The notes under the pieces: generated by a model
Database searches by the model: none
What the model was told of the DNA's origin: nothing
The model's input: the letters and a program-made list of their open reading frames with translations, nothing else
Shown: positions 1 to 64,000 of the stretch, piece by piece
Layout of the letters: every line of letters begins with the position of its first letter
Position numbering within the stretch: position 1 is the stretch's first letter
Made by a program: the position numbers and the translations under genes
Source of the DNA: Alphaproteobacteria bacterium
GTDB taxonomy: Bacteria; Pseudomonadota; Alphaproteobacteria; UBA8366; Aestuariispiraceae
NCBI GenBank assembly: GCA_030065235.1
Contig: JASJDC010000002.1
Coordinates: forward strand, 1,016,001-1,080,000
Reading direction: 5' to 3'
DNA length: 64,000 bases

Positions 1-152
1 TTTTTGTCGGTTGCGCCGTGGCGAAGATACGAATGGAAGATACGCTTAAAAGTATTTGGCCGTTCTACCTCACTCTGATCCTGGCCCTGCTCGCCGTGAC
101 ATATATCCCTGCGGTCTCGATGACGCTGCCCACGCTCTTGGGCGGCGACTGA
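1..152 (+). CDS. TRAP transporter large permease (DctM), C-terminal end
   Basis: The window opens inside an open frame (first full codon at 3) that runs to a TGA at 150-152. The roughly 49 residues contain a hydrophobic helix (IWPFYLTLILALLAVTY) followed by a short tail ending PTLLGGD. This is the usual C-terminus of the 12-helix DctM subunit of TRAP transporters, which import organic and sugar acids together with a periplasmic binding protein. The stop codon overlaps the next start as TGATG, so the two are translationally coupled. This links the transported substrate to the downstream dehydrogenase. Identification rests on the terminal helix only. Confidence 0.7.
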   Translation, partial: FVGCAVAKIRMEDTLKSIWPFYLTLILALLAVTYIPAVSMTLPTLLGGD

Positions 153-1624
153 TGGCGCGTTTAAAGGAAGCCCTCCTCACCCAACTGCCCGATCATGTCG
201 CTCGGCCAAACTTCAACCGCGATGCTGTTGACATCGGCATTGTTCATTTGGGCGTCGGCGCTTTCCACCGCGCCCATCTGGCGAGCTATGTGGACAGATG
301 TTTGGCCGATGACCCCGCATGGGGCATTTGCGGCGTCAGCCTGCGATCGCCCGCGACCAAGCACGCGCTGGCCCCGCAAGACGGGCTCTATACGTTGGGC
401 GTTCAATCGTCTGAAGGACTGCAGCCCAGGGTGATCGGCGCTCTTAAACAGGTCATTGTGGCCGCCGACGAACCGGACGCCCTGGCGCACCGGCTGGCCA
501 ATGAGTCCACACGGATTGTCTCGCTGACCGTGACCGAAAAAGGATACTGCTACAATCCTGCTGATAGACGGCTAGACACGGCGAACCCGGACATCGTTCA
601 CGATCTGGAAACCGCCGGTTCTCCGAGAACCGCGATCGGTTGGCTGTGTCATGGCTTGATCGCGCGGCTGGACTTGGGTCGCGCGCCTTATACTATCCTG
701 TCCTGCGACAATCTTCCGGAAAACGGCGCCACGCTTCGTCAGGTATTAGCGGATTTCATAGAGCTCAAGCGACCGGACCTCTCCGACTGGTTTGCAAATG
801 AAGTCGCCTGTCCGTCGACAATGGTCGATAGGATCGTGCCGGCCACGACCGAAGAGGATCGGGCCCTAATCTCAAAGACGATCGGCGCCGACGACGCGTG
901 GCCCGTGATGGCGGAGCCTTTCAGCCAGTTCGTGGTTGAGGAGCATTTCCCGCTTGGACGCCCGGATTGGGAAAAGCATGGCGTGACCATGACCGACGAT
1001 GTCGGGCCCTATGAGAATATGAAGCTGCGCATGCTGAATGGCGGCCATTCGACATTGGCCTATCTCGGATATCTCGCGGGCTATGAGACTGTCGCCCAGG
1101 TTATCGCTGACACCGACATGCGCACGTTCATCCATGATATGATGGCCGAAGAGATCGCGCCGACCTTGGCGATGCCGGATGGGGTTGATCTCGATGCCTA
1201 TCGAGATGCGCTGTTGAGCCGGTTTTCCAACACGGCCCTGAAGCACCGCACATGGCAAATCGCAATGGATGGTTCGCAAAAGCTGCCGCAACGGTTGCTC
1301 AATACGATCCGCGATCGGTTAGGCGCCGGCCAGTCCTTTGAGAGGTTGGCGCTTGGTGTGGCGGGATGGATGACCTACGCACTTGGGACCGACGAAACTG
1401 GCGAACCGATTGATGTACGCGATCCGTTAAACCAAGCGTTTCAGGCGATCGCTCGCACAACGAACGGCGCGACCACCGAACTCGTTTCCCAGTTTTTGGC
1501 GTTGAAATCGGTATTTGGCGACGATCTCTCACAAGACCCGGTGTTTCGAACAAGTATGGTTCAAGCCCTCGATCTGTTGAGAACGCTCGGCGCGCAGCAA
1601 TCCGTACTGCGACACGTGCGGTGA
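152..1624 (+). CDS. Mannitol dehydrogenase / fructuronate reductase family oxidoreductase
   Basis: This is a 490-residue NAD(P)-dependent polyol or sugar-acid dehydrogenase of the long-chain mannitol dehydrogenase family (UxuB/MtlK/DalD). The N-terminal Rossmann motif GIVHLGVGAFHRAH, the central SLTVTEKGY, SCDNLPENG and PSTMVDRIVP, and the catalytic-domain segment KLRMLNGGHS are all present. The length fits the family. The open frame extends to 56, but the ATG at 152 overlaps the TRAP stop (TGATG) and puts the Rossmann motif at the expected place, so it was chosen. Coupling to a TRAP permease suggests catabolism of an imported hexuronate or polyol, for example fructuronate to mannonate. The precise substrate cannot be read from the sequence. 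Confidence 0.88.
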   Translation: MARLKEALLTQLPDHVARPNFNRDAVDIGIVHLGVGAFHRAHLASYVDRCLADDPAWGICGVSLRSPATKHALAPQDGLYTLGVQSSEGLQPRVIGALKQVIVAADEPDALAHRLANESTRIVSLTVTEKGYCYNPADRRLDTANPDIVHDLETAGSPRTAIGWLCHGLIARLDLGRAPYTILSCDNLPENGATLRQVLADFIELKRPDLSDWFANEVACPSTMVDRIVPATTEEDRALISKTIGADDAWPVMAEPFSQFVVEEHFPLGRPDWEKHGVTMTDDVGPYENMKLRMLNGGHSTLAYLGYLAGYETVAQVIADTDMRTFIHDMMAEEIAPTLAMPDGVDLDAYRDALLSRFSNTALKHRTWQIAMDGSQKLPQRLLNTIRDRLGAGQSFERLALGVAGWMTYALGTDETGEPIDVRDPLNQAFQAIARTTNGATTELVSQFLALKSVFGDDLSQDPVFRTSMVQALDLLRTLGAQQSVLRHVR

Positions 1625-1879
1625 GATCTCGACATACGGAACTGCTGGCGGCGCGATCGGCCAAGGGTGATAACCGTCAAGAGGGCGCTGACTCCCCGAA
1701 AATCCAAGGTGATAATCAAGCGGTACGGCGCGGTTATTGTTTGACGACACGGCCTCGGGTCGTGCTTGTGCGGAGCCGGTCAAGCGAAGCGCATGCATGA
1801 CGGGGCGCCGCGTTTCGCAACAAGGATGGCGTTGCGAAGCGGATTATGACCGCCGACAACAAGAGACACGACCATTTGC

Positions 1880-2797
1880 TCAGTCGTCTCCGAAAGCGTT
1901 TCGGTAGCGCGCCGGCGAGACGCCGACCCGTTTCTTGAAAGCCGTTGAAAAATGCGCCTGGCTCGAAAAACCGGTCGCCACGGCGATCTCCGCGATGCCT
2001 TGGGTTGTTTCAGTCAGAAGTTCGCGAGCACGGTTTATGCGGCGCGTTATAATGAACTCCTTAGGCGATTGGCCAGTGGTCTCGCGGAATGCGCGTGAGA
2101 AATGTGCACGGCTTAGGTTGAACCGGTCTGCAAGATCTTCGACGCGAATGTCGGTCGCTAATTCGTCATCTATGGCTCCCGTCACCTTTCTAAGCATGAT
2201 CGGCGCAAGCCCGCCAATAAACCTGCTTTGCGGATCGGATTCAATACAACGATAGGTGAAACGCGCCATCAAAGCTCTCGCCAATGCGACTAGGTATCCT
2301 GGCTCAACCAGCGGGTCGCCAAGAAGGGTTCGGCGTATTTCACAAGCGATCGCGCGCACGCCAGGATCCAAAATGTCCAACAGTACGCGCGGCGACCAAG
2401 AGCGATCGCACGCCGCGTCCGCGATGAACTCCTCTCCTCGTGTGCGTTCCACCTCAACGACTAGGAGTTCAACGGGCGCAGCCGTTCTCGCGCGCACAGT
2501 GGTGCAGGGCGGGACCAGCATGCCGGAGCCGGACCGTAGCTGATACCTGCAAAGCGGCCCGTCGCCGATCGCCATATCCACATTCATCAAGGAGAAGGGG
2601 AGCACAAAAACATAAGAGTCCACTTCATAACTTATTTCAAAATCGATCGGCGGATGAAGTATGGCGACGACACCATCGCATACCGCAGTTCCTCCCCACC
2701 TCGGCAACTCACGCACCGGAGGACCATCGATCTTTATCTGGCGATCTTCGGAGACCCTCATTTCAAAAGGTTTCAGACCGGTTGCGTTCTTTTCCAT
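1880..2797 (-). CDS. AraC-family transcriptional regulator (AraC-binding-like N-terminus)
   Basis: This is a transcription factor of about 305 residues. The last 100 residues hold two helix-turn-helix units: RVEDLADRFNLSRAHFSRAF and IAEIAVATGFSSQAHFSTAF, followed by the VGVSPARYR ending typical of AraC/XylS. The N-terminal 190 residues look like a sensor domain of the AraC_binding_2 type, but no ligand can be named. The frame continues upstream to 2848; the ATG at 2797 starts MEKNATGLKPF and is preferred. It is divergent from the YcaC-like hydrolase operon across a 200-bp gap, so it is the likely regulator of that operon (inference). Confidence 0.85.
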   Translation of the reverse strand: MEKNATGLKPFEMRVSEDRQIKIDGPPVRELPRWGGTAVCDGVVAILHPPIDFEISYEVDSYVFVLPFSLMNVDMAIGDGPLCRYQLRSGSGMLVPPCTTVRARTAAPVELLVVEVERTRGEEFIADAACDRSWSPRVLLDILDPGVRAIACEIRRTLLGDPLVEPGYLVALARALMARFTYRCIESDPQSRFIGGLAPIMLRKVTGAIDDELATDIRVEDLADRFNLSRAHFSRAFRETTGQSPKEFIITRRINRARELLTETTQGIAEIAVATGFSSQAHFSTAFKKRVGVSPARYRNAFGDD

Positions 2798-2999
2798 ATC
2801 GGTTCTTACGAATATCCATCTTTGGCGGTTGTGATTCACACGCAACATCGCGCGCTTCGATTACATCACAAACATATAAAACGCACCGCGTTCTCGAAAG
2901 TATTTTTGTTGCGGCGCGACCAACTCCCTCTGCGTCACGTCAACCAAGCAACCAACCGCGCGTCGGCGAGGTCGGGCGCGGTAGGAGAAGGAAGCAATT
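2798..2999. promoter_or_regulatory. Divergent intergenic region between AraC regulator and hydrolase operon
   Basis: This is about 200 bp between two divergent starts and must hold promoters for both. The + strand side ends with a clear Shine-Dalgarno, GGAGAAGGAAG, at 2983-2993, which fixes the hydrolase start at 3000. I could not identify a convincing AraC operator by eye. The promoter role is inferred from gene orientation. Confidence 0.45.
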
Positions 3000-3701
3000 A
3001 TGACTCTCGAGCCAGAAATTCTGACCCCGGAAAACTGCCAACTCATCTTCATCGATCACCAGCCGCAGATGGCGTTCGGGGTTGCGTCGATCGATCGGCA
3101 AACCCTGAAGAACAATACAGTCGCGTTGGCCAAGGCGGCCAAATTGTTCGACATTCCGACGACGATCACCACTGTCGAGACCGATACGTTCTCAGGCCAC
3201 ACCTATCCGGAACTCCTGGCTGTTTTTCCGCAGAATCCGATTCTTGAACGAACCTCTATGAACTCTTGGGACGATCAAAAGGTCCGCGACGCCCTCGCCA
3301 AGACGGGCCGGAGAAAGGTTGTTGTTTCCGGACTATGGACCGGCATCTGCAACAATATGTTCGCGTTCTCCGCTATGGCCGAAGGCGGATATGAAATCTT
3401 CATGGTCGAAGACGCATCCGGCGACACGTCCGTACTTGCTCAAGACGCGGCTATGACACGCATGCGGCAGGCCGGCGTCGTTCCCCTGACCACCCTTCAG
3501 ACGATGCTGGAATGGCAGCGGGACTGGGCGCGCCGCGACACTTATGTCGGCCTGACGGATATTATCCGCGAGCATGGCGGCGTGTACGGCATGGGCATCG
3601 ACTACGCCTACACTCATGTCCACAAGACTGCGGAGCGGGTCGAGCACGGACCACGCCTTGATCCGGTTCCGGCGCACAGCGCAGCCGTAGCGGCGGAATA
3701 A
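3000..3701 (+). CDS. Isochorismatase-family cysteine hydrolase, YcaC-like
   Basis: This is a 233-residue protein of the isochorismatase-like cysteine hydrolase superfamily. The first Asp of the triad lies in LIFIDHQPQMAFGV and the nucleophilic Cys in SGLWTGICNNMF. The segment TSMNSWDDQKVRDALAKTGRRK and the late AMTRMRQAGVVPLTT resemble YcaC, which acts on an unidentified substrate. The canonical triad Lys is not obvious at the usual position, so activity is uncertain. The start is supported by a strong RBS. It is the first gene of a likely operon with the amidohydrolase (105 bp downstream) and the MFS exporter. Two hydrolases plus a transporter suggest processing of an amide or xenobiotic (inference). 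Confidence 0.82.
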   Translation: MTLEPEILTPENCQLIFIDHQPQMAFGVASIDRQTLKNNTVALAKAAKLFDIPTTITTVETDTFSGHTYPELLAVFPQNPILERTSMNSWDDQKVRDALAKTGRRKVVVSGLWTGICNNMFAFSAMAEGGYEIFMVEDASGDTSVLAQDAAMTRMRQAGVVPLTTLQTMLEWQRDWARRDTYVGLTDIIREHGGVYGMGIDYAYTHVHKTAERVEHGPRLDPVPAHSAAVAAE

Positions 3702-3806
3702 CACCTTGGCGAACGACCGCCTACGGGCCGCCGCAGCCATAAACTGATTTTCTTGAACCGCATATTTGGCCTGTCACAGCCATGTGACAGGCCTCAAGGA
3801 GCCGCG

Positions 3807-5774
3807 ATGCCAATGCGCCGCCGCACAATTATCAAGGGACTCGCCGCCACGACGGCGTTTGCGGGCTTCAACCCACTCAACGCATGGAGTCAAACTGTGA
3901 AAGGGGCTACTGATCTTATCTTTCGGAACGGGCGCATTACGACGCTCGATCCTTCAAATCCTGAAGCGACGGCGATCGCCATCCGCGACGGCCACGTAGC
4001 AGCGGTCGGCGAAGAGGCGGAAATTATGCCTCTGGCGGAGAACGGGACGATAGTGGTCGATGTCGGCGGGCGAAGGGTGATACCAGGGTTAAATGACAGT
4101 CACACGCACCTCATTCGCGGTGGACTCAACTACAATATGGAGTTGCGCTGGGAAAACGTCCCGTCTCTCTCCGACGCGCTCCGGATGCTGAAGCGTCAAG
4201 CCGAACGTACGCCGCCGCCTCAGTGGGTGCGTGTGGTCGGCGGCTGGTCAGAGTTTCAATTCGCCGAGCGGCGCATGCCGACGCTGGAGGAAATCAATGC
4301 GGCCGCGCCTGATACGCCTGTCTTCATCCTTCACCTTTACGCCAGCGCGCTCCTCAATCGGGCTGCGCTCAACGCCCTCGGTATTTCGGCGCAGACGCCA
4401 AACCCGCCGGGCGGACTGATCGAGAAAGATTCAAACGGGCAGCCCACGGGCATGCTGATCGCGAAGCCCTCGGCTCTGATTCTATATTCAACGCTGGCGC
4501 AGGGTCCGACGCTTCCAGTCGAAGATCAGATCAACTCAACCCGACACTATATGCGCGAAATGAACCGTCTCGGCATCACGTCGGTCATCGACGCCGGTGG
4601 CGGCGGTCAGAACTTCCCCGACGACTACGAGGTGATCGAGCGGCTTCATCAAGATGATCAGCTAACCGTCCGCATCGCCTACAACTTATTCGCCCAGAAG
4701 CCGGGTGAGGAACTGTCGGATTATGAACGTTGGATCGCCATGACGGAGCCTGGGGCTGGCGACGCGATGCTGCGCATGAACGGGGCTGGCGAGAACCTTA
4801 CGTGGTCAGCGGCGGATTTCGAGAATTTCCTTGAGCCTCGGCCAAGTCCAAGTCCTGTCATGGAGACCGAGCTTGAGAACATCGTCGAACTCCTCGCCAC
4901 GAACAAATGGCCGTTCCGGATCCATGCCACCTATGACGAAACCATCGACCGCTTCCTTACCGTCTTTGAAAGGGTGAACGGACGACAACCGTTCGAGACG
5001 CGCTTCATTATTGACCATGCAGAGACCATCTCGGAGCGCAATATCGAGCGGGTTAAAGCGCTCGGCGGCGGTATTGCGATTCAGCATCGCATGGCCTTCC
5101 AAGGCGAGTATTTTGTCGATCGCTATGGCGAAAAAGCCGTGGAGACGACACCGCCAGTCACGAAGATGCTTGAGACGGACCTACCCGTCGGTATGGGCAC
5201 AGACGCGACTCGTGTCGCATCGTACGACCCTTGGGTCGGACTCTACTGGCTAACGACCGGAAGGACCTTGGGCGGTTTGAGGCTCTATCCGGAGGCGCGT
5301 ACGCTGGATCGTGAGACGGCGCTGAAGCTCTATACCCTCGGGTCCGCTTGGTTTTCCGGTGAACAAGACGTGAAGGGCGCGCTGAAGCCGGGCATGTACG
5401 CGGATCTCGCCGTTTTGTCCTCGGACTATATGACGGCGCCGGCGTCAGAGATCCGTGGCGTTTCGTCAGTGTTGACCGTCGTCGGTGGAAAGATCGTCTA
5501 CGCCGCCGCCGAGTTCGCTTCTTTGGATACGCCGCCACCGCCGGCAAGCCCATCTTGGACACCGGTAGGCGCATTCGATTCTCCTGGCATGCGTCAGGCC
5601 GCCAACGCGACGCCGGCTTCTCAGCATGCACGCGCTTGCCATGACGGTTGCGCTCATGGTTGCGGCATGCATGGCCACAACCATCAAATCGCCTGGACTA
5701 CGCCGCTGCCGATCGCCGATACGGCAAAGCAAGCCTTCTGGGGCGCGCTCGGATGCTCCTGCTTCGCGGTGTGA
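3807..5774 (+). CDS. Tat-exported amidohydrolase (YtcJ/AepA type) with metal-binding tail
   Basis: This is a 655-residue metal-dependent hydrolase of the amidohydrolase_3 group (COG1574). The N-terminus RRRTIIKGLAATTAFAGF is a twin-arginine signal, with likely cleavage near the end of the hydrophobic stretch, so the enzyme acts in the periplasm. Metal ligands are visible in GLNDSHTHL, in IHATYDET, in FIIDHAET and in the Asp of GMGTDATR. The ATG at 3807 was chosen over 3753 because AAGGAG lies six bases upstream and the signal peptide then starts correctly. Unusually, residues about 610-655 form a Cys/His-rich tail (CHDGCAHGCGMHGHNH, then GCSC) that may bind a further metal. The substrate is unknown. 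The gene overlaps the start region of the MFS gene. Confidence 0.85.
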   Translation: MPMRRRTIIKGLAATTAFAGFNPLNAWSQTVKGATDLIFRNGRITTLDPSNPEATAIAIRDGHVAAVGEEAEIMPLAENGTIVVDVGGRRVIPGLNDSHTHLIRGGLNYNMELRWENVPSLSDALRMLKRQAERTPPPQWVRVVGGWSEFQFAERRMPTLEEINAAAPDTPVFILHLYASALLNRAALNALGISAQTPNPPGGLIEKDSNGQPTGMLIAKPSALILYSTLAQGPTLPVEDQINSTRHYMREMNRLGITSVIDAGGGGQNFPDDYEVIERLHQDDQLTVRIAYNLFAQKPGEELSDYERWIAMTEPGAGDAMLRMNGAGENLTWSAADFENFLEPRPSPSPVMETELENIVELLATNKWPFRIHATYDETIDRFLTVFERVNGRQPFETRFIIDHAETISERNIERVKALGGGIAIQHRMAFQGEYFVDRYGEKAVETTPPVTKMLETDLPVGMGTDATRVASYDPWVGLYWLTTGRTLGGLRLYPEARTLDRETALKLYTLGSAWFSGEQDVKGALKPGMYADLAVLSSDYMTAPASEIRGVSSVLTVVGGKIVYAAAEFASLDTPPPPASPSWTPVGAFDSPGMRQAANATPASQHARACHDGCAHGCGMHGHNHQIAWTTPLPIADTAKQAFWGALGCSCFAV

Positions 5775-7411
5775 TCGTGTCGACAGCTGAGACCAAAGAC
5801 GACGAGACTTCGGATCGAAACCGGCGCGCGGCGACTGGCGCTTGGGCCCCTTTCGGCCATGCGCCCTTCGCCATGCTCTGGACAGCAACGGTCGTCTCTA
5901 ATGTCGGAACCTGGATGAACGATGTCGGAGCCGGCTGGCTGATGACGGAGCTCTCGTCCTCACCCTTCGTCGTGGCGGCCGTGCAGGCTGCGACAACACT
6001 ACCAATCTTTCTGTTCGCGCTTCTCGCGGGCGCGGTTGCGGACATTGTCGATCGTCGACGGATCCTGATCGTCGTCAATGCACTGCTTGGCGTCACAGCG
6101 ACTGCGTTGGCTGTCGTGGTCTACGCCGACATGATGACGCCGCGGCTGCTATTGGCGTTCACGTTCCTACTTGGCACGGGGGCGGCCTTCCTGGCCCCGG
6201 CCTGGCTGGCTATCGTCCCCAGTCTTGTACCCAAGCCGGAGTTGCCGGCGGCGATCGCGCTTAATTCCATGGGGATCAATGCGAGCCGCGCGATAGGTCC
6301 GGCCGTGGCGGGCTTTTTGATCGTCGCGCTCGGCGTATGGGCGCCGTTCGCGCTCAACGCGGTGAGCTTCGTGGTCGTTCTCGCGGCGCTCTTGTGGTGG
6401 TCGCCGCCCCCGGCGCCGGCCCGACGCTTGCCTCCTGAACAGATAGGCGGCGCGATCCTGGCGGGCCTTCGCTACACACTGAACAGCGCGCCGCTCAAAG
6501 CGACGTTGGTCCGAGCGGGCGCGTTCTTCGCCTTTGCAAGCGCGTATTGGGCGATGCTGCCCGTGATTGTGCGCGAGACGTTAGGCGGTGGGCCGGTGCT
6601 GTACGGCGTTCTCCTCACGGCTGTCGGGGCGGGTGCAGCGGCCGGCGCGCTGGTTCTACCGTTGGCCCGCAGACGATTTGGCGTCAATGGCGTCGTCGGC
6701 GTAGGCTCAATCGGCACGGCGTTGGTCCTCGCCGCATTCGCCGCGAACCCGAACCCGTTGGTCGCGGTGGCGGCCTCGGCGGTGACCGGAGTTTGTTGGA
6801 TTGCGGTCGTGTCCAGCCTCCAATTCTCAACGCAAGTCGCCTTGCCGGACTGGGTGAGAGCCCGGGGATTATCGATCTTTCTTACGGTCTTTTTCGGGTC
6901 CATGGCCGGTGGCAGTTTGATCTGGGGCCAAGTCGCTAACTTGGCCGGTATGTCGATCGCCCTGATGATCGCAGCCGCCGGGCTATTAATTTTCGTGCCA
7001 CTTACCTGGCGGGCGAAACTCGGACAGGGGGCATCGCTTGACCTATCGCCATCCAGACACTGGCCAGAACCGGAAGTTGTGCGGGCGGACGCCGGAGAGC
7101 AAGGTCCCGTGATGATACAAATCTCTTACCGTGTCGATCCGCAAAACATCGATGCGTTTCGTGCGGCGGCCGCGCCCCTTGCTCAGGCCCGGCGCAGAGG
7201 GGGAGGCTATGGCTGGACGCTGATGCAGTCTGTAGAGGAGCCGGACTGTTTCGTCGAAACCTGGTACGAAGCGTCTTGGACCGAACATCTCCGCCATCAT
7301 GAGCATGTAACTGGCGAAGACCGCGACATCCAGGACCGTGTCCATGAGCTTCAACGCGGCGGGTCGCCGCCGCGCGTACGACATTTTCTTAGCCCCGGCG
7401 CACCAACCTAG
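5753..7411 (+). CDS. MFS exporter (EntS-like) with C-terminal antibiotic-biosynthesis-monooxygenase-like domain
   Basis: This is a major facilitator protein of about 552 residues with 12 predicted helices over residues 25-435 (SNVGTWMNDVGAGWLM, PIFLFALLAGAVADIVDRRR, and so on), the DUF894/EntS type of exporter. Residues about 450-545 form a soluble cytoplasmic domain (QISYRVDPQN, FVETWYEASW) resembling the dimeric alpha/beta-barrel ABM fold. This fusion is seen in other members of the group. The start is uncertain: ATG 5753, GTG 5771 (overlapping the upstream stop) and GTG 5777 are all possible. It is coupled to the amidohydrolase, so it probably exports a product or substrate of that pathway (inference). 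The stop codon overlaps the converging ABC fragment at a shared CTAG. Confidence 0.83.
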   Translation: MLLLRGVIVSTAETKDDETSDRNRRAATGAWAPFGHAPFAMLWTATVVSNVGTWMNDVGAGWLMTELSSSPFVVAAVQAATTLPIFLFALLAGAVADIVDRRRILIVVNALLGVTATALAVVVYADMMTPRLLLAFTFLLGTGAAFLAPAWLAIVPSLVPKPELPAAIALNSMGINASRAIGPAVAGFLIVALGVWAPFALNAVSFVVVLAALLWWSPPPAPARRLPPEQIGGAILAGLRYTLNSAPLKATLVRAGAFFAFASAYWAMLPVIVRETLGGGPVLYGVLLTAVGAGAAAGALVLPLARRRFGVNGVVGVGSIGTALVLAAFAANPNPLVAVAASAVTGVCWIAVVSSLQFSTQVALPDWVRARGLSIFLTVFFGSMAGGSLIWGQVANLAGMSIALMIAAAGLLIFVPLTWRAKLGQGASLDLSPSRHWPEPEVVRADAGEQGPVMIQISYRVDPQNIDAFRAAAAPLAQARRRGGGYGWTLMQSVEEPDCFVETWYEASWTEHLRHHEHVTGEDRDIQDRVHELQRGGSPPRVRHFLSPGAPT

Positions 7412-7650
7412 GCGCGCCGCGTCACCGCGTCGCCTGCGGCGTCGAACAGGCGACTTTGCGCAGGGTCGACCGTAAGGCCGACTGTTTCGCCCTTGCAGAC
7501 CACGCGGATGCCGGACGTACGCGGCGTAGTCGTCCCGACCTCGGGCGCATCGACACGCAGAAAGGTGTCGCCGCCCAGTTGCTCGACGACGATGACCGGG
7601 CCGAACGCGAAGGCGCTGCTCACGTCTGTCCGGGGCGCGGGCGCCGCCAT
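7408..7650 (-). pseudogene. Orphan C-terminal TOBE tail of a sugar ABC transporter ATPase (UgpC/MsmX-like)
   Basis: The 80-residue frame VVEQLGGDTFLRVDAP...GETVGLTVDPAQSRLFDAAG matches the last part (TOBE/OB fold) of ATPases that energise sugar ABC importers. No Walker A, signature or Walker B sequence precedes it; the 126 bases upstream carry nothing related. It is therefore read as the remnant of a deleted msmX/ugpC-type gene. The only other ABC-sugar gene in the window is an isolated permease at 32938-33810. A short independent protein cannot be fully excluded because the frame is intact with an ATG. Confidence 0.7.
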
Positions 7651-7776
7651 CTTTGGATAATCGCTCCTGACCCTGGCCGCTCTTTTGGTCTTTCGCCGAC
7701 AAGAGAGCTGGGGCGGGTAGGGCGAGACATGGTAGGCGGCAAGCGATCACGCGCGCTCGGCCCCGGCGCTTTGGCG

Positions 7777-8664
7777 CTAGGGCCTTTTCACCTGACTGGC
7801 CAGGATAGCGGCCAAAATCATCGCGCCGCCGATCACTGTGACGCCGCTCGGCGTCTCTGACAGGATCAGCCAAGCCCAGAACGGCGCCAGCGGCGTCTCG
7901 AAAATGCTGATCAGAGCGGTTTCCGAAGACGGCAAATGTTTCGATCCTTCCATCAGCAGGATGCTCGCCGTCGCAAACACGAATCCAAAGGCCAGAGACA
8001 AGGCGATCGCGTCGATCGAGGCGGCCAACGGATCGCTGAAGATCGACGCCAATCCGACGATCGCCAGCGAAGACAGCGCGGTCGGCGTGGCGGTCGGGGT
8101 ATCCGGCCAGCGCCGATAGAGCACCATCACCGCCGCCATCATCATGGTCATCCACAGCGCTAAACCATCGCCGAGCAGGCCGGTCGCGCTTAGGCTCGCC
8201 GATCCGCCGACGATGACCGCGATCCCCGCCAACGCCGCCATACTGGCCAGCATCACGCGGGCGGCGGGTCTTTCGCGCAAAGCCAGCCATGCCAACAGAG
8301 CCGCGACGAAGGGCGCGGCGGCGTAGATCAGCACGACATTCGCAATACTGGTCAGCTTGAAGGCCGGGACGAAGGCGGCGCTGCCGGACGTGCAAATTGC
8401 AACCGCCAACCAGGCGGGTCGCCAGTTTCGCCCCGCGAAGGGCCGGATTTGGCGGCGCAGGTCGGCTTTCGCGATGAGGAAGATGAAGACCACAAGCGCA
8501 GAGGATAGGCCACGCCAGAACAGGACGCTCCAGGCGTCCGTCGCCGCGCCTTTGCTGAACAGACCCGCCGTGCTGAACAAGAGTGCGGAAAGGAAAACGG
8601 CGGCGAGTCCCGTGCGCCGAGCAATTCTGTCAGGAGATGAGAGTGTGATTGTCAGGTTCGCCAT
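7777..8664 (-). CDS. EamA-family (DMT) transporter
   Basis: This 295-residue inner-membrane protein has ten hydrophobic segments arranged as two EamA repeats of about 130 residues. The first repeat begins ALLFSTAGLFSKGAA and the second GLLGDGLALWMTMMM. The typical second-repeat ending SSETALISIFETPLAPFWAWL is present. Members export amino acids, nucleosides or related metabolites; the substrate is not predictable. It is divergent from the WYL regulator across about 90 bp, so that regulator may control it (inference). Confidence 0.88.
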   Translation of the reverse strand: MANLTITLSSPDRIARRTGLAAVFLSALLFSTAGLFSKGAATDAWSVLFWRGLSSALVVFIFLIAKADLRRQIRPFAGRNWRPAWLAVAICTSGSAAFVPAFKLTSIANVVLIYAAAPFVAALLAWLALRERPAARVMLASMAALAGIAVIVGGSASLSATGLLGDGLALWMTMMMAAVMVLYRRWPDTPTATPTALSSLAIVGLASIFSDPLAASIDAIALSLAFGFVFATASILLMEGSKHLPSSETALISIFETPLAPFWAWLILSETPSGVTVIGGAMILAAILASQVKRP

Positions 8665-8755
8665 GGTTGCCGCCGCACCGCTGAATTAAGCTGCAGTCGC
8701 AACCTATCGATCCGCTGGCGCCAACGGTGTGTCAGCAATCTGCAGAGGGCCGCCC

Positions 8756-9433
8756 GTGCGCCGAACCGACCGTTTGTTCGAGATCATTCAAATTCTACGC
8801 ACGGCCAGGAAGCCCTGCCGGGCGGAGGAATTGGCCGAGCGTCTGGAAGTGTCGAAACGCACTGTCTACCGGGATATCGCCGTGCTTCAGGGATTGCGGA
8901 CCCCGATCGACGGCCAGGCGGGCGTCGGCTACATCATGCGGCCGGGCTACGATCTGCCGCCGGTGCGGTTCGATGTGGAAGAGGCGGAGGCGGTGTCGCT
9001 GGGCCTGCGCATGATCGCGCGGACGGGCGACACTGCGCTTGTGAAGGCGGCGCAGCGGGCGGCGCTGAAACTACATGAGGCCGCGCCGGACGCCGAGGCG
9101 CTTCTAACCTCGATCTGGGGCGCGAAAGCGCCGCCGCACGCCGATTTGGCCGCGATCCGAAATGCGATCCGCGAAGAGCAGAAACTCAATCTGCGCTACA
9201 GAGCCGACTCCGGCGATACGACACAGCGCTTGGTCTGGCCCTTGGCTGTCATCTATTACGTCAGCGCTGTGGTGCTGGTCGCCTGGTGTGAGCTGCGCCG
9301 AGATTTTCGTCAGTTCAGAGTGGACCGTATGCAGGACTGCCTTTTGTCGAGCGAATGCTTCGTCGGACAGGGCGAATCACGCCGGAAGGAATGGGAGGCG
9401 CGCTACAAGACAACGGTTCTGCAGCCGGAGTGA
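8756..9433 (+). CDS. HTH/WYL-domain transcriptional regulator (YafY-like)
   Basis: This is a protein of about 225 residues with an N-terminal winged helix (RTDRLFEIIQILRTARKPCRAEELAERLEVSKRTVYRDI) and a C-terminal WYL-type ligand domain (EQKLNLRYRADSG, then WPLAVIYYVSAVVLVAWCELRRDFRQFRVDRM). It starts at GTG 8756, preceded by AGAGG; this is the usual start relative to the HTH, although the frame is open back to 8729. WYL regulators bind nucleic acid or nucleotide-type ligands and often act as repressors. It is divergent from the EamA transporter. Confidence 0.85.
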   Translation: MRRTDRLFEIIQILRTARKPCRAEELAERLEVSKRTVYRDIAVLQGLRTPIDGQAGVGYIMRPGYDLPPVRFDVEEAEAVSLGLRMIARTGDTALVKAAQRAALKLHEAAPDAEALLTSIWGAKAPPHADLAAIRNAIREEQKLNLRYRADSGDTTQRLVWPLAVIYYVSAVVLVAWCELRRDFRQFRVDRMQDCLLSSECFVGQGESRRKEWEARYKTTVLQPE

Positions 9434-9444
9434 CGCAGCGTTAC

Positions 9445-9482
9445 AGAAAAAAGCCGCCCGGGCGCGCCCGGACGGCTTCTTG
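9445..9482 (-). terminator. Rho-independent terminator of trxA
   Basis: A GC-rich hairpin with arms GCCGCCCGGGC (9453-9463) and GCCCGGACGGC (9466-9476) is followed on the minus strand by six T residues (9452-9447). It lies 25 bases after the trxA stop. The + strand side has a weaker TTCTT tail, so it may also serve the WYL gene. Confidence 0.85.
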
Positions 9483-9507
9483 AAAACGGGAACCTGAAAA
9501 GGCCGGA

Positions 9508-9828
9508 TCAGACGACCGAGTTGACCCAATCGGACAGTTGGCTCTTGGGCATGGCGCCGACCTTGGTGGCGACCACCTCGCCGCCTTTGAAGACCATCAG
9601 GGTCGGGATGCCGCGCACGCCATATTGCGACGGGGTCTGTGGATTGTCGTCGATATTCAGCTTGGCGATCGTGACTTTGCCGGACATTTCGGCGGCGATT
9701 TCTTCAAGCGCAGGGCCGATCATTTTGCAGGGACCGCACCATTCGGCCCAATAATCGACGACCACGGGGCCGTCTGCGTCCAGCACTTGAGATTTAAAGT
9801 CACCGTCGCTGACATTCACTGTCGACAT
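9508..9828 (-). CDS. trxA: Thioredoxin
   Basis: This 106-residue cytoplasmic dithiol reductase carries the active site AEWCGPCKM and the conserved cis-Pro loop [15 protein letters not shown]. Length and sequence are those of thioredoxin 1. A strong Shine-Dalgarno (AAGGAGGATCAG) precedes the ATG. It lies 237 bp downstream of addA, the usual position in alphaproteobacteria, and ends at a clear terminator. The AT-rich stretch at about 9895-9945 probably carries its own promoter. Confidence 0.97.
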
Positions 9829-10065
9829 CTGATCCTCCTTCGCGGTCGTAGGCGCGCGTCCGATTTCGGCCGGTAGTGTGGCGTAAAATGCGCGCCTTTA
9901 CGATTCCTATTTCTTGATACGGTTTCTGTTTTTGTCGGGAGATTGCGTCGGTCGCGGCCTTGGCGCGCGCGAACAACTATTTGGCTTCGTTCAGTCAATC
10001 ACAGGTAAGAAGCGCCGCGCGGCGGGTCAAGCGATCCCACCGGCGCCGTTGCGTCACCACAGTTT

Positions 10066-13000
10066 TTACAGAACGCGATCCAACTCCATCAGACGCGCCT
10101 GATCGGTCCAGAGCAGCGCGCAGCGGATCGGACGATCCGGGAAAATCTGTGTCAGAACAGCGCGATAGGCCGACATTTGGCGAAGATAGGCGGCCGGCGT
10201 CGCTTCCGGCGTCTCCGGCGGCGGCCGCAGCGTCTTATAGTCGATGACGTAGACCGCCTCGCGTGTGACCAGCAGCCGGTCGACCTGGCCGGACACGACT
10301 TCCGGACCGTCGGGCCCCTCGATCAGGCCGGTCAAGGGCGCCTCGGCGCGGCTGCCGGGGCCGAACAGCGGGGCGAAATCCGGGTGCTCCAGAACCCGCA
10401 TCACCTCGTCGCTGATCTGTGCGACCGTCTCGGGGTCCAGCCCGTGGGTTGGGCGCGACAGGAAGGCCAGGGCCGCCGCGCGCCGGTCCGCCGGGGCGCG
10501 GTCCGGCAGGGATTGCAGCAGCCGGTGGATCAACAGCCCGCGCTTGAAGCGCGCGGCGCCGCCTTGCCTGTCGACCGCCGCCATCGGTGAGAGAACCGGC
10601 GGATCCTCGGTGATGGGTCGGCTGGGCGCAATCGGGCGCGGCGGCGCCGGTTCGGCGGGCGGCGGCCGCCGTGTCCAGCCCGGCGGGTCCGCAACGGCCA
10701 GAGGGATCTGAGCCGCCGCCGCTTCCGCCGCCGGATCCAAGGCCGCCACCGCGCCCTCATCGCCGATCCGCAGGGACAGGCTTTCTCCTTGCCAGCCATC
10801 GCCGCTCTCGAACGGCTCAAGGACTGCATCCGGGCTTTCAGCGAGGCCACGCCAGACCGTTTGATGCCAGGAATCGGGGGCCGGCGCGCGCCCGGTCTGA
10901 ATCCCGCAGAGATAGAGCGCGTCTTCCGCCCGCGTCATGGCGACATAGAGCAGGCGGCGATGTTCCTCTTGATCACGCCGCGTCTTTTCGGCCCGGGCTG
11001 CGGCGCCGAGATCCTCCTCGACCGACCGGTTTGGCGACCAGACCGGCAGCACGTCCGTATGGGCGGCGCTCGAGGCGGCCGCGTCCTTGACCCAATGGAC
11101 GACCGGCGCGGTGTTGACGTCCGATGCGCCGCGCCCGGCGTCGGCCAGGATGACGATCGGGGCCTGCAGTCCTTTGGCCCCATGCACCGTCATGATCCGC
11201 AGCGCGTCCTGCTCGCCCGCCTCCATGTCGCGTTTGATCTCAGCGTCGCCAGCGTCGAACCATTGCACGAACCCCTGCAAGGACACGGCGCGGCCACGTT
11301 CATAGTCGAGCGCCAGGGAGAGGAATTCGTCCACCGGGTCCTCCGCCTCGACTCCGAACTGCGCCGATAGCGCCTCGCGACCGGTCAAGGCCCGACCGGT
11401 GAGCAGACCCAGGCGTGGGCACGCGCCATGCAGAAGCTGGGCATAGAATTCATAGGGCGGCGCCCGATCGGCGCGATCCAGCAATCCGCTCAGCCAGTCG
11501 CATGCGGCGCTTAAGGTCTCGTCGCCTTTCGCCATGTCCCGAAGCCGGCTCCACAGGCTGGCCTCGCCACGATCATAGGCCAGCTTGAAGAGTTTTTCCT
11601 CGTTTAAGGTAATGAAGGGGCCTTTCAACACCGTCGCCAGCGTTAGGTCGTCTTCCGGCAGAAGTGCGAATCGGACCAGCGCCATCATGTCCATCACCGC
11701 GATCTGTTCGCCCAAATGCATACGGTCGAGACCGGCGACGGAGACGCCGCGCTGCTTCAATTCGCCGATCAAAGAATCGACCAGTTGCGGCGTGCGGCTG
11801 CGCACCAGAATCAGGATGTCGCCGGCGCTGGCCGGACGACCCTGACGGCTCGGCAGGCGCCGTCCGCCAATCCAGTCCGCGACTTGGGCGGCGATCCCCT
11901 GCGCCAGACGGCGCGCCGGCGGTGTCTGGGGCGAGGCGTGGGCGGCGGCCTGCCAGACATCCTCCGGCTCCTCGTCGATCTTCTGAACCAGGGGCCAAAG
12001 CGCCACATGGCCGGGTGCGCCGGCGCGATGGGCGAAATGTCGGATCGCCTCGTCCGGCGGCGCAACGCCGTCCCGCGCCTCGGTTGAAGCGAAGGCGTGA
12101 TCGACCGCCCGAAGCACTGCACTGGTTGAGCGAAACGAGACCTCCAACGGGACTTCGCGCAAGGGCTCTATCGACTCGGCCAGCCGTTTCGAGAAATGCC
12201 GACGCATGCGCAGAAACTCGGCCGGATCGGCGCGCTGGAAACTATAGATCGACTGTTTCACATCGCCGACGACGAACAGCGTGCGCGGCGTGTCGTCGAA
12301 CTGACCTTCGCCGGTAAAGAACTCGTCGGCCAGGGCGCGCACGATCTCCCATTGCTCGGGGCTGGTGTCCTGCGCCTCATCGACCAGGATATGCTCCAGG
12401 CCGCCATCCAGCTTGAACATCACCCAGGCGGCGTTGACATTCGTCAGCAGGTCGCGCGTGCGCAGGATCAGATCGTCATAGTCTAAGACGCCGCGCGCCG
12501 CCTTCAAACGGTCGTAGCGAGCGATGATCGCCCGCGACAATCGGATCAAGGCCTCGGTGGCGGTCGCCGTGGTCTGCCGGCTGGCCTGCCGCCCGACATC
12601 TTCCAGCCGCGCTTGTTCCGCCTCCAAGGCGCTGCAAACGCCCAGGTGCGTCTCGATGAATCGCTTGCCATAGAGCCAGGCGAAATCCATCGGCCCGCCG
12701 TCGGTCTTAAAGAACAGCCGGCGATAGGCGGGATAGAGGCCCGGCCGCGCCGTTTGGTCCGCTTCCAGCCAGTCTGTCAGCGTTTCTTGCGCGCCGGACC
12801 CGCGTTTGCCCAAACCGAAGGCCCGCATCGCCGCCAGCGCATCGCCCAACGCCCCTTGGTCGAAGGCCCCGTCCTGGCAGGCGGCGCGTTCGACTTCTTC
12901 CGGCTCGACCCCGCGCCGGGCGTTGAGAATGGCGTAGAGCCGGTCGATCGCCGCTTCGAACCCGGCGCCGTCCGGGCGCAGAAACCGGCGCAGGCGCGTG

Positions 13001-13635
13001 CGTTCCCCGGCCAAAGCGGTCAACAGCGCGCCGAACCGGTCCTCCAGGGTTCGACGGCTGATCGTGTTCAAGGCTTCGGCCAGCATGGGATCGTCTTCGG
13101 CCCGGCTAAGCACCATATCCCGAGCGGCCAGGGTCATCTCTTCGGCGCCGCGCTCATCGACCACATCGAAACGCGGCGGCGCGCCGGCCTCGAGCGGGAA
13201 ACGGCCGAGGATCGACTGACAAAAGCCGTGTACGGTCTGGATCTTTAGTCCGCCCGGCGCATCGAGCACTTGGGCGAACAGACGCCGGGCGCGGCGCAGC
13301 TCGGCGCTTTCCGGCGCGCGGCCCAGAATGGCGGCGATTTCATCGGCGACAACGCTGTCTTCGGCGCGGGTCCAGCCGGCCAGCCGGTCATTGATGCGCA
13401 GCGCCATTTCCGCCGCCGCCGCCTTGGTGAAGGTGATGCAGAGCAGGCGCTCGGGCCGGACGCCATGCAGCAACAGCGCCATGACCCGATCGGTCAGGAC
13501 TTTTGTCTTGCCGCTGCCGGCGCTGGCCGAGACCCAGACCGAGGCGCCCGGATCGGCGGCGCGGCGTTGGTTCTCGGTCGGATCGACGCTGTTCTCGTTG
13601 GCGGCGCTTGTCACGGCGTGGTCCTGGGCGCTCAT
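10066..13635 (-). CDS. addA: Double-strand break repair helicase-nuclease AddA
   Basis: This 1189-residue SF1A helicase of the UvrD/RecB type has Walker A ASAGSGKT at residues 37-44, motif II LEHILVDEAQDTSPEQW, VVGDVKQSIYSFQRADP, and a C-terminal RecB-family nuclease with the ligands GQVDRLL and VIDYKT. With AddB it resects broken DNA ends for RecA. The ATG at 13635 overlaps the addB stop (ATGA), which is why it is preferred over 13647. It is co-transcribed with addB. Confidence 0.96.
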   Translation of the reverse strand: MSAQDHAVTSAANENSVDPTENQRRAADPGASVWVSASAGSGKTKVLTDRVMALLLHGVRPERLLCITFTKAAAAEMALRINDRLAGWTRAEDSVVADEIAAILGRAPESAELRRARRLFAQVLDAPGGLKIQTVHGFCQSILGRFPLEAGAPPRFDVVDERGAEEMTLAARDMVLSRAEDDPMLAEALNTISRRTLEDRFGALLTALAGERTRLRRFLRPDGAGFEAAIDRLYAILNARRGVEPEEVERAACQDGAFDQGALGDALAAMRAFGLGKRGSGAQETLTDWLEADQTARPGLYPAYRRLFFKTDGGPMDFAWLYGKRFIETHLGVCSALEAEQARLEDVGRQASRQTTATATEALIRLSRAIIARYDRLKAARGVLDYDDLILRTRDLLTNVNAAWVMFKLDGGLEHILVDEAQDTSPEQWEIVRALADEFFTGEGQFDDTPRTLFVVGDVKQSIYSFQRADPAEFLRMRRHFSKRLAESIEPLREVPLEVSFRSTSAVLRAVDHAFASTEARDGVAPPDEAIRHFAHRAGAPGHVALWPLVQKIDEEPEDVWQAAAHASPQTPPARRLAQGIAAQVADWIGGRRLPSRQGRPASAGDILILVRSRTPQLVDSLIGELKQRGVSVAGLDRMHLGEQIAVMDMMALVRFALLPEDDLTLATVLKGPFITLNEEKLFKLAYDRGEASLWSRLRDMAKGDETLSAACDWLSGLLDRADRAPPYEFYAQLLHGACPRLGLLTGRALTGREALSAQFGVEAEDPVDEFLSLALDYERGRAVSLQGFVQWFDAGDAEIKRDMEAGEQDALRIMTVHGAKGLQAPIVILADAGRGASDVNTAPVVHWVKDAAASSAAHTDVLPVWSPNRSVEEDLGAAARAEKTRRDQEEHRRLLYVAMTRAEDALYLCGIQTGRAPAPDSWHQTVWRGLAESPDAVLEPFESGDGWQGESLSLRIGDEGAVAALDPAAEAAAAQIPLAVADPPGWTRRPPPAEPAPPRPIAPSRPITEDPPVLSPMAAVDRQGGAARFKRGLLIHRLLQSLPDRAPADRRAAALAFLSRPTHGLDPETVAQISDEVMRVLEHPDFAPLFGPGSRAEAPLTGLIEGPDGPEVVSGQVDRLLVTREAVYVIDYKTLRPPPETPEATPAAYLRQMSAYRAVLTQIFPDRPIRCALLWTDQARLMELDRVL

Positions 13636-16625
13636 GTTTCGCCCCATTCCGCGATTCGCGAGAGATGCTCATAGTCGCTATAGGCGGGCCGGTTCGTTAG
13701 TTTCGGGGTGGCCAGATAGGGCGTCTCGACATGGCTGTACGCCTCAATCAAGCCCTTGAGGCGTTCCAGTTGAAATGCGGCCAGGGCGTCGGCGCTGAGC
13801 CCCTTGCCGGCGCTCGCCTCATGGATCGACCCGGCCGGGTCGCCGCCGCTCAGGCGCCAGAAGGCGAAAGAGCGCACAGCGCCGGGCGGGCAATCCTCGA
13901 AACCGCCTTCGGCCAGGATGGCGGCCAGCAAAGGCAGTTGCGGGGCGAGACCGGATTGCACCTCCTTGTTGGGCGGCGGCTGGCCGGTCTTATAGTCGAT
14001 CAGCGCATAGCCGCCGTCAGAAAGACGATCGATTCGGTCCGCCTTTCCAAAGATTGTGAATTCACCTACGAGGGTCTCGAAGCTGTAGCGTCCATCCGCC
14101 TCGACCCAGCTTTGTTCCAGCCATTCCCGCCGAATTGTCTCCTCATGCAGAAACCAATCGGCGATCCGGCGGAAGCGCGGCAGCCAGAAGGCCCGCACGG
14201 TCGGCTCGTCGAGCAGGCGCCCGAACGCGTCGCGTCCGAACGCCTCTAGGCGTGCGGCGCCGTCTCTGGGCAATGGGCCTGAAGGGAAGGCGCCGATGAA
14301 GGATTCCAGCGCCGCGTGAACAACGTTGCCGCGGTCGGCCGGGCCCGGCGCCGCCTCCAGCGGATCGAGTCGGCGTAAGCGCAGCACATATTCCGCATAG
14401 ACGCCATAGGGGTCGCGCAGCAGGGTCTCGATCCGCGTCACCGAAAGCTTGTTCGGCCGCGCGGCGACCGGCGGCCTCGGCGCCGGCCGGACCGCTGGCC
14501 GGCCGTCGCCGGGTGCGGCGCGGTCGATCGCTGTCGCCCAATCGCGCCAGGGGCGGGGCGGCGTCAGCGCTGCTCTTGCCTCCGCATTCAGAAGCGCCAA
14601 GAGCCGCGACAGCCAACGCGAGGGCGCGGTCGGCGCGCCGTCGATTTTCTCGGACCGGGTCAGCACCAGGTCCGGCGCGCCGAAACCCTGCTGAAAGTCA
14701 TGGGCGCTGAGGCCGATCCGCCGTTCGGGAGCCGGCAGACCGAAATCCTTGCGCATCGGCCGCGACATCCAGGCGTCCGTGCGCGCCTCCGGCGGCCAGA
14801 CACCCTCATTCAGCCCGCCCAGGATCACCAAATCCGCCTGTTGCAGCCGCGCCTCGAGCGGACCCCAGATCGCCAGCCGCGGATGCGCGCCATAGCGCGG
14901 CCGTACGACCCGGCCGGCCAGAAGGGCGGCGAACACGCCGGCATAGTCGGCGCCGGTGATCTCGAACGCTCCGGCCGCCGGCGCGTCGGTTAATTCCGCG
15001 ACAAGCCCGGCGAGGTTCTCGCCCGCCTCGCCGCGCCAGAGCCGCTCTGCGCCGCCGGCCAGCCCTTCTGCGGCGCTGATATGCGCTTCAGCGAAGGCGC
15101 GGGTCGGGCGGCGCGTCCCGTCATAGAGCGCGATCAGGGGCGCCAAAAGGTCCGCCGCCCAATCGACCAAATCGTTGAGGCGCGCGCGTTGATCGGCGGT
15201 TGTCCTACCGTCCCGCAGGGTCGCGCTGTCTTCGATCGCCGCTTTCAGTCCCGCTGCGCCCGGCGCCGGTTTCACACCGCGCAGGGCGGCTCTCTCCAGC
15301 ATCCTTATCTCATTGCGGAAGCGTCCGATCTCGGCGTCGCGCCAAGTCAGCGGGTGCTTGAGCAACGCCAGCAGTGCGGTTGGGGCCAAAGCCTTGCGCA
15401 CGGCGTCGAGGATCAGTCGGCAGAAGATGGCGGCCTGCGTCGACTCCAGCGGCGCGCCGGCGCTGTCATCGACCTCAATCCCCCAGCGTTGTAGCGACGC
15501 CGCGACCCGCCGCGCCAGGACCCGGTCCGGCGTGACCAGCGCACAGCGACGGCTTGGCGTCTCCAAAGCCTCGCGCATGATCAGGGCGATCGTCGCGGCC
15601 TCGGCCTGTTGGGTTGGGGCGGCGACCAGCGAGACGCCCTTCAGCGCGGCCGGTGCGACAGCGTCCAACCCGCGCCAGGCGTCCGTAGTGACCGCCGGCC
15701 GCAGCGCCTGCGCCAGAAGCTGGATCCGGGCCCGGCGATTCGGGTTGGGCGGCATCGGCCCGGTTAAATCGATCACCGACTCGCGCGCCGTCTTGAGTTT
15801 TCGTAACAATACACAGAGACCGTATTGAGGGTGTGTCTCGTCGCGTCCTGCTTCTTCCCAGGCCTCCTCATCCAGGTCGCGATCGAGCCCAGGCAGGATG
15901 ACGGCGCCCTGCGGCGCCGAGAGCACGGACCCCAAGAGCACCGCCGTCGCCGGAATGCTGCCGGTGGAGCCGGCGGCGATGATCGGATGGGCCGGTGGCT
16001 TGTCCCGCCAGGCCTGCGCCTGGGCCAGAATGAGCCGGTTGCGCCGATCGCCCGGATCGATCACCCCGTCCGCCTCCAGAATCGACGGCCAGGTCTCGCG
16101 GATGATCTGTAGGAAGGTCAGGGTCTGCCGCCAATTCTCGGCGAAGGCGTCGGGTACCAGCGTATCCAGCGCGTCGAAGGACAGATTCTCGGTATGAACC
16201 TGATCGATCAGGTGCGCCAATTCCGCCGCCAGACGCAGGCAATGTTCCGGCGCTGGGTGGCCGAACGCGGCGCCGACCGTGGCGATCAGCCGCGCCAGGG
16301 TGAGGCGGCGGTGCAGTTCCGGCGCGGCGGGCGGCAGGTCGAGCGTCGTGCCTGAGCCCGGCCCTTCGTCACCGGCGGCGTATAGAATTAGTTCGTCTTC
16401 ATCGACATCGCCGATCGGACGCATGGTCGGCAACAGCATCGCGGCGCCGTTGGTTCGGCGCAGAAAGGCCTCGCGCAGGCTACGCGCCGCCCGCCGCGTC
16501 GGCAGCAGCACCAAGACCTCAGACAGGCGCAGCGGATCATCGCCGAAATCCGCCAGCAACGCGTCCGCCAGCGTGTCGACGAAAGAGTGCTGGGCGGGGA
16601 TCGAATGAACGCGGCCGAACTGCAT
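13632..16625 (-). CDS. addB: Double-strand break repair protein AddB
   Basis: This 997-residue alphaproteobacterial AddB begins QFGRVHSIPAQHSFVDTLADALL and carries LLPTRRAARSLREAF early on. It contains an inactivated helicase-like core and a C-terminal RecB-type nuclease motif (GKADRIDRLSDGGYALIDYKTGQPP). It partners AddA in end resection. A TTG at 16628 precedes the chosen ATG at 16625. It starts 18 bp after murU and overlaps addA by four bases, so the genes are one transcription unit. Confidence 0.94.
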   Translation of the reverse strand: MQFGRVHSIPAQHSFVDTLADALLADFGDDPLRLSEVLVLLPTRRAARSLREAFLRRTNGAAMLLPTMRPIGDVDEDELILYAAGDEGPGSGTTLDLPPAAPELHRRLTLARLIATVGAAFGHPAPEHCLRLAAELAHLIDQVHTENLSFDALDTLVPDAFAENWRQTLTFLQIIRETWPSILEADGVIDPGDRRNRLILAQAQAWRDKPPAHPIIAAGSTGSIPATAVLLGSVLSAPQGAVILPGLDRDLDEEAWEEAGRDETHPQYGLCVLLRKLKTARESVIDLTGPMPPNPNRRARIQLLAQALRPAVTTDAWRGLDAVAPAALKGVSLVAAPTQQAEAATIALIMREALETPSRRCALVTPDRVLARRVAASLQRWGIEVDDSAGAPLESTQAAIFCRLILDAVRKALAPTALLALLKHPLTWRDAEIGRFRNEIRMLERAALRGVKPAPGAAGLKAAIEDSATLRDGRTTADQRARLNDLVDWAADLLAPLIALYDGTRRPTRAFAEAHISAAEGLAGGAERLWRGEAGENLAGLVAELTDAPAAGAFEITGADYAGVFAALLAGRVVRPRYGAHPRLAIWGPLEARLQQADLVILGGLNEGVWPPEARTDAWMSRPMRKDFGLPAPERRIGLSAHDFQQGFGAPDLVLTRSEKIDGAPTAPSRWLSRLLALLNAEARAALTPPRPWRDWATAIDRAAPGDGRPAVRPAPRPPVAARPNKLSVTRIETLLRDPYGVYAEYVLRLRRLDPLEAAPGPADRGNVVHAALESFIGAFPSGPLPRDGAARLEAFGRDAFGRLLDEPTVRAFWLPRFRRIADWFLHEETIRREWLEQSWVEADGRYSFETLVGEFTIFGKADRIDRLSDGGYALIDYKTGQPPPNKEVQSGLAPQLPLLAAILAEGGFEDCPPGAVRSFAFWRLSGGDPAGSIHEASAGKGLSADALAAFQLERLKGLIEAYSHVETPYLATPKLTNRPAYSDYEHLSRIAEWGET

Positions 16626-16643
16626 CAACAGACCCTAGCACGG

Positions 16644-17399
16644 CTAGCGCGTATTGGCGCGCGTATAGCCTTCTTCGATGACGGTCTCGATTTCGCGCAG
16701 CGCGTCCTCGGTGCCGACATGATACCATTCGCCGTCATGGGTGATCGCGCTAAGCCGGCCCTTAGCCTCCGCTTGATCGTAGAGCCGCCGCAGGCTGAAC
16801 GGACCCTGGGGCGCATCGTCAAAGCAGGACGCTTTGATGATCTGCAACCCGGCGAAGGCGAAGGGGGCTGCGACGTCCTCGCCGCGATGATGCGGCGTCC
16901 CGTCCGCGTCATAGCGGTAGTCGCCGGGCCCGTCATAGCCATAGGCGCCGACCGAGGGGGTCAACAGCAGCAGAATGTCCATCCGCGCCGGGTCCCAGGC
17001 GCGCCGCATCCGATCCACCGCCGGACTAACCCCGTCGAGCCAGACCGCGTCGGCGTTGGCGACAAAGAAAGGGTTGGGACCAAGCCGGCCCAACGCCGCG
17101 CGGACGCCGCCGCCGGACTCGAGGATCGTCTCCTCATGGCTCAGGGCGATCTCAGGCCGATCCTTGAAATGCGATTCCAACTGATCGGAGAGATAGTGGG
17201 TGTTGACGACAAAACGCGTGACCCCGCCCGCCGCCAACCGATCCAGGGCCCAATCGATCAGCGGTCGCCCGGCGAGGCGCACCAGCGGTTTCGGCGTCGT
17301 GTCGGTGATCGGCGCCATGCGCCGGCCGAAGCCCGCCGCCAGCACCATCGCGCTATCGATCTTGGTCGCCGCCGCGTTCACCTGTCCGACCCCGCTCAT
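16644..17399 (-). CDS. murU: N-acetylmuramate alpha-1-phosphate uridylyltransferase
   Basis: This 251-residue nucleotidyltransferase has the sugar-phosphate NTP transferase signature LAAGFGRRMAPITDTTPKPL, the metal-binding VANADAVWLD and the late VGTEDALREIE. In peptidoglycan recycling MurU converts MurNAc-1-phosphate to UDP-MurNAc, bypassing the fosfomycin-sensitive MurA step. Its start overlaps the amgK stop (ATGA), so the kinase and uridylyltransferase are translationally coupled, as expected for consecutive pathway steps. The assignment to MurU rather than a generic nucleotidyltransferase rests on this pairing. Confidence 0.88.
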   Translation of the reverse strand: MSGVGQVNAAATKIDSAMVLAAGFGRRMAPITDTTPKPLVRLAGRPLIDWALDRLAAGGVTRFVVNTHYLSDQLESHFKDRPEIALSHEETILESGGGVRAALGRLGPNPFFVANADAVWLDGVSPAVDRMRRAWDPARMDILLLLTPSVGAYGYDGPGDYRYDADGTPHHRGEDVAAPFAFAGLQIIKASCFDDAPQGPFSLRRLYDQAEAKGRLSAITHDGEWYHVGTEDALREIETVIEEGYTRANTR

Positions 17400-18409
17400 C
17401 GGTCAGGCCTCGTGCGCGTTTCGGGCGGGCGCCAGGCGTCGAACCAGGCGCGCACCGGGGCCAGGGACGGATGCGCGAGATCGCCCTCCAGCCAGCGCCA
17501 GACCCGGTCGATATGCTGGAGGTAGCCCGCCTTCCCGTCGCGCCGCCAGAGCCGCGTGAAGACGCCGAGAATACGCGTGCTGCGTTGCGCCGCCATGATC
17601 GCGTAAGAGGCGTCGAAATCCGCGCGGTCGAGGGTCGGGAAGGCGTCCAGGAAGCGTCGCTTCATCGTCGCCGCCACAGCGGGCGAGACGTCCCGACGCG
17701 CATCTTCCAGCAGCGAGGCGAGATCATAGGTGACCGGGGCCCAGACCGCGTCCTGAAAATCCAGCAATCCCACACAGCCGACGCCGTCCCGATCCGGCAG
17801 CCACATCAGATTGTCGACCATGAAATCATACAGCGTAACGCCCTGACGGGTGCGGTATGCGATCGGCAGGCACGCGCGCCAGGCCGCGTCGAATGCGTCC
17901 GAGCCTTCTTGCGAAATCGTCGCGCCGGTCGCCGCCGGAAAATACCAGTCGAGGAACAGGCGCGCATGCGCCAACGCCTGGTCGACGCCATAGGGGGCGA
18001 GTTGGCCTTCCGGGTCGGAATTCGCGCCGTCTGCAACTTCGCGTCGATGAAGCTGGATCAGGAATTCCGTCGCCTGGGCGTAGAGCGTCGCCTCGTCGGC
18101 GCCCTGCCGCAGCATCGCCGTGAATGTGGCGTCGCCGAGATCTTCCAACAGCAGGAAGCCGTTCTCGATATCGGCGTCCAGCACCTCAGGGGCCGAGAAA
18201 CCATGCGCGCGGAGCCGCCGCGCCATCGCGACGAAGGGGCGGACATCCTCATGGTCGGGCGGCGCGTCCATCAAGACGGCGCGACGCCAGTCGTTCACGA
18301 GCCTCTCGTAGCGGCGGAAGGAGGCGTCCTCGGCCAAGACGGACCGATGCTCGCCGGACCAGCCATGCGCGGCGAGGAAAGACTCCATGAGCGCGGCGCG
18401 TTCAGACAT
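17396..18409 (-). CDS. amgK: N-acetylmuramate/N-acetylglucosamine kinase
   Basis: This 337-residue aminoglycoside-phosphotransferase-fold kinase has FLLLEDLGDATF, the catalytic-loop region TLYDFMVDNLMWL (a divergent HxDxxxxN) and LLDFQDAVWAPVTYDLASLLEDARRD, which supplies the metal-binding DFQD. AmgK phosphorylates MurNAc or GlcNAc at the anomeric position to feed MurU in cell-wall recycling. It overlaps both tsaE (upstream) and murU (downstream) by a few bases. Confidence 0.9.
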   Translation of the reverse strand: MSERAALMESFLAAHGWSGEHRSVLAEDASFRRYERLVNDWRRAVLMDAPPDHEDVRPFVAMARRLRAHGFSAPEVLDADIENGFLLLEDLGDATFTAMLRQGADEATLYAQATEFLIQLHRREVADGANSDPEGQLAPYGVDQALAHARLFLDWYFPAATGATISQEGSDAFDAAWRACLPIAYRTRQGVTLYDFMVDNLMWLPDRDGVGCVGLLDFQDAVWAPVTYDLASLLEDARRDVSPAVAATMKRRFLDAFPTLDRADFDASYAIMAAQRSTRILGVFTRLWRRDGKAGYLQHIDRVWRWLEGDLAHPSLAPVRAWFDAWRPPETRTRPDR

Positions 18410-18884
18410 GCAGCAACCCCGCCGCTTGTAAACGAGCGCGCCAAGCGGGGCCGCCGCGCAGTTCCGCCGAACGCGCCTCGGCCGCTGCGTCCCCGGTGAT
18501 CGTGAGGGCCAAGTCCAAGCGGTCGGCCGGTAAGTACGGCCCCAACCGGTCGGGCCATTCGATCAGGCAGATCGCGTCGGCAAAGGCGTCCTCCAGCCCG
18601 AGTTCTAGGGCGTCGTCGGGCTGCTCCAACCGATACAAGTCGCAGTGCCAAAGCTCGCCGACGGGGAAGTCGTAGGTCTGAACCAGGGTGAAGGTGGGGC
18701 TTGGCGTCTCTGTATCCGGGCCCAGAACTGATTGCACCGCGCCACGCGCCAGCGCGGTCTTGCCGGCGCCAAGATCGCCGCGCAAAGCGACCACATCGCC
18801 GGGGCGCAGGATCGGCGCTAAGGACGCGCCCAGAGCCATCGTTTCCTCTTCCGATGCGAGGGGCAGGGTGATCAGTGTCTCCAT
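18402..18884 (-). CDS. tsaE: tRNA threonylcarbamoyladenosine biosynthesis ATPase TsaE
   Basis: This 160-residue P-loop protein has GDLGAGKTALARG (Walker A), SPTFTLVQTY and LWHCDLYRL, the hallmark motifs of TsaE (YjeE). It drives t6A synthesis with TsaB and TsaD on ANN-decoding tRNAs. It lies 82 bp downstream of divL and overlaps amgK by eight bases, the standard alphaproteobacterial order. Confidence 0.96.
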   Translation of the reverse strand: METLITLPLASEEETMALGASLAPILRPGDVVALRGDLGAGKTALARGAVQSVLGPDTETPSPTFTLVQTYDFPVGELWHCDLYRLEQPDDALELGLEDAFADAICLIEWPDRLGPYLPADRLDLALTITGDAAAEARSAELRGGPAWRARLQAAGLLHV

Positions 18885-18966
18885 CGGCTCTCAGACAGCG
18901 TTTCAAGCGTGGCCGCGCATGGCGGCCATCGCGACGGTCGCTGTTTCACACGATTCGCAAGGAGCA

Positions 18967-21351
18967 TCAGCCGATCGGCAAGCCGCTGCGTCCCCCGACT
19001 GGTTTGCGCCCCGAGACGATTTGGACTTTCGGAAGGGCGCACAGGAAACAGCCGCCGCCTGCATCCGCGCGTCGAAAAGCGATTGTTCCGCCATGCAATT
19101 CGATCAGGCTCCTGGCGAGGGCCAGACTCAACCCGACACCGAATCGGTCGCTCTGCCCGCCGCCCGCCCGGGTGAAATCCTCAAAACTTCGAATGCGTTC
19201 GTCGATCGAATCGCTCGCGCCAGAATCCTCGATGGTGAAGCGCACGCCGTTCTCCATATCCGGTTCGACATCGCCATCCTGATCGCTGTTCGGTGTGGAT
19301 ATTGGGCCGCTTCGCGCCGTCACGCGTACGACGGAGTTCGCGGGCGAGACAGTGATCGCGTTGCCGGCCATCAGGGCCAGGGCCTCTCTGATTCGCGTCT
19401 TGTCCCCTTCTAGAGTGAGATCCTCGTCGGCCGGATCGATCTCGACCACCACGTTTTTTTCGGCGGCCTCGGCTTGAACCTCGGCGGCGACGTCCGACAG
19501 CAGGTCGCGCACCGACAGACGCTCTGGGCTCAGTTCCAGGAAACCGGCCTGAATGGCCGCCAAGTCGAGCAGATCGCTGACCATTTTAGCCAACAGCGTG
19601 GAGGCGCTGAGCGTATTGGAGACATAGTCGCTCTGACGGTCGTTCAGCGGGCCGGCGAGGCCGCTTTTCAGCATCTCGCTGAAACCGACGATCGCGTTCA
19701 ACGGGGTGCGCAATTCATAGGACATGTTCGAGATGAACTGCGCCTTCAACAGATCGGCGTTCTGCAGCGCCGCGTTGCGGTCTTCCAGCGCGCGCCGCAC
19801 ATTCGTCGTGTCGGTGACGTCCAACAGCAGCATCAGACATTGACCGTCGGGCAACGGCACATCGGCATAGTCCAGGATTCGGGACGGTCTTAGCTCCATC
19901 CGTCCGACATTCGGGCGCGGCGCGGTGATCTCCTGCACCCGCCGCGCCTTGAACAGCGCCCAATCGCCGGGGCCGGCGAAAGAGTCCTGAAGCCGGTCGA
20001 CCAGTTCGGAAATATGCGGCCCGCCGGCCACATCCGCGTCGGTCAAATTCCAGAGTCTGGGGAATCGGGCGTTTGAGAGCCGAAGGCGGCCGTCTGCGCC
20101 GAAAACGGCGACCCCTTCATACAGGTTGTTCAGGGTCGCTTGCTGAACCTTGGTCAAGGTATTGAAGGAGCGTTCCAGGCTGATCCGGTCCGTGACATCC
20201 TCGAAGATGAACATCAGGCCGCCGGACGGGTGCGGCGCGATGGTCAGTTTGACGGTTCGTTCGTCCGGCAGGTGCAGCAGTTCCTGCGTCGGCTCGACCA
20301 GATTGGTGAACAGGGCTTCACGGGCGCGTTTGTAGGCGGGCACATCGATGATCTCGGGCATCCGGCGGCCCTGAATCAGTTGATCCAGGACCTCGCCGAT
20401 CGCGGGGTTGTCGGCCAGGTCCCGGCTTCTCAAGCCCCACATGGCGCAGAAGGCCTGATTGAAGAAGGTCAATCGGCGGTCCGCGCCGTAGATCGCAATG
20501 GCGTTGACCATGCGCTCCAAAACCGCTCGCTGTACGGCCTGGCTCTCTAGGGTCTGAGACTGCGCCTCCTCAAGCGGCGTTTGGTCGATGGCGTGGCCGA
20601 TCAGGACATTGAGGTCCGGTAGGGGCGTTTCGGTGAACTGGTACAGCCGGCGCTCGCCGTTGACGACGACGTGGTGGCGTTCGCTCTGCGCCGCGCCGCT
20701 CACGGCTGCGCGGCGCGCCAGGGCGCGGCCGAATTCGCCGATCGCCCCGGCCCCCAGCTCAACCGCCAGATGCGCCCGGCTTTGCTTTTCCAAACCCAGG
20801 GCCCGCCAATAAGCCTGGTTCGCGCCCATGACTGCCAAGGTTTCGGGATCGCGCCGCCAAGCCGGAAAAGGCAGGGCGTCCCAGACCGCCCACGGCGCCG
20901 AGCCGGTATCGCCCGATTGCCGTGACCCTTCAGTCGCGCCCGAAATATCGGTGAGACGCAGGGTGACGGTCCCGGCCTTTTCGCGGCTTTCGAGACGAAG
21001 ACGGCGCTTGGTCGCCCGCGCCTCGGCTTCGATTTGAAAACCAACGCCGAAATCGAACAAGTCCCGCATCGCCCGCTCGGGATCGACCGGGCCGGGATGC
21101 GGGCGTCGGAAAACCTCGTCAAAGCGCAAGAACTGCGCTCTGCCGAGCAGCGCCGCTGCTTTCGAATTGGCGTGGTAGCCAGTCTCATCAGCAGACTCGC
21201 GGCGGATCTCGGCGTCGTTGGGTGCAGGGGACGGCTTGCGCGGGGCGGCCGGCCGCAGCGCCGCCGCCATGACAAGCCCGACGGCGCCGACGGTCGCGAA
21301 ACCCAGCGCCGCAACGCCGAACGCCTCAAAGATCAGAACATCGCCGGCCAC
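18967..21351 (-). CDS. divL: DivL-type PAS sensor pseudokinase (Tyr in place of phospho-His)
   Basis: This 794-residue membrane-anchored signalling protein begins with one TM segment (residues about 8-32). Three PAS-like regions follow (about 150-260, 285-390, 405-510), then a kinase-like module. The H-box reads ISNMSYELRTPLNAIVGF: the codon at 19719-19717 is TAT, so residue 545 is Tyr where ordinary kinases have His. This is the defining feature of Caulobacter DivL, which binds phospho-DivK and modulates CckA. The D-box (IEDSGAS) is also degenerate, while GVGLSLALARSLIELHGG is conserved. The position upstream of tsaE matches the known synteny. A role in CtrA cell-cycle control is inferred from family. 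Confidence 0.88.
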   Translation of the reverse strand: MAGDVLIFEAFGVAALGFATVGAVGLVMAAALRPAAPRKPSPAPNDAEIRRESADETGYHANSKAAALLGRAQFLRFDEVFRRPHPGPVDPERAMRDLFDFGVGFQIEAEARATKRRLRLESREKAGTVTLRLTDISGATEGSRQSGDTGSAPWAVWDALPFPAWRRDPETLAVMGANQAYWRALGLEKQSRAHLAVELGAGAIGEFGRALARRAAVSGAAQSERHHVVVNGERRLYQFTETPLPDLNVLIGHAIDQTPLEEAQSQTLESQAVQRAVLERMVNAIAIYGADRRLTFFNQAFCAMWGLRSRDLADNPAIGEVLDQLIQGRRMPEIIDVPAYKRAREALFTNLVEPTQELLHLPDERTVKLTIAPHPSGGLMFIFEDVTDRISLERSFNTLTKVQQATLNNLYEGVAVFGADGRLRLSNARFPRLWNLTDADVAGGPHISELVDRLQDSFAGPGDWALFKARRVQEITAPRPNVGRMELRPSRILDYADVPLPDGQCLMLLLDVTDTTNVRRALEDRNAALQNADLLKAQFISNMSYELRTPLNAIVGFSEMLKSGLAGPLNDRQSDYVSNTLSASTLLAKMVSDLLDLAAIQAGFLELSPERLSVRDLLSDVAAEVQAEAAEKNVVVEIDPADEDLTLEGDKTRIREALALMAGNAITVSPANSVVRVTARSGPISTPNSDQDGDVEPDMENGVRFTIEDSGASDSIDERIRSFEDFTRAGGGQSDRFGVGLSLALARSLIELHGGTIAFRRADAGGGCFLCALPKVQIVSGRKPVGGRSGLPIG

Positions 21352-21489
21352 CTGCGCCTCGTCCGAACGTTCCGACAGAGCCGGGACGCCGCCTCACGCG
21401 GCTTCCCTAACGGTCTTATAAGCGCTCGCCGATAGGCGCGCCAGCCGCCCAACGCTCGCCGCCCACGGAACAGGGCCGGCCGATCAAAA

Positions 21490-22785
21490 TCAGTAGCGAT
21501 AGGCGTCGGGCTTAAACGGGCCTTGCACATTCACCCCGATATAGTCGGCCTGTTCCTGTGACAGTTTGGTCAGCATCGCGCCGACTTTCTCGAGATGCAA
21601 CGCCGCGACTTTTTCGTCCAGATGCTTGGGCAGCACATAGACCTTCCGCTCATATTCGTCCGCGTTCTTCCACAATTCGATCTGGGCCAAGACCTGATTG
21701 GTGAAAGACGCGCTCATCACGAAGCTGGGATGCCCGGTGGCGCAACCCAGATTCACCAGGCGGCCTTCCGCCAAGATGATCAGCTTCTTGCCATCGGGGA
21801 ATTCGACCTCGTCGACCTGCGGCTTGATGTTCGACCATTTGAAATTCTTCAAATCGCCGATCTGAATCTCGCTGTCGAAATGGCCGATATTGCAGACGAT
21901 CGCGCGGTCTTTCATCTGGCGCATGTGGTCGACGGTGATCACGTCGACATTGCCGGTTGCGGTGACGAAGATATCGGCGCGCGGCGCGGCGTCCTCCATG
22001 GTGACAACCTCATAGCCTTCCATCGCGGCCTGCAGCGCGCAGATCGGATCGGCCTCGGTCACCAGCACCCGGCAGCCGGCGTTGCGCAGACTGTCGGCCG
22101 AGCCTTTGCCGACGTCGCCGAAGCCGCAGACGGTCGCGACCTTGCCGGCCATCATGACGTCGGTCGCGCGACGCACCGCATCCACCAGGCTCTCGCGACA
22201 GCCGTATTTATTGTCGAATTTCGACTTTGTGACGCTGTCATTCACGTTGATCGCCGGCACGGTCAGCGTCCCGGCTTTCTCCATCTCATAGAGGCGGTGC
22301 ACGCCGGTGGTGGTTTCCTCCGACAGGCCGCGCACGTCTTTCATCAGCTCGGGAAAGTTCTCATGCATGCGGATGGTCAGGTCGCCGCCATCATCGAGGA
22401 TCATGTTCGGACGCCAGCCGTCCGGCCCTTCGATCGTCTGATCGATCGCCCACCAGAATTCTTCCTCTGACATGCCCTTCCAGGCGAAGACCGGTACGCC
22501 GGACGCCGCGATCGCCGCCGCTGCGTGATCCTGCGTCGAGAAGATGTTGCAGCTGGACCAACGCACCTCGGCGCCCAGCGCGGTCAGCGTCTCGATCAGA
22601 ACCGCCGTCTGGATCGTCATATGAAGACAGCCGGCGATCCGGGCCCCGGCCAAAGGCTGGGCCTGGCCATATTCCTCGCGCAGCGCCATCAGGCCCGGCA
22701 TTTCGGTCTCGGCGATATCAATTTCTTTCCGGCCCCATTCGGACAGGCCGGGATCGGCGACTTTGAAGTCAGCGACTGCGCTCAT
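21490..22785 (-). CDS. ahcY: Adenosylhomocysteinase
   Basis: This 431-residue cytoplasmic enzyme hydrolyses S-adenosylhomocysteine to adenosine and homocysteine, sustaining methyl transfer. The NAD-binding segment [16 protein letters not shown], the [14 protein letters not shown] region and the C-terminal KPDAYRY, which reaches the partner subunit, are all present. ATG 22785 was chosen because AAGGAG at 22800-22795 sits nine bases upstream; the ATG at 22794 is too close to it. It is divergent from the OmpA-like gene. I looked for an SAH or SAM riboswitch in the leader and found none. Confidence 0.97.
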
Positions 22786-22939
22786 GCGATGCATCTCCTT
22801 GGCGGATGAGTAGGACCGGCGTGCGTCATTTCCTCGCCATTAGGCCGGCCGATTTCCATTAGGCGCGGGGCATAAAGCATGGCGCGCGGTTCGGCAACCG
22901 GGCCTAGCCCGCGGTCTTGAGAAGCGCTCAACAAGGGAC

Positions 22940-23048
22940 GCTCCAAAATATAACCAAGGCAAAATCTATATTGGCTAAGTATTTGCATGAATATTTTACT
23001 TGGAGAGAGATGATTTTTATTTGGCGAAATTCGCCTGTGGAGAGACAT
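22940..23048 (+). promoter_or_regulatory. AT-rich promoter/leader of the OmpA-like gene
   Basis: This stretch is strikingly AT-rich against the surrounding sequence and lies between the divergent ahcY and ompA-like starts. It contains an inverted repeat, GGCGAAATTCGCC, at 23023-23035 just before the RBS GGAGAGA, which could fold in the mRNA leader or be an operator. A second possible start (ATG 23010, with GGAGAGAG upstream) lies inside it. No exact -35/-10 pair is claimed. Confidence 0.45.
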
Positions 23049-24215
23049 GTGAGCCTTTTCGATTTTGATATTCCCGCGCGTCCGACGGAGGCGCGGGCGG
23101 GCGCGCTGTTTCGCGCCGCGGTCCTCGGGTTCCTGACGGGCCTCTTGATGATCCCGACACCGGTGAAATCCGCCGACAGCATGGCGCCGGAGTCAGGCTG
23201 GGCCGGGTCCAGCGAGGGCTGGTATATCGAGGGCCGCGCCGGCTACACTTTGCCTAGGGATTCCGACCTGGACAGCGCAACGACGAGCGAGACTGCTGAT
23301 CTGGACGACGAGTTCAGCGGCGCGGCGGCGCTGGGCTACGATTTCGGACAAGTCTTTCGCGCCGAGCTCGAATTGGGCTACCGGCCCAGCGATGTCGGTT
23401 CGGTGAACGGCGCGCGCGCATCGGGCGATGCGGATGTCTATTCCTATATGGGAAATCTGATCGCTCAGTGGGATACGCCGGATTGGCCGGTGACGCCCTA
23501 TGTCGGCGTCGGCCTCGGGGCCGCCACAGCCGACGTCGATGCGAGCGGATTCCCGGCGGCGGGCGCCATTGATGACGATGACACCGCTTTCGCCTATCAG
23601 GCGATCGCTGGGCTCAGCGTCGATCTGACCGAGCAACTCGCGCTGACAGGGACGTATAGTTACTTCGACATTCCCGATCTCGAATTCAACTCAAAGGCCG
23701 GCGTGGATGTCGATAGCGACTATAGCAGCCATTCTTTCATGGTCGGCTTGCGCTGGACCTTTCCGGTCGCGCGCCAGACGGCGGCTGAACCTGTGGTCGA
23801 GGCTGCGGCGGACGCCGCTGCGCCTTTCACGGATGCAAGGCCCCAAGCCGCTCAAGCGCCGGTCGCGCCGCCGCCCGTGTCCCCGGTTCGGGAATTCACC
23901 ATCTTCTTCGAATGGGACAAGGCGACCCTGACCGATCGCGGCCGGCAGGTGGTCGAGCAAGCCCTTGGCGCCGCCCAGACCGGTGAGGTCGTGACGATCA
24001 CCGTGACCGGCCATACCGACCGCAGCGGTCCGCGCGCCTACAACCAGAAACTCTCAGAGCGCCGCGCCGAGACTGTGAAATCCGCCTTGGTCGACCGAGG
24101 CTTTCCGGCGGATGGGATCGAAACCGTCGGTAAAGGCGAGGACGCGCCGCTGATCGCCACCGACGCCGGAGCGCGGGAGTTTCGCAACCGACGCGCCGTC
24201 ATTGTGCTCGAATGA
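23049..24215 (+). CDS. OmpA-family outer-membrane protein
   Basis: This is a protein of about 388 residues. A signal peptide (hydrophobic AAVLGFLTGLLMIP, cleavage near VKSADS) is followed by an eight-strand beta-barrel-like domain (GWYIEGRAGYTLP, YVGVGLGAATADV, SFMVGLRWTFPV). A Pro/Ala linker and a C-terminal OmpA peptidoglycan-binding domain complete it (FFEWDKATLTDRGRQVV, VTGHTDRSG, NQKLSERRAETV, FRNRRAVIV). It probably anchors the outer membrane to murein. The GTG at 23049 with GGAG upstream is chosen; ATG 23010 would give an unusually long n-region. It converges on ptsI with a 10-bp gap. Confidence 0.9.
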   Translation: MSLFDFDIPARPTEARAGALFRAAVLGFLTGLLMIPTPVKSADSMAPESGWAGSSEGWYIEGRAGYTLPRDSDLDSATTSETADLDDEFSGAAALGYDFGQVFRAELELGYRPSDVGSVNGARASGDADVYSYMGNLIAQWDTPDWPVTPYVGVGLGAATADVDASGFPAAGAIDDDDTAFAYQAIAGLSVDLTEQLALTGTYSYFDIPDLEFNSKAGVDVDSDYSSHSFMVGLRWTFPVARQTAAEPVVEAAADAAAPFTDARPQAAQAPVAPPPVSPVREFTIFFEWDKATLTDRGRQVVEQALGAAQTGEVVTITVTGHTDRSGPRAYNQKLSERRAETVKSALVDRGFPADGIETVGKGEDAPLIATDAGAREFRNRRAVIVLE

Positions 24216-24225
24216 TCGCGCCGCG

Positions 24226-26037
24226 CTAACTCAGCCCGTCCATATCGTCGAGCAAGGCGGCGATCCGACCGGCGTCGGTGACGCCCATGACCATGCGGGC
24301 GCGGTCCGCCGCGCTGGTCAGGTCCAGCTTCCGGATCCGTTGTTTGATCCGCAACAGGGACGGGGCCGCCATCGATAATTCGCGCACGCCCATGCCCAGC
24401 AGCAGCGCGGTGAAGCGCGGGTCGCCAGCGATCTCGCCGCAGACGCTGACCGGCAGCCGGGCGCGTAGCGCGGCCTGAACCGAGAATTCGATCAACCGCA
24501 ATACGGCCGGGTGTAGGGGATTGTAGAGATGGGCGACCTGATCGTCGGCCCGGTCGATCGCCAGCGTGTACATGGTCAGATCGTTGCTGCCGATGGCGAA
24601 GAAATCGGCGGACTGCGCCAGGGCGTCGGCGGCCAAGGCGGCGCCTGGGATTTCGATCATCACGCCAAGCGGCGGCGGCGCCTCCGGCAGCGCTGCGCCG
24701 CGCCGTTTCAACCGGCGCCAGAGCCGGGCCATGATCTCGCGCACTTGCCGTACTTCGCCCGGCGTCGTGACCATCGGCAGCAGCACCCGCACCGGACCAT
24801 GGGCGGCGGCGCGCAGGATCGCGCAGAGCTGCGCCTCGAACAGTTTGGGCTCGCGCAAGGACAGCCGGATCGCCCGCACGCCCAGCGCGGGGTTCGCCGC
24901 TCCGGCGAGACTGTCGGTAAGGGCGTCGCCCAAGGAAAAGGCCAGCTTCTCGCCGCCGACATCCAGGGTGCGGATCGTCACCGGTCGGCCCTTCATGCCT
25001 TCGACGACGGTCCGCAGGAAGTCATACTGCTCCTCCTCGCTGGGCGGGGCCGGGCGGTTCATGAACATGAACTCGGTGCGTAACAGGCCAACGCCGTCGG
25101 CCCCTAAGTCCGCCGCCTTTTCGATCTCGCGCGGCAGTTCCAGATTGACGTGTAGCGCGATCTCGCAGCCGTCGAGGGTCACAGCCGGCAGCGTCTTCAG
25201 TTTCGCGAGTTGGCGCCGCGCTTTGTCCTGCTGATGTTGCTTGTCGCGGTATCGGTCGAGCGTTCGGGCCGTCGGATGGGCGATGATCAGGCCCGCCTCG
25301 CCATCGACAATGACCGTCTCGCCGCCGCGCATCGCTTGAAGCAGGCCCGGCGCGCCAAGCACCGCCGGCAAACCAAGCGAGCGCGCCACGATCGCCGCGT
25401 GACCTTCGGCGCCGCCCAGAACGGCGGCGAACCCGCCGACTTTGTCCGGATCGAGCTGCGCCGTTTCGGCCGGGGAGATCTCTTCGGCAATCAGGATCGC
25501 GCCGTCCGGCATGGCATCGAAACCGATCTGCGCCGCGTCGGCTTTGCCTTCCATCAAGTTTCGCAGGACCCGGACGCCGACCTCGCGCACATCCGCCGCA
25601 CGGGCGGCGATATAGGGGTCTTCGAGCCGCTCGAAATCCCGGACTGTGCGGCGGACCTCGGACTGCACAGCCGCCTCAGCGTTCACGCCCTTCCCAATAC
25701 GCGACCGGACCCCACGCACGAGGCGGGATTCGTCCAGCATCGCCGCATGCGCATCCAGCAGCAGACCCATCTCCTCAGCCGCCGCCGGCGGCAGGGACTT
25801 GGATTTCGCCTTCAGCGCCGCCAATTGCCGCCGCGCCTTCTGCAACGCCCGGGTCAGCCGCTCTAAATCGCCGCCGCGTTCTTCTTCGGTCGCGAGCAGA
25901 TATTGCGGCGCGGCCAAGGCGCCGAACTCGATCAGCCGCACCGGCCCGATCGCCACCCCGGGCGAAACGCCAACGCCTTGGAAGACGGTCTCCGTCAGGG
26001 CGACGGACGCGGCGGACTCTTTGCCGGGGTCAGTCAT
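24226..26037 (-). CDS. ptsI: Phosphoenolpyruvate-protein phosphotransferase (PTS enzyme I)
   Basis: This 603-residue enzyme I transfers phosphate from PEP to HPr. The phospho-His region reads GGAEGHAAIVARSLGLPAV; the usual TS before the His is EG here but the His itself is kept. The PEP-binding half has LLRTEFMFM, GSNDLTMYTLAIDR and VCGEIAGDP with the conserved Cys. There is no N-terminal GAF domain, so it is of the PtsI rather than the PtsP(Ntr) layout. It overlaps the HPr gene by eight bases. With no EIIB/EIIC in the locus, this PTS is probably regulatory. Confidence 0.93.
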   Translation of the reverse strand: MTDPGKESAASVALTETVFQGVGVSPGVAIGPVRLIEFGALAAPQYLLATEEERGGDLERLTRALQKARRQLAALKAKSKSLPPAAAEEMGLLLDAHAAMLDESRLVRGVRSRIGKGVNAEAAVQSEVRRTVRDFERLEDPYIAARAADVREVGVRVLRNLMEGKADAAQIGFDAMPDGAILIAEEISPAETAQLDPDKVGGFAAVLGGAEGHAAIVARSLGLPAVLGAPGLLQAMRGGETVIVDGEAGLIIAHPTARTLDRYRDKQHQQDKARRQLAKLKTLPAVTLDGCEIALHVNLELPREIEKAADLGADGVGLLRTEFMFMNRPAPPSEEEQYDFLRTVVEGMKGRPVTIRTLDVGGEKLAFSLGDALTDSLAGAANPALGVRAIRLSLREPKLFEAQLCAILRAAAHGPVRVLLPMVTTPGEVRQVREIMARLWRRLKRRGAALPEAPPPLGVMIEIPGAALAADALAQSADFFAIGSNDLTMYTLAIDRADDQVAHLYNPLHPAVLRLIEFSVQAALRARLPVSVCGEIAGDPRFTALLLGMGVRELSMAAPSLLRIKQRIRKLDLTSAADRARMVMGVTDAGRIAALLDDMDGLS

Positions 26038-26344
26038 CCTCGCCGAAGCCGGAGGCCACCAGCGCCGTCAGCGCCGACAGCGCCGTCTCGGCCTGCGGGC
26101 CTTCCGCCGACAGGGTCACCGAGCAGCCCTTGCCGGCGCCCAGCATCATCAGCCCCATGATCGACTCGCCGCCGACCGCCAAATCGTCCTTCGAAACTGT
26201 CACCGACGCGTCGAAAGCGGCGGCCAATTTGACGAATTTCGCCGCGGCTCGCGCGTGCAAGCCGCGCGAATTGCGGATCGTCACCGCGACCGTTCCGTCC
26301 CGGACCGGATCGCCCTCTTGGGTCTCGCCGCCTTGATCGTCCAT
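26030..26344 (-). CDS. ptsH: HPr phosphocarrier protein
   Basis: This 104-residue HPr has the phosphorylated His in NSRGLHARAAAKFV and the regulatory Ser segment VGGESIMGLMMLGA, the target of the HPr kinase encoded upstream. An acidic extension of about 15 residues precedes the usual HPr core; a GTG inside it is an alternative start. It lies between EIIA (12-bp gap) and ptsI (overlap). Confidence 0.95.
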   Translation of the reverse strand: MDDQGGETQEGDPVRDGTVAVTIRNSRGLHARAAAKFVKLAAAFDASVTVSKDDLAVGGESIMGLMMLGAGKGCSVTLSAEGPQAETALSALTALVASGFGEDD

Positions 26345-26356
26345 CGCCGGGCCGCG

Positions 26357-26755
26357 TCAGCCGTTCAGCAGCTTGCTGGCGATGTTGATATACTTGACCG
26401 CCGCCTCGCGCGCGGCTTCCACCGCCTCGTCGATCGTCGCGTCATCGCGGATGCTGGCCAGCTTGATCAGCATTGGCAGGTTCAATCCGGCGATCACTTC
26501 CACCAGCGCCTTCTCCATGATCGAGATCGCCAGATTCGACGGCGTGCCGCCGAACATATCGGTCAACAGCACGACACCGTCGCCGCCATCGACCGTCTGA
26601 ACGGCGGTCAGAATATCCTGTCGCCGCTGCTCCATATCGTCGTCCGGGCCAATGCAGATCGCCGCGATCCGCTCTTGCGGACCGACGACATGCTCAAGCG
26701 CGGCGACGAACTCTTCAGCCAGCCGCCCATGCGTCACTAAAACCAGCCCGATCAT
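26357..26755 (-). CDS. PTS EIIA component, mannose-type (PtsM/EIIA-Man)
   Basis: This 132-residue EIIA-Man-fold protein starts MIGLVLVTHGRLAEEF with the phospho-acceptor His in VTHG, followed by GDGVVLLTDMFGGTPSN. The frame is open far upstream (to 27385), but the ATG at 26755 overlaps the rapZ stop as ATGA and matches family length. No membrane PTS subunits are present, so it most likely signals PTS phosphorylation state rather than sugar uptake. Confidence 0.93.
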   Translation of the reverse strand: MIGLVLVTHGRLAEEFVAALEHVVGPQERIAAICIGPDDDMEQRRQDILTAVQTVDGGDGVVLLTDMFGGTPSNLAISIMEKALVEVIAGLNLPMLIKLASIRDDATIDEAVEAAREAAVKYINIASKLLNG

Positions 26756-27699
26756 CGGGGCCCCTCGCTCTCCGCCACTCCCTCGGTCGGCGACGCGGCG
26801 CCGCCCGGCGCGTCGCGATGGGAGAGAGTGACCGACCACTCCCGATCCCGCAACCACTCGCTCAGACGCTCCGCAAAATGGACTGAACGGTGTTTGCCGC
26901 CGGTGCAGCCGAAGGCGATAGTCAGATAGCTCTTCCCTTCCTCGCGATAGCGCGGCAGCGCGACATCCAGCAGATCGATCAGCCGGTCCCAGAAAGCGGC
27001 GTAGTCTCGGTCCTCGGCGATATGGGCCGCGACGGCAGGCGCGCGGCCGGTCTGGTCGCGCAGCGCGGGTTCGTAGTGCGGGTTGCGCAGAAAGCGGACA
27101 TCGAAGACCAGATCGGCGTCGCGCGGCACGCCAAGCCGGTAGGAAAAGGACGTGACGGCGACCGTCATCCGTCCGGCGGCGCCAGCGTCGAACGCGTCGC
27201 CCAACTTCCGTTTCAGTTCCCAGATATTCGAATCCGACGTGTCCAAGACGATATCCGCCGAATCGCGCAACGACCCCAGAAGTCGGCGCTCCAGGGCCAG
27301 ACCGTCGGCGACCGGCCTGTCCGCCGCCAGCGGGTGCTTCCGCCGTGTCTCCGCATAGCGCCGGATCAGCGCTTCGTCGTCGCAATCGAGAAACAAGGTA
27401 AGGACCGAGCAGCGGAGCTGGTCGCGTACGATCCGGGCCTCTTTCAAGAACTCGTCGACGCTGAAATCGCGGTTGCGCACATCGACGCCCACCGCTGTTG
27501 AGGCGCGCAGCGCGCCGTCCGTCATCGAGCCTGCGGCGAGGCGCGGCAAGAGGGAAAGCGGCAGATTATCGACTGCATCGAAGCCAAAATCCTCCAGGAT
27601 TTTCAGCGCCGTCGAGCGGCCGGCCCCGGACATGCCCGTAACCAACAACATGACTGGTTCGGTCTCTGCAGCCGAGTGGTCCGGTGGAGAATCATGCAT
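26752..27699 (-). CDS. rapZ: RNase adapter protein RapZ
   Basis: This 315-residue P-loop protein has LLVTGMSGAGRSTALKILEDFGFDAVDNLP (Walker A with Arg at the Lys position) and the C-terminal IAFGCTGGKHRSVHFAERL signature. In enterobacteria RapZ controls GlmZ decay and amino-sugar synthesis; the alphaproteobacterial role is less clear. It is located in the hprK-rapZ-EIIA-HPr operon, with a 10-bp gap to hprK and coupling to EIIA. Confidence 0.94.
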   Translation of the reverse strand: MHDSPPDHSAAETEPVMLLVTGMSGAGRSTALKILEDFGFDAVDNLPLSLLPRLAAGSMTDGALRASTAVGVDVRNRDFSVDEFLKEARIVRDQLRCSVLTLFLDCDDEALIRRYAETRRKHPLAADRPVADGLALERRLLGSLRDSADIVLDTSDSNIWELKRKLGDAFDAGAAGRMTVAVTSFSYRLGVPRDADLVFDVRFLRNPHYEPALRDQTGRAPAVAAHIAEDRDYAAFWDRLIDLLDVALPRYREEGKSYLTIAFGCTGGKHRSVHFAERLSEWLRDREWSVTLSHRDAPGGAASPTEGVAESEGPR

Positions 27700-27709
27700 G
27701 GCGAGCAGA

Positions 27710-28129
27710 CTAGTCCAATGGTTTAGCGGTCAACAAGGTTCGGACCTTGGCCGCGGCGGAAATGTCCCACGGGTCCAGCGCCGCCATCGGCACGGCGACG
27801 CCCAGCAGGTCCTTCGCGGCGGGGTCGGGCATCCTTTCCATCTCACGGCGCGGTTTCAATTCGATGACAAGGGCCAGCGGCGCCTCCGCAAAATGCGGCA
27901 GCGCGACGACGCCGTGACCCCAGATTTCCAGCAATCCGCGCAGCCGGTCCGGCGCTCGCGCGTGGACGGCCCCGTCTTGCACCGCCAGTGCCACCCGGTC
28001 GTCGGCTACCAGCATGGCCCCGGTGTCGATCAGGCGCAGCGCAAGGTCGCTCTTGCCGGCCCCGCTGGGTCCTAGCAACAGCACGCCATGGCCGTTGATC
28101 GCAACGCAAGATGCGTGAATCGTTTGCAT
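27710..28129 (-). CDS. hprK: HPr kinase/phosphorylase, short alphaproteobacterial form
   Basis: This 139-residue protein consists only of the C-terminal kinase domain: Walker A LLGPSGAGKSDLALRLI, DDRVAL and the late AAAKVRTLLT. Firmicute HprK proteins are about 310 residues with an N-terminal domain; alphaproteobacteria carry this short form. It phosphorylates the regulatory Ser of HPr. The start at ATG 28129 (MQTIHASCV) is favoured over the frame opening at 28180 because family members start there. Confidence 0.92.
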   Translation of the reverse strand: MQTIHASCVAINGHGVLLLGPSGAGKSDLALRLIDTGAMLVADDRVALAVQDGAVHARAPDRLRGLLEIWGHGVVALPHFAEAPLALVIELKPRREMERMPDPAAKDLLGVAVPMAALDPWDISAAAKVRTLLTAKPLD

Positions 28130-28229
28130 GGCGGCGAGCCTAGACCCGGAGGGCTGGCGCCGAAAGCCGCAACACTGCAACCGACGCCCTTTGGGTTGTG
28201 GCCGCGCGACGATCGGGTTTCACTGGCGT

Positions 28230-28712
28230 ATGGAAGACAACGCCTTGCACTCGCTCATCGTGGCCACGCCGACTGGTTCTTTCCGTCTGACCGCTGAAGG
28301 TGGCGCGATCACCCGCGCGACCTGGGTCGAGGCGGCGGCGGGCGATGTCGATGACGGCGCCACGGAACCGCTCCTGGCGGAGGCTGCGGCGCAGTTGAAA
28401 GCCTATTTCGACGGAGCGCGCCAAGCGTTCGACCTGCCGCTGCGCCCGTCCGGCGGCGCGTTCCAGCAGTCGGTTTGGGCGGAGATGCGGAAGATCCCAT
28501 ACGGCTCGGTCAGGACCTATGGCGATTTGGCGAAGGCGGTGGGCGGCGAGGCGCGCGCGGTCGGCGGCGCCTGCGGATCGAATCCAATCCCGATCCTCAT
28601 CCCCTGTCACCGGGTCGTCGGCGCCTACGGAACCATGACCGGCTTTTCCGGCGGGCGCGGCGTTGAGACCAAACTCGACCTTTTGCGCCGTGAAGGGGCG
28701 ATGCTGATCTGA
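28230..28712 (+). CDS. ogt: Methylated-DNA--protein-cysteine methyltransferase
   Basis: This 160-residue suicide repair protein removes alkyl groups from O6-methylguanine. The active-site Cys is in ILIPCHRVVGAYG, and the DNA-binding helix region reads FQQSVWAEMRKIPYGSVRTYGDLAKAVG. It begins at ATG 28230, about 100 bp from the divergent hprK start. It sits on the opposite strand inside the otherwise collinear hprK-chvG block, which suggests a local insertion (inference). Confidence 0.93.
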   Translation: MEDNALHSLIVATPTGSFRLTAEGGAITRATWVEAAAGDVDDGATEPLLAEAAAQLKAYFDGARQAFDLPLRPSGGAFQQSVWAEMRKIPYGSVRTYGDLAKAVGGEARAVGGACGSNPIPILIPCHRVVGAYGTMTGFSGGRGVETKLDLLRREGAMLI

Positions 28713-28722
28713 GTGTGGGAGG

Positions 28723-30387
28723 TTATTCCGCCGCCGGCAGGCGCACGACGAAACGCGCGCCCAGCACATCGCCGGACGGCGCGGTTCGGTTCTCGGCGAA
28801 AATCTCGCCGCCATGCGCCTCGACGATTTGTTTCGAGATCGCCAGGCCAAGCCCTGAATGGGCGCCGAATTTCTCGCCTTCCGGTCGTTCGGTGTAGAAC
28901 CGGCTGAAGATATCCTTCAGTTTGTTCGCCGGGACGCCCGGCCCCTCATCCTCGACCGCCATTTCGATCCAGGCGCCCTCGCGCCGCAGGGTCAGAGTGA
29001 CCGACCCGCGGCGCGGGCTAAAGCTAACCGCATTGCTGATCAGATTTCGGAAGACCTGGACCAGCCTGTCTTCGACGCCGAGGATGGAAAACGGCCCGGA
29101 CCCGTATGTCTGCATCTTCACCGCCGAATTTCCGCCGTCTGAACCCGCCGCATACAGGTTGGCCAGGGTGGACATCACCGCCTCCATTTCCAACGGCGCG
29201 GCGATATCGCGGCTCAGCTCCGCATCCAACCGCGACGCGTCCGAGACATCGGTGATTAAGCGGTCGAGCCGAGTGACATCGTCGAGGATGATCTGCATCA
29301 GCTTTTCTTTTTTGACCGGGTCGTCGATCCGCGAGGCGGTTTCGACGGCGCTGCGCAGGCTGGTCAGCGGGTTCTTGATCTCATGGCTGACATCTGCGGC
29401 GAAGCGCTCAATTGCGCGCAGTCTGTGTTGCAGCGCCTGTGTCATGTCGCGCAGCACGCCCGACAGATCGCCGATCTCGTCCCCGCGCGCCGACATGTCG
29501 GGAATCTCTACGCCTTCACGGCCGAGATTGTGGCGGACCTGTTCAGCGGCGGCGGCCAGGCGGTTGAGCGGGCGGGCGATAACGCCGGCGAGGTAGAGCG
29601 AGAGCGCGATGGTCGCCAACAACGCGGCGCCGAAAACCTGCAGGATCGTGATCCGCACTTCGCGCAGGGCGGCGGCGATTTCGTCGCCGTCTTTGCTCAG
29701 CATCAAGGCGCCGAAGACCTGATAGTAGCGTTGGACGGGCAAGGCGACGGAGAGGACCAGGACGCCGTCTTCGGTCTCGCGCACCACGCCCGTGATCTCG
29801 CCCTGGAGCGCGGAGACCGCTTCGGGGAAGTCGGCGGCGGATTCGCCCGGCGCGGTTGGGTGCTTTTCGATATTCTGGCGGCTGAGGATCAGCTCGAGAC
29901 GGCTGAGGAAGTCGAGCATGGGCGAAATGACTTCGTTCATGCTTGCCGGCGGCGCCAGTTCCTCGATATCGACCGTCGCCCCCAAGGCGCTAAGACGTTG
30001 TGAGTCAGCGAGCGCCGCGCCGTCGCGCCCGAACAGCCGCGCCCGCAAGTTGCTCGATTGCGCCAGACGGAACAGGATTTGCTGCGCGGGGGCCAGGCTC
30101 AACACCGCCTCGCCGGCGCGGGTCAGACCAACGGCCCCCTCTCCGAGCGCGCCTGCGAAAATCTCGCCCTGGGCGCGCAGCGCCTCCATATCGGACTGGA
30201 TCAGGGCGTCGCGATACGGTCCCAAATAGAGCAATCCGACCACGGGGATCGCCAGCGCGACCATGTTCACCGCCATGATCCGGCGCGTGAGCGGGCTCAG
30301 CAGACGAGGGCGGCGTGGTTGACGTGGGGTCGGCGGCTCCGGTTGCTCAGAGCGCGGCGCGTCCGTTGGTGTGTCGCGATCCCCCAT
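28723..30387 (-). CDS. chvG: Sensor histidine kinase ChvG
   Basis: This is a two-TM sensor kinase of about 554 residues. The first TM is AVNMVALAIPVVGLLYLG, followed by a periplasmic domain of about 190 residues and the second TM TILQVFGAALLATIALSLYLAG. A HAMP region (RPLNRLAAAAEQVR), the H-box RFAADVSHEIKNPLTSL and N/G boxes (NLISNAVSFSP, VEDEGPGVP, GLGLAISKQIVEAHGG) follow. With ChvI it forms the envelope/acid-stress system of alphaproteobacteria. ATG 30387 is given; a TTG at 30456, 15 bp after chvI, would add 23 residues. Confidence 0.92.
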   Translation of the reverse strand: MGDRDTPTDAPRSEQPEPPTPRQPRRPRLLSPLTRRIMAVNMVALAIPVVGLLYLGPYRDALIQSDMEALRAQGEIFAGALGEGAVGLTRAGEAVLSLAPAQQILFRLAQSSNLRARLFGRDGAALADSQRLSALGATVDIEELAPPASMNEVISPMLDFLSRLELILSRQNIEKHPTAPGESAADFPEAVSALQGEITGVVRETEDGVLVLSVALPVQRYYQVFGALMLSKDGDEIAAALREVRITILQVFGAALLATIALSLYLAGVIARPLNRLAAAAEQVRHNLGREGVEIPDMSARGDEIGDLSGVLRDMTQALQHRLRAIERFAADVSHEIKNPLTSLRSAVETASRIDDPVKKEKLMQIILDDVTRLDRLITDVSDASRLDAELSRDIAAPLEMEAVMSTLANLYAAGSDGGNSAVKMQTYGSGPFSILGVEDRLVQVFRNLISNAVSFSPRRGSVTLTLRREGAWIEMAVEDEGPGVPANKLKDIFSRFYTERPEGEKFGAHSGLGLAISKQIVEAHGGEIFAENRTAPSGDVLGARFVVRLPAAE

Positions 30388-30470
30388 CACTTCGTCCCAG
30401 TAATTTGGGCCAGCATTCCAGGCGTTGGCGCGCGGCGTTTCCACCTCGCCAAGCAAGAGGCGTCGCCGCC

Positions 30471-31166
30471 TTATTCGCCCTTATACCGGTAACCGACGCC
30501 ATAGAGCGTTTCAATCTGGGAGAAGCCCGGATCCACTTCCTTAAATTTGCGGCGCAGGCGTTTGATGTGGCTGTCGATGGTTCGGTCGTCGACATAGATG
30601 CTCTCACCATAGGCCGCATCCATCAGCTGGTCGCGGTTCTTCACATGGCCGGGCCGTTGCGCCAGCGTCTTGAGGAGCAGGAACTCGGTGACGGTCAGCG
30701 ACACTTCCTCGCCTTTCCAACGGCAGGAATGACGGTCGCTGTCGAGCGACAAGTCGCCTTGGACCAAGGCGCCGCCGCCCGACTCCACTTGGCCCTGTTC
30801 GACCTCGACGCGGCGCAAGAGCGTCCGGATGCGCTCGATCAGGAGGCGTTGCGAGAAAGGCTTCTTGATATAGTCATCGGCGCCCATGCGCAGGCCAAGC
30901 AGCTCGTCAACCTCGTCATCCTTGGAGGTCAGGAAGATCACCGGCGTTTGGCTGCGCGTGCGCAGCTTCTGCAAGAGCTCCATTCCGTCCATGCGCGGCA
31001 TTTTGATGTCCAGCACGGCCAGATCGACCGGTTGGGCGTTCAAGCCATGCAGCGCCGATTCGCCGTCGGTAAAGGTGCGGACCGTGAAGCCCTCCGCCTC
31101 CAAGGCCATGGAAACTGAGGTCAATATATTGCGGTCATCATCGACCAGCGCGATCGTATCGCTCAT
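30471..31166 (-). CDS. chvI: Response regulator ChvI
   Basis: This 231-residue OmpR/PhoB-type regulator has the acidic pocket ALVDDDRN, the phospho-Asp in [13 protein letters not shown], the conserved Lys in DDYIKKPFS, and a winged-helix DNA-binding domain ending [27 protein letters not shown]. It is co-transcribed with chvG and divergent from the SCO1 gene. Confidence 0.95.
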
Positions 31167-31470
31167 CTTATCCTCTTATCGTCTCGTCCGCCGGCGCCGA
31201 AAACGTCAGTCTGGCCAGCCTCTATGCAGTCCTCTCATGAAGCCGCCGATAGAGCCGCGCCTCTAGGGCCAAAATATGGCGGGATTGCGGTGAGGCCGCG
31301 ATACCGCACAAGCCCGCACTCGGACTGCGACTCGGCGCCCCGCCGGCATGTCTTGGCAAATCCGCCCTGCGGCGCCATGTCCAAGAGCATACGCGCCGCG
31401 CGCTGGGACCGGCAAGGAAGGACGAGCGCTGACGCGACTTTCATTGGCTTGACCAGACGGACGAACCTGC
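31167..31470. other. Divergent intergenic region chvI / SCO1
   Basis: This is about 300 bp without a supportable gene. Short frames here have no homology I recognise. It must hold the chvI promoter (minus) and the SCO1 promoter (plus), but I could not place either with confidence. Confidence 0.5.
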
Positions 31471-32109
31471 ATGCGCCGCATCTTCGCCTCGCCTCTTTTT
31501 ATCGCCCTCGCCGCCGGCGTCGCTGCGGCTGTTGTCGCAGGTTATGTCGCCTGGATCCAGGTCGCCGGGCGCACCACCGAGGACGGGCGGGTGGTCTCCT
31601 TCACGCCGCAGGTCGCGCTCGGCGGCGATTTCTCGCTGACCGATCACGATGGGCGGCCGGTGACCCTGTCGAGTTTCGATGGGAAGAACCTGCTGGTCTA
31701 TTTCGGCTACACCTATTGCCCGGATTTCTGCGCCACAGATACCGCCGTAATGGCGGCCGTGATGGATGAAGTGGCTGAGCAGGCGCCTGAGATTGGCGCC
31801 GCGCTTCAGCCGCTTTTCATCACCATCGATCCGGACCGCGACACCGCTGCAGTGCTGAAAGAATACGCCGGCGCGTTTCATCCCCGAATTGTGGGATTGA
31901 CCGGGACGGAGACGCAGATCGCCGACGCTGCGGAATCCTACCGGGTTTACTACGCCAAGCAGGCGCCGCGCGAGGACCCGGACGATTATCTGGTCGATCA
32001 TTCGACCTTCACCTATTTGACCGGCGGCGACGGCGCGGTAACGACCGTCTTTCCCAACAACACGCCGCCCGAGGCGATCGCCAAAGCGATCATCGAGACT
32101 TTGGATTAA
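31471..32109 (+). CDS. SCO1/SenC family copper-binding thioredoxin-like protein
   Basis: This 212-residue protein is anchored by an N-terminal TM segment (ALAAGVAAAVVAGYVAWI), with a periplasmic thioredoxin-fold domain. The CxxxC copper site lies in YTYCPDFCATD, the distal His in YLVDHSTFTYL, and ITIDPDRDT is conserved. It delivers copper to the CuA site of cytochrome oxidase or acts in redox handling. It lies 4 bp upstream of the HugZ-like gene, so the two are probably co-transcribed. Confidence 0.94.
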   Translation: MRRIFASPLFIALAAGVAAAVVAGYVAWIQVAGRTTEDGRVVSFTPQVALGGDFSLTDHDGRPVTLSSFDGKNLLVYFGYTYCPDFCATDTAVMAAVMDEVAEQAPEIGAALQPLFITIDPDRDTAAVLKEYAGAFHPRIVGLTGTETQIADAAESYRVYYAKQAPREDPDDYLVDHSTFTYLTGGDGAVTTVFPNNTPPEAIAKAIIETLD

Positions 32110-32113
32110 TGTC

Positions 32114-32857
32114 ATGAACGGCGACGCCGCAGCAGCGCTTGGCGCCGATATCAGGGCGCTTTTGCGCGGGGCCGATCGTGCAGCCCTCTCTACCGTGATG
32201 CGTGAGGGGACTGAGTATGCGCCCGCCGGCGCGCCCTACGGATCGCTGGTGCTGGCCGCCTGGGGTCACGACGCCGCGCCGCTTCTGTTGCTCAGTGATC
32301 TCGCCGACCACACCAAGAATCTGCAGCAAGACCCGCGCTGCTCGCTGATGGTGGATGCGGTCGCAGGTCTCGAAGACCCGCTGACCGGCGCGCGGGTGAC
32401 CTTGGTGGGCGAGATCGCGCAGAGTGACGATCCGACGCTTGCGGCGCGGTTTCTCGCACGGCACCCCAGCGCCGAACTTTATGCGGGGTTTGGGGATTTC
32501 AATCTCTACCACATGACCATCCAAAGCGCTCATCTGGTCGCCGGATTTGGGCGCATTCACTGGCTCGCCGGAGAGGCTGTCCGATCCAAGGCGAGCGCCG
32601 ATCTGCTCGCCCAGGAAGCGGAGGTCGTCGCGCATATGAATGAAGACCATAGCGACGCCGTCGGCCTTTACGCCAATCGTCTGCTCGGCCTACCCGGAGT
32701 GGGCTGGCGCTTAACCGGTATCGATCCGGAAGGGGCTGACTTACACCGGCAAGGCGCCCGCGGTCGCCTGTCTTTCAAGAAGCCGGTCTCCACCGCGGAA
32801 GAGGCCCGCGTCGAACTGGTCCGCCTGGTGAAGCAGGCGCGTGCGACGGCTAGGTAG
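32114..32857 (+). CDS. HugZ-like pyridoxamine-5'-phosphate-oxidase-fold protein with DUF2470 domain
   Basis: This 247-residue protein has an N-terminal split beta-barrel (AALSTVMREG, PYGSLVLAAWG, DHTKNLQQDPRCSLMV) and a C-terminal DUF2470 domain (AEVVAHMNEDHSDAVGLYA, GIDPEGADL). The arrangement is that of HugZ and related haem-utilisation proteins. Function in haem degradation or binding is inferred from family. It is translated 4 bp after SCO1. Confidence 0.85.
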   Translation: MNGDAAAALGADIRALLRGADRAALSTVMREGTEYAPAGAPYGSLVLAAWGHDAAPLLLLSDLADHTKNLQQDPRCSLMVDAVAGLEDPLTGARVTLVGEIAQSDDPTLAARFLARHPSAELYAGFGDFNLYHMTIQSAHLVAGFGRIHWLAGEAVRSKASADLLAQEAEVVAHMNEDHSDAVGLYANRLLGLPGVGWRLTGIDPEGADLHRQGARGRLSFKKPVSTAEEARVELVRLVKQARATAR

Positions 32858-32937
32858 AGGCAGGTGCTCAATATAGAAAGTCTTGGCTTCCACATAGCCG
32901 TTGGTCATCCGGACTGGCCACGCATCGAACAGATTGG

Positions 32938-33810
32938 TCATTTTGAAGCAACCCAGCCCGGCGTGGTGAAAAGGGCGCCGCGCAAGAACCATCTTCCGAA
33001 CAGTATGTAGACGATCAGCGTGGGCAGGCTGGTCTGAAGCGCGGCGGCGAAATAGACATTGTATTCGCGAACGCCGTGCGAGATGGAGACCAGATTGTTC
33101 AACGCGACCGTCACCGGCTGGCCGCCCGCTGATGAGAAAGTCAGCCCGAACAGATAGTCGTTCCAGACATGCGTGAATTGCCAGATCACGGTCGCCGCGA
33201 TAATCGGCAGCGAAGACGGCAGCAGGACGCGGATCAGAATCGCGAAGAACCCGGCGCCGTCGATCGTGGCCGCCCGCACGACTTCATTGGGGAACGCGTT
33301 AAACGCGCCGCGAAAGAAAACCGTCGCCAAGCCAAGCCCATAGACGACATGCACGAGAACAAGGCCGGCGCTCGACCCCGCCAGGCCGAGCGCGCCCAGG
33401 ACCGCCGCCATCGGCAGCAAGACGATCTGAAACGGAATGAAGGCGGAGAATAGGATCAGGGCGAAGACGATGCGATCCCCCCGAAACGGCCATTTGCAGA
33501 GCACATAGCCGTTCAGCGCCCCGAGCGCTGTTGTCAGGATAACGGCTGGGACGGTGATGATGATTGAGTTCAGGAAGAACGGGCTCAAGCCGTTATGGTC
33601 GAGCCCGGTCTGCGCTTCGGACCAAGCCGCTCGCCAGGGCGCGAGTGTCCCGGCCTCCGGCCACGTCATGATCGACCCGGCGTGAATTTCGGCGAGCGGC
33701 TTGATGGAATTCACAAACAGCACGTAAATCGGGCTCAGATATATCGCGGCGCTCGCCAGTAGGATCGCATAGAGCGCCGTTGGTCCCAGTCGGCTGCGAC
33801 GGGTCTTCAT
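32938..33810 (-). CDS. Isolated sugar ABC transporter permease (GtsC/MalG-like)
   Basis: This 290-residue inner-membrane permease has six hydrophobic segments and the BPD-type EAA loop (VVRAATIDGAGFFAILIRVLLP). It most resembles the second permease of glucose/mannose ABC importers: GLSPFFLNSIIITVPAVI, HVWNDYLFGLTF. The usual ending after GRxFxRG is a short basic tail; here GRWFLRGAL is followed by an unrelated TTPGWVASK. No binding protein, partner permease or ATPase is adjacent. It may be a non-functional survivor of a dismantled operon; compare the ATPase tail at 7408-7650. Confidence 0.8.
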   Translation of the reverse strand: MKTRRSRLGPTALYAILLASAAIYLSPIYVLFVNSIKPLAEIHAGSIMTWPEAGTLAPWRAAWSEAQTGLDHNGLSPFFLNSIIITVPAVILTTALGALNGYVLCKWPFRGDRIVFALILFSAFIPFQIVLLPMAAVLGALGLAGSSAGLVLVHVVYGLGLATVFFRGAFNAFPNEVVRAATIDGAGFFAILIRVLLPSSLPIIAATVIWQFTHVWNDYLFGLTFSSAGGQPVTVALNNLVSISHGVREYNVYFAAALQTSLPTLIVYILFGRWFLRGALFTTPGWVASK

Positions 33811-33835
33811 CGTCCCGGTCCGCTTTCGCCGCGTT

Positions 33836-34678
33836 TCATCCGCATTGGAACAATTGACGGTATCTCGCCGGTGTCAGGCCGCATTGTCGTTTGAAGATGC
33901 GAGTCATATGGCTTTGGCTGGAGAAGCCGCAGGTGACGGCGATTTCCGCGATCGGCAAGTCCGTTCGAAGCAGGTCCTTCGCCCGGTTCACTCTCTGCGC
34001 CGAGACCCAAGCGTGCGGCGCTAGCCCCCGCGCCAAGCGAAACATCCGGTGAAGATGGAACTCGGATAGGTCAGCCAGGCTGGCCAGGTCCGAGAGTCGG
34101 ATGGGCTGATGCATTTCCGCGTCGATCCAATCGTCGATCCGGCGCAACAGGTGCGGGGCCAGGCCGCCCCGAAAGCAAGGCTCGCCCTCGGGCAAGCGCG
34201 CTACAAGCTCGGCGCAGGCCGTGTCGGCGAGCAAAATGTCGCCGGCTTCGGCGGCGGTCGCCATCCGCGCTAAGGGGCCAGCCAGCGTTGGCGCGACGAC
34301 GAATGTCCTATCATCAATAGCAAGCCGCCTTGCGTCGCACTCATGGGTCCGGGCGAAGGCTGCGCGGAGAATGTCGTCGGGCGCGTGGAAATGAACAAAC
34401 CGCATGGGCGTTCTTATTGCCCATTCCGAGGAAACGCCGTCAGGCATGATAGAGACCGCGCCGGGCCAGCCGCGCCTCCCGCCGGCGTCCAGACGGCGCG
34501 TTCCGGTTCCGCCGTGCAGATATAGGCTGAACGTGTGACCGGTGGGAGCGCGGTAGGAAACCCGGTCGTTCTGATTGTCCCAGACCGAAATCGAACGTCC
34601 GGCGCCGAGTTCCAGCCGAGCAGATGCGCGCGCGGTGGGCGACCGGGCCAGAATATCTTGGGTCGTTGTGGTCATCAT
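33836..34678 (-). CDS. AraC-family transcriptional regulator
   Basis: This regulator of about 280 residues has two HTH units at the C-terminus: RLSDLASLADLSEFHLHRMFR and IAEIAVTCGFSSQSHMTRIFKRQCGLTPARYRQL. The N-terminal region is a cupin-like sensor. The frame opens at 34735, but ATG 34678 (or 34675) better fits the family. It is divergent from the DMT transporter at 34791 and lies 25 bp upstream of the orphan permease on the same strand, so it could regulate either. Confidence 0.83.
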   Translation of the reverse strand: MMTTTTQDILARSPTARASARLELGAGRSISVWDNQNDRVSYRAPTGHTFSLYLHGGTGTRRLDAGGRRGWPGAVSIMPDGVSSEWAIRTPMRFVHFHAPDDILRAAFARTHECDARRLAIDDRTFVVAPTLAGPLARMATAAEAGDILLADTACAELVARLPEGEPCFRGGLAPHLLRRIDDWIDAEMHQPIRLSDLASLADLSEFHLHRMFRLARGLAPHAWVSAQRVNRAKDLLRTDLPIAEIAVTCGFSSQSHMTRIFKRQCGLTPARYRQLFQCG

Positions 34679-34790
34679 GTCGACGATAGGCGACCGGCGA
34701 AAAAAGGAAAAGCGCGGCGCCGTTCTTTGCCGCAAGATCGTGCAAGAGGCGGCCGCGGGCGTGCGCTAGTTCTAGCGCGAAAGGAATACC

Positions 34791-35684
34791 ATGGTGCTCA
34801 ACGCGTCTCTTTTCCTGGCCACTGTCCTGATCTGGGGCACAACCTGGGTCGCGATCGCCTTTCAGATTGGACCGGTCCCCCTAGCCGTTTCGGTCTTCTA
34901 TCGGTTCGCGTTGGCCGCCCTGGTGATGCTGGCGGGGTTGGCGTTGAACGGGCGTTTGCGGAGGCCCACTGTTTGGCGGTACGTCGTCTTACAGGCGCTT
35001 TGCCTGTATTGCTTCAATTTCATCTGCCTCTACCACGCGACCGCATACATCCCGTCCGGTCTGGTTTCTGTGATCTTTTCACTGGCCTCGATCTTCAACG
35101 CGGTCAACGGACGAATGTTCTACAAAGACAGGATCGGCGGGCGGGCGCCGTTAGCCGGCGCAATCGGCGTCGGCGGTCTGCTCTTGGTGTTCTGGGATCA
35201 GCTGTCACTGACCATGGACGCCGGAACCTTGAAAGGGATCGGATGGGCTGTGTTGGGCACCCTCTTCTTTTCCTGGGGGGCCATGGCGTCACGGCGGAAC
35301 AGCGCCGAAGGGGTTTCGCCTATGATCGCAAACGCCTGGGGCATGGGAATCGGCGCCGGCCTGCTCCTAGCGATCGTGTTGCTGACGAACCAGCCTTTGG
35401 CGGCGCCCCCGGACGCGGTCTATTGGGGTGCGCTTCTGTATCTCGCCGTGATCGGGTCGGTGGTCGGTTTCACCCTCTACCTCACGCTGGTCTCGCGCAT
35501 CGGGGCCGTAGAGGCCGGATACGCCACGGTCTTGTTTCCAATCGTGGCGCTGACCGCTTCGACGCTGTTCGAAGGCTATCAATGGACAGAGACAGCGGTC
35601 GCAGGCGTGATCCTGACCGGTCTGGGAAATATCGTGATGTTTGTCCGAACCCGTCCCAATGAGGCGCATCGGCGCGGCGTTTAA
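34791..35684 (+). CDS. EamA-family (DMT) transporter
   Basis: This 297-residue ten-helix membrane protein has two EamA repeats: ATVLIWGTTWVAIAFQIG at the N-terminus and GIGWAVLGTLFFSWGAMASRR at the second. It ends VAGVILTGLGNIVMFVRTR. The AAAGGA Shine-Dalgarno supports ATG 34791. It is likely controlled by the divergent AraC regulator. The substrate is unknown. Confidence 0.87.
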   Translation: MVLNASLFLATVLIWGTTWVAIAFQIGPVPLAVSVFYRFALAALVMLAGLALNGRLRRPTVWRYVVLQALCLYCFNFICLYHATAYIPSGLVSVIFSLASIFNAVNGRMFYKDRIGGRAPLAGAIGVGGLLLVFWDQLSLTMDAGTLKGIGWAVLGTLFFSWGAMASRRNSAEGVSPMIANAWGMGIGAGLLLAIVLLTNQPLAAPPDAVYWGALLYLAVIGSVVGFTLYLTLVSRIGAVEAGYATVLFPIVALTASTLFEGYQWTETAVAGVILTGLGNIVMFVRTRPNEAHRRGV

Positions 35685-35694
35685 ACACCGCGTG

Positions 35695-36453
35695 TCAGGC
35701 GCGCAGGGCGGGGAGGCCGACGCCGGTGCTTTCGAAACCGCCGTCGGCGGCGATGATCTGGCCTGTGACATAGCTGGCGGCGTCGGAACAGAGAAAGGTG
35801 ATGACCTGGCCGATCTCCGCCTCCGAGCCATAGCGGTTCAGGGGGATCGCGTCGTGATAGGCGGCGATGATCTCCGGCGTGTGCACCGCCATCGCCAGTT
35901 TGGTGCGCACCGGGCCTGGACAGACGCAATTGGCGCGCACGCCGAACTCGCCCAGTTCCGCCGCCTGCTGTTTGGTCAGATGGATCACGCCGGCCTTGGA
36001 TGCGCCATAGGCGACGCGTAGGGTCGAGGCGCGCAGGCCCGAGATGCTGGCGATGTTGACGATGCAGCCCTGTGTCTTCTTCAAGACTGGGATCGCCGCC
36101 TGGCTGCACAGGAAAACCCCGTCCAGATTGGTCGCCATGACGGTGCGCCATTTCTCGAAGTCGGTCCCCTCGATCGGTCCGAAATCGGCGACGCCGGCAT
36201 TGTTGATCAAGGCGTCCAGCCGGTCGGACCAGGCCAGCGTGTGCGCCATCATCGACTCGACCTGATCGGGGAAGGAAATATCGAAATGAAGCGCCAATGC
36301 GTCGGGCCCGAGATCGGCCGAGGCCTTGGTCAGCTCATCCCCGTCGCGGTCGACCAAAGCGACTCGCCAACCGTCTTCCAGAAACAGCTTCGTGGTCGCC
36401 AAGCCGATCCCGCGCGCCGCACCCGTTACGATCGCCGTCTTTTTCGCTCTCAT
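35695..36453 (-). CDS. Short-chain dehydrogenase/reductase
   Basis: This 252-residue classical SDR has the cofactor motif TGAARGIG, the NNAG motif, and catalytic residues Ser in NIASISGL and Tyr/Lys in YGASK. The Asp in VALVDRDGDE suggests NAD(H) preference. The start at ATG 36453 puts TGxxxGxG at residue 9, as in the family; the frame opens at 36483. It converges on the DMT transporter with a 10-bp gap. The substrate is unknown. Confidence 0.88.
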   Translation of the reverse strand: MRAKKTAIVTGAARGIGLATTKLFLEDGWRVALVDRDGDELTKASADLGPDALALHFDISFPDQVESMMAHTLAWSDRLDALINNAGVADFGPIEGTDFEKWRTVMATNLDGVFLCSQAAIPVLKKTQGCIVNIASISGLRASTLRVAYGASKAGVIHLTKQQAAELGEFGVRANCVCPGPVRTKLAMAVHTPEIIAAYHDAIPLNRYGSEAEIGQVITFLCSDAASYVTGQIIAADGGFESTGVGLPALRA

Positions 36454-36494
36454 CGCCCCGATCCTCCACCCTGACTTTCGCAATTCGGCTGGAT

Positions 36495-37403
36495 TTAGCC
36501 AGCCTCACCGCCGCCTGTCAGGCGAAAACTCTCCGCTAATTCCGGATCACGCAGCAGATCGGCAAGCCGCGCCGCCAAGTCAGGGCCCGGATAGGCGGGA
36601 TGGTCGCGGAACAGATCGGCGTAACGGTCCTCGAGACTGGAGAGCAGCGTTTCGGATGCTTGTGGGGCGTGGTCGCGGACCGTTTTCAACGCAGGGTCGG
36701 CGAATTTGATCTGTTTCGGATCGACCCAGCCGGCATCGATGAAGGCCTTGGTCTTCTTCTCACAGCGGCAGGGATTGGCCTCGTTGATCAGCCCGCATTT
36801 GTCATTCATGAAGGCGGTCAGGTCGGCTCTTGCCCGCTGCAGGCGCTTTCGGAACGCCGCCGCGGAAATCCCCAGAATTTCTCCGGCGACGGAAGACGGC
36901 GCCTCGAATATCTCGCCGATGATATAGGCCAGACGCTGCTTGCGGTCGAGGCAGAGCAGCATACCGAGCATGCAGCCGAGCTTCGCCTCCTCCACCAGAA
37001 CCGCACGCTCTTGTTCGAACTCGGTGGTCATTTCGAGCGGCTGCAGCGGCAACCGGTCGAGATCGTCGCCATAATCCGAGAAACTGGTAATTTGCGACTC
37101 CAGACCGCCGCGCTTGGAATCCATCATCGTGTTGGCGACGATCCGGTAGGCCCAGGTGCGAAATTGGGCGCGGCCCTCGAACTGTCCGATGCGGGTGACG
37201 ATTCGGACAAGCGCCTCTTGCGCCAGATCCGCCGCCTCGACCGGGTTCAGCGCAAAGCGCTGGGCGATATTGTAGATCCAGGATTGATGGCGGCGGACCA
37301 ATCGGTCCAGCGCCGCGCCGTCGCCCTGGGCGGCGGCGCGGGCCAGATCGACATCCCTGGCGTCGGCGCTGTCCGGCGCCGCAAGCGGATTGTTGTCGGG
37401 CAT
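36495..37403 (-). CDS. ECF-type RNA polymerase sigma factor with Cys-containing C-terminal extension
   Basis: This is a 302-residue sigma-70-family factor. Region 2 lies at residues about 28-98 (DLAQEALVRIVTRIGQF, FRTWAYRIVANTMMD) and region 4 at about 132-195 (LGISAAAFRKRLQRARADL). A C-terminal extension of about 100 residues carries Cys203, Cys212 and Cys214 (NPCRCEKKTKAF). Such Cys clusters in ECF factors can bind zinc or sense redox state; the role here is inferred. No anti-sigma gene is adjacent. Its start (ATG 37403) overlaps the stop of the secreted protein gene upstream, so the two are translated together. Confidence 0.85.
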   Translation of the reverse strand: MPDNNPLAAPDSADARDVDLARAAAQGDGAALDRLVRRHQSWIYNIAQRFALNPVEAADLAQEALVRIVTRIGQFEGRAQFRTWAYRIVANTMMDSKRGGLESQITSFSDYGDDLDRLPLQPLEMTTEFEQERAVLVEEAKLGCMLGMLLCLDRKQRLAYIIGEIFEAPSSVAGEILGISAAAFRKRLQRARADLTAFMNDKCGLINEANPCRCEKKTKAFIDAGWVDPKQIKFADPALKTVRDHAPQASETLLSSLEDRYADLFRDHPAYPGPDLAARLADLLRDPELAESFRLTGGGEAG

Positions 37404-37405
37404 GC

Positions 37406-38098
37406 TCAATTCTCAGCGTTCTGGTAAAGAGCGAAGACTTGGGTTTCCGCCAGCCCTTCGAAGAAGGTCGCGTATTCTGGCGTCGCCATCATTCTCTTGC
37501 CAGTCTCTTCCCATGCCCTGACGTCACGCCAAAGCAGTAGATCGCCGAATCCTGCGCCGCTGTCGGAGTCCGCGACAAGACGCGCCCCGCCTAGCGCGGC
37601 GCCGGAACTAAAGAGCTCGTCATGCACTTCCTTCTGGATCAGCGCATGCGCCGCTGGGTCGCGTGCCGTGTACAAGGCCAGCTCAACCATCGGCGCCGAG
37701 CCGATGGACTGGTTTAAGTTTTCGGCGTCCGCTGCCGCCCAATAGTGTGCGAAAAAATCCACCTTGGCGATCGCGCTGACAAAGGGCTTGAAACCGGCGT
37801 CTTTTCCGATCGCCGCGGCGGCTGCCTTGGCCTGTTCCGACGACTCCCAGGCCAGGATGTCAACTCTGGCTTCGGCTTCACCTGTCAGCGGGCGCCACCA
37901 GAGCAAGCCGTCGAATCGTTCCGCAGCGCGTTTCATCGCGCGCTCGCGCTCAGCCTCAAATGAGGCGGAGTCTGCGACCGAATAGACTGCGATCTCAAGA
38001 TAGGTTGCATCAGAGGCGGTCGCGAAACTCAGCGGCGCGGCTGCCAGCGCAGCGGCGAGCAAGGTTCCGGTGCTTTTCGTTTGGGGTTTTGCGGGCAT
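37406..38098 (-). CDS. Exported protein with two dimeric alpha/beta-barrel-like domains
   Basis: This is a 230-residue protein with a signal peptide (LLAAALAAAPLSFATA, cleavage near ASDA). It is followed by two similar segments, TYLEIAVYSVADSASFEAER...DILAWESSEQAK and MVELALYTARDPAAHALIQ...DLLLWRDVRAWEE. Each looks like an antibiotic-biosynthesis-monooxygenase/NIPSNAP-type ferredoxin-like unit. ATG 38098 is preceded by GGAAAGGAAG. It is coupled to the ECF sigma gene, so it may be the sensor or the product of that regulatory unit. I do not recognise a named family. Confidence 0.75.
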   Translation of the reverse strand: MPAKPQTKSTGTLLAAALAAAPLSFATASDATYLEIAVYSVADSASFEAERERAMKRAAERFDGLLWWRPLTGEAEARVDILAWESSEQAKAAAAAIGKDAGFKPFVSAIAKVDFFAHYWAAADAENLNQSIGSAPMVELALYTARDPAAHALIQKEVHDELFSSGAALGGARLVADSDSGAGFGDLLLWRDVRAWEETGKRMMATPEYATFFEGLAETQVFALYQNAEN

Positions 38099-38167
38099 CG
38101 AGTCTTCCTTTCCAATCGTCACGCCGAAATTGGCGTTCATGGGGTTAGACGGAAGAATTCGGGCTGT

Positions 38168-38194
38168 GTGACCGCGGTGGTGCAAAAAAGTTTC
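38168..38194 (-). promoter_or_regulatory. Candidate ECF-type promoter upstream of the exported protein-sigma operon
   Basis: On the minus strand GAAACTTTTTT (from 38194) is followed 16 bases after GAAAC by GGTCAC (38173-38168), a spacing and -35 form like many ECF promoters. It would make the operon autoregulated by its own sigma factor. This is a pattern match by eye only. Confidence 0.3.
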
Positions 38195-38328
38195 AGAGCG
38201 CCCCGACGACACACGCCTTGTGCGAACCGAAAAAGTACCTGCCTTGCAGCGGTATCGCGATCTGGCGCGGCGACGGGATCGCGGTCAAGATAGGCGTGCT
38301 TTGCGAGTGGCGGTCCGAGGAGAGAGTG

Positions 38329-39120
38329 ATGGAAGACACGGAGATCGACCAAGCGGCTGCCTTGTTAGCGCGGGCGCGCTTAGATGCGGCGGCGCTTGAG
38401 CACCTTCCAAGCGAAGCCACGCCGCCCGATCTCAATGACGCCTACGCGATCCAGTCTCGGCTGCACGCAATCTTGTCAGAGGCTGGTCACGGTCCCTTCT
38501 CCGGCCACAAGATCGGCTGCACGACCAAGGTCATGCAGGACTACATGAAGATCCCCTCTCCCTGCGCCGGCATGATCCCGGCGCCGCTGATCTTCGAGGG
38601 CGAGACCCGGCTGCCTCGGTCGCGTTTCTGCAATCCCGGCGTCGAGTGTGAGATCGCGGTTCGGCTGAAGGCGGACATGCCGGCGCGGCCGGGCGGCTAT
38701 GATCGGGCGTCCGCGGCGGCCTGTATCGGCGCGGCGATGGCCAGCATCGAATTGGTGGATCAGCGCTGGACGGACTTCCGCGCGCTGCCGACTCCGCCTT
38801 TAGTCGCCGACGATTTCTTCAATGCAGGCTGCGTGCATGGGCCGGAGACGGCGGTTGATCCGTTCGCCTTGGATCGGGTGCGCGGCCGGATGCGGATCAA
38901 CGGCGCCGATTTGGGTGAGGGGGTCGGGGCGGATATTCTCGGCCACCCGCTGGACGCTTTGGCCTGGCTCGCTGATCTGCGCGCGGCGCAGGGCGCGCCG
39001 CTCAGAGCCGATGCGCTGGTCACTCTAGGCAGCATCCTGCAGACCGAATGGATCGACGCAGGCGATCATATCGAGATAGAGATGGATGGGCTCGGCGCTG
39101 CAGAGCTGACTCTCAGCTAA
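38329..39120 (+). CDS. 2-keto-4-pentenoate hydratase / fumarylacetoacetate hydrolase-family protein
   Basis: This 263-residue protein is of the FAH superfamily, hydratase branch (MhpD/DmpH-like). GHKIGCTTKVMQDYM, the metal-binding GVECEIAVRL and the terminal TLGSILQTEWIDAGDHIEIEMDGLG are visible. It would hydrate a 2-oxo-alkenoate or act in a similar meta-cleavage step; the substrate is not predictable. GAGGAGAGAG precedes ATG 38329. It is divergent from the ECF operon and followed after 49 bp by the pirin gene. Confidence 0.85.
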   Translation: MEDTEIDQAAALLARARLDAAALEHLPSEATPPDLNDAYAIQSRLHAILSEAGHGPFSGHKIGCTTKVMQDYMKIPSPCAGMIPAPLIFEGETRLPRSRFCNPGVECEIAVRLKADMPARPGGYDRASAAACIGAAMASIELVDQRWTDFRALPTPPLVADDFFNAGCVHGPETAVDPFALDRVRGRMRINGADLGEGVGADILGHPLDALAWLADLRAAQGAPLRADALVTLGSILQTEWIDAGDHIEIEMDGLGAAELTLS

Positions 39121-39169
39121 CCGGCGGCGCGCCGGCGCTGGATCGCGCCTGTTCGAAAGGCTGATTAAT

Positions 39170-40060
39170 ATGGGGACAGACGGAAATACTCTGCCGCTGG
39201 GCGCCGAGATGATCGTCGCGCCGCGCACCAGCGATATCGGAGCGTTCGAAGTCCAGAGGCTGTTGCCCTATCGCCGCCGCCGGATGGTCGGGCCGTTCAT
39301 CTTCGCCGACCAGATGGGTCCGACCGTGCTGCGGCCCGAGACGCCGATGGCCGTGCGCGCGCATCCGCATATCGGGCTCTCGACCGTGACCTATTTGCTG
39401 GAAGGCGAGATCGTCCATCGTGACAGCCTCGGCCACCGGCAGACGATTACGCCAGGCGCGGTGAACTTGATGACCGCCGGGCGCGGCATCGTACATTCGG
39501 AACGCAGCGATCCGGACTCGCTCGCCGCCAATCCCATGTTGCACGGGATGCAGATCTGGCTGGCCGCGCCGAAGGCGCTGGAGGAGGGGCCGCCTGATTT
39601 CAAGCATTACCCTCCGGAAGTATTGCCCTTGATCGACGCGCCCGGCGTGACCGGTCGATTGGTCATCGGCTCGGCGCTGGGGCTGCGCTCGCCGATCCAG
39701 GGGCAGAGCGAGACGCTCTATATCGATCTGTCTCTCGAAGCGGGCGCGACAGCGCGTCTGCCGGATGAGGCGGAGGAGCGGGCGTTCTTGGTCTTGGGCG
39801 GCGTCGTGACGCTGAACGGATACCGCGTCGCGTCTGGCGATCTGATCGTGCTGACGCCGCGCGCCGAGGCGGTGCTGCACGCCGAAGAACCCGCCCGCAT
39901 CATCGTCCTGGGCGGCGCTGTGATGGACGGTCCGCGCCATATTTGGTGGAATTTCGTCTCCTCGAGCCGCGAACGGATCGAGCAGGCGAAAGAGGATTGG
40001 CGCGCCGGCCGATTCGCCGAGGTGGCCGGCGAGTCCGACCCGATGCCGCTGCCCGAATAG
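39170..40060 (+). CDS. Pirin family protein
   Basis: This 296-residue bicupin has the pirin metal site: His in VRAHPHIGLSTVTYLLEGEIVHRDSLG, then TAGRGIVHSER. The C-terminal pirin_C cupin follows (YIDLSLEAGATARLP, FLVLGGVVTLNGY, RIIVLGGAVMDGPRHIWWNFVSS). Bacterial pirins can act as quercetinases or redox-sensing regulators; no specific role can be read. It is probably co-transcribed with the hydratase. Confidence 0.92.
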   Translation: MGTDGNTLPLGAEMIVAPRTSDIGAFEVQRLLPYRRRRMVGPFIFADQMGPTVLRPETPMAVRAHPHIGLSTVTYLLEGEIVHRDSLGHRQTITPGAVNLMTAGRGIVHSERSDPDSLAANPMLHGMQIWLAAPKALEEGPPDFKHYPPEVLPLIDAPGVTGRLVIGSALGLRSPIQGQSETLYIDLSLEAGATARLPDEAEERAFLVLGGVVTLNGYRVASGDLIVLTPRAEAVLHAEEPARIIVLGGAVMDGPRHIWWNFVSSSRERIEQAKEDWRAGRFAEVAGESDPMPLPE

Positions 40061-40136
40061 CGATCATGCTTCAACGAAGGGCGGCGCCGGCGAGCGCTTC
40101 GACCGCCCGCCGGACAGCGTTCCGCATAGTCTTTGC

Positions 40137-40982
40137 CTAGGCGGCGACTTTCCAAACAGACGCGTGGTCTTTTGCATAGGTATCGAAGGAACGGGGCGGT
40201 CTGCCTAGGGCTTCTTGAACGCCGTCCGTGACAAAGGCGGTGTGGCCGGCGCGAACCAAGCCGAACAGCATGCTCAGCAACTCGATCAATGGTTGCGGGG
40301 CGCCCGCCATCGCATCGCGGAGGGCGGCGTCATCAATACTGACATAGCCGATCGAACGGCCAGTGACGGTAGAGAGCTTCTCCGCCACTTCCGCGCGGGT
40401 CAGCGTTTCCGGGCCGGTCAATGCATATACTTTGCCATTATGTAAGGCGTCGGTCAGGGCGGCCGCTGCGACATCGGCGATATCGCGCGCATCGACAAAC
40501 GCCGACGCGCCATCTTCGGCGGGCTCGAAGATCGTATTTGCGCCGTTGATCGTCGCCGCGGATGTGGTCGAATAGTTCTGCATGAAAAAGGTCGGCCGCA
40601 AGATGGTCCAATCCAGGCCGGAATTCTCGATCGCGATTTCCGACACCCGGTGCGGACTGGTCGGGTCCTGGTCGACGCCCAGCGCCGATAGTTTGACGAT
40701 CTTCTTGACGCCGGCCAGTTTGGCCGCGGCGATCAACGCCTCCTCGGAGGCCGGCAAGGTCTCGAACGGGGCGGCGGAGTAGATCGCGTCGACGCCGGCG
40801 AGGGCGGCGGCGAAGGTCTCCGGATCCGCATAGTCGAACTTGACGAACACCGCGCCCGGCCAGCGCGCGGAGGCGTTCTCCGGATTGCGCGAACCCAGGA
40901 TGACGTCAACACCGATTTTGTGCAAAGCTTCCGCCGTCAGTTCGCCGGTTTTGCCCGAACCGCTTGCTACCAAGACTTTCAT
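40137..40982 (-). CDS. NmrA/NAD(P)H-binding SDR-like protein
   Basis: This 281-residue atypical SDR has an N-terminal nucleotide-binding motif (VLVASGSGKTGELTAEAL), KLSALGVDQDPTSPH, the LDWTILRPTFFMQNY segment and ALTGPETLTRAEVAEKLS. These are features of the NmrA/HSCARG/QorB group of redox-sensing or quinone-reducing proteins. It is divergent from a LysR regulator across 118 bp, the classic arrangement for LysR control. Confidence 0.87.
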   Translation of the reverse strand: MKVLVASGSGKTGELTAEALHKIGVDVILGSRNPENASARWPGAVFVKFDYADPETFAAALAGVDAIYSAAPFETLPASEEALIAAAKLAGVKKIVKLSALGVDQDPTSPHRVSEIAIENSGLDWTILRPTFFMQNYSTTSAATINGANTIFEPAEDGASAFVDARDIADVAAAALTDALHNGKVYALTGPETLTRAEVAEKLSTVTGRSIGYVSIDDAALRDAMAGAPQPLIELLSMLFGLVRAGHTAFVTDGVQEALGRPPRSFDTYAKDHASVWKVAA

Positions 40983-41068
40983 GATTTTCTCCCGTTTGCT
41001 TTCGTGAATCGACCAACACCGCGCCGCGTTGATCTCTACTGATGGCCAGCATATAGCGAACCTTGTTA

Positions 41069-41083
41069 ATCAATAAAATTGAT
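41069..41083. promoter_or_regulatory. Candidate LysR operator (T-N11-A palindrome)
   Basis: The sequence ATCAATAAAATTGAT is a perfect 6-3-6 inverted repeat with T-N11-A spacing. It lies in an AT-rich gap between the divergent NmrA-like and LysR genes, 18 bases from the LysR start. This is the form and place expected for a LysR autoregulatory site. The role is inferred. Confidence 0.5.
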
Positions 41084-41100
41084 ATTAATTTATAGAAATT

Positions 41101-42033
41101 ATGCACATTGGTGATATTCGACGGTTGGACGGCACGCTGCTCCTTGTATTCAGGGAGACCCTGGCGCGCCGCAAACTGACTCTAGTCGCCGAGCGTCTGA
41201 ACCTGACGCAGCCCGCTGTGAGTCATGCGGTGCAGCGGTTGAGGGAGATTTTCGGCGATCCGCTCTTCGTCCGATCGGGTGCGGGAATGGCGCCGACGGC
41301 TTTGGCGCGATCGGTCGCGCCGCAAATCGAGAATGCGCTGTCGGCGCTGGGCGCCGCGCTTGGCGAAGGGCGCGCTTTTGATCCCGGTGCGACGTCGCGC
41401 GCCTTTGTCATCGACTCGCTAGACTATACGGCGGCGTTGATCGGCGCCGACCTCACAACGCGTTTGGCGCAAGAAGCGCCGGCCGCGACGGTTGTCTTCA
41501 GATCGTTCGATTATGCGACTTCAAGGGCGGCGTTCGAACAGGGCAAGCTTGATCTGCGCATTGGCGTCGCCGCGGCGGGTGAGACTGGTCTTATCGTCGA
41601 TCCATTGTTCGATGAAAGATTCGACGTTTTGGCGCGCGCCGGACATCCGGCTCTGGCCGATGGCCTGACGCTGGACCAGTATTGCGCTCTGGACCATGTT
41701 CTGGTCGCCGCGGCGTCGCAACCGAAAGACTCGTCGCTGCTGCGCGGGGCCGCGGACGCCGGCTTGGCGGCGATCGGCCGGCGGCGCCGTATCTCGATGG
41801 TCTTGCCGCAATTCCTCAGCGCCTTTGTTCTGGTGCGCGACAGCGACGTGCTTCTCACCGCGCCGCGCAAGCTCGCGCGCCGCTATGCGGGTTTGCTTGG
41901 ATTGGCGCGCCATGCGCCGCCGTTCGAGATGCCGGGTTTCCAGCTGTCGATGATGCGCGCGCCCGCGTCAAAAGACGACCCGGCGATCAACTGGCTGGCT
42001 GGCCTGTGCCGAGACGCCTTGATGGCCGAGTAG
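41101..42033 (+). CDS. LysR-family transcriptional regulator
   Basis: This 310-residue regulator has an N-terminal winged helix (LTLVAERLNLTQPAVSHAVQRLREIFGDPLFVRSGAGMAPT) and a C-terminal periplasmic-binding-protein-like effector domain (DLRIGVAAAGETGLIVDPLFDERFDVLARAGHPAL). ATG 41101 follows directly after the AT-rich operator region. It probably controls the divergent NmrA-like gene. Confidence 0.92.
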   Translation: MHIGDIRRLDGTLLLVFRETLARRKLTLVAERLNLTQPAVSHAVQRLREIFGDPLFVRSGAGMAPTALARSVAPQIENALSALGAALGEGRAFDPGATSRAFVIDSLDYTAALIGADLTTRLAQEAPAATVVFRSFDYATSRAAFEQGKLDLRIGVAAAGETGLIVDPLFDERFDVLARAGHPALADGLTLDQYCALDHVLVAAASQPKDSSLLRGAADAGLAAIGRRRRISMVLPQFLSAFVLVRDSDVLLTAPRKLARRYAGLLGLARHAPPFEMPGFQLSMMRAPASKDDPAINWLAGLCRDALMAE

Positions 42034-42102
42034 ACCGCCCAATGGATTAAAGCGCGTCAATGCGCCGATCGATCAACTGTCGAACGTGAAGCGTGGAAAG
42101 GT

Positions 42103-42189
42103 TGGTGCCCCCAGCGAGAATCGAACTCGCACTTCCGTAAGGAAACTGGATTTTGAATCCAGCGCGTCTACCAGTTCCGCCACAGGGGC
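42103..42189 (-). tRNA. tRNA-Leu (anticodon CAA)
   Basis: The minus strand reads GCCCCTGTGGCGGAACTGGT, then an anticodon arm GGATTCAAAATCC with anticodon CAA, a short variable arm, the T-loop GTTCGATTC and the acceptor strand GGGGGC followed by A and an encoded CCA. The 87-nt length including CCA and the extra arm fit a class II leucine tRNA reading UUG. It stands alone between lysR and an aminotransferase gene. Confidence 0.95.
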
Positions 42190-42340
42190 CCGGCGGCGCA
42201 CGGCAGAAATGGCTTTGCAGCGCGCGTCGCGGAGACGGCTGTGATATCGTCGGGACCACACTTGGTCAACCGCAAACCCCGGCCGCACCGATCGGGATCA
42301 GACCAGCATCCGGCCTTCGCTCAGCCGTGCGAGCGTTCGT

Positions 42341-43555
42341 TCAAGCGGCCGCCGCCAGATCCTGCATCGCCAAGGCCATGCGGCGTACGCCTTCGCGCAG
42401 CGTCGCCGGGTCCCCATTCGTGAAATTCAAGCGTATGCAGCCGCGCCCCTGCCCACCCGTACGGCGGGCGTAAAACGCGGTTCCGGGCACGAACCCCACG
42501 CCGTTCGCCGCCGCCCGGTCGAACAGGTCGAGGCAGTCGAGCCCCGGCGGCAGGGTGAGCCAGACGAACATGCCGCCTTCCGGCCGCGTCCAGCGCGCGC
42601 CCGGCGGCGCCATTTCGTCCAACGCGGCCAAGAGCGCGTCGCGCCGGTCGCGATAGAGCGCCCGCGCGGTCTCGATACTGCGGGCTTCCGCCCCGGAGCG
42701 CATCAGATGCAACGCCGCCAACTGATTGATCGAGGCGGTGCACAGATCCGCGCTTTGTTTCGCCAGAACCAGGGCCTTGATCAGTCGCGCCGGGGCAACG
42801 ATCCAACCGATCCGCAGCGCCGGGGCCAGGGTCTTCGACACCGTGCCGAGCGCCGCTACATGCCCGTCATAAGGTGCGGCGCCGTTTTGTGCGTCGAGCG
42901 ATAGCAGAGACGGCGGTTCGGTCCCGTCGTAGCGCAGTGCGCCATAGGGATTGTCCTCCAGCAACAGCATGCCGAGCCGCCGCGCCAGGGCGATCAGATT
43001 GCGGCGCCGCGCCGCGCCCATGGTTTCGCCCGTCGGGTTCCGGAAGTTCGGCAGGAGATAGGCGAATTTGGGCGGACGATCCGCCGCCGCGCGGTCGCCG
43101 GCTTCAATGGATGGCGAGTCACCGTCCCATGCCAGTCCTGTAAAATCCGGATACATCGGCCGCCAGGCGTCGAACCCGCCCATGAAGGTGGGTTCGTCCA
43201 GCGCCACCCGATCGCCTCGGTTCAACAGCGCCATTCCCAACAGCAACAACCCTTGCTGGCTGCCCGTGGTGATCAGGATATTCTCCGCCGTCACTGAAGG
43301 CGCGCCGGCGTCGCGATAGCGTTGAGCGACCGCCTCCCGCAAATCGTGCAGGCCTTGGGAGGGGCCGTATTGCAGGCTTGCGGACGGGTTTTCGCGGATC
43401 GCCGTCTCAAAAGCCTCAGCCACCGCATTGGTCGGGAACGCCTCTGACGCCGGCAATCCCCCAGCGAGCGAGATCACCTCCGGCCGCTCGGTCAGTTTCA
43501 ACAGCGCCTGCGTCGCATCATCGGCCTGCGCCTGCCATGCGGCGATATCGGTCAT
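42341..43555 (-). CDS. PLP-dependent aminotransferase (fold I, LysN/2-aminoadipate aminotransferase-like)
   Basis: This 404-residue class I/II aminotransferase has the N-terminal ISLAGGLPASEAFP, LQYGPSQGLHDLREAVA, LPNFRNPTGETM, LEDNPYGALRY and the PLP-binding Lys in GTVSKTLAPALRIGW. These features fit the aromatic/2-aminoadipate/MocR-related clade without an HTH domain. It probably transfers the amino group of a branched, aromatic or lysine-derived amino acid to 2-oxoglutarate. The RBS GAGGAGGG lies inside the right arm of a 13-bp inverted repeat, which suggests control at this site. Confidence 0.88.
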   Translation of the reverse strand: MTDIAAWQAQADDATQALLKLTERPEVISLAGGLPASEAFPTNAVAEAFETAIRENPSASLQYGPSQGLHDLREAVAQRYRDAGAPSVTAENILITTGSQQGLLLLGMALLNRGDRVALDEPTFMGGFDAWRPMYPDFTGLAWDGDSPSIEAGDRAAADRPPKFAYLLPNFRNPTGETMGAARRRNLIALARRLGMLLLEDNPYGALRYDGTEPPSLLSLDAQNGAAPYDGHVAALGTVSKTLAPALRIGWIVAPARLIKALVLAKQSADLCTASINQLAALHLMRSGAEARSIETARALYRDRRDALLAALDEMAPPGARWTRPEGGMFVWLTLPPGLDCLDLFDRAAANGVGFVPGTAFYARRTGGQGRGCIRLNFTNGDPATLREGVRRMALAMQDLAAAA

Positions 43556-43565
43556 GAAGGTCCCT

Positions 43566-43602
43566 CCTCTAAATAGGTCAGTATTGCTAACCTATTTAGA
43601 GG
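43566..43602 (-). promoter_or_regulatory. 13-bp perfect inverted repeat overlapping the aminotransferase RBS
   Basis: Arms CCTCTAAATAGGT (43566-43578) and ACCTATTTAGAGG (43590-43602) are separated by 11 bases. On the minus strand the second arm runs directly into GAGGAGGG, the Shine-Dalgarno of the aminotransferase (start 43555). It could be a repressor operator over the promoter, or an RNA hairpin that hides the RBS. No poly-T follows, so it is not a simple terminator. Confidence 0.65.
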
Positions 43603-43703
43603 TGACATGTCTAGAAATTTCTTTTGGTCCGATTCTGAACTAATTTTCAGACGCAGATATGCACTAAGTTAAAATAAAATTAGTTCTTGATACTATGCCC
43701 GCG

Positions 43704-45314
43704 CTACGCCTGCCGCTTGCCCAACAGATCGTGCATGTGGGCCGCGGCGCCGCCGCCCGCCGCTGCATAGATGTTGAACACCTGGTTGACGCCGTTCGCG
43801 CGCAGATCCGGCTCTTGATCGGGATAGAGGGCCGTCGCGACGATCGGCCCTTCATAGCCCATCGTGCGCAACCGTTTCGCCGCCTCCAGATTCGCATTGT
43901 GATGCGGCATTGCCAACAGGATCATCACAATCTCTTCATGTGGCGTGATCAGGCGCAGCCAGAATTCCGGGTTGGTGGCGTCGCCGAGCACGACCGAGCG
44001 TCCCTCCGCGCGATTGCGGCTGACCTGAACCTCGTCGAGATCGATCCCGATGATCCGATCCTCTGCATGCGCGCGCATCTCGTCATAGGCGGCGCGGCCG
44101 ACCCGCCCCATGCCGAAGACCATGATCCGTTGCCCGGCGAGATCGATATCTTCATCGCCGCGCAGCCTTTCAGGCTGTTCGAAGCGCCTAAAATAAGGAC
44201 CGAGACGGGTGTAGAGCCTGTTCGTGTAGAGATTGATAAAGGCGGAAAACAGGAAGGAGGCGGCCAAGGCCAGCGCGACCACCGTCAGCCATTCCGGCGG
44301 GAACCAGCCGGCGCTGACGGCGATGACGGCGACGATCAAACCGAACTCCGACTCGTTGCTCAGCGCCAATCCGCTCATCACCGCCCCCCAGGAACGCATG
44401 CGAAAGCGCAGCAGCAGCAGCGTGAACAGAACCGCCTTGATCGGCACCAGCAGCACCAGGACCAGCGCCGTCGCCGCCAACTCCCAGGTCGGCAATCCGG
44501 TCAGGCCGATGGTCAGGAAGAAACAGACCAGGAAGACATCCTTGAAATTCATCAACAGATCGGCGAGCCGTTTGGCCGGCGCATAGGGGGCCAGCAGCAC
44601 GCCGACGATCAGGGCGCCGAGATCGCCCTTCATCCCGACCAGTTCGAACAGCGCGGCCCCGCCCAGCGCGACGCTGAAACCGAAGACGGCCAACAGCTCC
44701 CGCCGTCCGCTGAGCCGCATCACGAAGCCGAGCAGCGGACGCGCGGGGATCAGCAGGATCAGGGCGATGGCCCAAGGCGAGGGCAGCTTCCCAGCCGACA
44801 TCGCGACAAAGGCGACCGCCGCGATGTCCTGCATCACCAGGATGCCGATGGCGACCTGGCCATAGCGCGCCATCACCGCACCGCGGTCCTCTAGGATCTT
44901 GACGACGAAGACCGTGCTGGAAAAGGACAGCGCGAAGGCCAGGATCAAAGCGCTGCGCGGATCGAGATCGCCGAACAGCAGCACCCCGGCCCAGCCCAGC
45001 GACAGCACGGTCGCCACCCCCAGGCAGATCGTCGCCGTCATATGCAGCGCGGTGGTGGCCCAGATCTCGGGCCGGATCAGCGTATCGAGTCGCAGCTTCA
45101 GCCCGATCGTGAAGAGCAGCAGCGTGACGCCCATATCCGCCACCGCCAACAGAAACCGGTCATTCTCCGCCCCCAGCAGATTCAGCACGAAGCCGGCCGC
45201 CAGGAACCCGACCATCGGCGGCAGATTGATCTGCCGCACCAACAGCCCCGACAGGAACGCCACGGCGATCCAGGCCGGATCGCGATAGTCGATCGTAATC
45301 AGAAACTCTTCCAC
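43704..45314 (-). CDS. Cation:proton antiporter with RCK/TrkA-N domain (KefC/YbaL-like)
   Basis: This 536-residue CPA2 antiporter has an N-terminal membrane domain of about 12 helices (residues 15-380) including LPPMVGFLAAGFVLN, FALSFSSTVFVVKIL and MKGDLGALIVGVLLAP. A cytosolic Rossmann RCK_N domain follows (IMVFGMGRVGRAAYDEM, IGIDLDEVQVSRNRAEG, GDATNPEF). It exports K+ (or Na+) in exchange for protons, gated by nucleotide binding. Unlike KefC no glutathione-site sequence could be recognised. Confidence 0.9.
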   Translation of the reverse strand: MEEFLITIDYRDPAWIAVAFLSGLLVRQINLPPMVGFLAAGFVLNLLGAENDRFLLAVADMGVTLLLFTIGLKLRLDTLIRPEIWATTALHMTATICLGVATVLSLGWAGVLLFGDLDPRSALILAFALSFSSTVFVVKILEDRGAVMARYGQVAIGILVMQDIAAVAFVAMSAGKLPSPWAIALILLIPARPLLGFVMRLSGRRELLAVFGFSVALGGAALFELVGMKGDLGALIVGVLLAPYAPAKRLADLLMNFKDVFLVCFFLTIGLTGLPTWELAATALVLVLLVPIKAVLFTLLLLRFRMRSWGAVMSGLALSNESEFGLIVAVIAVSAGWFPPEWLTVVALALAASFLFSAFINLYTNRLYTRLGPYFRRFEQPERLRGDEDIDLAGQRIMVFGMGRVGRAAYDEMRAHAEDRIIGIDLDEVQVSRNRAEGRSVVLGDATNPEFWLRLITPHEEIVMILLAMPHHNANLEAAKRLRTMGYEGPIVATALYPDQEPDLRANGVNQVFNIYAAAGGGAAAHMHDLLGKRQA

Positions 45315-45523
45315 GGCCGCCGCAGTCCGCCCTATCCGAAAAATCCGTGGGTCCTATCTAGAGAAGAATCGAGCCTCGGCACAATGGATAGGCCGTTGTT
45401 TTTGGGAAGGCCGGGGTGCGGGCGACCCGTCTTGACGTCAGCGCCTTCAAAGGAACAGCGGACACGGACCGGAAAGCCGCCTAAACTGGCTCCGCCGACG
45501 CGCTGAATTCGTAGGGGGAAGCG

Positions 45524-46225
45524 ATGGCTGAATTGCTGCTGGTGCTGACGCCGATCGCTTTGCTCGACAGCACCTCGATCATTCCCATTTGCATCGTGCT
45601 CTTGGTGCTTCTGCTGAGCGGTCCCAGCCCGCTATTCCGCAGCACGGCCCTGCTGGCGGGCATATTCGTGACCTATCTGGCCTGCGGTTTGTTGGTGCTG
45701 TTCGGCCTGCAGAGCGTGTTCGACGCGGTCAACGCCTACGCCGTCCGGCTCTGGCGCGACCCGATGACCGAAGAGCTGATCTTCCAGATCTTCATCGGCC
45801 TTGTCCTTGTCGTGCTTGGACTTCGCATGGTCCGAGCCCGCGGAGAACAGGCCGAGGAGAAACCGCCCGCCGCGATGAACGCCGGCCAGGCCTTCCTCGC
45901 CGGCGCCGGCATGACCATCGTCGGCCTCCCCGGCGCCGTCCCCTATCTCGCCGCCATCGACCTGATCCTCAGAAGCGACCCCGCGACCGGGCAAGCAGTC
46001 ACAGCGCTCGTCGTCTATAATCTCACCTTCGTGGCGCCGCTCGCCGCCATAGCGGCGTTGAGCCTCGCCCTCGGCGCCCGCAGCCAGCGCCTGCTGGACA
46101 GTATCCGCGCCTTCTTCGACCGCTGGGGCCAAAGGCTCATCGTCACCCTGCTCCTCATCCTCGGCGCCCTCCTCATCGCCGACGGCGCCGGCTGGTTCCT
46201 CGGCGCCCCGCTGATCCCGGTTTGA
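45524..46225 (+). CDS. GAP-family (Sap/LysE-like) membrane protein
   Basis: This 233-residue integral membrane protein has about six hydrophobic segments. It starts LLLVLTPIALLDSTSIIPICIVLLVLLLSG, with a conserved middle GMTIVGLPGAVPYLAAIDLILRSD, and ends LLLILGALLIADGAGWFLG. These features recall GAP (GPL addressing protein) family proteins related to LysE exporters. The substrate is unknown. It marks the left chromosomal flank of the accessory island. Confidence 0.75.
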   Translation: MAELLLVLTPIALLDSTSIIPICIVLLVLLLSGPSPLFRSTALLAGIFVTYLACGLLVLFGLQSVFDAVNAYAVRLWRDPMTEELIFQIFIGLVLVVLGLRMVRARGEQAEEKPPAAMNAGQAFLAGAGMTIVGLPGAVPYLAAIDLILRSDPATGQAVTALVVYNLTFVAPLAAIAALSLALGARSQRLLDSIRAFFDRWGQRLIVTLLLILGALLIADGAGWFLGAPLIPV

Positions 46226-46316
46226 GGTGGGGTGCGGTCGCTTTGCCCGTACCGGGCCACTGTTTCGGCGTATCTGAGAAATTCGGCGAGCTATCGACGC
46301 CGCTTGTGGTGTGTCT

Positions 46317-46358
46317 AACAGGCAAAAGCTGGATTGGTCTGCCGCCGTTTTGCCTGTT
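46317..46358 (-). terminator. Inverted repeat at the 3' end of the accessory operon (possible terminator)
   Basis: An 11-bp perfect inverted repeat, AACAGGCAAAA (46317-46327) and TTTTGCCTGTT (46348-46358), with a 20-base loop starts at the stop codon of the DUF7002-like gene. The A/T runs in the stem and the position fit a terminator of the island operon, but no T-tract follows on the minus strand. An island-boundary site is an alternative. Confidence 0.45.
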
Positions 46359-47029
46359 TACTCAAGGACGCTCAGAACCTCGTCGGCTTGTTTGACGATA
46401 ACTCGTTTTATGTGGTTGCGGACATCTACGACCGAGTAGTCTACAGCGAGTTCGACGACGCGTTCTCGACGACTTCGTCGTTCCTTCCAATACGAGTAGC
46501 GGTAGTCAGGTATACGGGCGAAAATAGTCTCGTCACGCGAATGCGGCATTGGCTTGGTGCATCCGCTGTTCATCGGACAAAGCCAAATCGCGTTTCGATG
46601 CGCGTCAATCAACGACCTTGTATCTACTTCCAGCACGTCATGTTTACGATCGCGATACGCTTTAGCGCTCGTCAATCTGTGAAGGCGATTCTCAGACAGC
46701 CAAAAAAATACCTTTGCATTGAGCAACTTGTACCAGTCCGATGGCGAAAGATGTTCAGGCAGCGCTTTTACAAGACCCGAATCACTCATCGGGATTTGAT
46801 CTCGCACCACCGCGCGAGGCAGACCCTCGATAGAGATTTCCACGCTTTTTGGTCGATGCCGACTTTCGATTTGAAACCGGTCTGGCCCCTCTATGGCATA
46901 ATGGTCCAAGAGGGCGCTGGTGCTTAGGAGCCCATACCGCTTTATCGAATCCCATGCGCCCTTTTCCGCCATATGAAAGAGCGTGGGGCAATTGGTAATC
47001 AACTCCTCAAGTTCCGCTTCGGTCACCAT
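46358..47029 (-). CDS. DUF7002-like protein, possible ADP-ribosyltransferase-type fold (island gene 3)
   Basis: This 223-residue soluble protein has an N-terminal TLFHMAEKGAWDSIKRYGLLSTSALL (His19) and a middle LNAKVFFWLSENRLHRL, then VLEVDTRSLI, and ends with RVVELAVDYSV. I relate it to DUF7002 from memory. The pattern of an early H-x-x-..-I-x-x-x-G-L-L, then a VxFW strand and a later LxVDT strand, resembles the N-terminal half of DarT-type (DUF4433) ADP-ribosyltransferases. That link is inference, and no catalytic Glu can be assigned. The ATG overlaps the PurA-like stop by seven bases (ATGGTGA). Codon use is less GC-rich than in the flanks. Confidence 0.6.
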   Translation of the reverse strand: MVTEAELEELITNCPTLFHMAEKGAWDSIKRYGLLSTSALLDHYAIEGPDRFQIESRHRPKSVEISIEGLPRAVVRDQIPMSDSGLVKALPEHLSPSDWYKLLNAKVFFWLSENRLHRLTSAKAYRDRKHDVLEVDTRSLIDAHRNAIWLCPMNSGCTKPMPHSRDETIFARIPDYRYSYWKERRSRRERVVELAVDYSVVDVRNHIKRVIVKQADEVLSVLE

Positions 47030-48654
47030 GCCCTCCGGTCAATGACATTGCGCCAATTGAAATCCGTCGACAGCAGCGAGACGGGCCGGCCTGATATTCT
47101 TTCGATCTCCTCAACAAAGCTGATCGTTTCCTGTGAGAGCTGCTCAAAGCGAAATGCATCTCGATTGGTCACTTTAAAATAGTCGACGAAAGTTAGAGCA
47201 ATGTCCGTCGGCCCATTGAGCTGGACAGAATCCCGAAACTGAAGCCAGTCGAACTCTGCGATCCGTCGCGGCCTGTCTGTGGTGGTTGTCCGCTCTGTCT
47301 TCTCAAGTTCCTCTAGTCGGATACCGCTGCGCCGATGGATTTCCGCCATGTCGACCTCATGCGCCATCGGACCGGATGGCCCACCCACCCGGATCGGATA
47401 GGTGCGACAGACCATGATGATCTTCCGCACATTCGAAGGCGCTATACCCGCGTCAGCCAGACAACCCGACACAGTCGTATCCCTCGTCGTGACGTGTGGA
47501 TAGTTACCGTGATGAAGGCTCAGGCCGGTGCCCTGCGTGCCCTCCAGCAGGATCCGCTGGCCGGTCACCATTGCGTCTGCCAAGACCTGACGTGCGCTTC
47601 TCAGGTAAGGCCGGAGATCCTCGCAGTCGCTGGCGAGAAACGCTTCCTTCTTGTCTTTGTAATCTGACCGCCCCGTCATTTTCCGCGCTGATGCAAGTCC
47701 CACGCCCTGGGCTGTCGAGCTGATGCTGCCGAAGCGTTTCCTTTCCTCCTCGCGATCCGCATCGGTGATGATCATCGCGCGGGGATCGATCGTCAGCCTG
47801 TCGGCATGGATCTTATGCTCCGTGACCTCTTCAAGGAGCTTCTTGGGGTAGATCACAGCTCCTGGACCTAGGAGCAAATTCGCATTCGGGGCCCGCTGTG
47901 TGCCCGAAGGCAGATGATAGTACTTTTCCGGCTTCGGCTCCGCATAGACCTGGTGGCCAGCATTCGGTCCGCCCACACGCACCAAGAGATCATATTCTGG
48001 CGCGATATGGCCAACGATGTTCCCCTTACCCTCGCTTCCGTACTGACCGCCGATCAGCACATCGACAAGGGCATCGTTCGACCGTGGATAGAGATTCAGA
48101 AGCGCGGTGGCACGGACGAGGACGGCTTCTTCGCTGCAGCGGTCCGTCGAGACGACAATGTCTGCGACCGCCGCGAGTTTCTCGATATCACGCTCAGTCT
48201 GATTTCGCTTCAGCTCGTCATAGGCGACCGCTTCGTCGTCCTCTCTACTGCGTGATTCGTAGCGCTTGCGCAGTTCCTCTTGTGGCGCGGTCAGATGGAT
48301 GTGATGAACTTCAGCACCGTATGCTCGTCGGATCGCTTTGATCTGACCTAAGATGCGGACCGAATCGACGACGTAGAGGCCCTTTGGCGTCTGCCCCGTC
48401 GCGTAGCTGTCGACTGTACGCTGCAGGGCCTCTCCGACCCATGCGCCGCCGTCTTCTCGATCGAGTCTCTCGCCCGCTCGTTGCAAGGATTTACGCTCAG
48501 GCTTTGTCCTGGGAGCCTTCTTAAGAATCAGCTCGCGTGTCTTGATGATTTTGGCGCTGTGCTTTTCCTCAAGAAGTCGTACCAGGGCAGACTTGCCGGA
48601 GCAGATGGGCCCGGAAAGTAAAACGATACGGAGATTTGCGTTCCCGATAGCCAA
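47023..48654 (-). CDS. P-loop kinase-like domain fused to adenylosuccinate synthetase-like (PurZ-like) domain (island gene 2)
   Basis: This is a 543-residue fusion. Residues 1-190 form a nucleoside/nucleotide-kinase-like P-loop domain (Walker A GPICSGKS at 15-22, LYVVDSVR). Residues about 197-543 form a PurA-like domain: GGQYGSEGKGNIV, GGPNAGHQVY, EGTQGTGLSLHHGNYPHVT, TTTDRPRRIAEFDW. The catalytic Asp of PurA (GDEGKG) is Ser207 here (AGC at 48036-48034), a change I recall for phage PurZ, which makes 2-aminoadenylosuccinate from dGMP. Nucleotide-binding Gly, Lys and the substrate His are kept. The start is TTG directly after the upstream TAG. It is clearly not the housekeeping PurA. Confidence 0.75.
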   Translation of the reverse strand: MAIGNANLRIVLLSGPICSGKSALVRLLEEKHSAKIIKTRELILKKAPRTKPERKSLQRAGERLDREDGGAWVGEALQRTVDSYATGQTPKGLYVVDSVRILGQIKAIRRAYGAEVHHIHLTAPQEELRKRYESRSREDDEAVAYDELKRNQTERDIEKLAAVADIVVSTDRCSEEAVLVRATALLNLYPRSNDALVDVLIGGQYGSEGKGNIVGHIAPEYDLLVRVGGPNAGHQVYAEPKPEKYYHLPSGTQRAPNANLLLGPGAVIYPKKLLEEVTEHKIHADRLTIDPRAMIITDADREEERKRFGSISSTAQGVGLASARKMTGRSDYKDKKEAFLASDCEDLRPYLRSARQVLADAMVTGQRILLEGTQGTGLSLHHGNYPHVTTRDTTVSGCLADAGIAPSNVRKIIMVCRTYPIRVGGPSGPMAHEVDMAEIHRRSGIRLEELEKTERTTTTDRPRRIAEFDWLQFRDSVQLNGPTDIALTFVDYFKVTNRDAFRFEQLSQETISFVEEIERISGRPVSLLSTDFNWRNVIDRRAW

Positions 48655-50073
48655 CTAGAGCAACTCGAGCTGCACCCGCTTTGGCGGGACATCATAGACG
48701 GTTACAAATAAACCAGCACGCACCATCACATCATCAAGCATCTCTTCTATCGTTGACCAGTCGCCCCTGGCAGATCCCGTACCGATCTTGGGCATATGAA
48801 TGCTTGCCCCAATGGATGCGGCATGATCCGCAACTCGTTCAAGGCAGGTTTGCAATGCGGCATATCTAATTCGGGGAAAAGGTGATGGGCCAAACCCTTC
48901 TTGGCCGATCAGACTTGCGATCGTTAAATCGTCGGAAGCTTCAGTAAATACCACTCGCCCTAGCCGCTCACGCTGCGGGATTTGTATCACTTGTTCGGTA
49001 AAAGCTTCTTCCGTGTTGGGGAAGCGTTTGGCGATTTTGCGCGCGACCCCGCCTCCCCATTTGACAGCCTTGTCGTTGACCAACTGACAAATGATCTTTT
49101 TGCCCTCGTTGCGCGGCTCTAGAACATCACCATGGAGCACGCGTATCGGAAGATAGTCTTCTTGGTCCCGGTCGAACCTTACCAACCCCGCTACTCTAGG
49201 ATAAACGCTTCCCGGGTAACCAGCCAGGCCCACACACTCGATTTGAGTTGGCGAATCCGTTACCCAACTCTCAATCGAGCGGTCAGTGTATCCTATGGCG
49301 GTACACCGATGTACAATGCTATCGTCAGGGATCATCATCGCTGACACACGGGTCTTTTGAGCAGTAGGTGAGTTTACGAAATAGTCGATCTTATAGTGTC
49401 GTTTGCCGCTTTCGGACACCGTTGGAGAAGAAACGAAGATGCCAATAGGCCGCGTAGATATCTTGGCTAGTCGTATGAGAAAGGCTTCCGCCGAGACATC
49501 GTATTTCCGACGCTGACGCATCAAGTCCTCGATCGGGGCAATTTCCGACGTGGCAGAAAGGCTGCCGATAGGAAGTACAAACTCCGAAGCGGCTAGATTA
49601 CAAAGCATCTCCAATTGCCAGTCGTCTGCGGTCCTATTACCACCGCGATTGCGAATCTGTTCTGACCAATCAGGAAAGAGGAGGTGGGCGATCTCATGAG
49701 CAATTGAAAACCGAACGCGCTCTCGCGGTTGCTGTGGGTTAAATTCAATCTTTGGACCGGTCTCGGTCGCTAGCAATCGAGCGTCTGCTATGCTTGCGTT
49801 TGCCTCTATTTTTACCTTGAGCATTTCCGCAATGTAGAGAGGATTATATGGTGGCCCCTTCCAACCATTTTCGCGCGCTTTCAAGACAAGTTTGCGTGCT
49901 GCGTCCTCAATCGCCGTAAGTGGATCGGCATTCTTTGCAAATGCCTTAACTGAGGGGTGAGTCCAGATCATTTTTGGATCTTTTGATAGCTCTTGTACAA
50001 GGCAACCAGTGAGAAGACCCTTTGCGTTTTGACCAAATCCGCTCGGATGCGTGCCACTTCGGACCTCTTGCAT
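48655..50073 (-). CDS. ImmA/IrrE metallopeptidase fused to a macro domain (island gene 1)
   Basis: This is a 472-residue protein. Residues about 50-215 are an ImmA/IrrE-type zinc peptidase with RFSIAHEIAHLLFP (HEIAH at 126-130) and a downstream NLAASEFVLP helix. Residues about 311-460 are a macro domain (LHGDVLEPRNEGKKIICQLVNDKAVKWGGGVARKIAKRF, HMPKIGTGSARGDWSTIEEML), closest in style to TARG1/DarG/Poa1p-like ADP-ribose hydrolases. Peptidases of this family cleave phage-type repressors; macro domains bind or remove ADP-ribose. ATG 50073 is the first start; ATG 49971 is an alternative. Lower GC content marks it as acquired. Confidence 0.75.
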   Translation of the reverse strand: MQEVRSGTHPSGFGQNAKGLLTGCLVQELSKDPKMIWTHPSVKAFAKNADPLTAIEDAARKLVLKARENGWKGPPYNPLYIAEMLKVKIEANASIADARLLATETGPKIEFNPQQPRERVRFSIAHEIAHLLFPDWSEQIRNRGGNRTADDWQLEMLCNLAASEFVLPIGSLSATSEIAPIEDLMRQRRKYDVSAEAFLIRLAKISTRPIGIFVSSPTVSESGKRHYKIDYFVNSPTAQKTRVSAMMIPDDSIVHRCTAIGYTDRSIESWVTDSPTQIECVGLAGYPGSVYPRVAGLVRFDRDQEDYLPIRVLHGDVLEPRNEGKKIICQLVNDKAVKWGGGVARKIAKRFPNTEEAFTEQVIQIPQRERLGRVVFTEASDDLTIASLIGQEGFGPSPFPRIRYAALQTCLERVADHAASIGASIHMPKIGTGSARGDWSTIEEMLDDVMVRAGLFVTVYDVPPKRVQLELL

Positions 50074-50347
50074 TGAGTTCGTTGCTGTAAGTTCCCGGTT
50101 AGGAAAGCCACTAGAACCTCAATACAGGCAAGCCAAGTGACTCTATTCCGATCGGTCAGAGTTGTACGAGCGAGGTCAACAGTTGCTAAGATTGCTCATT
50201 GCCCCTTATTCGAATGATCTTCTACGCACCATCAACTCTCGTAGGAGCATTCCGTAGCTAGTTTAATTCCGCCGTAATCCGGTTGGCTTTCGAATTATAA
50301 TCATTGAGCCGTTCGCAAAGAAACCTGAAACTGTACATAGATGTACT
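50074..50347. promoter_or_regulatory. AT-rich intergenic region upstream of the island operon, with a palindrome at 50333-50346
   Basis: About 270 bp of low-GC sequence carry no supportable gene. It should contain the promoter of the island operon (minus strand) and is the right boundary of the island. GTACATAGATGTAC at 50333-50346 is a 6-2-6 inverted repeat immediately next to the zapE stop, a possible operator or junction site. Nothing else was recognised. Confidence 0.4.
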
Positions 50348-51493
50348 TCACACCTCTCCCCGATGCGCCGCCTCTCGATATTCCGTCGATTGCATCTCCA
50401 TCAGGCGTGACACGGCGCGTTCGAATTCGAAGGCGTGTTTGCCTTCGCGGTAGAGGTCTTGGGGGGCGGCGTCGGCGGCCATGATCAGGTTGGTTTTGTG
50501 CTCGTACAGCGCGTCGATCAGGGTCATCAGGCGCTTGGCCTCGTTGCGCTTGCTGTCGGGCAGGCGGGGGACGCCGTCGAGGATGACGGTGTGGTAGCGG
50601 CGGGCGACGGCGATATAGTCCTCGGCCCCGCGCGGCTGCTCGCACAGCTCGGCGAATGTGAAACAGGCGACGCCGCGCGCGGCCTTTGAGACCGGGATCG
50701 TGCGGCCGCGGACCGTGATCTCATCGGGCCCGGCGCGGGCGCCCTCGGTCAGGTCCTCGAAGGCGCGGTCGAGCGCGCGGGTCGCGGCGGCGCCGAGCGG
50801 CGCGTGATAGATTTTCAGCGATTTCAGCCGGATCAACCGATAGTCGGTCGGCGAATCGAGATGCAGGATATCGAGCTTGGTCTTCAACAGATCGATGAAG
50901 GGCAGGAAGCTCGCGCGCTGCAACCCATCCTTGTAGAGATCGTCCGGCGGCCAGTTCGAGGTCGCGACCACCACCACCCCATGCTCGAACAGCGATTCAA
51001 ACAGCCGGCCCAGGATCATGGCGTCGGCGATGTCGGTGACATGAAACTCGTCGAAACAGAGCAGCGTGACATGATCGGCCAGATCGGCGGCGATCTTCGG
51101 CAGCGGGTCGGTCTCTTTGCTGGGGCGCGTCTTCTGGGCCTGGCGCCAGGCGTGGATCTTGTCATGCACCTCGATCATGAATTCGTGGAAATGCACCCGC
51201 CGTTTGCCGGCGCCTTCCGAGCCGAGCGGCGCGGTCTTGAAGAACATGTCCATCAGCATGCTCTTGCCGCGCCCGACCCCGCCATGGAGATACAGGCCTT
51301 GGGGCGGCTCGACCCGGCGCCGGGCGAGGCCGAGCCGCGCCTTCCAGCCGCCGCTGTCGGTCGAGGCCGCGTAGCCTTTCAGCGCATGATGCAGGCTCTG
51401 CAGCTTCTCCGCCGCCAGTTCCTGGACCGGGTCGTCGCAGATCTCGCCGGCCGCGCGGGCGGCGCGAAAGGTGAAGATGGGGCCGTCCGCCAT
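50348..51493 (-). CDS. zapE: Cell division protein ZapE (AFG1-like ATPase)
   Basis: This 381-residue AAA-type ATPase has Walker [34 protein letters not shown], Walker [21 protein letters not shown] and the sensor segment [19 protein letters not shown]. In E. coli ZapE acts on the Z-ring late in division; the mitochondrial homologue AFG1/LACE1 handles respiratory proteins. It is core sequence, high GC, at the right flank of the island. Confidence 0.94.
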
Positions 51494-51557
51494 GCTCGTG
51501 TCCCCTGTTTTGGCTGTGCAGCCCTATCCGTTGGTCGGCCCGCGCGGTGGCCTTTAC

Positions 51558-51595
51558 AGAAAAACGGCCCGGTTCCTGTCCAACCGAGCCGTTCT
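51558..51595 (-). terminator. Rho-independent terminator of infC
   Basis: On the minus strand AACGGCTCGG and CCGGGCCGTT form a hairpin with an 11-base loop, followed by TTTTT. It lies about 40 bases after the infC stop. infC therefore ends its own transcription unit, and no rpmI-rplT genes follow, unlike in E. coli. Confidence 0.85.
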
Positions 51596-51630
51596 GATCT
51601 CTATTCTGAGCCGCTCGCGCGTCTGGGTCT

Positions 51631-52167
51631 TTAGCGCGGCGCGAGGACCATGGTCATCTGGCGGCCCTCCATGGAGGGGTTGTGTTCGACCTTCGCGGTC
51701 TCGTCCATGTCCGCCTTCACCCGCATCAACACTTCCATGCCAAGCTCCTGGTGCGCCATCTCACGGCCGCGAAAACGCAGCGTGACCTTCACCTTGTCGC
51801 CTTCCTCGATGAATTTATGCATCGAGCGCATTTTCACATCGTAATCATGCTGGTCGATATTGGGGCGGAATTTGATCTCTTTGACGTCGATCGTCTTCTG
51901 CTTTTTCCGCGCCTCGTTTTTGCGCTTCTGGGCTTCGTATTTGTATTTGCCGTAGTCCAGAATCTTGGCGACAGGCGGGTCCGCGTTGGGCGAAATCTCG
52001 ACCAAATCGAGCCCCACATTCAGAGCGCGTTCGATCGCCTCTTCCGTCGCGATGACCCCGACATTCTCTCCATCCGCATCGATCAGCCGCACATCGCGCG
52101 CGGTGATTTCTTGATTGACGCGCGGTCCCTCCTTGACGGGGGCCGGCGCATAATGTGGCCGTCGTAT
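51631..52167 (-). CDS. infC: Translation initiation factor IF-3, with apparent AUA start codon
   Basis: This 178-residue IF-3 has an N-terminal domain [23 protein letters not shown] with [26 protein letters not shown], and a C-terminal domain with [14 protein letters not shown] and [16 protein letters not shown] frame limited to canonical start codons begins only at GTG 52092 and would lack the conserved N-terminus. The AGGAGG at 52178-52173 sits five bases before an in-frame ATA at 52167, and translation from there gives the standard IF-3 N-terminus. Non-AUG starts (AUU in E. coli) allow IF-3 to repress its own synthesis. Confidence 0.92.
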
Positions 52168-52242
52168 AGCATCCTCCTGAAGGCGTCCCGCCTTCGCTCT
52201 GTTGATCCAATCGTGGTTACAAAGTTTCGCCGCCCACCCACG

Positions 52243-52284
52243 GGACGCGCCGGTTTAGGACGCGCCGGTTTAGGACGCGCCGGT
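52243..52284. repeat. Tandem 15-bp repeat duplicating the thrS C-terminus and stop codon
   Basis: The unit GGACGCGCCGGTTTA occurs twice in full and once in part (52243-52257, 52258-52272, 52273-52284). Read on the minus strand each unit encodes Thr-Gly-Ala-Ser followed by TAA, so the end of thrS and its stop codon are repeated in frame downstream of the real stop. It probably arose by slippage. Confidence 0.9.
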
Positions 52285-54240
52285 CGGCAAGGCCGCCTCC
52301 GCGCTTAGGATATCAAGCGCTTCGTCAAGCGCAAGGACCTCTTGCTGTTTGCCGCCCAGGCGCCGCACCGCCACCGACCCGTTCTCCGCCTCGCGTTTGC
52401 CGACCACCAACAGGGCGGGGACCTTCCGATGGCTGTGTTCCCGCACTTTGTAATTGATCTTCTCGTTGCGCAGATCGGTTTCGACCCGCAGCCCGGCCTT
52501 GCGGCAGGCCTCGGCGACCTGAAGCGCGTAATCGTCGGCGTCGGATGTGATCGTCGCGACCACTGCCTGGACCGGGGAGAGCCAGAGCGGGAAGCGCCCG
52601 GAATATTGCTCGATCAGGATGCCGATGAATCGCTCGAACGAACCCAGGATCGCGCGATGCAGCATCACCGGGCGATGGCGCGCGCCATCCTCGGCGATAT
52701 AGGTCGCGTCCAACCGCTCCGGCAGGACGAAATCGACCTGAAGCGTGCCGCATTGCCAATCGCGCCCGATCGCGTCGCGCAGCACGAATTCCAGCTTCGG
52801 GCCGTAGAAAGCGCCCTCGCCGGGATTCAGCAGCGTCTCGACGCCGGCCGCCGCCGTCGCGTCGCGCAGAGCGCTCTCGGCCTTGTCCCAGACCGAATCC
52901 TCGCCGGCGCGGACCTCCGGCCGGTCCGAGAATTTCACCACGAACTCCTCGAAGCCGAGATCGCGATAGATCGAGGCCAAAAGATCGATGAACCGCTTGG
53001 TCTCGGATTCGATCTGATCCTCGGTGCAGAAAATATGCGCGTCGTCCTGGGTGAAGGCGCGCACCCGCATGATGCCGTGCAGGGCGCCCGACGGTTCATA
53101 GCGGTGGCAGGATCCGAACTCCGCCAGACGCAGGGGCAGGTCGCGATAGCTTTTGATGCCGTCGCGGAAAATCTGCACATGGCCCGGGCAGTTCATCGGC
53201 TTCAAGGCCAGCATGCGCTTGTCGAAAGCGTGATGACCGGCGTCCGGATCGTGGTCCGGGTCTTTCTCATCAACCTCGGCGATGAACATATGGTCGCGGA
53301 ACTTGTCCCAGTGACCGGATTGCTCCCACAATTTGCGGTCGACCAGCTGCGGCGTCTTGACCTCGGCATAGCCGCCATCCTCCAGCCGCTCCCGCATATA
53401 GCGTTCGAGCGTCCGGTAAAGCGTCCAGCCCTTCGGATGCCAGAAGACCGAGCCCATCGCCTCTTCCTGCATATGGAACAGGTTCAGTTCGCGGCCCAAG
53501 CGCCGGTGATCGCGCTTCTCCGCTTCTTCGATGCGCGTCAGGTGCGCCTTCAGCTCTTTTTCGGTGCGCCAAGCGGCGCCGTACATCCGCTGAAGCTGCG
53601 GATTGTTCGGGTCGCCGCGCCAATAGGCGCCGGCCAGCCGCATCAGCTTGAAGGCCTTGGGCAGGCGGCCGGTGCTGAGCAGGTGCGGGCCGCGGCACAG
53701 GTCCAGCCAATTTTCGCCCTGGCGATAGATCGTGATCGGTTCGTCGGCGGGCAGTTCCTGAACCCACTCCGCCTTAAAACGCTCGCCGACCTGATTGAAG
53801 TAATCGACCGCGTCCTCCAGCGACCAGACCTCGCGGCTGATCGGATCGTCGCGGTCGATGATCGCCGCCATCCGCGCTTCGATCGCCTCGAAATCGTCGC
53901 TTGAGAAGGGCTCGTCCCGATGGAAGTCGTAGTAGAAGCCATCTTCCGTCGCCGGGCCGAAGGTGATCTGCGTACCGGGGAACAGTTCCTGAACCGCCTG
54001 CGCCAGGACATGGGCGGTGTCGTGCCGGATCACCTCCAACGCGTCCGGGTGATCCTTGGTCACGATCTCCAGCGCGGCGTCGGCCTCGATCGGCCGGTTC
54101 AGATCCCACAACGCGCCGTTGACCTTCACCACCAGCGCGGCCTTGGCCAGGCCGGGACCGATGGCGGCCGCAACCTCGGCGCCGGTGACCGCGCCGTCGA
54201 ACTCACGAACGCCGCCGTCGGGAAGCGTGATGGCAACCAT
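52270..54240 (-). CDS. thrS: Threonyl-tRNA synthetase
   Basis: This 656-residue class II synthetase has an N-terminal TGS domain ([19 protein letters not shown]), an editing domain with [16 protein letters not shown], the catalytic core [26 protein letters not shown] and [17 protein letters not shown], and the anticodon domain [16 protein letters not shown]. It charges tRNA-Thr. The stop codon lies in a tandem repeat. A short Thr-containing leader peptide precedes the gene by 160 bp. infC follows after about 100 bp, the same gene pair as in E. coli. Confidence 0.97.
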
Positions 54241-54400
54241 GTCGAACTTTCCTTAGGTCAGGTCTGTCTTGCGGACGAACCGGTCTGGCCCATCCGCGGA
54301 TATGCGAAATGGCGACGGTCGCGCTTAGCCGATGGCGGTTGGGATGAGAAGACGTCAGAGCGAAGCAGCGCCGCCGAGGCGGACGAGTGAAGGACCCCCA

Positions 54401-54445
54401 TCAGGGGGTTCGAGTCGTCAAGGCGATCAGGTCCTGGCGCTGCAT
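54401..54445 (-). CDS. Putative thrS leader peptide (14 residues, Thr-rich end)
   Basis: Between a possible -35 (TTGACT at 54520-54515) and thrS lies ATG 54445, encoding MQRQDLIALTTRTP and a stop at 54403-54401. Three of the last five residues are Thr. The stop codon sits in the loop of a CCCCC/GGGGG hairpin at about 54394-54409. This layout fits attenuation of a threonyl-tRNA synthetase gene by threonine supply. The RBS is weak and no T-tract was found, so the mechanism could be a variant or the frame fortuitous. Confidence 0.45.
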   Translation of the reverse strand: MQRQDLIALTTRTP

Positions 54446-54516
54446 GGTGAAAGGTCCGTCTGACCAACAGTTTCACAAGATTTCGAAGCTGTATGTGTGA
54501 GAAATACCGGCCCAAG

Positions 54517-55542
54517 TCAAGCAGAAGCGCCCGTCTCGGCGGCTCCATCCCCCGGCGCGTCAGACCGGGCGCGCGACAAGGCGGCCTCCAGCACCGGTTC
54601 GACCGGTAGGTCGGCGAGGGAGGGGCGACGTAGAATTTCGACCGACGGTCCCCGTTGTGCGCAGCGCGCCGGGTCCGAAGCGTCCGAATAGACCACGACG
54701 CTGGGGCAGCCCGCCGCCGCTAACAGATGCATCGGGCCGGTATCGTTTCCGATGGCGATTGAGGCGCGCGCCGCCAGCGCGCCCAGCAACAGGATCGGGG
54801 ATTTGTCGATCAGCGAGATCGTTTGCGGACAGGCCTTCAGGATCGCATCCGCCTCCGCTTGTTCCGCCCGCGTGCCGATCACCGCCGGTGTGAAACCGCG
54901 CGCCGCCAAAGCTGCGGCCAGCGCCCCATAGCGCTCCGCCGGCCAGCGCTTGTCCACGCGGTGCGGAGCGGCCCCGGGCGCCAGAAGCGCGACCGGCCCC
55001 GGCGGATCGAACCCCTCGATCGGGTCCTCGCCCGATGCGTTCGGAAGGAAACTGAGGTCGGGCGGCGGCGTCTCTTTGATTCCCAGCCAAGCGAGCTGAT
55101 CCGCCTGTCGGTCGAGCGTATGCATGGCGTTGCGGTTTGGATTTCGTTGTGGGTGCGAACAGAGGGGCGCGATCCCCGACCAGGCCGGAATGTGCGGAAG
55201 GAACAGAAACCGATAGGCCCCGGACCGGTCCGAGGTCTGGAGATCGACGACCAGATCGTAGCGCCGCGCCGTCAGCTTCTTCCGGAAACGCAGCAGCGCC
55301 GCCGGGTTCCAATAGGCCGGACGGTCGTCCAAAAGGATCTCTTGGAAATAGCCGCTCGCCTCGCCGAGCCCGCGATAGGGCCGTCGTGTCAGCAGGGTCA
55401 TGTGCGCGTCCGGATAGGTCTGGCGCACCGCCCGCATCGCCGCCAGAGCCTGAACGAAGTCGCCGAAGGCGCCGAGTTTGATGATCAGGATCGATTGCGC
55501 CGGCGGCGGCGTTTCAGGCTTTAAATGGAGGTCGGCGGGCAC
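54517..55542 (-). CDS. Glycosyltransferase family 9 (heptosyltransferase-like)
   Basis: This 341-residue GT9 protein has the N-terminal SILIIKLGAFGDFVQALAAMRAVRQTYP and the C-terminal GNDTGPMHLLAAAGCPSVVVYSD typical of ADP-heptose:LPS heptosyltransferases, with ALLAPGAAPHRVDKRWPAERYG in between. It probably adds a sugar to the lipopolysaccharide core on the inner face of the inner membrane. It lies downstream of a GT4 gene on the same strand, 57 bp away. Confidence 0.9.
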   Translation of the reverse strand: MPADLHLKPETPPPAQSILIIKLGAFGDFVQALAAMRAVRQTYPDAHMTLLTRRPYRGLGEASGYFQEILLDDRPAYWNPAALLRFRKKLTARRYDLVVDLQTSDRSGAYRFLFLPHIPAWSGIAPLCSHPQRNPNRNAMHTLDRQADQLAWLGIKETPPPDLSFLPNASGEDPIEGFDPPGPVALLAPGAAPHRVDKRWPAERYGALAAALAARGFTPAVIGTRAEQAEADAILKACPQTISLIDKSPILLLGALAARASIAIGNDTGPMHLLAAAGCPSVVVYSDASDPARCAQRGPSVEILRRPSLADLPVEPVLEAALSRARSDAPGDGAAETGASA

Positions 55543-55599
55543 GGGCGAATGACTCGATGAAACGGATGGCTCGATGGAACAGATGGATTAGGCGGGCGT

Positions 55600-56808
55600 T
55601 TAACCGAGTCGGCGTCGCTCGGCCATCTCGCCATAGAGCGCGATCGTCTTGCGGCACATTTCCTCTTTTGTGAAGTGGTTGCGCACATTGGCGATGGCTT
55701 TGGCGTGCAGTCGGTCGCGCGCCGCTTCATCCAGGCCCAGCGCCAGCGTCAAGACATGGGCGAGGTCGTCGGCGTCGCCGGGCGTATAGAGCCAGCCGGT
55801 CTCGCCATGGCTGATCTGTTCCGGCGCGGCGCCGTGGCGGGGGGCGACGACCGGACGGCCCAGGGCCTGCCCCTCGATCGCGACCCTGCCGAACCCTTCC
55901 GGATCGGTCGACGCGGACACCACCACATCGGCCAGCTTATAGGCGGCGGCCATATCGTTGCAGTCGCCGACGACATGCACATGGCCTTCCAGGCCCAACT
56001 TCCGCGCTGTGCGCTCGATTTCGTCCTGATAGGCGCTGTTGCCTTGATCGTCGCCGACCAGCAGGCAGCGAAAACCCTTATTCTCCAGCTTCGCAAGCGC
56101 GCGCAGCAGCAGGATCTGACCCTTCCAGCGCGTCAGCCGGCCCGGCAACATAATTACCGGCAGGCCGTCCGGCAGCCGCCATTGCTGCGCCAGCTTGACA
56201 ACGCGTTCGGCCGACACCGCCGCCGGATCGAAGATCGCCGTATCGACGCCGCGATGGATCACCCGGACCCGCGCCCAATCGGTGTGATAATGCCCGATGA
56301 TGTGGTCGCGGATGAATTCGCTGATGGCGATGACCCGATCGCCTTGGGTCATAACCCGATTGTAGGCTTTCTTGATGAGGTTGCCGTAATTGTAGGTCGC
56401 GTGAAACGTGGTCAGGAATGCGGTTCCAGTCTGCGCCGCCGCCGCCTTTGCGCTCCAGGCTGGAGCCCGGCTGCGCGCATGTACGATATCGATCTTATGG
56501 CGCTGGATCAGGTCGACCAGCAGCCGCGTATTGGCGCGCAGCGTGAACAGGTTCTTGCTGTCGGTCGGCGCTTGGATATGCGTGACGCCCGCCCGGTTCA
56601 GCTCGCGCTGCATCGGCCCGCCCGCGGAGACGACATAGGAGCGGAGGCCGGCCGCCTTTGCGGCAAGGGCCACATCCACCGCGCCGCGTTCGACCCCGCC
56701 GGTGACCAGGGCCGGGAGCACCTGAAGCACGCCGGGCGCGTCAGCGGCAACGCGCGGCGGCGGCTCTTGCGTCTCGGTCTTGGCGGTTTGTATTTCGGCG
56801 GCGTCCAC
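55600..56808 (-). CDS. Glycosyltransferase family 4
   Basis: This 402-residue GT4/GT-B enzyme has VLPALVTGGVERGAVDVALAAK at the N-terminus and the nucleotide-sugar domain VIMLPGRLTRWKGQILLLRALAKL, with ADVVVSASTDPEGFGRVAIEGQALGRPVVAPRHG holding the EX7E motif. It is likely in LPS core or exopolysaccharide synthesis, together with the GT9 gene downstream. Confidence 0.92.
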   Translation of the reverse strand: MDAAEIQTAKTETQEPPPRVAADAPGVLQVLPALVTGGVERGAVDVALAAKAAGLRSYVVSAGGPMQRELNRAGVTHIQAPTDSKNLFTLRANTRLLVDLIQRHKIDIVHARSRAPAWSAKAAAAQTGTAFLTTFHATYNYGNLIKKAYNRVMTQGDRVIAISEFIRDHIIGHYHTDWARVRVIHRGVDTAIFDPAAVSAERVVKLAQQWRLPDGLPVIMLPGRLTRWKGQILLLRALAKLENKGFRCLLVGDDQGNSAYQDEIERTARKLGLEGHVHVVGDCNDMAAAYKLADVVVSASTDPEGFGRVAIEGQALGRPVVAPRHGAAPEQISHGETGWLYTPGDADDLAHVLTLALGLDEAARDRLHAKAIANVRNHFTKEEMCRKTIALYGEMAERRRLG

Positions 56809-56952
56809 GGCCCTCTTCCGTATTTCGGCTCTTGGTCAGGGAATACAGTTCCCCAGGCGAGCCGCGCCTATAGGCCGCAAATTGACAGGCGCGGCAAGAC
56901 CTTCCAGGAAAGGAGCGGACCGAGACAGACCATTCAGCCCGATAAGGCCGCC

Positions 56953-57720
56953 GTGACAGAGCCGCCCATTGAATTTTTGCCCAGGGACGGCGCTCGGATC
57001 GCCATCCGCCGGGATCGGCCTCGCCTGTCCGGACAAGGTGCGGGCGTCTTGTTCTGCCCGGGATTCCACTCCGACATGACAGGGGCCAAGGCGACCGCGC
57101 TCGCGAGGCATCTCGCCGAGCGGGGCGTGGCCTACACCCGTTTCGACTATCAGGGGCACGGCCGATCCAGCGGCGCCTTTATCGACGGGACAATCGGCCT
57201 TTGGCGCGACGACGCCTTGGCGGTGCTCGATCAGGCGACAGAGGGGCCGCAGCTGATCGTCGGCTCGTCGATGGGGGCTTGGATGGCGATGCTGCTGGCC
57301 GCCGCCCGGCCGGATCGGGTGCAGGCCTTGTTGCTGTTGGCGCCGGCCCCCGACTTTCCGACCGAACTGATGCTCCCATCGATGCCGGACGCGGCGCGTC
57401 AGGCGCTTGCGCGCGATGGCGTCTGGCGCCGCCCCTCGGCCTATGACGATGCGGGCTATGAGATCACCAGCCGGCTGATTGACGAGTCCCGTGCGCACAC
57501 GGTGCTCAACCGCGACCCGATCCCTTTCGCCGGGCCGGTGCGGATCATTCACGGCTCCGAGGATGACGATGTGCCTGTGAGCCACGCGCTGCGCGTTCCG
57601 GCCGCCATCGCGTCACAGGATGTAACGCTGGAAATCGTCAAAGGCGCGGACCATCGTCTGTCGACGCCCCAGGATATTGCGCTGATGCTGCGCACGGTCG
57701 ATGACTTGCTGGCGGATTAG
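56953..57720 (+). CDS. Alpha/beta hydrolase
   Basis: This 255-residue hydrolase has an early VLFCPGFHSDMTGAKATAL, FDYQGHGRSSG, the nucleophile elbow QLIVGSSMGAWMAML (Ser), IIHGSEDDDVPV (Asp) and VKGADHRLSTP (His), a complete catalytic triad. GTG 56953 was chosen because the fold begins here; the frame is open far upstream in a region antisense to the GT4 gene. The substrate is unknown; an esterase or lysophospholipase-like role is possible. Confidence 0.88.
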   Translation: MTEPPIEFLPRDGARIAIRRDRPRLSGQGAGVLFCPGFHSDMTGAKATALARHLAERGVAYTRFDYQGHGRSSGAFIDGTIGLWRDDALAVLDQATEGPQLIVGSSMGAWMAMLLAAARPDRVQALLLLAPAPDFPTELMLPSMPDAARQALARDGVWRRPSAYDDAGYEITSRLIDESRAHTVLNRDPIPFAGPVRIIHGSEDDDVPVSHALRVPAAIASQDVTLEIVKGADHRLSTPQDIALMLRTVDDLLAD

Positions 57721-57735
57721 GGCCGGCGGTTCGGC

Positions 57736-58608
57736 TTAGAGCATTGCTTTGAGCGCTGTCTTGTAGTCTGGCCAACGCAGGACCACGCCCAGATCTTCTT
57801 TGATCCGCCGATTGTCGCAGCGCTTGTTGTCGCGATAGAAACTTCGCGCCATCGGCGACAGCTCCGCCTGATCGAAAGGAATCAAGGGCGGCGGGTCGAC
57901 GCCCAACAGGGTGCAGGCGTAGGCGATGACTTTTTCCGGCGGGGCCGGATTGTCGTCGCAGCAATTATAGGCGCCGGGTCGGTCCGGCCGCTGCATTGCC
58001 TGGTACACTATATTGGTAATGTCATCCTGATGAATGCGGCTGAACACTTGGCCCGGCTTGTCGATGCGCCGCGCCTGCCCGCGCTTGACGGTCTCCAGCG
58101 CGTTCCGGCCCGGGCCGTAAATACCGGCCAAGCGGAATAGGAAAACCGGCGCGCCGATGGCTTGACCCAGCGCGGACCAAGCGCTTTCCGCCGCGACCCG
58201 GGCCGCGCCGCGCGCGCCGGTGGGCTCAAGGGCCGAGTCTTCATCGACCCAGGCGCCGCCGCGATCGCCATAAACGCCGGTCGTCGACAAATAGCCGATC
58301 CACGCGACGGATCCGGCCGCACGTATCGCTGCTCCGAACCGCTCGATCACCGGATCGCCGCCGCTTTCGTGCTGAGGCGATGGCGGAACCGAGGACAAAA
58401 CATGCGTCGCGCCCTGCAACGCCTGGGCGACGGCTTTGTCGGCCCCAGGTTCTTCGAGAGCCGTCACCGCCCAACCTTTCTTGGCCAGAGCGTCGCGTTT
58501 TTCGCCGCTACGCACGGTTCCGGCGATCTCCCACCCCTCCGCCGCCAGCCGGTCCGCCAACGCCTGCGCCGAATAGCCGAGGCCGAAACAGAAAAACCTT
58601 TTGTCCAT
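57736..58608 (-). CDS. NAD-dependent epimerase/dehydratase family (SDR, YeeZ-like)
   Basis: This 290-residue extended-SDR-like protein has the Rossmann motif FFCFGLGYSAQALADRLAAEGW, WIGYLSTTGVYGDRGGAW, FRLAGIYGPGRNALETV and SRIHQDDITNIV. The usual YxxxK is not evident, as in many YeeZ-type proteins. The reaction is unknown. It is divergent from the TPR gene across 27 bp. Confidence 0.87.
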   Translation of the reverse strand: MDKRFFCFGLGYSAQALADRLAAEGWEIAGTVRSGEKRDALAKKGWAVTALEEPGADKAVAQALQGATHVLSSVPPSPQHESGGDPVIERFGAAIRAAGSVAWIGYLSTTGVYGDRGGAWVDEDSALEPTGARGAARVAAESAWSALGQAIGAPVFLFRLAGIYGPGRNALETVKRGQARRIDKPGQVFSRIHQDDITNIVYQAMQRPDRPGAYNCCDDNPAPPEKVIAYACTLLGVDPPPLIPFDQAELSPMARSFYRDNKRCDNRRIKEDLGVVLRWPDYKTALKAML

Positions 58609-58635
58609 CGTCAGCGACCGCCCTAAATCGACGTC

Positions 58636-59463
58636 ATGCGTGCGTCTTTCCGAATCCGAGCCAAACCCGATGCGGCCTGCAAAGCAAGACTGGTTCTCGC
58701 GCCGGCTCTCGCGATTGCGCTGGCCGCTGCCGTCATTGCGGCGTCATCAGGCGCAACGGCGCAGTCGGCCCGCTTCGCCGATCAGGAAGAGTACGGCATC
58801 TGTATGCGCATGGTGGGTTTCGACGCCAATCAGGCCTTTGAACGCGCCATGGCCTGGGAAGACGCCGGCGGCGGCAATGCAGCGCGGCACTGCGCGGGGG
58901 TCGCTCTAAACGCGCTGGGTCATTTCACGGAGGCGGCTCAACGCCTCGAGGCGTTGGCTGCATCAATGCCCGATGATACGCCGCCCGACGTGGTCGCCGA
59001 AATCCTGAGTCACGCCGGCCTCTCTTGGCAGCAGGCCGGCGAATCGCAACGCGCCTTCACGGTGCAGAGCGCCGCCCTGGACCTGGCGCCCGGCGACCCG
59101 GCGCTCTTGGTCGACCGAGCCGCCAGCCTTTTCGCTCTAAACAATTATTGGGAAGCGATCGACGATCTAAACGCCGCTTCCGCCGCCAACCGGGACGATC
59201 CTGAGATCCTAGTATTCCGGGCCAGCGCCTATCGCCATGTCGACGCCTTGGATCTTGCCTTAGAGGACGCGAACCGCGCTTTGTCGCTCGCGCCGGACCA
59301 TCCGGAAGGCTTGCTGGAACGCGGCATCCTGCGTCGTTTGACCGGTGATATTGACGGCGCGCGGGCGGATTGGTTGACCCTGATCACGCTGCATGAAGGT
59401 CGTCCGGCGGCTGACGTCGCGCGTCGCAATCTGGAACGGATGGATCTTAAGGCCGGCGGCTGA
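58636..59463 (+). CDS. Exported tetratricopeptide-repeat protein
   Basis: This 275-residue protein has a signal peptide or N-terminal anchor (LVLAPALAIALAAAVIAASSGATAQS, cleavage near AQS) and about five TPR-like helical repeats (ALNALGHFTEAAQRLEALA, SWQQAGESQRAFTVQSAALDLAPGD, LFALNNYWEAIDDLNAAS, LDLALEDANRALSLAPDHPEGLLERGIL). It probably scaffolds protein contacts in the periplasm. Two Cys (YGICM, ARHCAG) near the N-terminus may form a disulfide. Confidence 0.83.
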   Translation: MRASFRIRAKPDAACKARLVLAPALAIALAAAVIAASSGATAQSARFADQEEYGICMRMVGFDANQAFERAMAWEDAGGGNAARHCAGVALNALGHFTEAAQRLEALAASMPDDTPPDVVAEILSHAGLSWQQAGESQRAFTVQSAALDLAPGDPALLVDRAASLFALNNYWEAIDDLNAASAANRDDPEILVFRASAYRHVDALDLALEDANRALSLAPDHPEGLLERGILRRLTGDIDGARADWLTLITLHEGRPAADVARRNLERMDLKAGG

Positions 59464-59511
59464 TCGGTGCGGCGCGACGGATAGGCAGTCGAACGCCTAC
59501 TGAAAAGCGCT

Positions 59512-59931
59512 TTACTCGGCGCCCTCGAAATGCCGGCCGCGCACGGTCTCCATCTGGCGGCGTTCGCGTTTCGTAGGCCTTCCGGCGCCGGGCTCTCGCC
59601 TGGGTTCGGGCGGCGTCGCCGTCTCGCCCATGCGCTTCGCGGCGGCCTCGATCGGCGCCAGGTCGCGATAGAGCGTCCGCGCCTCGTTGGCAGGGCCGCG
59701 CCGCGTCGCGGTCGCGCCTATTTCGATCACACGGACATGCGCTCCTTGCGGGAAAGTCAGGATGTCGCCGGGGCGGATGCAGTGGCCGGGCTTTGACACC
59801 CTTTCCCGATTCACGCGGCATCGGCCGCTTTCGACGGTCTGTTTGGCGAGCGTCCGGCTCTTGAAAAAGCGCGCCTGCCAGAGCCATTGATCGAGCCGCT
59901 GCTTCGCCGTCGTTGTCGCCGTCGCTGTCAT
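59512..59931 (-). CDS. S4-domain RNA-binding protein (HslR/Hsp15-like)
   Basis: This 139-residue protein has an S4 fold (QRLDQWLWQARFFKSRTLAKQTVESGRCRVNRERVSKPGHCIRPGDILTF) and a basic C-terminal tail (GRPTKRERRQMETVRG). These are features of Hsp15, which rescues stalled 50S subunits. It lies downstream of the helicase gene on the same strand, 76 bp away, and is probably co-transcribed. Confidence 0.92.
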   Translation of the reverse strand: MTATATTTAKQRLDQWLWQARFFKSRTLAKQTVESGRCRVNRERVSKPGHCIRPGDILTFPQGAHVRVIEIGATATRRGPANEARTLYRDLAPIEAAAKRMGETATPPEPRREPGAGRPTKRERRQMETVRGRHFEGAE

Positions 59932-60007
59932 GCCGCCTGTCCCCTATTCGCCAACACCGTCGCCTTCATCCGATATCGCTTTCCTTCGTTCTGGACCGGC
60001 CCGTCCG

Positions 60008-62596
60008 TCAGGCCGTCTTGCCGAGCAAATCCTTCAACACGGCAAAGGGCGAGTCCGGATTCGCCGCCTTGCGTCCCGTCGCGCCATGCCGTGTCTTCGG
60101 TTTCTTCTTGGCGGGGCCCGGCCGTGCGTCCGGACGGTCCGCCTTGGCGCGTTTCGGCCGATGTTTCGCCGCTTCGGAACCACGCGTGCGGCGTGGTTTC
60201 AACCGATAGACCTCAGCCTCGGCGTCGGTTTGTTTGACGCGAACGCAGCCCATGGCGCGCAGCACGTCCGGCAGTTCGTCCAACCGGCAGTCGATCTGGT
60301 CGGCCAGCGCCTGATCCGGCGTCACGCCGCCGGCTTTCGAGCCTTTGCGGATTCTGGCCATCACGCTTTCGAACCGGTCGAGACGCACGGCGATCGGACC
60401 GCAGGGCTGGAACCCCAAAAGCCGCGCGTCGTCTTTCTCAGACACATCCCGCAGCACGCCTGAGCCGCGCCGCGGGGGACGGGCCTGCAACCGGCCGGTC
60501 CAGGCGGCGGTCAGAGCGGCGCGGGCGCGCAAAGGTCCGGGTTTCAGCAGATGGTCGATATAGATGGCGTCGCGCCCGAACCGCACGGCGCCCTCTGCCA
60601 TTGCTTTTCGATCTTCCGGCGCGATCAAGGCGATCTGTTCGGCGAGATCGCGGGCGGAGCAGGATCCGAGGCCTTCCAGCAGTCGGTAAGCCAAGCCTTT
60701 CGCCGCGCCGCTCTCAAAAGCTCGATCGCGCAAGGCGAAGAGCGGCCGGAAGCGCTTAGCCAGATATTGGTCGAGCCAGACGCGCAGCCGCGCTTCGACC
60801 CGCGCGAAACAGGCGGCGTCCGTGAGCAGGCCGCGCGCAATCCGAAGGCCCGGGTTCCAGATCGCCGCGCCTTTCGACAGCTGCGCCAGTTCGGCCCTGT
60901 CCCATAGGATCTTGCCTTCGGCGGTGAGGGAGAGTGCGGCGTCCTCCGCCGTCTCCAGCCGGCGGACGAGATCGGGCAGCGCAGGCGCCACCAGCCGCTC
61001 GGCGGTAGCGCTCAGGGCCCTGGACTCGCGGGCGTCCGCGGCCTCGTGCGCGCGGAATTGGAACCCTTCAACATGGCCGATCACATGCCCTTCCAACACC
61101 ACCTCGCCGTTCGGCCGAAGCCCGCCCAGCGCGTCGCCGGCGAGATCGGGCTTTCGGTTCAAGACAGAGGCGCGGCGATCGACGAAGCGCTGGATCAGCC
61201 GATCGTGCAAAGCGTCGCTCAACCGGTCCTCGATCACCCGCGCGCGTTCTTGCCAGGCGGCGGAATCGCCCAGCCAGTCGCCGCGATGGGCGATATAGGC
61301 GAGGGTTCGGATATGGGCGATCCGGGTGGTGATCGTGTCGATATCCCCATCGAGCCGATCCAGCCGCTCGAACTGCCCGGCGATCCAGTCGACCGGCAGC
61401 CGGCCGTCGCCATCGATCAGTCTGACGAAAAGCTGCCCGAGCAATTCGGCGTGATGATCCGGTGTCATCTGCCGGAAGTCGGGGACCTGGCAGACATCCC
61501 ACAGCAACTGCACCCGGTCCGGCGACCCGGCGCGGTCGCTCACCGCCTCATCCCGCGCCAGCATCGCCAGGACGGCGTGATCTTCGCCGTCGCGCATCCG
61601 GATCAAATGCTCGTTTGGCGGCTCCCAGCGCAGCGAGGCCAGCAGCGCTTTCGGCGATCGGAAATCCAGCCGCCGGTTGCGCCAAAGCAGTTTCGAGAGC
61701 GGCTTGTAGCGGTGGCTTTCGATCGCCGCCACGGTTTCTTCGTCGATCTGGGGGATGTTGTTGGTCACCCCAAACGCGCCGTCATTCGCGTGCCGCCCGG
61801 CGCGCCCGGCGATCTGCCCCAACTCATGCGGCTCCAACAGGCGCAGCCGTCGACCGTCGAATTTGCGCGTGCCGGCGAAGGCGACATGGTCGATATCCAT
61901 GTTCAGCCCCATGCCGATCGCGTCGGTTGCGACCAGATAGTCGACCTCGCCCGCCTGATACATCTGGACCTGGGCGTTGCGGGTGCGCGGCGACAGCGCC
62001 CCCAGCACAACAGCGGCGCCGCCGCGATGCCGCCGTATCTGCTCGGCCATCTCATAGACCTCGGCGACCGAGAAGGCGACGACAGCGGCGCGGCGGGGCA
62101 GGCGCGTCAGCTTGGCGGCCCCGGCATGGCTGAGCGTCGAGAAACGCGGGCGATTCTCGATCACCGCCTCCGGAACCAGTGTGCGGATCAGGCCGGCGAT
62201 GGTCTCGGCGCCCAGGAACATGGTTTCGGCCGCGCCGCGCGCGTGCAGCAGCCGGTCGGTGAAGACATGGCCGCGATCCGGATCGGCGCAGAGCTGGATC
62301 TCATCGACGGCCAGGAACGCGACCACTTTGTCCAGCGGCATGGATTCGACGGTGCAGACCCACCATTGCGGGTTCGGCGGTATGATTTTTTCTTCGCCGG
62401 TGATCAGCGCGACTGTGGTTGGCCCCTTTTCCCGGACGATCTTGTCGTAGTTTTCGCGGGCCAGCAGGCGAAGGGGGAAGCCGATCATGCCGGTCGAATG
62501 ACTCAGCAGCCGCTCAATCGCGAGGTGCGTTTTGCCGGTGTTGGTCGGTCCCAACACCGCGCGAACGGCGCCTCTTTCGGACATCAGCAACGCCAT
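60008..62596 (-). CDS. SUV3-like RNA/DNA helicase (mgpS-type, DEAD/DEAH)
   Basis: This helicase of about 862 residues has Walker A VLGPTNTGKTHLAIERLL, motif II FLAVDEIQLCADPDRGHVFTDRLL (DEIQ) and motifs V/VI VDYLVATDAIGMGLNMDIDHVAF and LGQIAGRAGRHANDGAFGVT. A long C-terminal region with the SUV3_C-like segment and a Lys/Arg-rich tail follows. Mitochondrial SUV3 unwinds RNA for decay; the bacterial homologue is little studied. ATG 62596 is chosen (62584 is possible). It is paired with an S4 RNA-binding gene, consistent with an RNA role. Confidence 0.9.
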   Translation of the reverse strand: MALLMSERGAVRAVLGPTNTGKTHLAIERLLSHSTGMIGFPLRLLARENYDKIVREKGPTTVALITGEEKIIPPNPQWWVCTVESMPLDKVVAFLAVDEIQLCADPDRGHVFTDRLLHARGAAETMFLGAETIAGLIRTLVPEAVIENRPRFSTLSHAGAAKLTRLPRRAAVVAFSVAEVYEMAEQIRRHRGGAAVVLGALSPRTRNAQVQMYQAGEVDYLVATDAIGMGLNMDIDHVAFAGTRKFDGRRLRLLEPHELGQIAGRAGRHANDGAFGVTNNIPQIDEETVAAIESHRYKPLSKLLWRNRRLDFRSPKALLASLRWEPPNEHLIRMRDGEDHAVLAMLARDEAVSDRAGSPDRVQLLWDVCQVPDFRQMTPDHHAELLGQLFVRLIDGDGRLPVDWIAGQFERLDRLDGDIDTITTRIAHIRTLAYIAHRGDWLGDSAAWQERARVIEDRLSDALHDRLIQRFVDRRASVLNRKPDLAGDALGGLRPNGEVVLEGHVIGHVEGFQFRAHEAADARESRALSATAERLVAPALPDLVRRLETAEDAALSLTAEGKILWDRAELAQLSKGAAIWNPGLRIARGLLTDAACFARVEARLRVWLDQYLAKRFRPLFALRDRAFESGAAKGLAYRLLEGLGSCSARDLAEQIALIAPEDRKAMAEGAVRFGRDAIYIDHLLKPGPLRARAALTAAWTGRLQARPPRRGSGVLRDVSEKDDARLLGFQPCGPIAVRLDRFESVMARIRKGSKAGGVTPDQALADQIDCRLDELPDVLRAMGCVRVKQTDAEAEVYRLKPRRTRGSEAAKHRPKRAKADRPDARPGPAKKKPKTRHGATGRKAANPDSPFAVLKDLLGKTA

Positions 62597-62725
62597 AGGA
62601 TTAGCTTCTCGCGCTTCGCCGATCCGGCGCAAGGAAAATCAACATCACTTGGCTTATTCGCGCCGACAGGCCGTGCTGGATCGCCGGGTGACCGCTTCTT
62701 GGGAGACCGCAGATCGCGACCGGCT

Positions 62726-62842
62726 AATCCGTCGCCCCGGCCCCCGAGCCGGGGCCCATGGTCCCGCCCGACATGCTGGCCCTCGAGTTGGAGTCGATCC
62801 GACGGCGCCATGGGCCCCGGATCAAGTCCGGGGCGACGGATT
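62726..62842. repeat. REP-like palindromic element
   Basis: Two near-complementary arms (62726-62761 and 62808-62842) are built of CCGTCGCCCCGG, GCCGGGGCCCATGG and their complements, separated by about 45 bases. This is the form of the dispersed intergenic palindromes common in alphaproteobacterial genomes. It lies between the helicase and CobW-like genes. Only one copy is seen in this window. Confidence 0.75.
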
Positions 62843-62864
62843 GGTCAAATCGAAAGCGTAGGCT

Positions 62865-63905
62865 CTAATTGGCGAGCCAGGGCGTCAGAGCCGACTTCAC
62901 CGCGGCGATATCGAATCCGTGCAGGCCGATGAAGACCAGATCGCTGCGGCGGGCCTCGTCGCCGCGCCAATCACGGTCGAAATAGCGCTGGATGCGTGGG
63001 CCGACCGCTTGCACCACTTCGCGGCGCGGCAGATCCGGGCGGTCCAGGAACCCTTTGACCCGCAACAGGTCCTGATCGGCGATCACCTGCGCCAAGGCCG
63101 CTTCGAACGCGTCGATATCCGCGATCGGGCCCAGCGATATCGCGACCGTGTCGAAATCATCGTGATCGTGATCGTCATGGCCGTCGTGATGGGAGGGCCG
63201 CGCCTGCAGATCGTCTTCGGCGGCGGCGTCCAGGCCCAGCAGGATGCGCCGATCGACCTGGGCGTGCAGCGCCGGCACCACGCTAACCCCGTCCCGCACG
63301 CGCGCTGACAAGCTGTCCGACAGCGCCGTCTTTTGCTCGACGTCCAACAGATCAGTCTTGTTCAAGACGATCAGGTCCGCGCAATGCAACTGGTCTGTAA
63401 AGACTTCCTCCAAGGGGTTGTCATGGTCCAGCGCATCATCTGCCTGGCGCTGCGCCTCGACCGCGTCTTCGTCATCGGCGAAGCGGCCTTCCGACACCGC
63501 CTTGCCGTCAACCACGGTGATCACGCCGTCCACCGTGACCTGTGCCTTAATCTCCGGCCAATTGAAGGCCTTAACCAGGGGTTTCGGCAGCGCCAGGCCG
63601 GAAGTCTCTATGATGATGTGATCGGGCTTGGCGTCGCGGTCCAGGATCGTCTGCATGGCGGGCAGGAAATCGTCGGCCACGGTGCAGCAGATGCAGCCAT
63701 TGGCCAGCTCGATGACATCCTCCTCCTCACAGCCTTCGACGCCGCAGCCCAGCAGGGTCTCGCGATCCATGCCCAGATCGCCGAACTCGTTGATCAGAAA
63801 GGCGAAGCGTTTTCCCTCGGCCCCTTCGATCAGGTTGCGGATCAGGGTCGTCTTGCCCGCGCCCAGAAAGCCCGAAATCACCGTCGCCGGCACTTTTTCC
63901 GCCAT
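62865..63905 (-). CDS. CobW/G3E-family metal-handling GTPase
   Basis: This 346-residue G3E GTPase has Walker A ISGFLGAGKTTLIRNL, the metal-binding CxCC in LANGCICCTV, IIIETSGLALP, NKTD, a His/Asp-rich loop (HHDGHDDHDHDD) and a C-terminal CobW_C domain (RVKGFLDRPDLPRREVVQAVG). CobW is linked to cobalt insertion in aerobic cobalamin synthesis; zinc chaperone paralogues exist, so the metal is not certain. It is preceded after 3 bases by another minus-strand gene, hence part of an operon extending out of the window. Confidence 0.9.
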   Translation of the reverse strand: MAEKVPATVISGFLGAGKTTLIRNLIEGAEGKRFAFLINEFGDLGMDRETLLGCGVEGCEEEDVIELANGCICCTVADDFLPAMQTILDRDAKPDHIIIETSGLALPKPLVKAFNWPEIKAQVTVDGVITVVDGKAVSEGRFADDEDAVEAQRQADDALDHDNPLEEVFTDQLHCADLIVLNKTDLLDVEQKTALSDSLSARVRDGVSVVPALHAQVDRRILLGLDAAAEDDLQARPSHHDGHDDHDHDDFDTVAISLGPIADIDAFEAALAQVIADQDLLRVKGFLDRPDLPRREVVQAVGPRIQRYFDRDWRGDEARRSDLVFIGLHGFDIAAVKSALTPWLAN

Positions 63906-63908
63906 GCC

Positions 63909-64000
63909 TCAAGACCCTTTCAGAACCAGCGGAAGACCCGCCGCAATGAATACCACGCGCCCCGCCATCGCGGCGATGCGCTGATTGAGCCGACCCGCTT
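63909..64000 (-). CDS. C-terminal end of an unidentified membrane protein gene
   Basis: On the minus strand a frame enters from beyond the window and ends at TGA 63911-63909, just upstream of the CobW-like ATG. The visible 30 or so residues end in a hydrophobic helix (AGRVVFIAAGLPLVLKGS). It may be a cobalt-transport or cobalamin gene by context, but the sequence is too short to name. Confidence 0.5.
   Translation of the reverse strand, partial: AGRLNQRIAAMAGRVVFIAAGLPLVLKGS

Follow-up and report, generated by a model that had tools for sequence, protein, structure and literature searches.

A scattered family of ECF sigma factors with five conserved cysteines, changing partner genes and a predicted autoregulatory promoter

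How might an ECF sigma factor be controlled where no anti-sigma factor gene lies close by, and what does the protein encoded in front of it do? Both questions are raised by the window (the whole stretch of DNA analysed here, 64,000 nucleotides on contig C2 of a 4.18 Mb genome), in which the minus strand carries, in this order, the gene of a partner protein, the sigma factor gene and a short-chain dehydrogenase (SDR) gene. A preliminary description of the locus suggested that a Cys-bearing extension of the sigma factor may take the place of an anti-sigma factor, with the partner as output or sensor. The features considered are as follows, in window positions.

38167-38173, minus strand: predicted -35 element GGTCACA, a conserved TGTCACA block in relatives
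38145-38151, minus strand: predicted -10 element CGTCTAA, a conserved (C/T)GTCNAA block in relatives; genome site C2:1054145-1054172
37406-38098, minus strand: partner protein gene, 230 aa, with a double ABM-type (dimeric alpha/beta barrel) domain
36495-37403, minus strand: ECF sigma factor gene, 302 aa, Pfam Sigma70_r2, model pLDDT 88.4
36951-36974, minus strand: C144-x6-C151, where the first sigma4 helix ends, invariant in 55/55 alignment rows, inside the scan pattern
36498-36797, minus strand: C-terminal extension, residues 203-302, with C203, C212 and C214 (from alignment and model)
36762-36797, minus strand: C203-x8-C212-x-C214 (CGLINEANPCRC), invariant in 55/55 alignment rows, outside the scan pattern
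35695-36453, minus strand: SDR gene, Pfam adh_short_C2 (E 2.4e-66, obtained with a longer ORF, 35695-36483)

Operon layout, sigma factor domains and the five cysteines

The sigma factor ATG at 37403 is positioned 2 nt beyond the partner TGA, and the overlap between the sigma start and the partner stop claimed previously arises only from an alternative start, TTG 37409. Translation of the partner likely begins at ATG 38098, which is preceded by a Shine-Dalgarno-like GGAAAGGAAG at 38113-38104. This codon is favoured over an upstream ATG at 38140 because the latter would lie only 4 nt from the -10 element. The SDR gene, which was absent from the preliminary description, is encoded on the strand of sigma and begins 41 nt beyond the sigma stop, with GGAGG ahead of its ATG, and no terminator-like sites were found on the minus strand of 35600-38400. 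It is possible that the SDR gene is the third gene of the operon. The view that it is a conserved third gene was rejected, as the closest relatives of the window carry another next gene; the 30% identity between the window SDR and an SDR partner in one Planctomycete is a level common among SDR pairs. A Pfam comparison of six ORFs from the operon and its surroundings revealed no anti-sigma factor, consistent with the earlier statement that no such gene is near.

The sigma factor contains Pfam domain Sigma70_r2 (E 1.3e-16), while Sigma70_r4_2 scored 22.1 bits, below its 25.7 cut-off. Only the general ECF family TIGR02937 exceeded the NCBIfam cut-off among the 25 of 89 matches listed. The presence of sigma2 and sigma4 without sigma3, the arrangement of ECF group 4, is indicated by Pfam, by TIGR02937 and by a model whose two domains both superimpose on SigW and CnrH. 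In the AlphaFold2 model the last sigma4 helix comprises residues 181-202 and is followed by about 100 residues, modelled as helices only. Thus Pfam, the model and the sequence agree with the original assignment of an ECF sigma factor with some 100 extra C-terminal residues and a CRC motif.

The protein contains exactly five cysteines, at positions 144, 151, 203, 212 and 214, which account for five of the 17 invariant columns in an alignment of 55 sigma proteins. Of 85 sequences (window included), 84 show the exact spacing C-x6-C-x51-C-x8-C-x-C, and the sole deviant is an Enterococcus sequence in which x6 replaces x8. As C144 and C151 fall inside the peptide pattern of the scan that supplied 80 of the 85 sequences, the independent evidence from these 80 loci comprises C203, C212 and C214 only. 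Members recovered by other searches possess all five cysteines in 14/14 cases (one of 14 Leptospira records, Runella, one of five Enterococcus records, G297, L098-L100, L104 and L114-L119); the scan pattern matches the Leptospira, Runella and G297 proteins, but neither the Enterococcus protein nor any of the nine L loci, out of ten, on which it was tested. The ten L loci are the further matches of a whole-genome profile search at E<=1e-40, all with the five-cysteine arrangement. Conversely, the motif is present in 0/9 weaker profile matches kept as loci (L101, L102, L103 and L105-L110), which points to a sharp edge to the five-cysteine family, the search profiles having themselves been derived from five-cysteine proteins. 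These data show that the cysteines do not vary among the homologues, variation that had been named in advance as evidence against the proposal.

How the extension might act is suggested by the shape of the model, which superimposes on SigW in complex with RsiW (Z 17.4, 1.9 A over 152 residues) and on CnrH in complex with CnrY (Z 16.4, 2.1 A over 154 residues), while the fit to RNA polymerase-bound SigH is about 27 A. Free SigG1 and SigJ, both of which bear extensions, also fit the model (3.0 A over 159 residues and 3.7 A over 132 residues, respectively); for the complexes of sigmaE-RseA, AlgU-MucA and SigK the alignment is restricted to sigma2 or to some 82-87 residues. The compact form predicted by AlphaFold2 thus resembles SigW and CnrH bound to their anti-sigma factors and fits a role for the extension as a built-in anti-sigma factor, although it may be the default form that AlphaFold2 gives to every ECF factor. 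No solved structure among 17 profile matches at E<=1e-8 spans the extension, all ending by profile position 196. The suggestion that the extension replaces an anti-sigma factor is therefore favoured by analogy, by the conserved cysteines, by the neighbours checked, none of which is an anti-sigma factor, and by the compact model, and falls short of proof.

A different role for the cysteines has to be weighed here. They may be structural only, for example in a zinc site that folds the extension, with activity set by expression level through autoregulation or by another regulator. Invariance is equally expected for a structural metal site, and autoregulation alone can make a switch. By contrast, extensions are regulatory in the ECF41, CorE and OrbS proteins studied so far (PMC3426412, PMC8999054, PMC9023288), and partners such as rubrerythrin, described below, suggest a redox theme. 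We consider the purely structural reading unlikely, and a sensory role for the cysteines is preferred.

The distribution of the family was derived from a scan of species genomes with a five-row alignment, from which the best 80 of 135 confirmed loci were kept. The labels of the sigma tree name at least 14 phyla, to which a member on an Enterococcus plasmid adds Bacillota, and in the tree the nearest relative of the window sigma factor is from SAR324 (62% identity). Around the window itself the family is rare: counting the window's own genome, it was detected in 2/43 genomes of the order, in 3/385 sampled genomes of the class (E<=1e-20) and in 7/398 sampled genomes of the phylum (E<=1e-40). The five-cysteine family is scattered. 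A literature search of titles and abstract openings, in which subscription papers were mostly outside coverage, returned no description of the family, which could thus have an ECF group number already.

A conserved promoter and its likeness to ECF41

The predicted promoter of the window operon reads GGTCACA-N15-CGTCTAA (38173-38145). Counting spaced word pairs, with no motif assumed beforehand, revealed (TCACA, 15, TGTC) in 22/66 regions upstream of sigma genes and (GTCAC, 18, TCTA) in 7/18 regions upstream of ABM-type genes, compared with maxima of 3-5 when each region group was shuffled three times. The pair GAAAC-N16-GGTCAC, put forward initially as the promoter, does occur in the sequence. 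It is not the conserved pair, as the GTCAC block pairs with a downstream (C/T)GTC and the best GA-rich combination (GAAAA, then TCAC) was found in only 4/18 regions; GGTCACA is the -35 and CGTCTAA the -10 element.

A position weight matrix (PWM) was built from 37 sites and applied at a threshold of 16 bits from 1.8 kb before to 2.5 kb after the sigma start of the best 80 of the 135 loci. It detected 81 sites on the gene strand vs 2 on the opposite strand. A site was present upstream in 61 of the 78 loci with more than 300 nt of upstream DNA, and between sigma and the next gene in 19/80. No upstream site reached 16 bits in 19/80 loci, two of which have less than 300 nt upstream; those with ample upstream DNA include L081, L083 and L089. 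The PWM counts are partly circular because the 37 source sites come from the same loci, a problem that affects the shuffle test and the strand bias less, and the loci, being related, are not independent trials.

In the window's own genome the pattern GTCACAN{15,16}YGTCNAA matches twice. One match precedes the window operon. The second (C18:39627, minus strand) is directed into an ORF of the plus strand, at its 3' end, and the nearest following minus-strand ORF of similar size begins about 850 nt further on. Another site, matching KGTCACAN{15}CGTC at C12:90727, lies at the end of an opposite-strand gene that we read as kinase-like. A wider regulon was thus rejected, as neither pattern has a second site in this genome directly before a gene; the motif that, it had been suggested, should be sought elsewhere in the genome does recur, but not where it could serve a gene directly downstream. 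Across ten genomes the pattern gave 22 matches and its reversed control 19. The argument is therefore one of placement rather than of counts: judged from their coordinates, 9 of the 22 matches immediately precede operons of the five-cysteine family. In genome G429 the pattern finds nothing, and the PWM identifies a GTAACA variant before the Moritella operon. Autoregulation of the sigma operon, as judged from sequence conservation, is well supported, through the GGTCACA/CGTCTAA motif rather than the pair proposed originally.

This promoter is reminiscent of that of ECF41. The ECF41 study (PMC3426412) describes TGTCACA-n16-CGTC, with a spacer of 16 +/- 1, before both COE and ECF41 genes, detected no target other than the COE gene and reports that the C-terminal extension influences activity both positively and negatively. 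In Sinorhizobium, two further papers place a transcription start site 9 nt past an ECF41-type motif (PMC3616915) and record a single ECF41 target (PMC6180224). The window sequence GGTCACA-N15-CGTC departs from the ECF41 promoter by one -35 base and its spacer is within 16 +/- 1. In addition to the promoter, ECF41 proteins (Ecf41Bli, Ecf41Rsp and SigJ) share with the window sigma factor a small neighbouring enzyme gene as target, predicted in the case of the window, the lack of an anti-sigma factor and an extension of about 100 residues. The circuit thus looks the same as that of ECF41, whereas the protein does not belong to that group. The WLPEP linker motif of ECF41 occurs in 0/85 five-cysteine sequences, the window protein has no SnoaL match at E<=1 and carries a Cys-bearing helical extension in place of the SnoaL-like one, and the sequence match between SigJ and the window sigma factor is weak (E 2.2e-4).

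Could an ECF41 protein read the promoter in this genome? The NCBIfam model TIGR02957, which we take to stand for ECF41, matched four of ten genomes, in no case above its curated cut-off. At E<=1e-30 there was no such protein in the window's own genome, nor in five of the other nine tested. Of three places fetched from the four hits, two (L148 and L149, but not L150) contain an ORF with WLPEP, and in these two genomes the WLPEP-bearing ECF41 gene is separate and without the five-cysteine motif. These absences at E<=1e-30 indicate that the motif is not dependent on an ECF41 protein, and an ECF41 reader of the promoter in the window's own genome was rejected.

The same data bear on the suggestion that sigma factor and barrel protein are neighbours by chance and that some other sigma factor reads the promoter. 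Either protein is found in only 2/43 genomes of the order, own genome included, as might be expected of a chance pairing. Both of these genomes, however, contain sigma factor and partner together and adjacent, the motif precedes sigma operons in many phyla, and the own genome lacks an ECF41-type protein at E<=1e-30. We regard chance proximity as highly improbable; regulation of the operon by its own sigma factor remains the preferred reading.

The partner protein and its counterparts in relatives

The partner consists of two repeats with the invariant residues E35, D80 and W84, and E139, D186 and W190, respectively, giving the common signature E...D-x3-W. Its AlphaFold2 model (pLDDT 87.9) matches 2pgc with Z 17.5 (3.9 A over 192 residues); other fold matches are 3gn6, sulfur oxygenase reductases, PenE (9kdp) and the anthrone oxidase-like 5f9p. 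The match to double barrels of the ABM superfamily (2pgc, 9kdp, 5f9p and the sulfur oxygenase reductases) extends over the whole length (Z 15.9-17.5), with sequence identities to the same chains of 8-14%, a likeness of fold from which no activity or cofactor is derived. Pfam gave no match for the window partner, and ABM (PF03992) was detected in 2/12 homologues at E<=0.01. The model thus predicts an ABM-superfamily dimeric alpha/beta barrel (ferredoxin-like) fold.

The N-terminus of the window partner, judged by eye and hydropathy, likely is a Sec signal peptide. Among 18 ABM-type partners examined by eye and by crude hydropathy, export or lipidation was suggested in eight and not evident in ten (a lipobox flag for L077 was overruled by eye, and L026, which ends at a contig edge, was excluded), showing that export is not a conserved trait. 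Of the original description of an exported protein with two ABM-like repeats, the repeats and the double-barrel fold stand, while export is plausible by eye only.

A profile HMM seeded with the window protein and its Aestuariispira counterpart detected an ABM-type protein upstream of sigma, on the same strand, in 16/80 loci (best 80 of 135). This profile picked up the Leptospira protein P0001 and missed the Runella upstream protein P0003, whose ABM label was assigned by eye. On the sigma tree, a quick tree with several long branches, the ABM rows require 6 changes vs a shuffled mean of 17.4 (0/500 shuffles as low), and the fork containing the window has an ABM-type partner in 10/11 rows, window included (support 94, not starred). 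No match to the partner was found in plasmids by tblastn at E<=1e-3. The gene pair is therefore conserved in part of the family and occurs, for example, in Aestuariispira insulae; conservation is sparse, with the pair in 2/43 genomes of the order and no upstream ABM-type protein in 64/80 relatives.

The remaining relatives carry a variety of other neighbours. Leaving aside 15 ABM rows and spurious-looking ORFs, 42 of 60 downstream and 20 of 46 upstream neighbours were compared with Pfam. The downstream set contained 13 SDRs, 10 SnoaL_2 proteins and 8 rubrerythrins, and the upstream set two each of SDR, DUF2461, alpha/beta hydrolase, DUF1398, Rieske and SnoaL_2 proteins. In our reading, the rubrerythrin-like genes are found behind sigma in eight loci that belong to a single fork of 12 rows, made up of spirochaetes and delta-type lineages; elsewhere, partners of the SDR, flavodoxin, glyoxalase and CMD type occur singly. 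Partners of redox or detoxification type in relatives thus include SDR, SnoaL, rubrerythrin, a flavodoxin-like reductase, glyoxalase and CMD, from which we infer a redox theme.

Do these partners signal to the sigma factor or do they execute the response? In the former case the barrel would bind a ligand and pass the signal to sigma, as a sensor or an equivalent of an anti-sigma factor. The position of the ABM gene upstream of sigma in 16/80 relatives, and in nearly every row of the window's fork, is what such a role would produce. The YCII family, too, is a dimeric alpha/beta barrel. A YCII family protein is the neighbour of ECF42, which likewise has no anti-sigma factor, and a regulatory role has been suggested for it (PMC8999054). 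On the other hand, the partner here is probably exported whereas the sigma factor is cytoplasmic, 64/80 relatives (best 80 of 135) have no detected ABM-type neighbour upstream, and partners vary widely while promoter and cysteines stay. Furthermore, the neighbour YdfG of ECF41 had no effect on promoter activation (PMC3426412). A signalling barrel is accordingly judged improbable, more so than purely structural cysteines, although an output protein that doubles as a sensor is conceivable. Of the two roles offered at the outset, output or sensor, the evidence leans towards output, given the changing partners, the mostly constant promoter, the promoter copies between sigma and the next gene in 19/80 loci and the ten of 18 partners that lack an evident export signal.

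Other extension-bearing sigma factors and the proposed circuit

Besides ECF41, several sigma factors with C-terminal extensions invite comparison. In CorE, CorE2 and OrbS, metal is sensed within the sigma factor itself, by cysteines of the C-terminal region (PMC8999054, PMC9023288, PMC3107203). CorE and CorE2 (formerly ECF44, now near ECF238) share with the window protein cysteines in and before the extension and the lack of an anti-sigma factor. The linker between sigma2 and sigma4 of CorE contains CxC, the 38-residue tail of the protein contains C-x4-C-x2-C-x-C, and the -35 element is of the AAC type; the window system, in contrast, has C-x6-C and C-x8-C-x-C, a 100-residue tail and a TGTCACA-type -35. 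Neither the linker CxC (residues 86-145 of each row) nor the tail motif of CorE occurs in any of the 85 family sequences; deviations from the CorE features are also noted for the majority of the new ECF238 group (PMC8999054). OrbS of Burkholderia cenocepacia, which senses iron, differs from the window protein in having C-x2-C-x3-C-x5-C in a short tail, siderophore genes and Fur control. ECF42 has a TPR extension of about 200 residues (PMC8999054), whereas the window sigma factor has no TPR match in Pfam. ECF29, again with an extension and no anti-sigma factor, recognizes a promoter with -35 GGGAAC and -10 GCATCCAA (PMC6180224), which is distinct from the TGTCACA / (C/T)GTCNAA of the five-cysteine family. 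ECF287 and ECF288 are likewise described as having Cys-rich extensions (PMC8999054).

Taken as a whole, the data are best accommodated by an on-board cysteine sensor combined with autoregulation of a single operon, an ECF41-like switch with the partner as output, and we hold this account to be moderately probable. The sigma factor would carry its own regulatory domain, in which the first sigma4 helix ends with two of the cysteines and the last sigma4 helix is directly followed by the other three. These five residues are probably ligands of a metal or parts of a thiol redox switch and would tie the extension to the sigma core in a closed sigma2/sigma4 form that would be unable to bind RNA polymerase. 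This form may be relaxed by a reactive cytoplasmic signal, for which an oxidant, an electrophile or a change in metal is the most likely candidate, and the freed sigma factor is predicted from conservation to read TGTCACA-N15/16-(C/T)GTCNAA before its own operon. The result would be more sigma factor and more of the output protein, here probably an exported double ABM-type barrel and perhaps the SDR, with the output probably neutralizing the signalling compound.

A broader proposal is put forward more tentatively, as plausible and somewhat short of probable. The five-cysteine proteins may represent an undescribed or unstudied ECF family, brought into at least 14 phyla through descent or transfer, in which a five-cysteine sensor and an ECF41-type promoter form single-operon detoxification modules with freely swapped outputs (ABM barrels, SDRs, SnoaL proteins and rubrerythrins). 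If this is true, the same promoter code and circuit would be retained throughout, with a sensor domain unlike that of ECF41 and with varying effectors. Two sequence-distant sigma families with different sensor domains appear to use one promoter code. Sigma factors with a built-in sensor are one-gene switches and, as such, useful building blocks; in the window system the conserved cysteines and the single predicted target make sensing and output directly testable. The recurring partners may also provide an initial hint of what double ABM-barrel proteins of unassigned function do.

Surroundings of the operon

Two features lie in or beside the operon that contains the double ABM-type barrel gene and the five-cysteine ECF sigma factor gene:

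36487-36504, short inverted repeat, GGCTGG-CTAAAT-CCAGCC
38329-39120, FAA_hydrolase-type gene, divergent from the operon

The loop of the inverted repeat contains the stop codon of the sigma factor gene, and the repeat lacks a T run. The FAA_hydrolase-type gene and the operon have a common upstream region.

Relatives in other lineages

The Ferruginibacter genome encodes a second five-cysteine sigma factor, L099 (L129/L142, G423:C4:19000-22500). In this region the family promoter motif is located upstream of genes for an SRPBCC-like and a membrane protein (both assigned by eye), which are on the same strand and read toward the sigma factor gene. The ECF sigma factor at locus L107, from a SAR324 genome (G427), is of another kind: its tail reads C-x8-C-x2-C (CSLINKDGICHQC), and it possibly represents a related Cys-tail group.

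The five-cysteine family is also carried by Leptospira plasmids (L008 and 13 further plasmid records); in the one record examined among these 14, a single-barrel ABM-like protein is encoded upstream of the sigma factor. In spirochaete/delta-type relatives (L073, L076, L079-L082, L087 and L089) a rubrerythrin-like gene lies directly downstream of the sigma factor gene. Where the motif was detected before the sigma factor gene in this fork (for example L073, L080 and L082), the −10 block is TGTATAA, not TGTCTAA.

Doubled motifs and neighbouring genes at mainly Planctomycete loci

At a set of mostly Planctomycete loci (L023, L038, L044, L046, L050, L070, L088 and others) the motif occurs twice, upstream of the sigma factor gene and upstream of the next gene, which encodes a short-chain dehydrogenase (SDR) or a SnoaL protein. 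As this SDR or SnoaL gene is preceded by its own copy of the motif, it is a separate predicted target. Two Planctomycete loci, L053 and L056, contain a DUF1398-like gene upstream of the sigma factor gene and a methyladenine DNA glycosylase gene downstream; the Pfam counts, two for each type, were assigned to these loci by reading. These neighbours hint at a link to alkylation or electrophiles.
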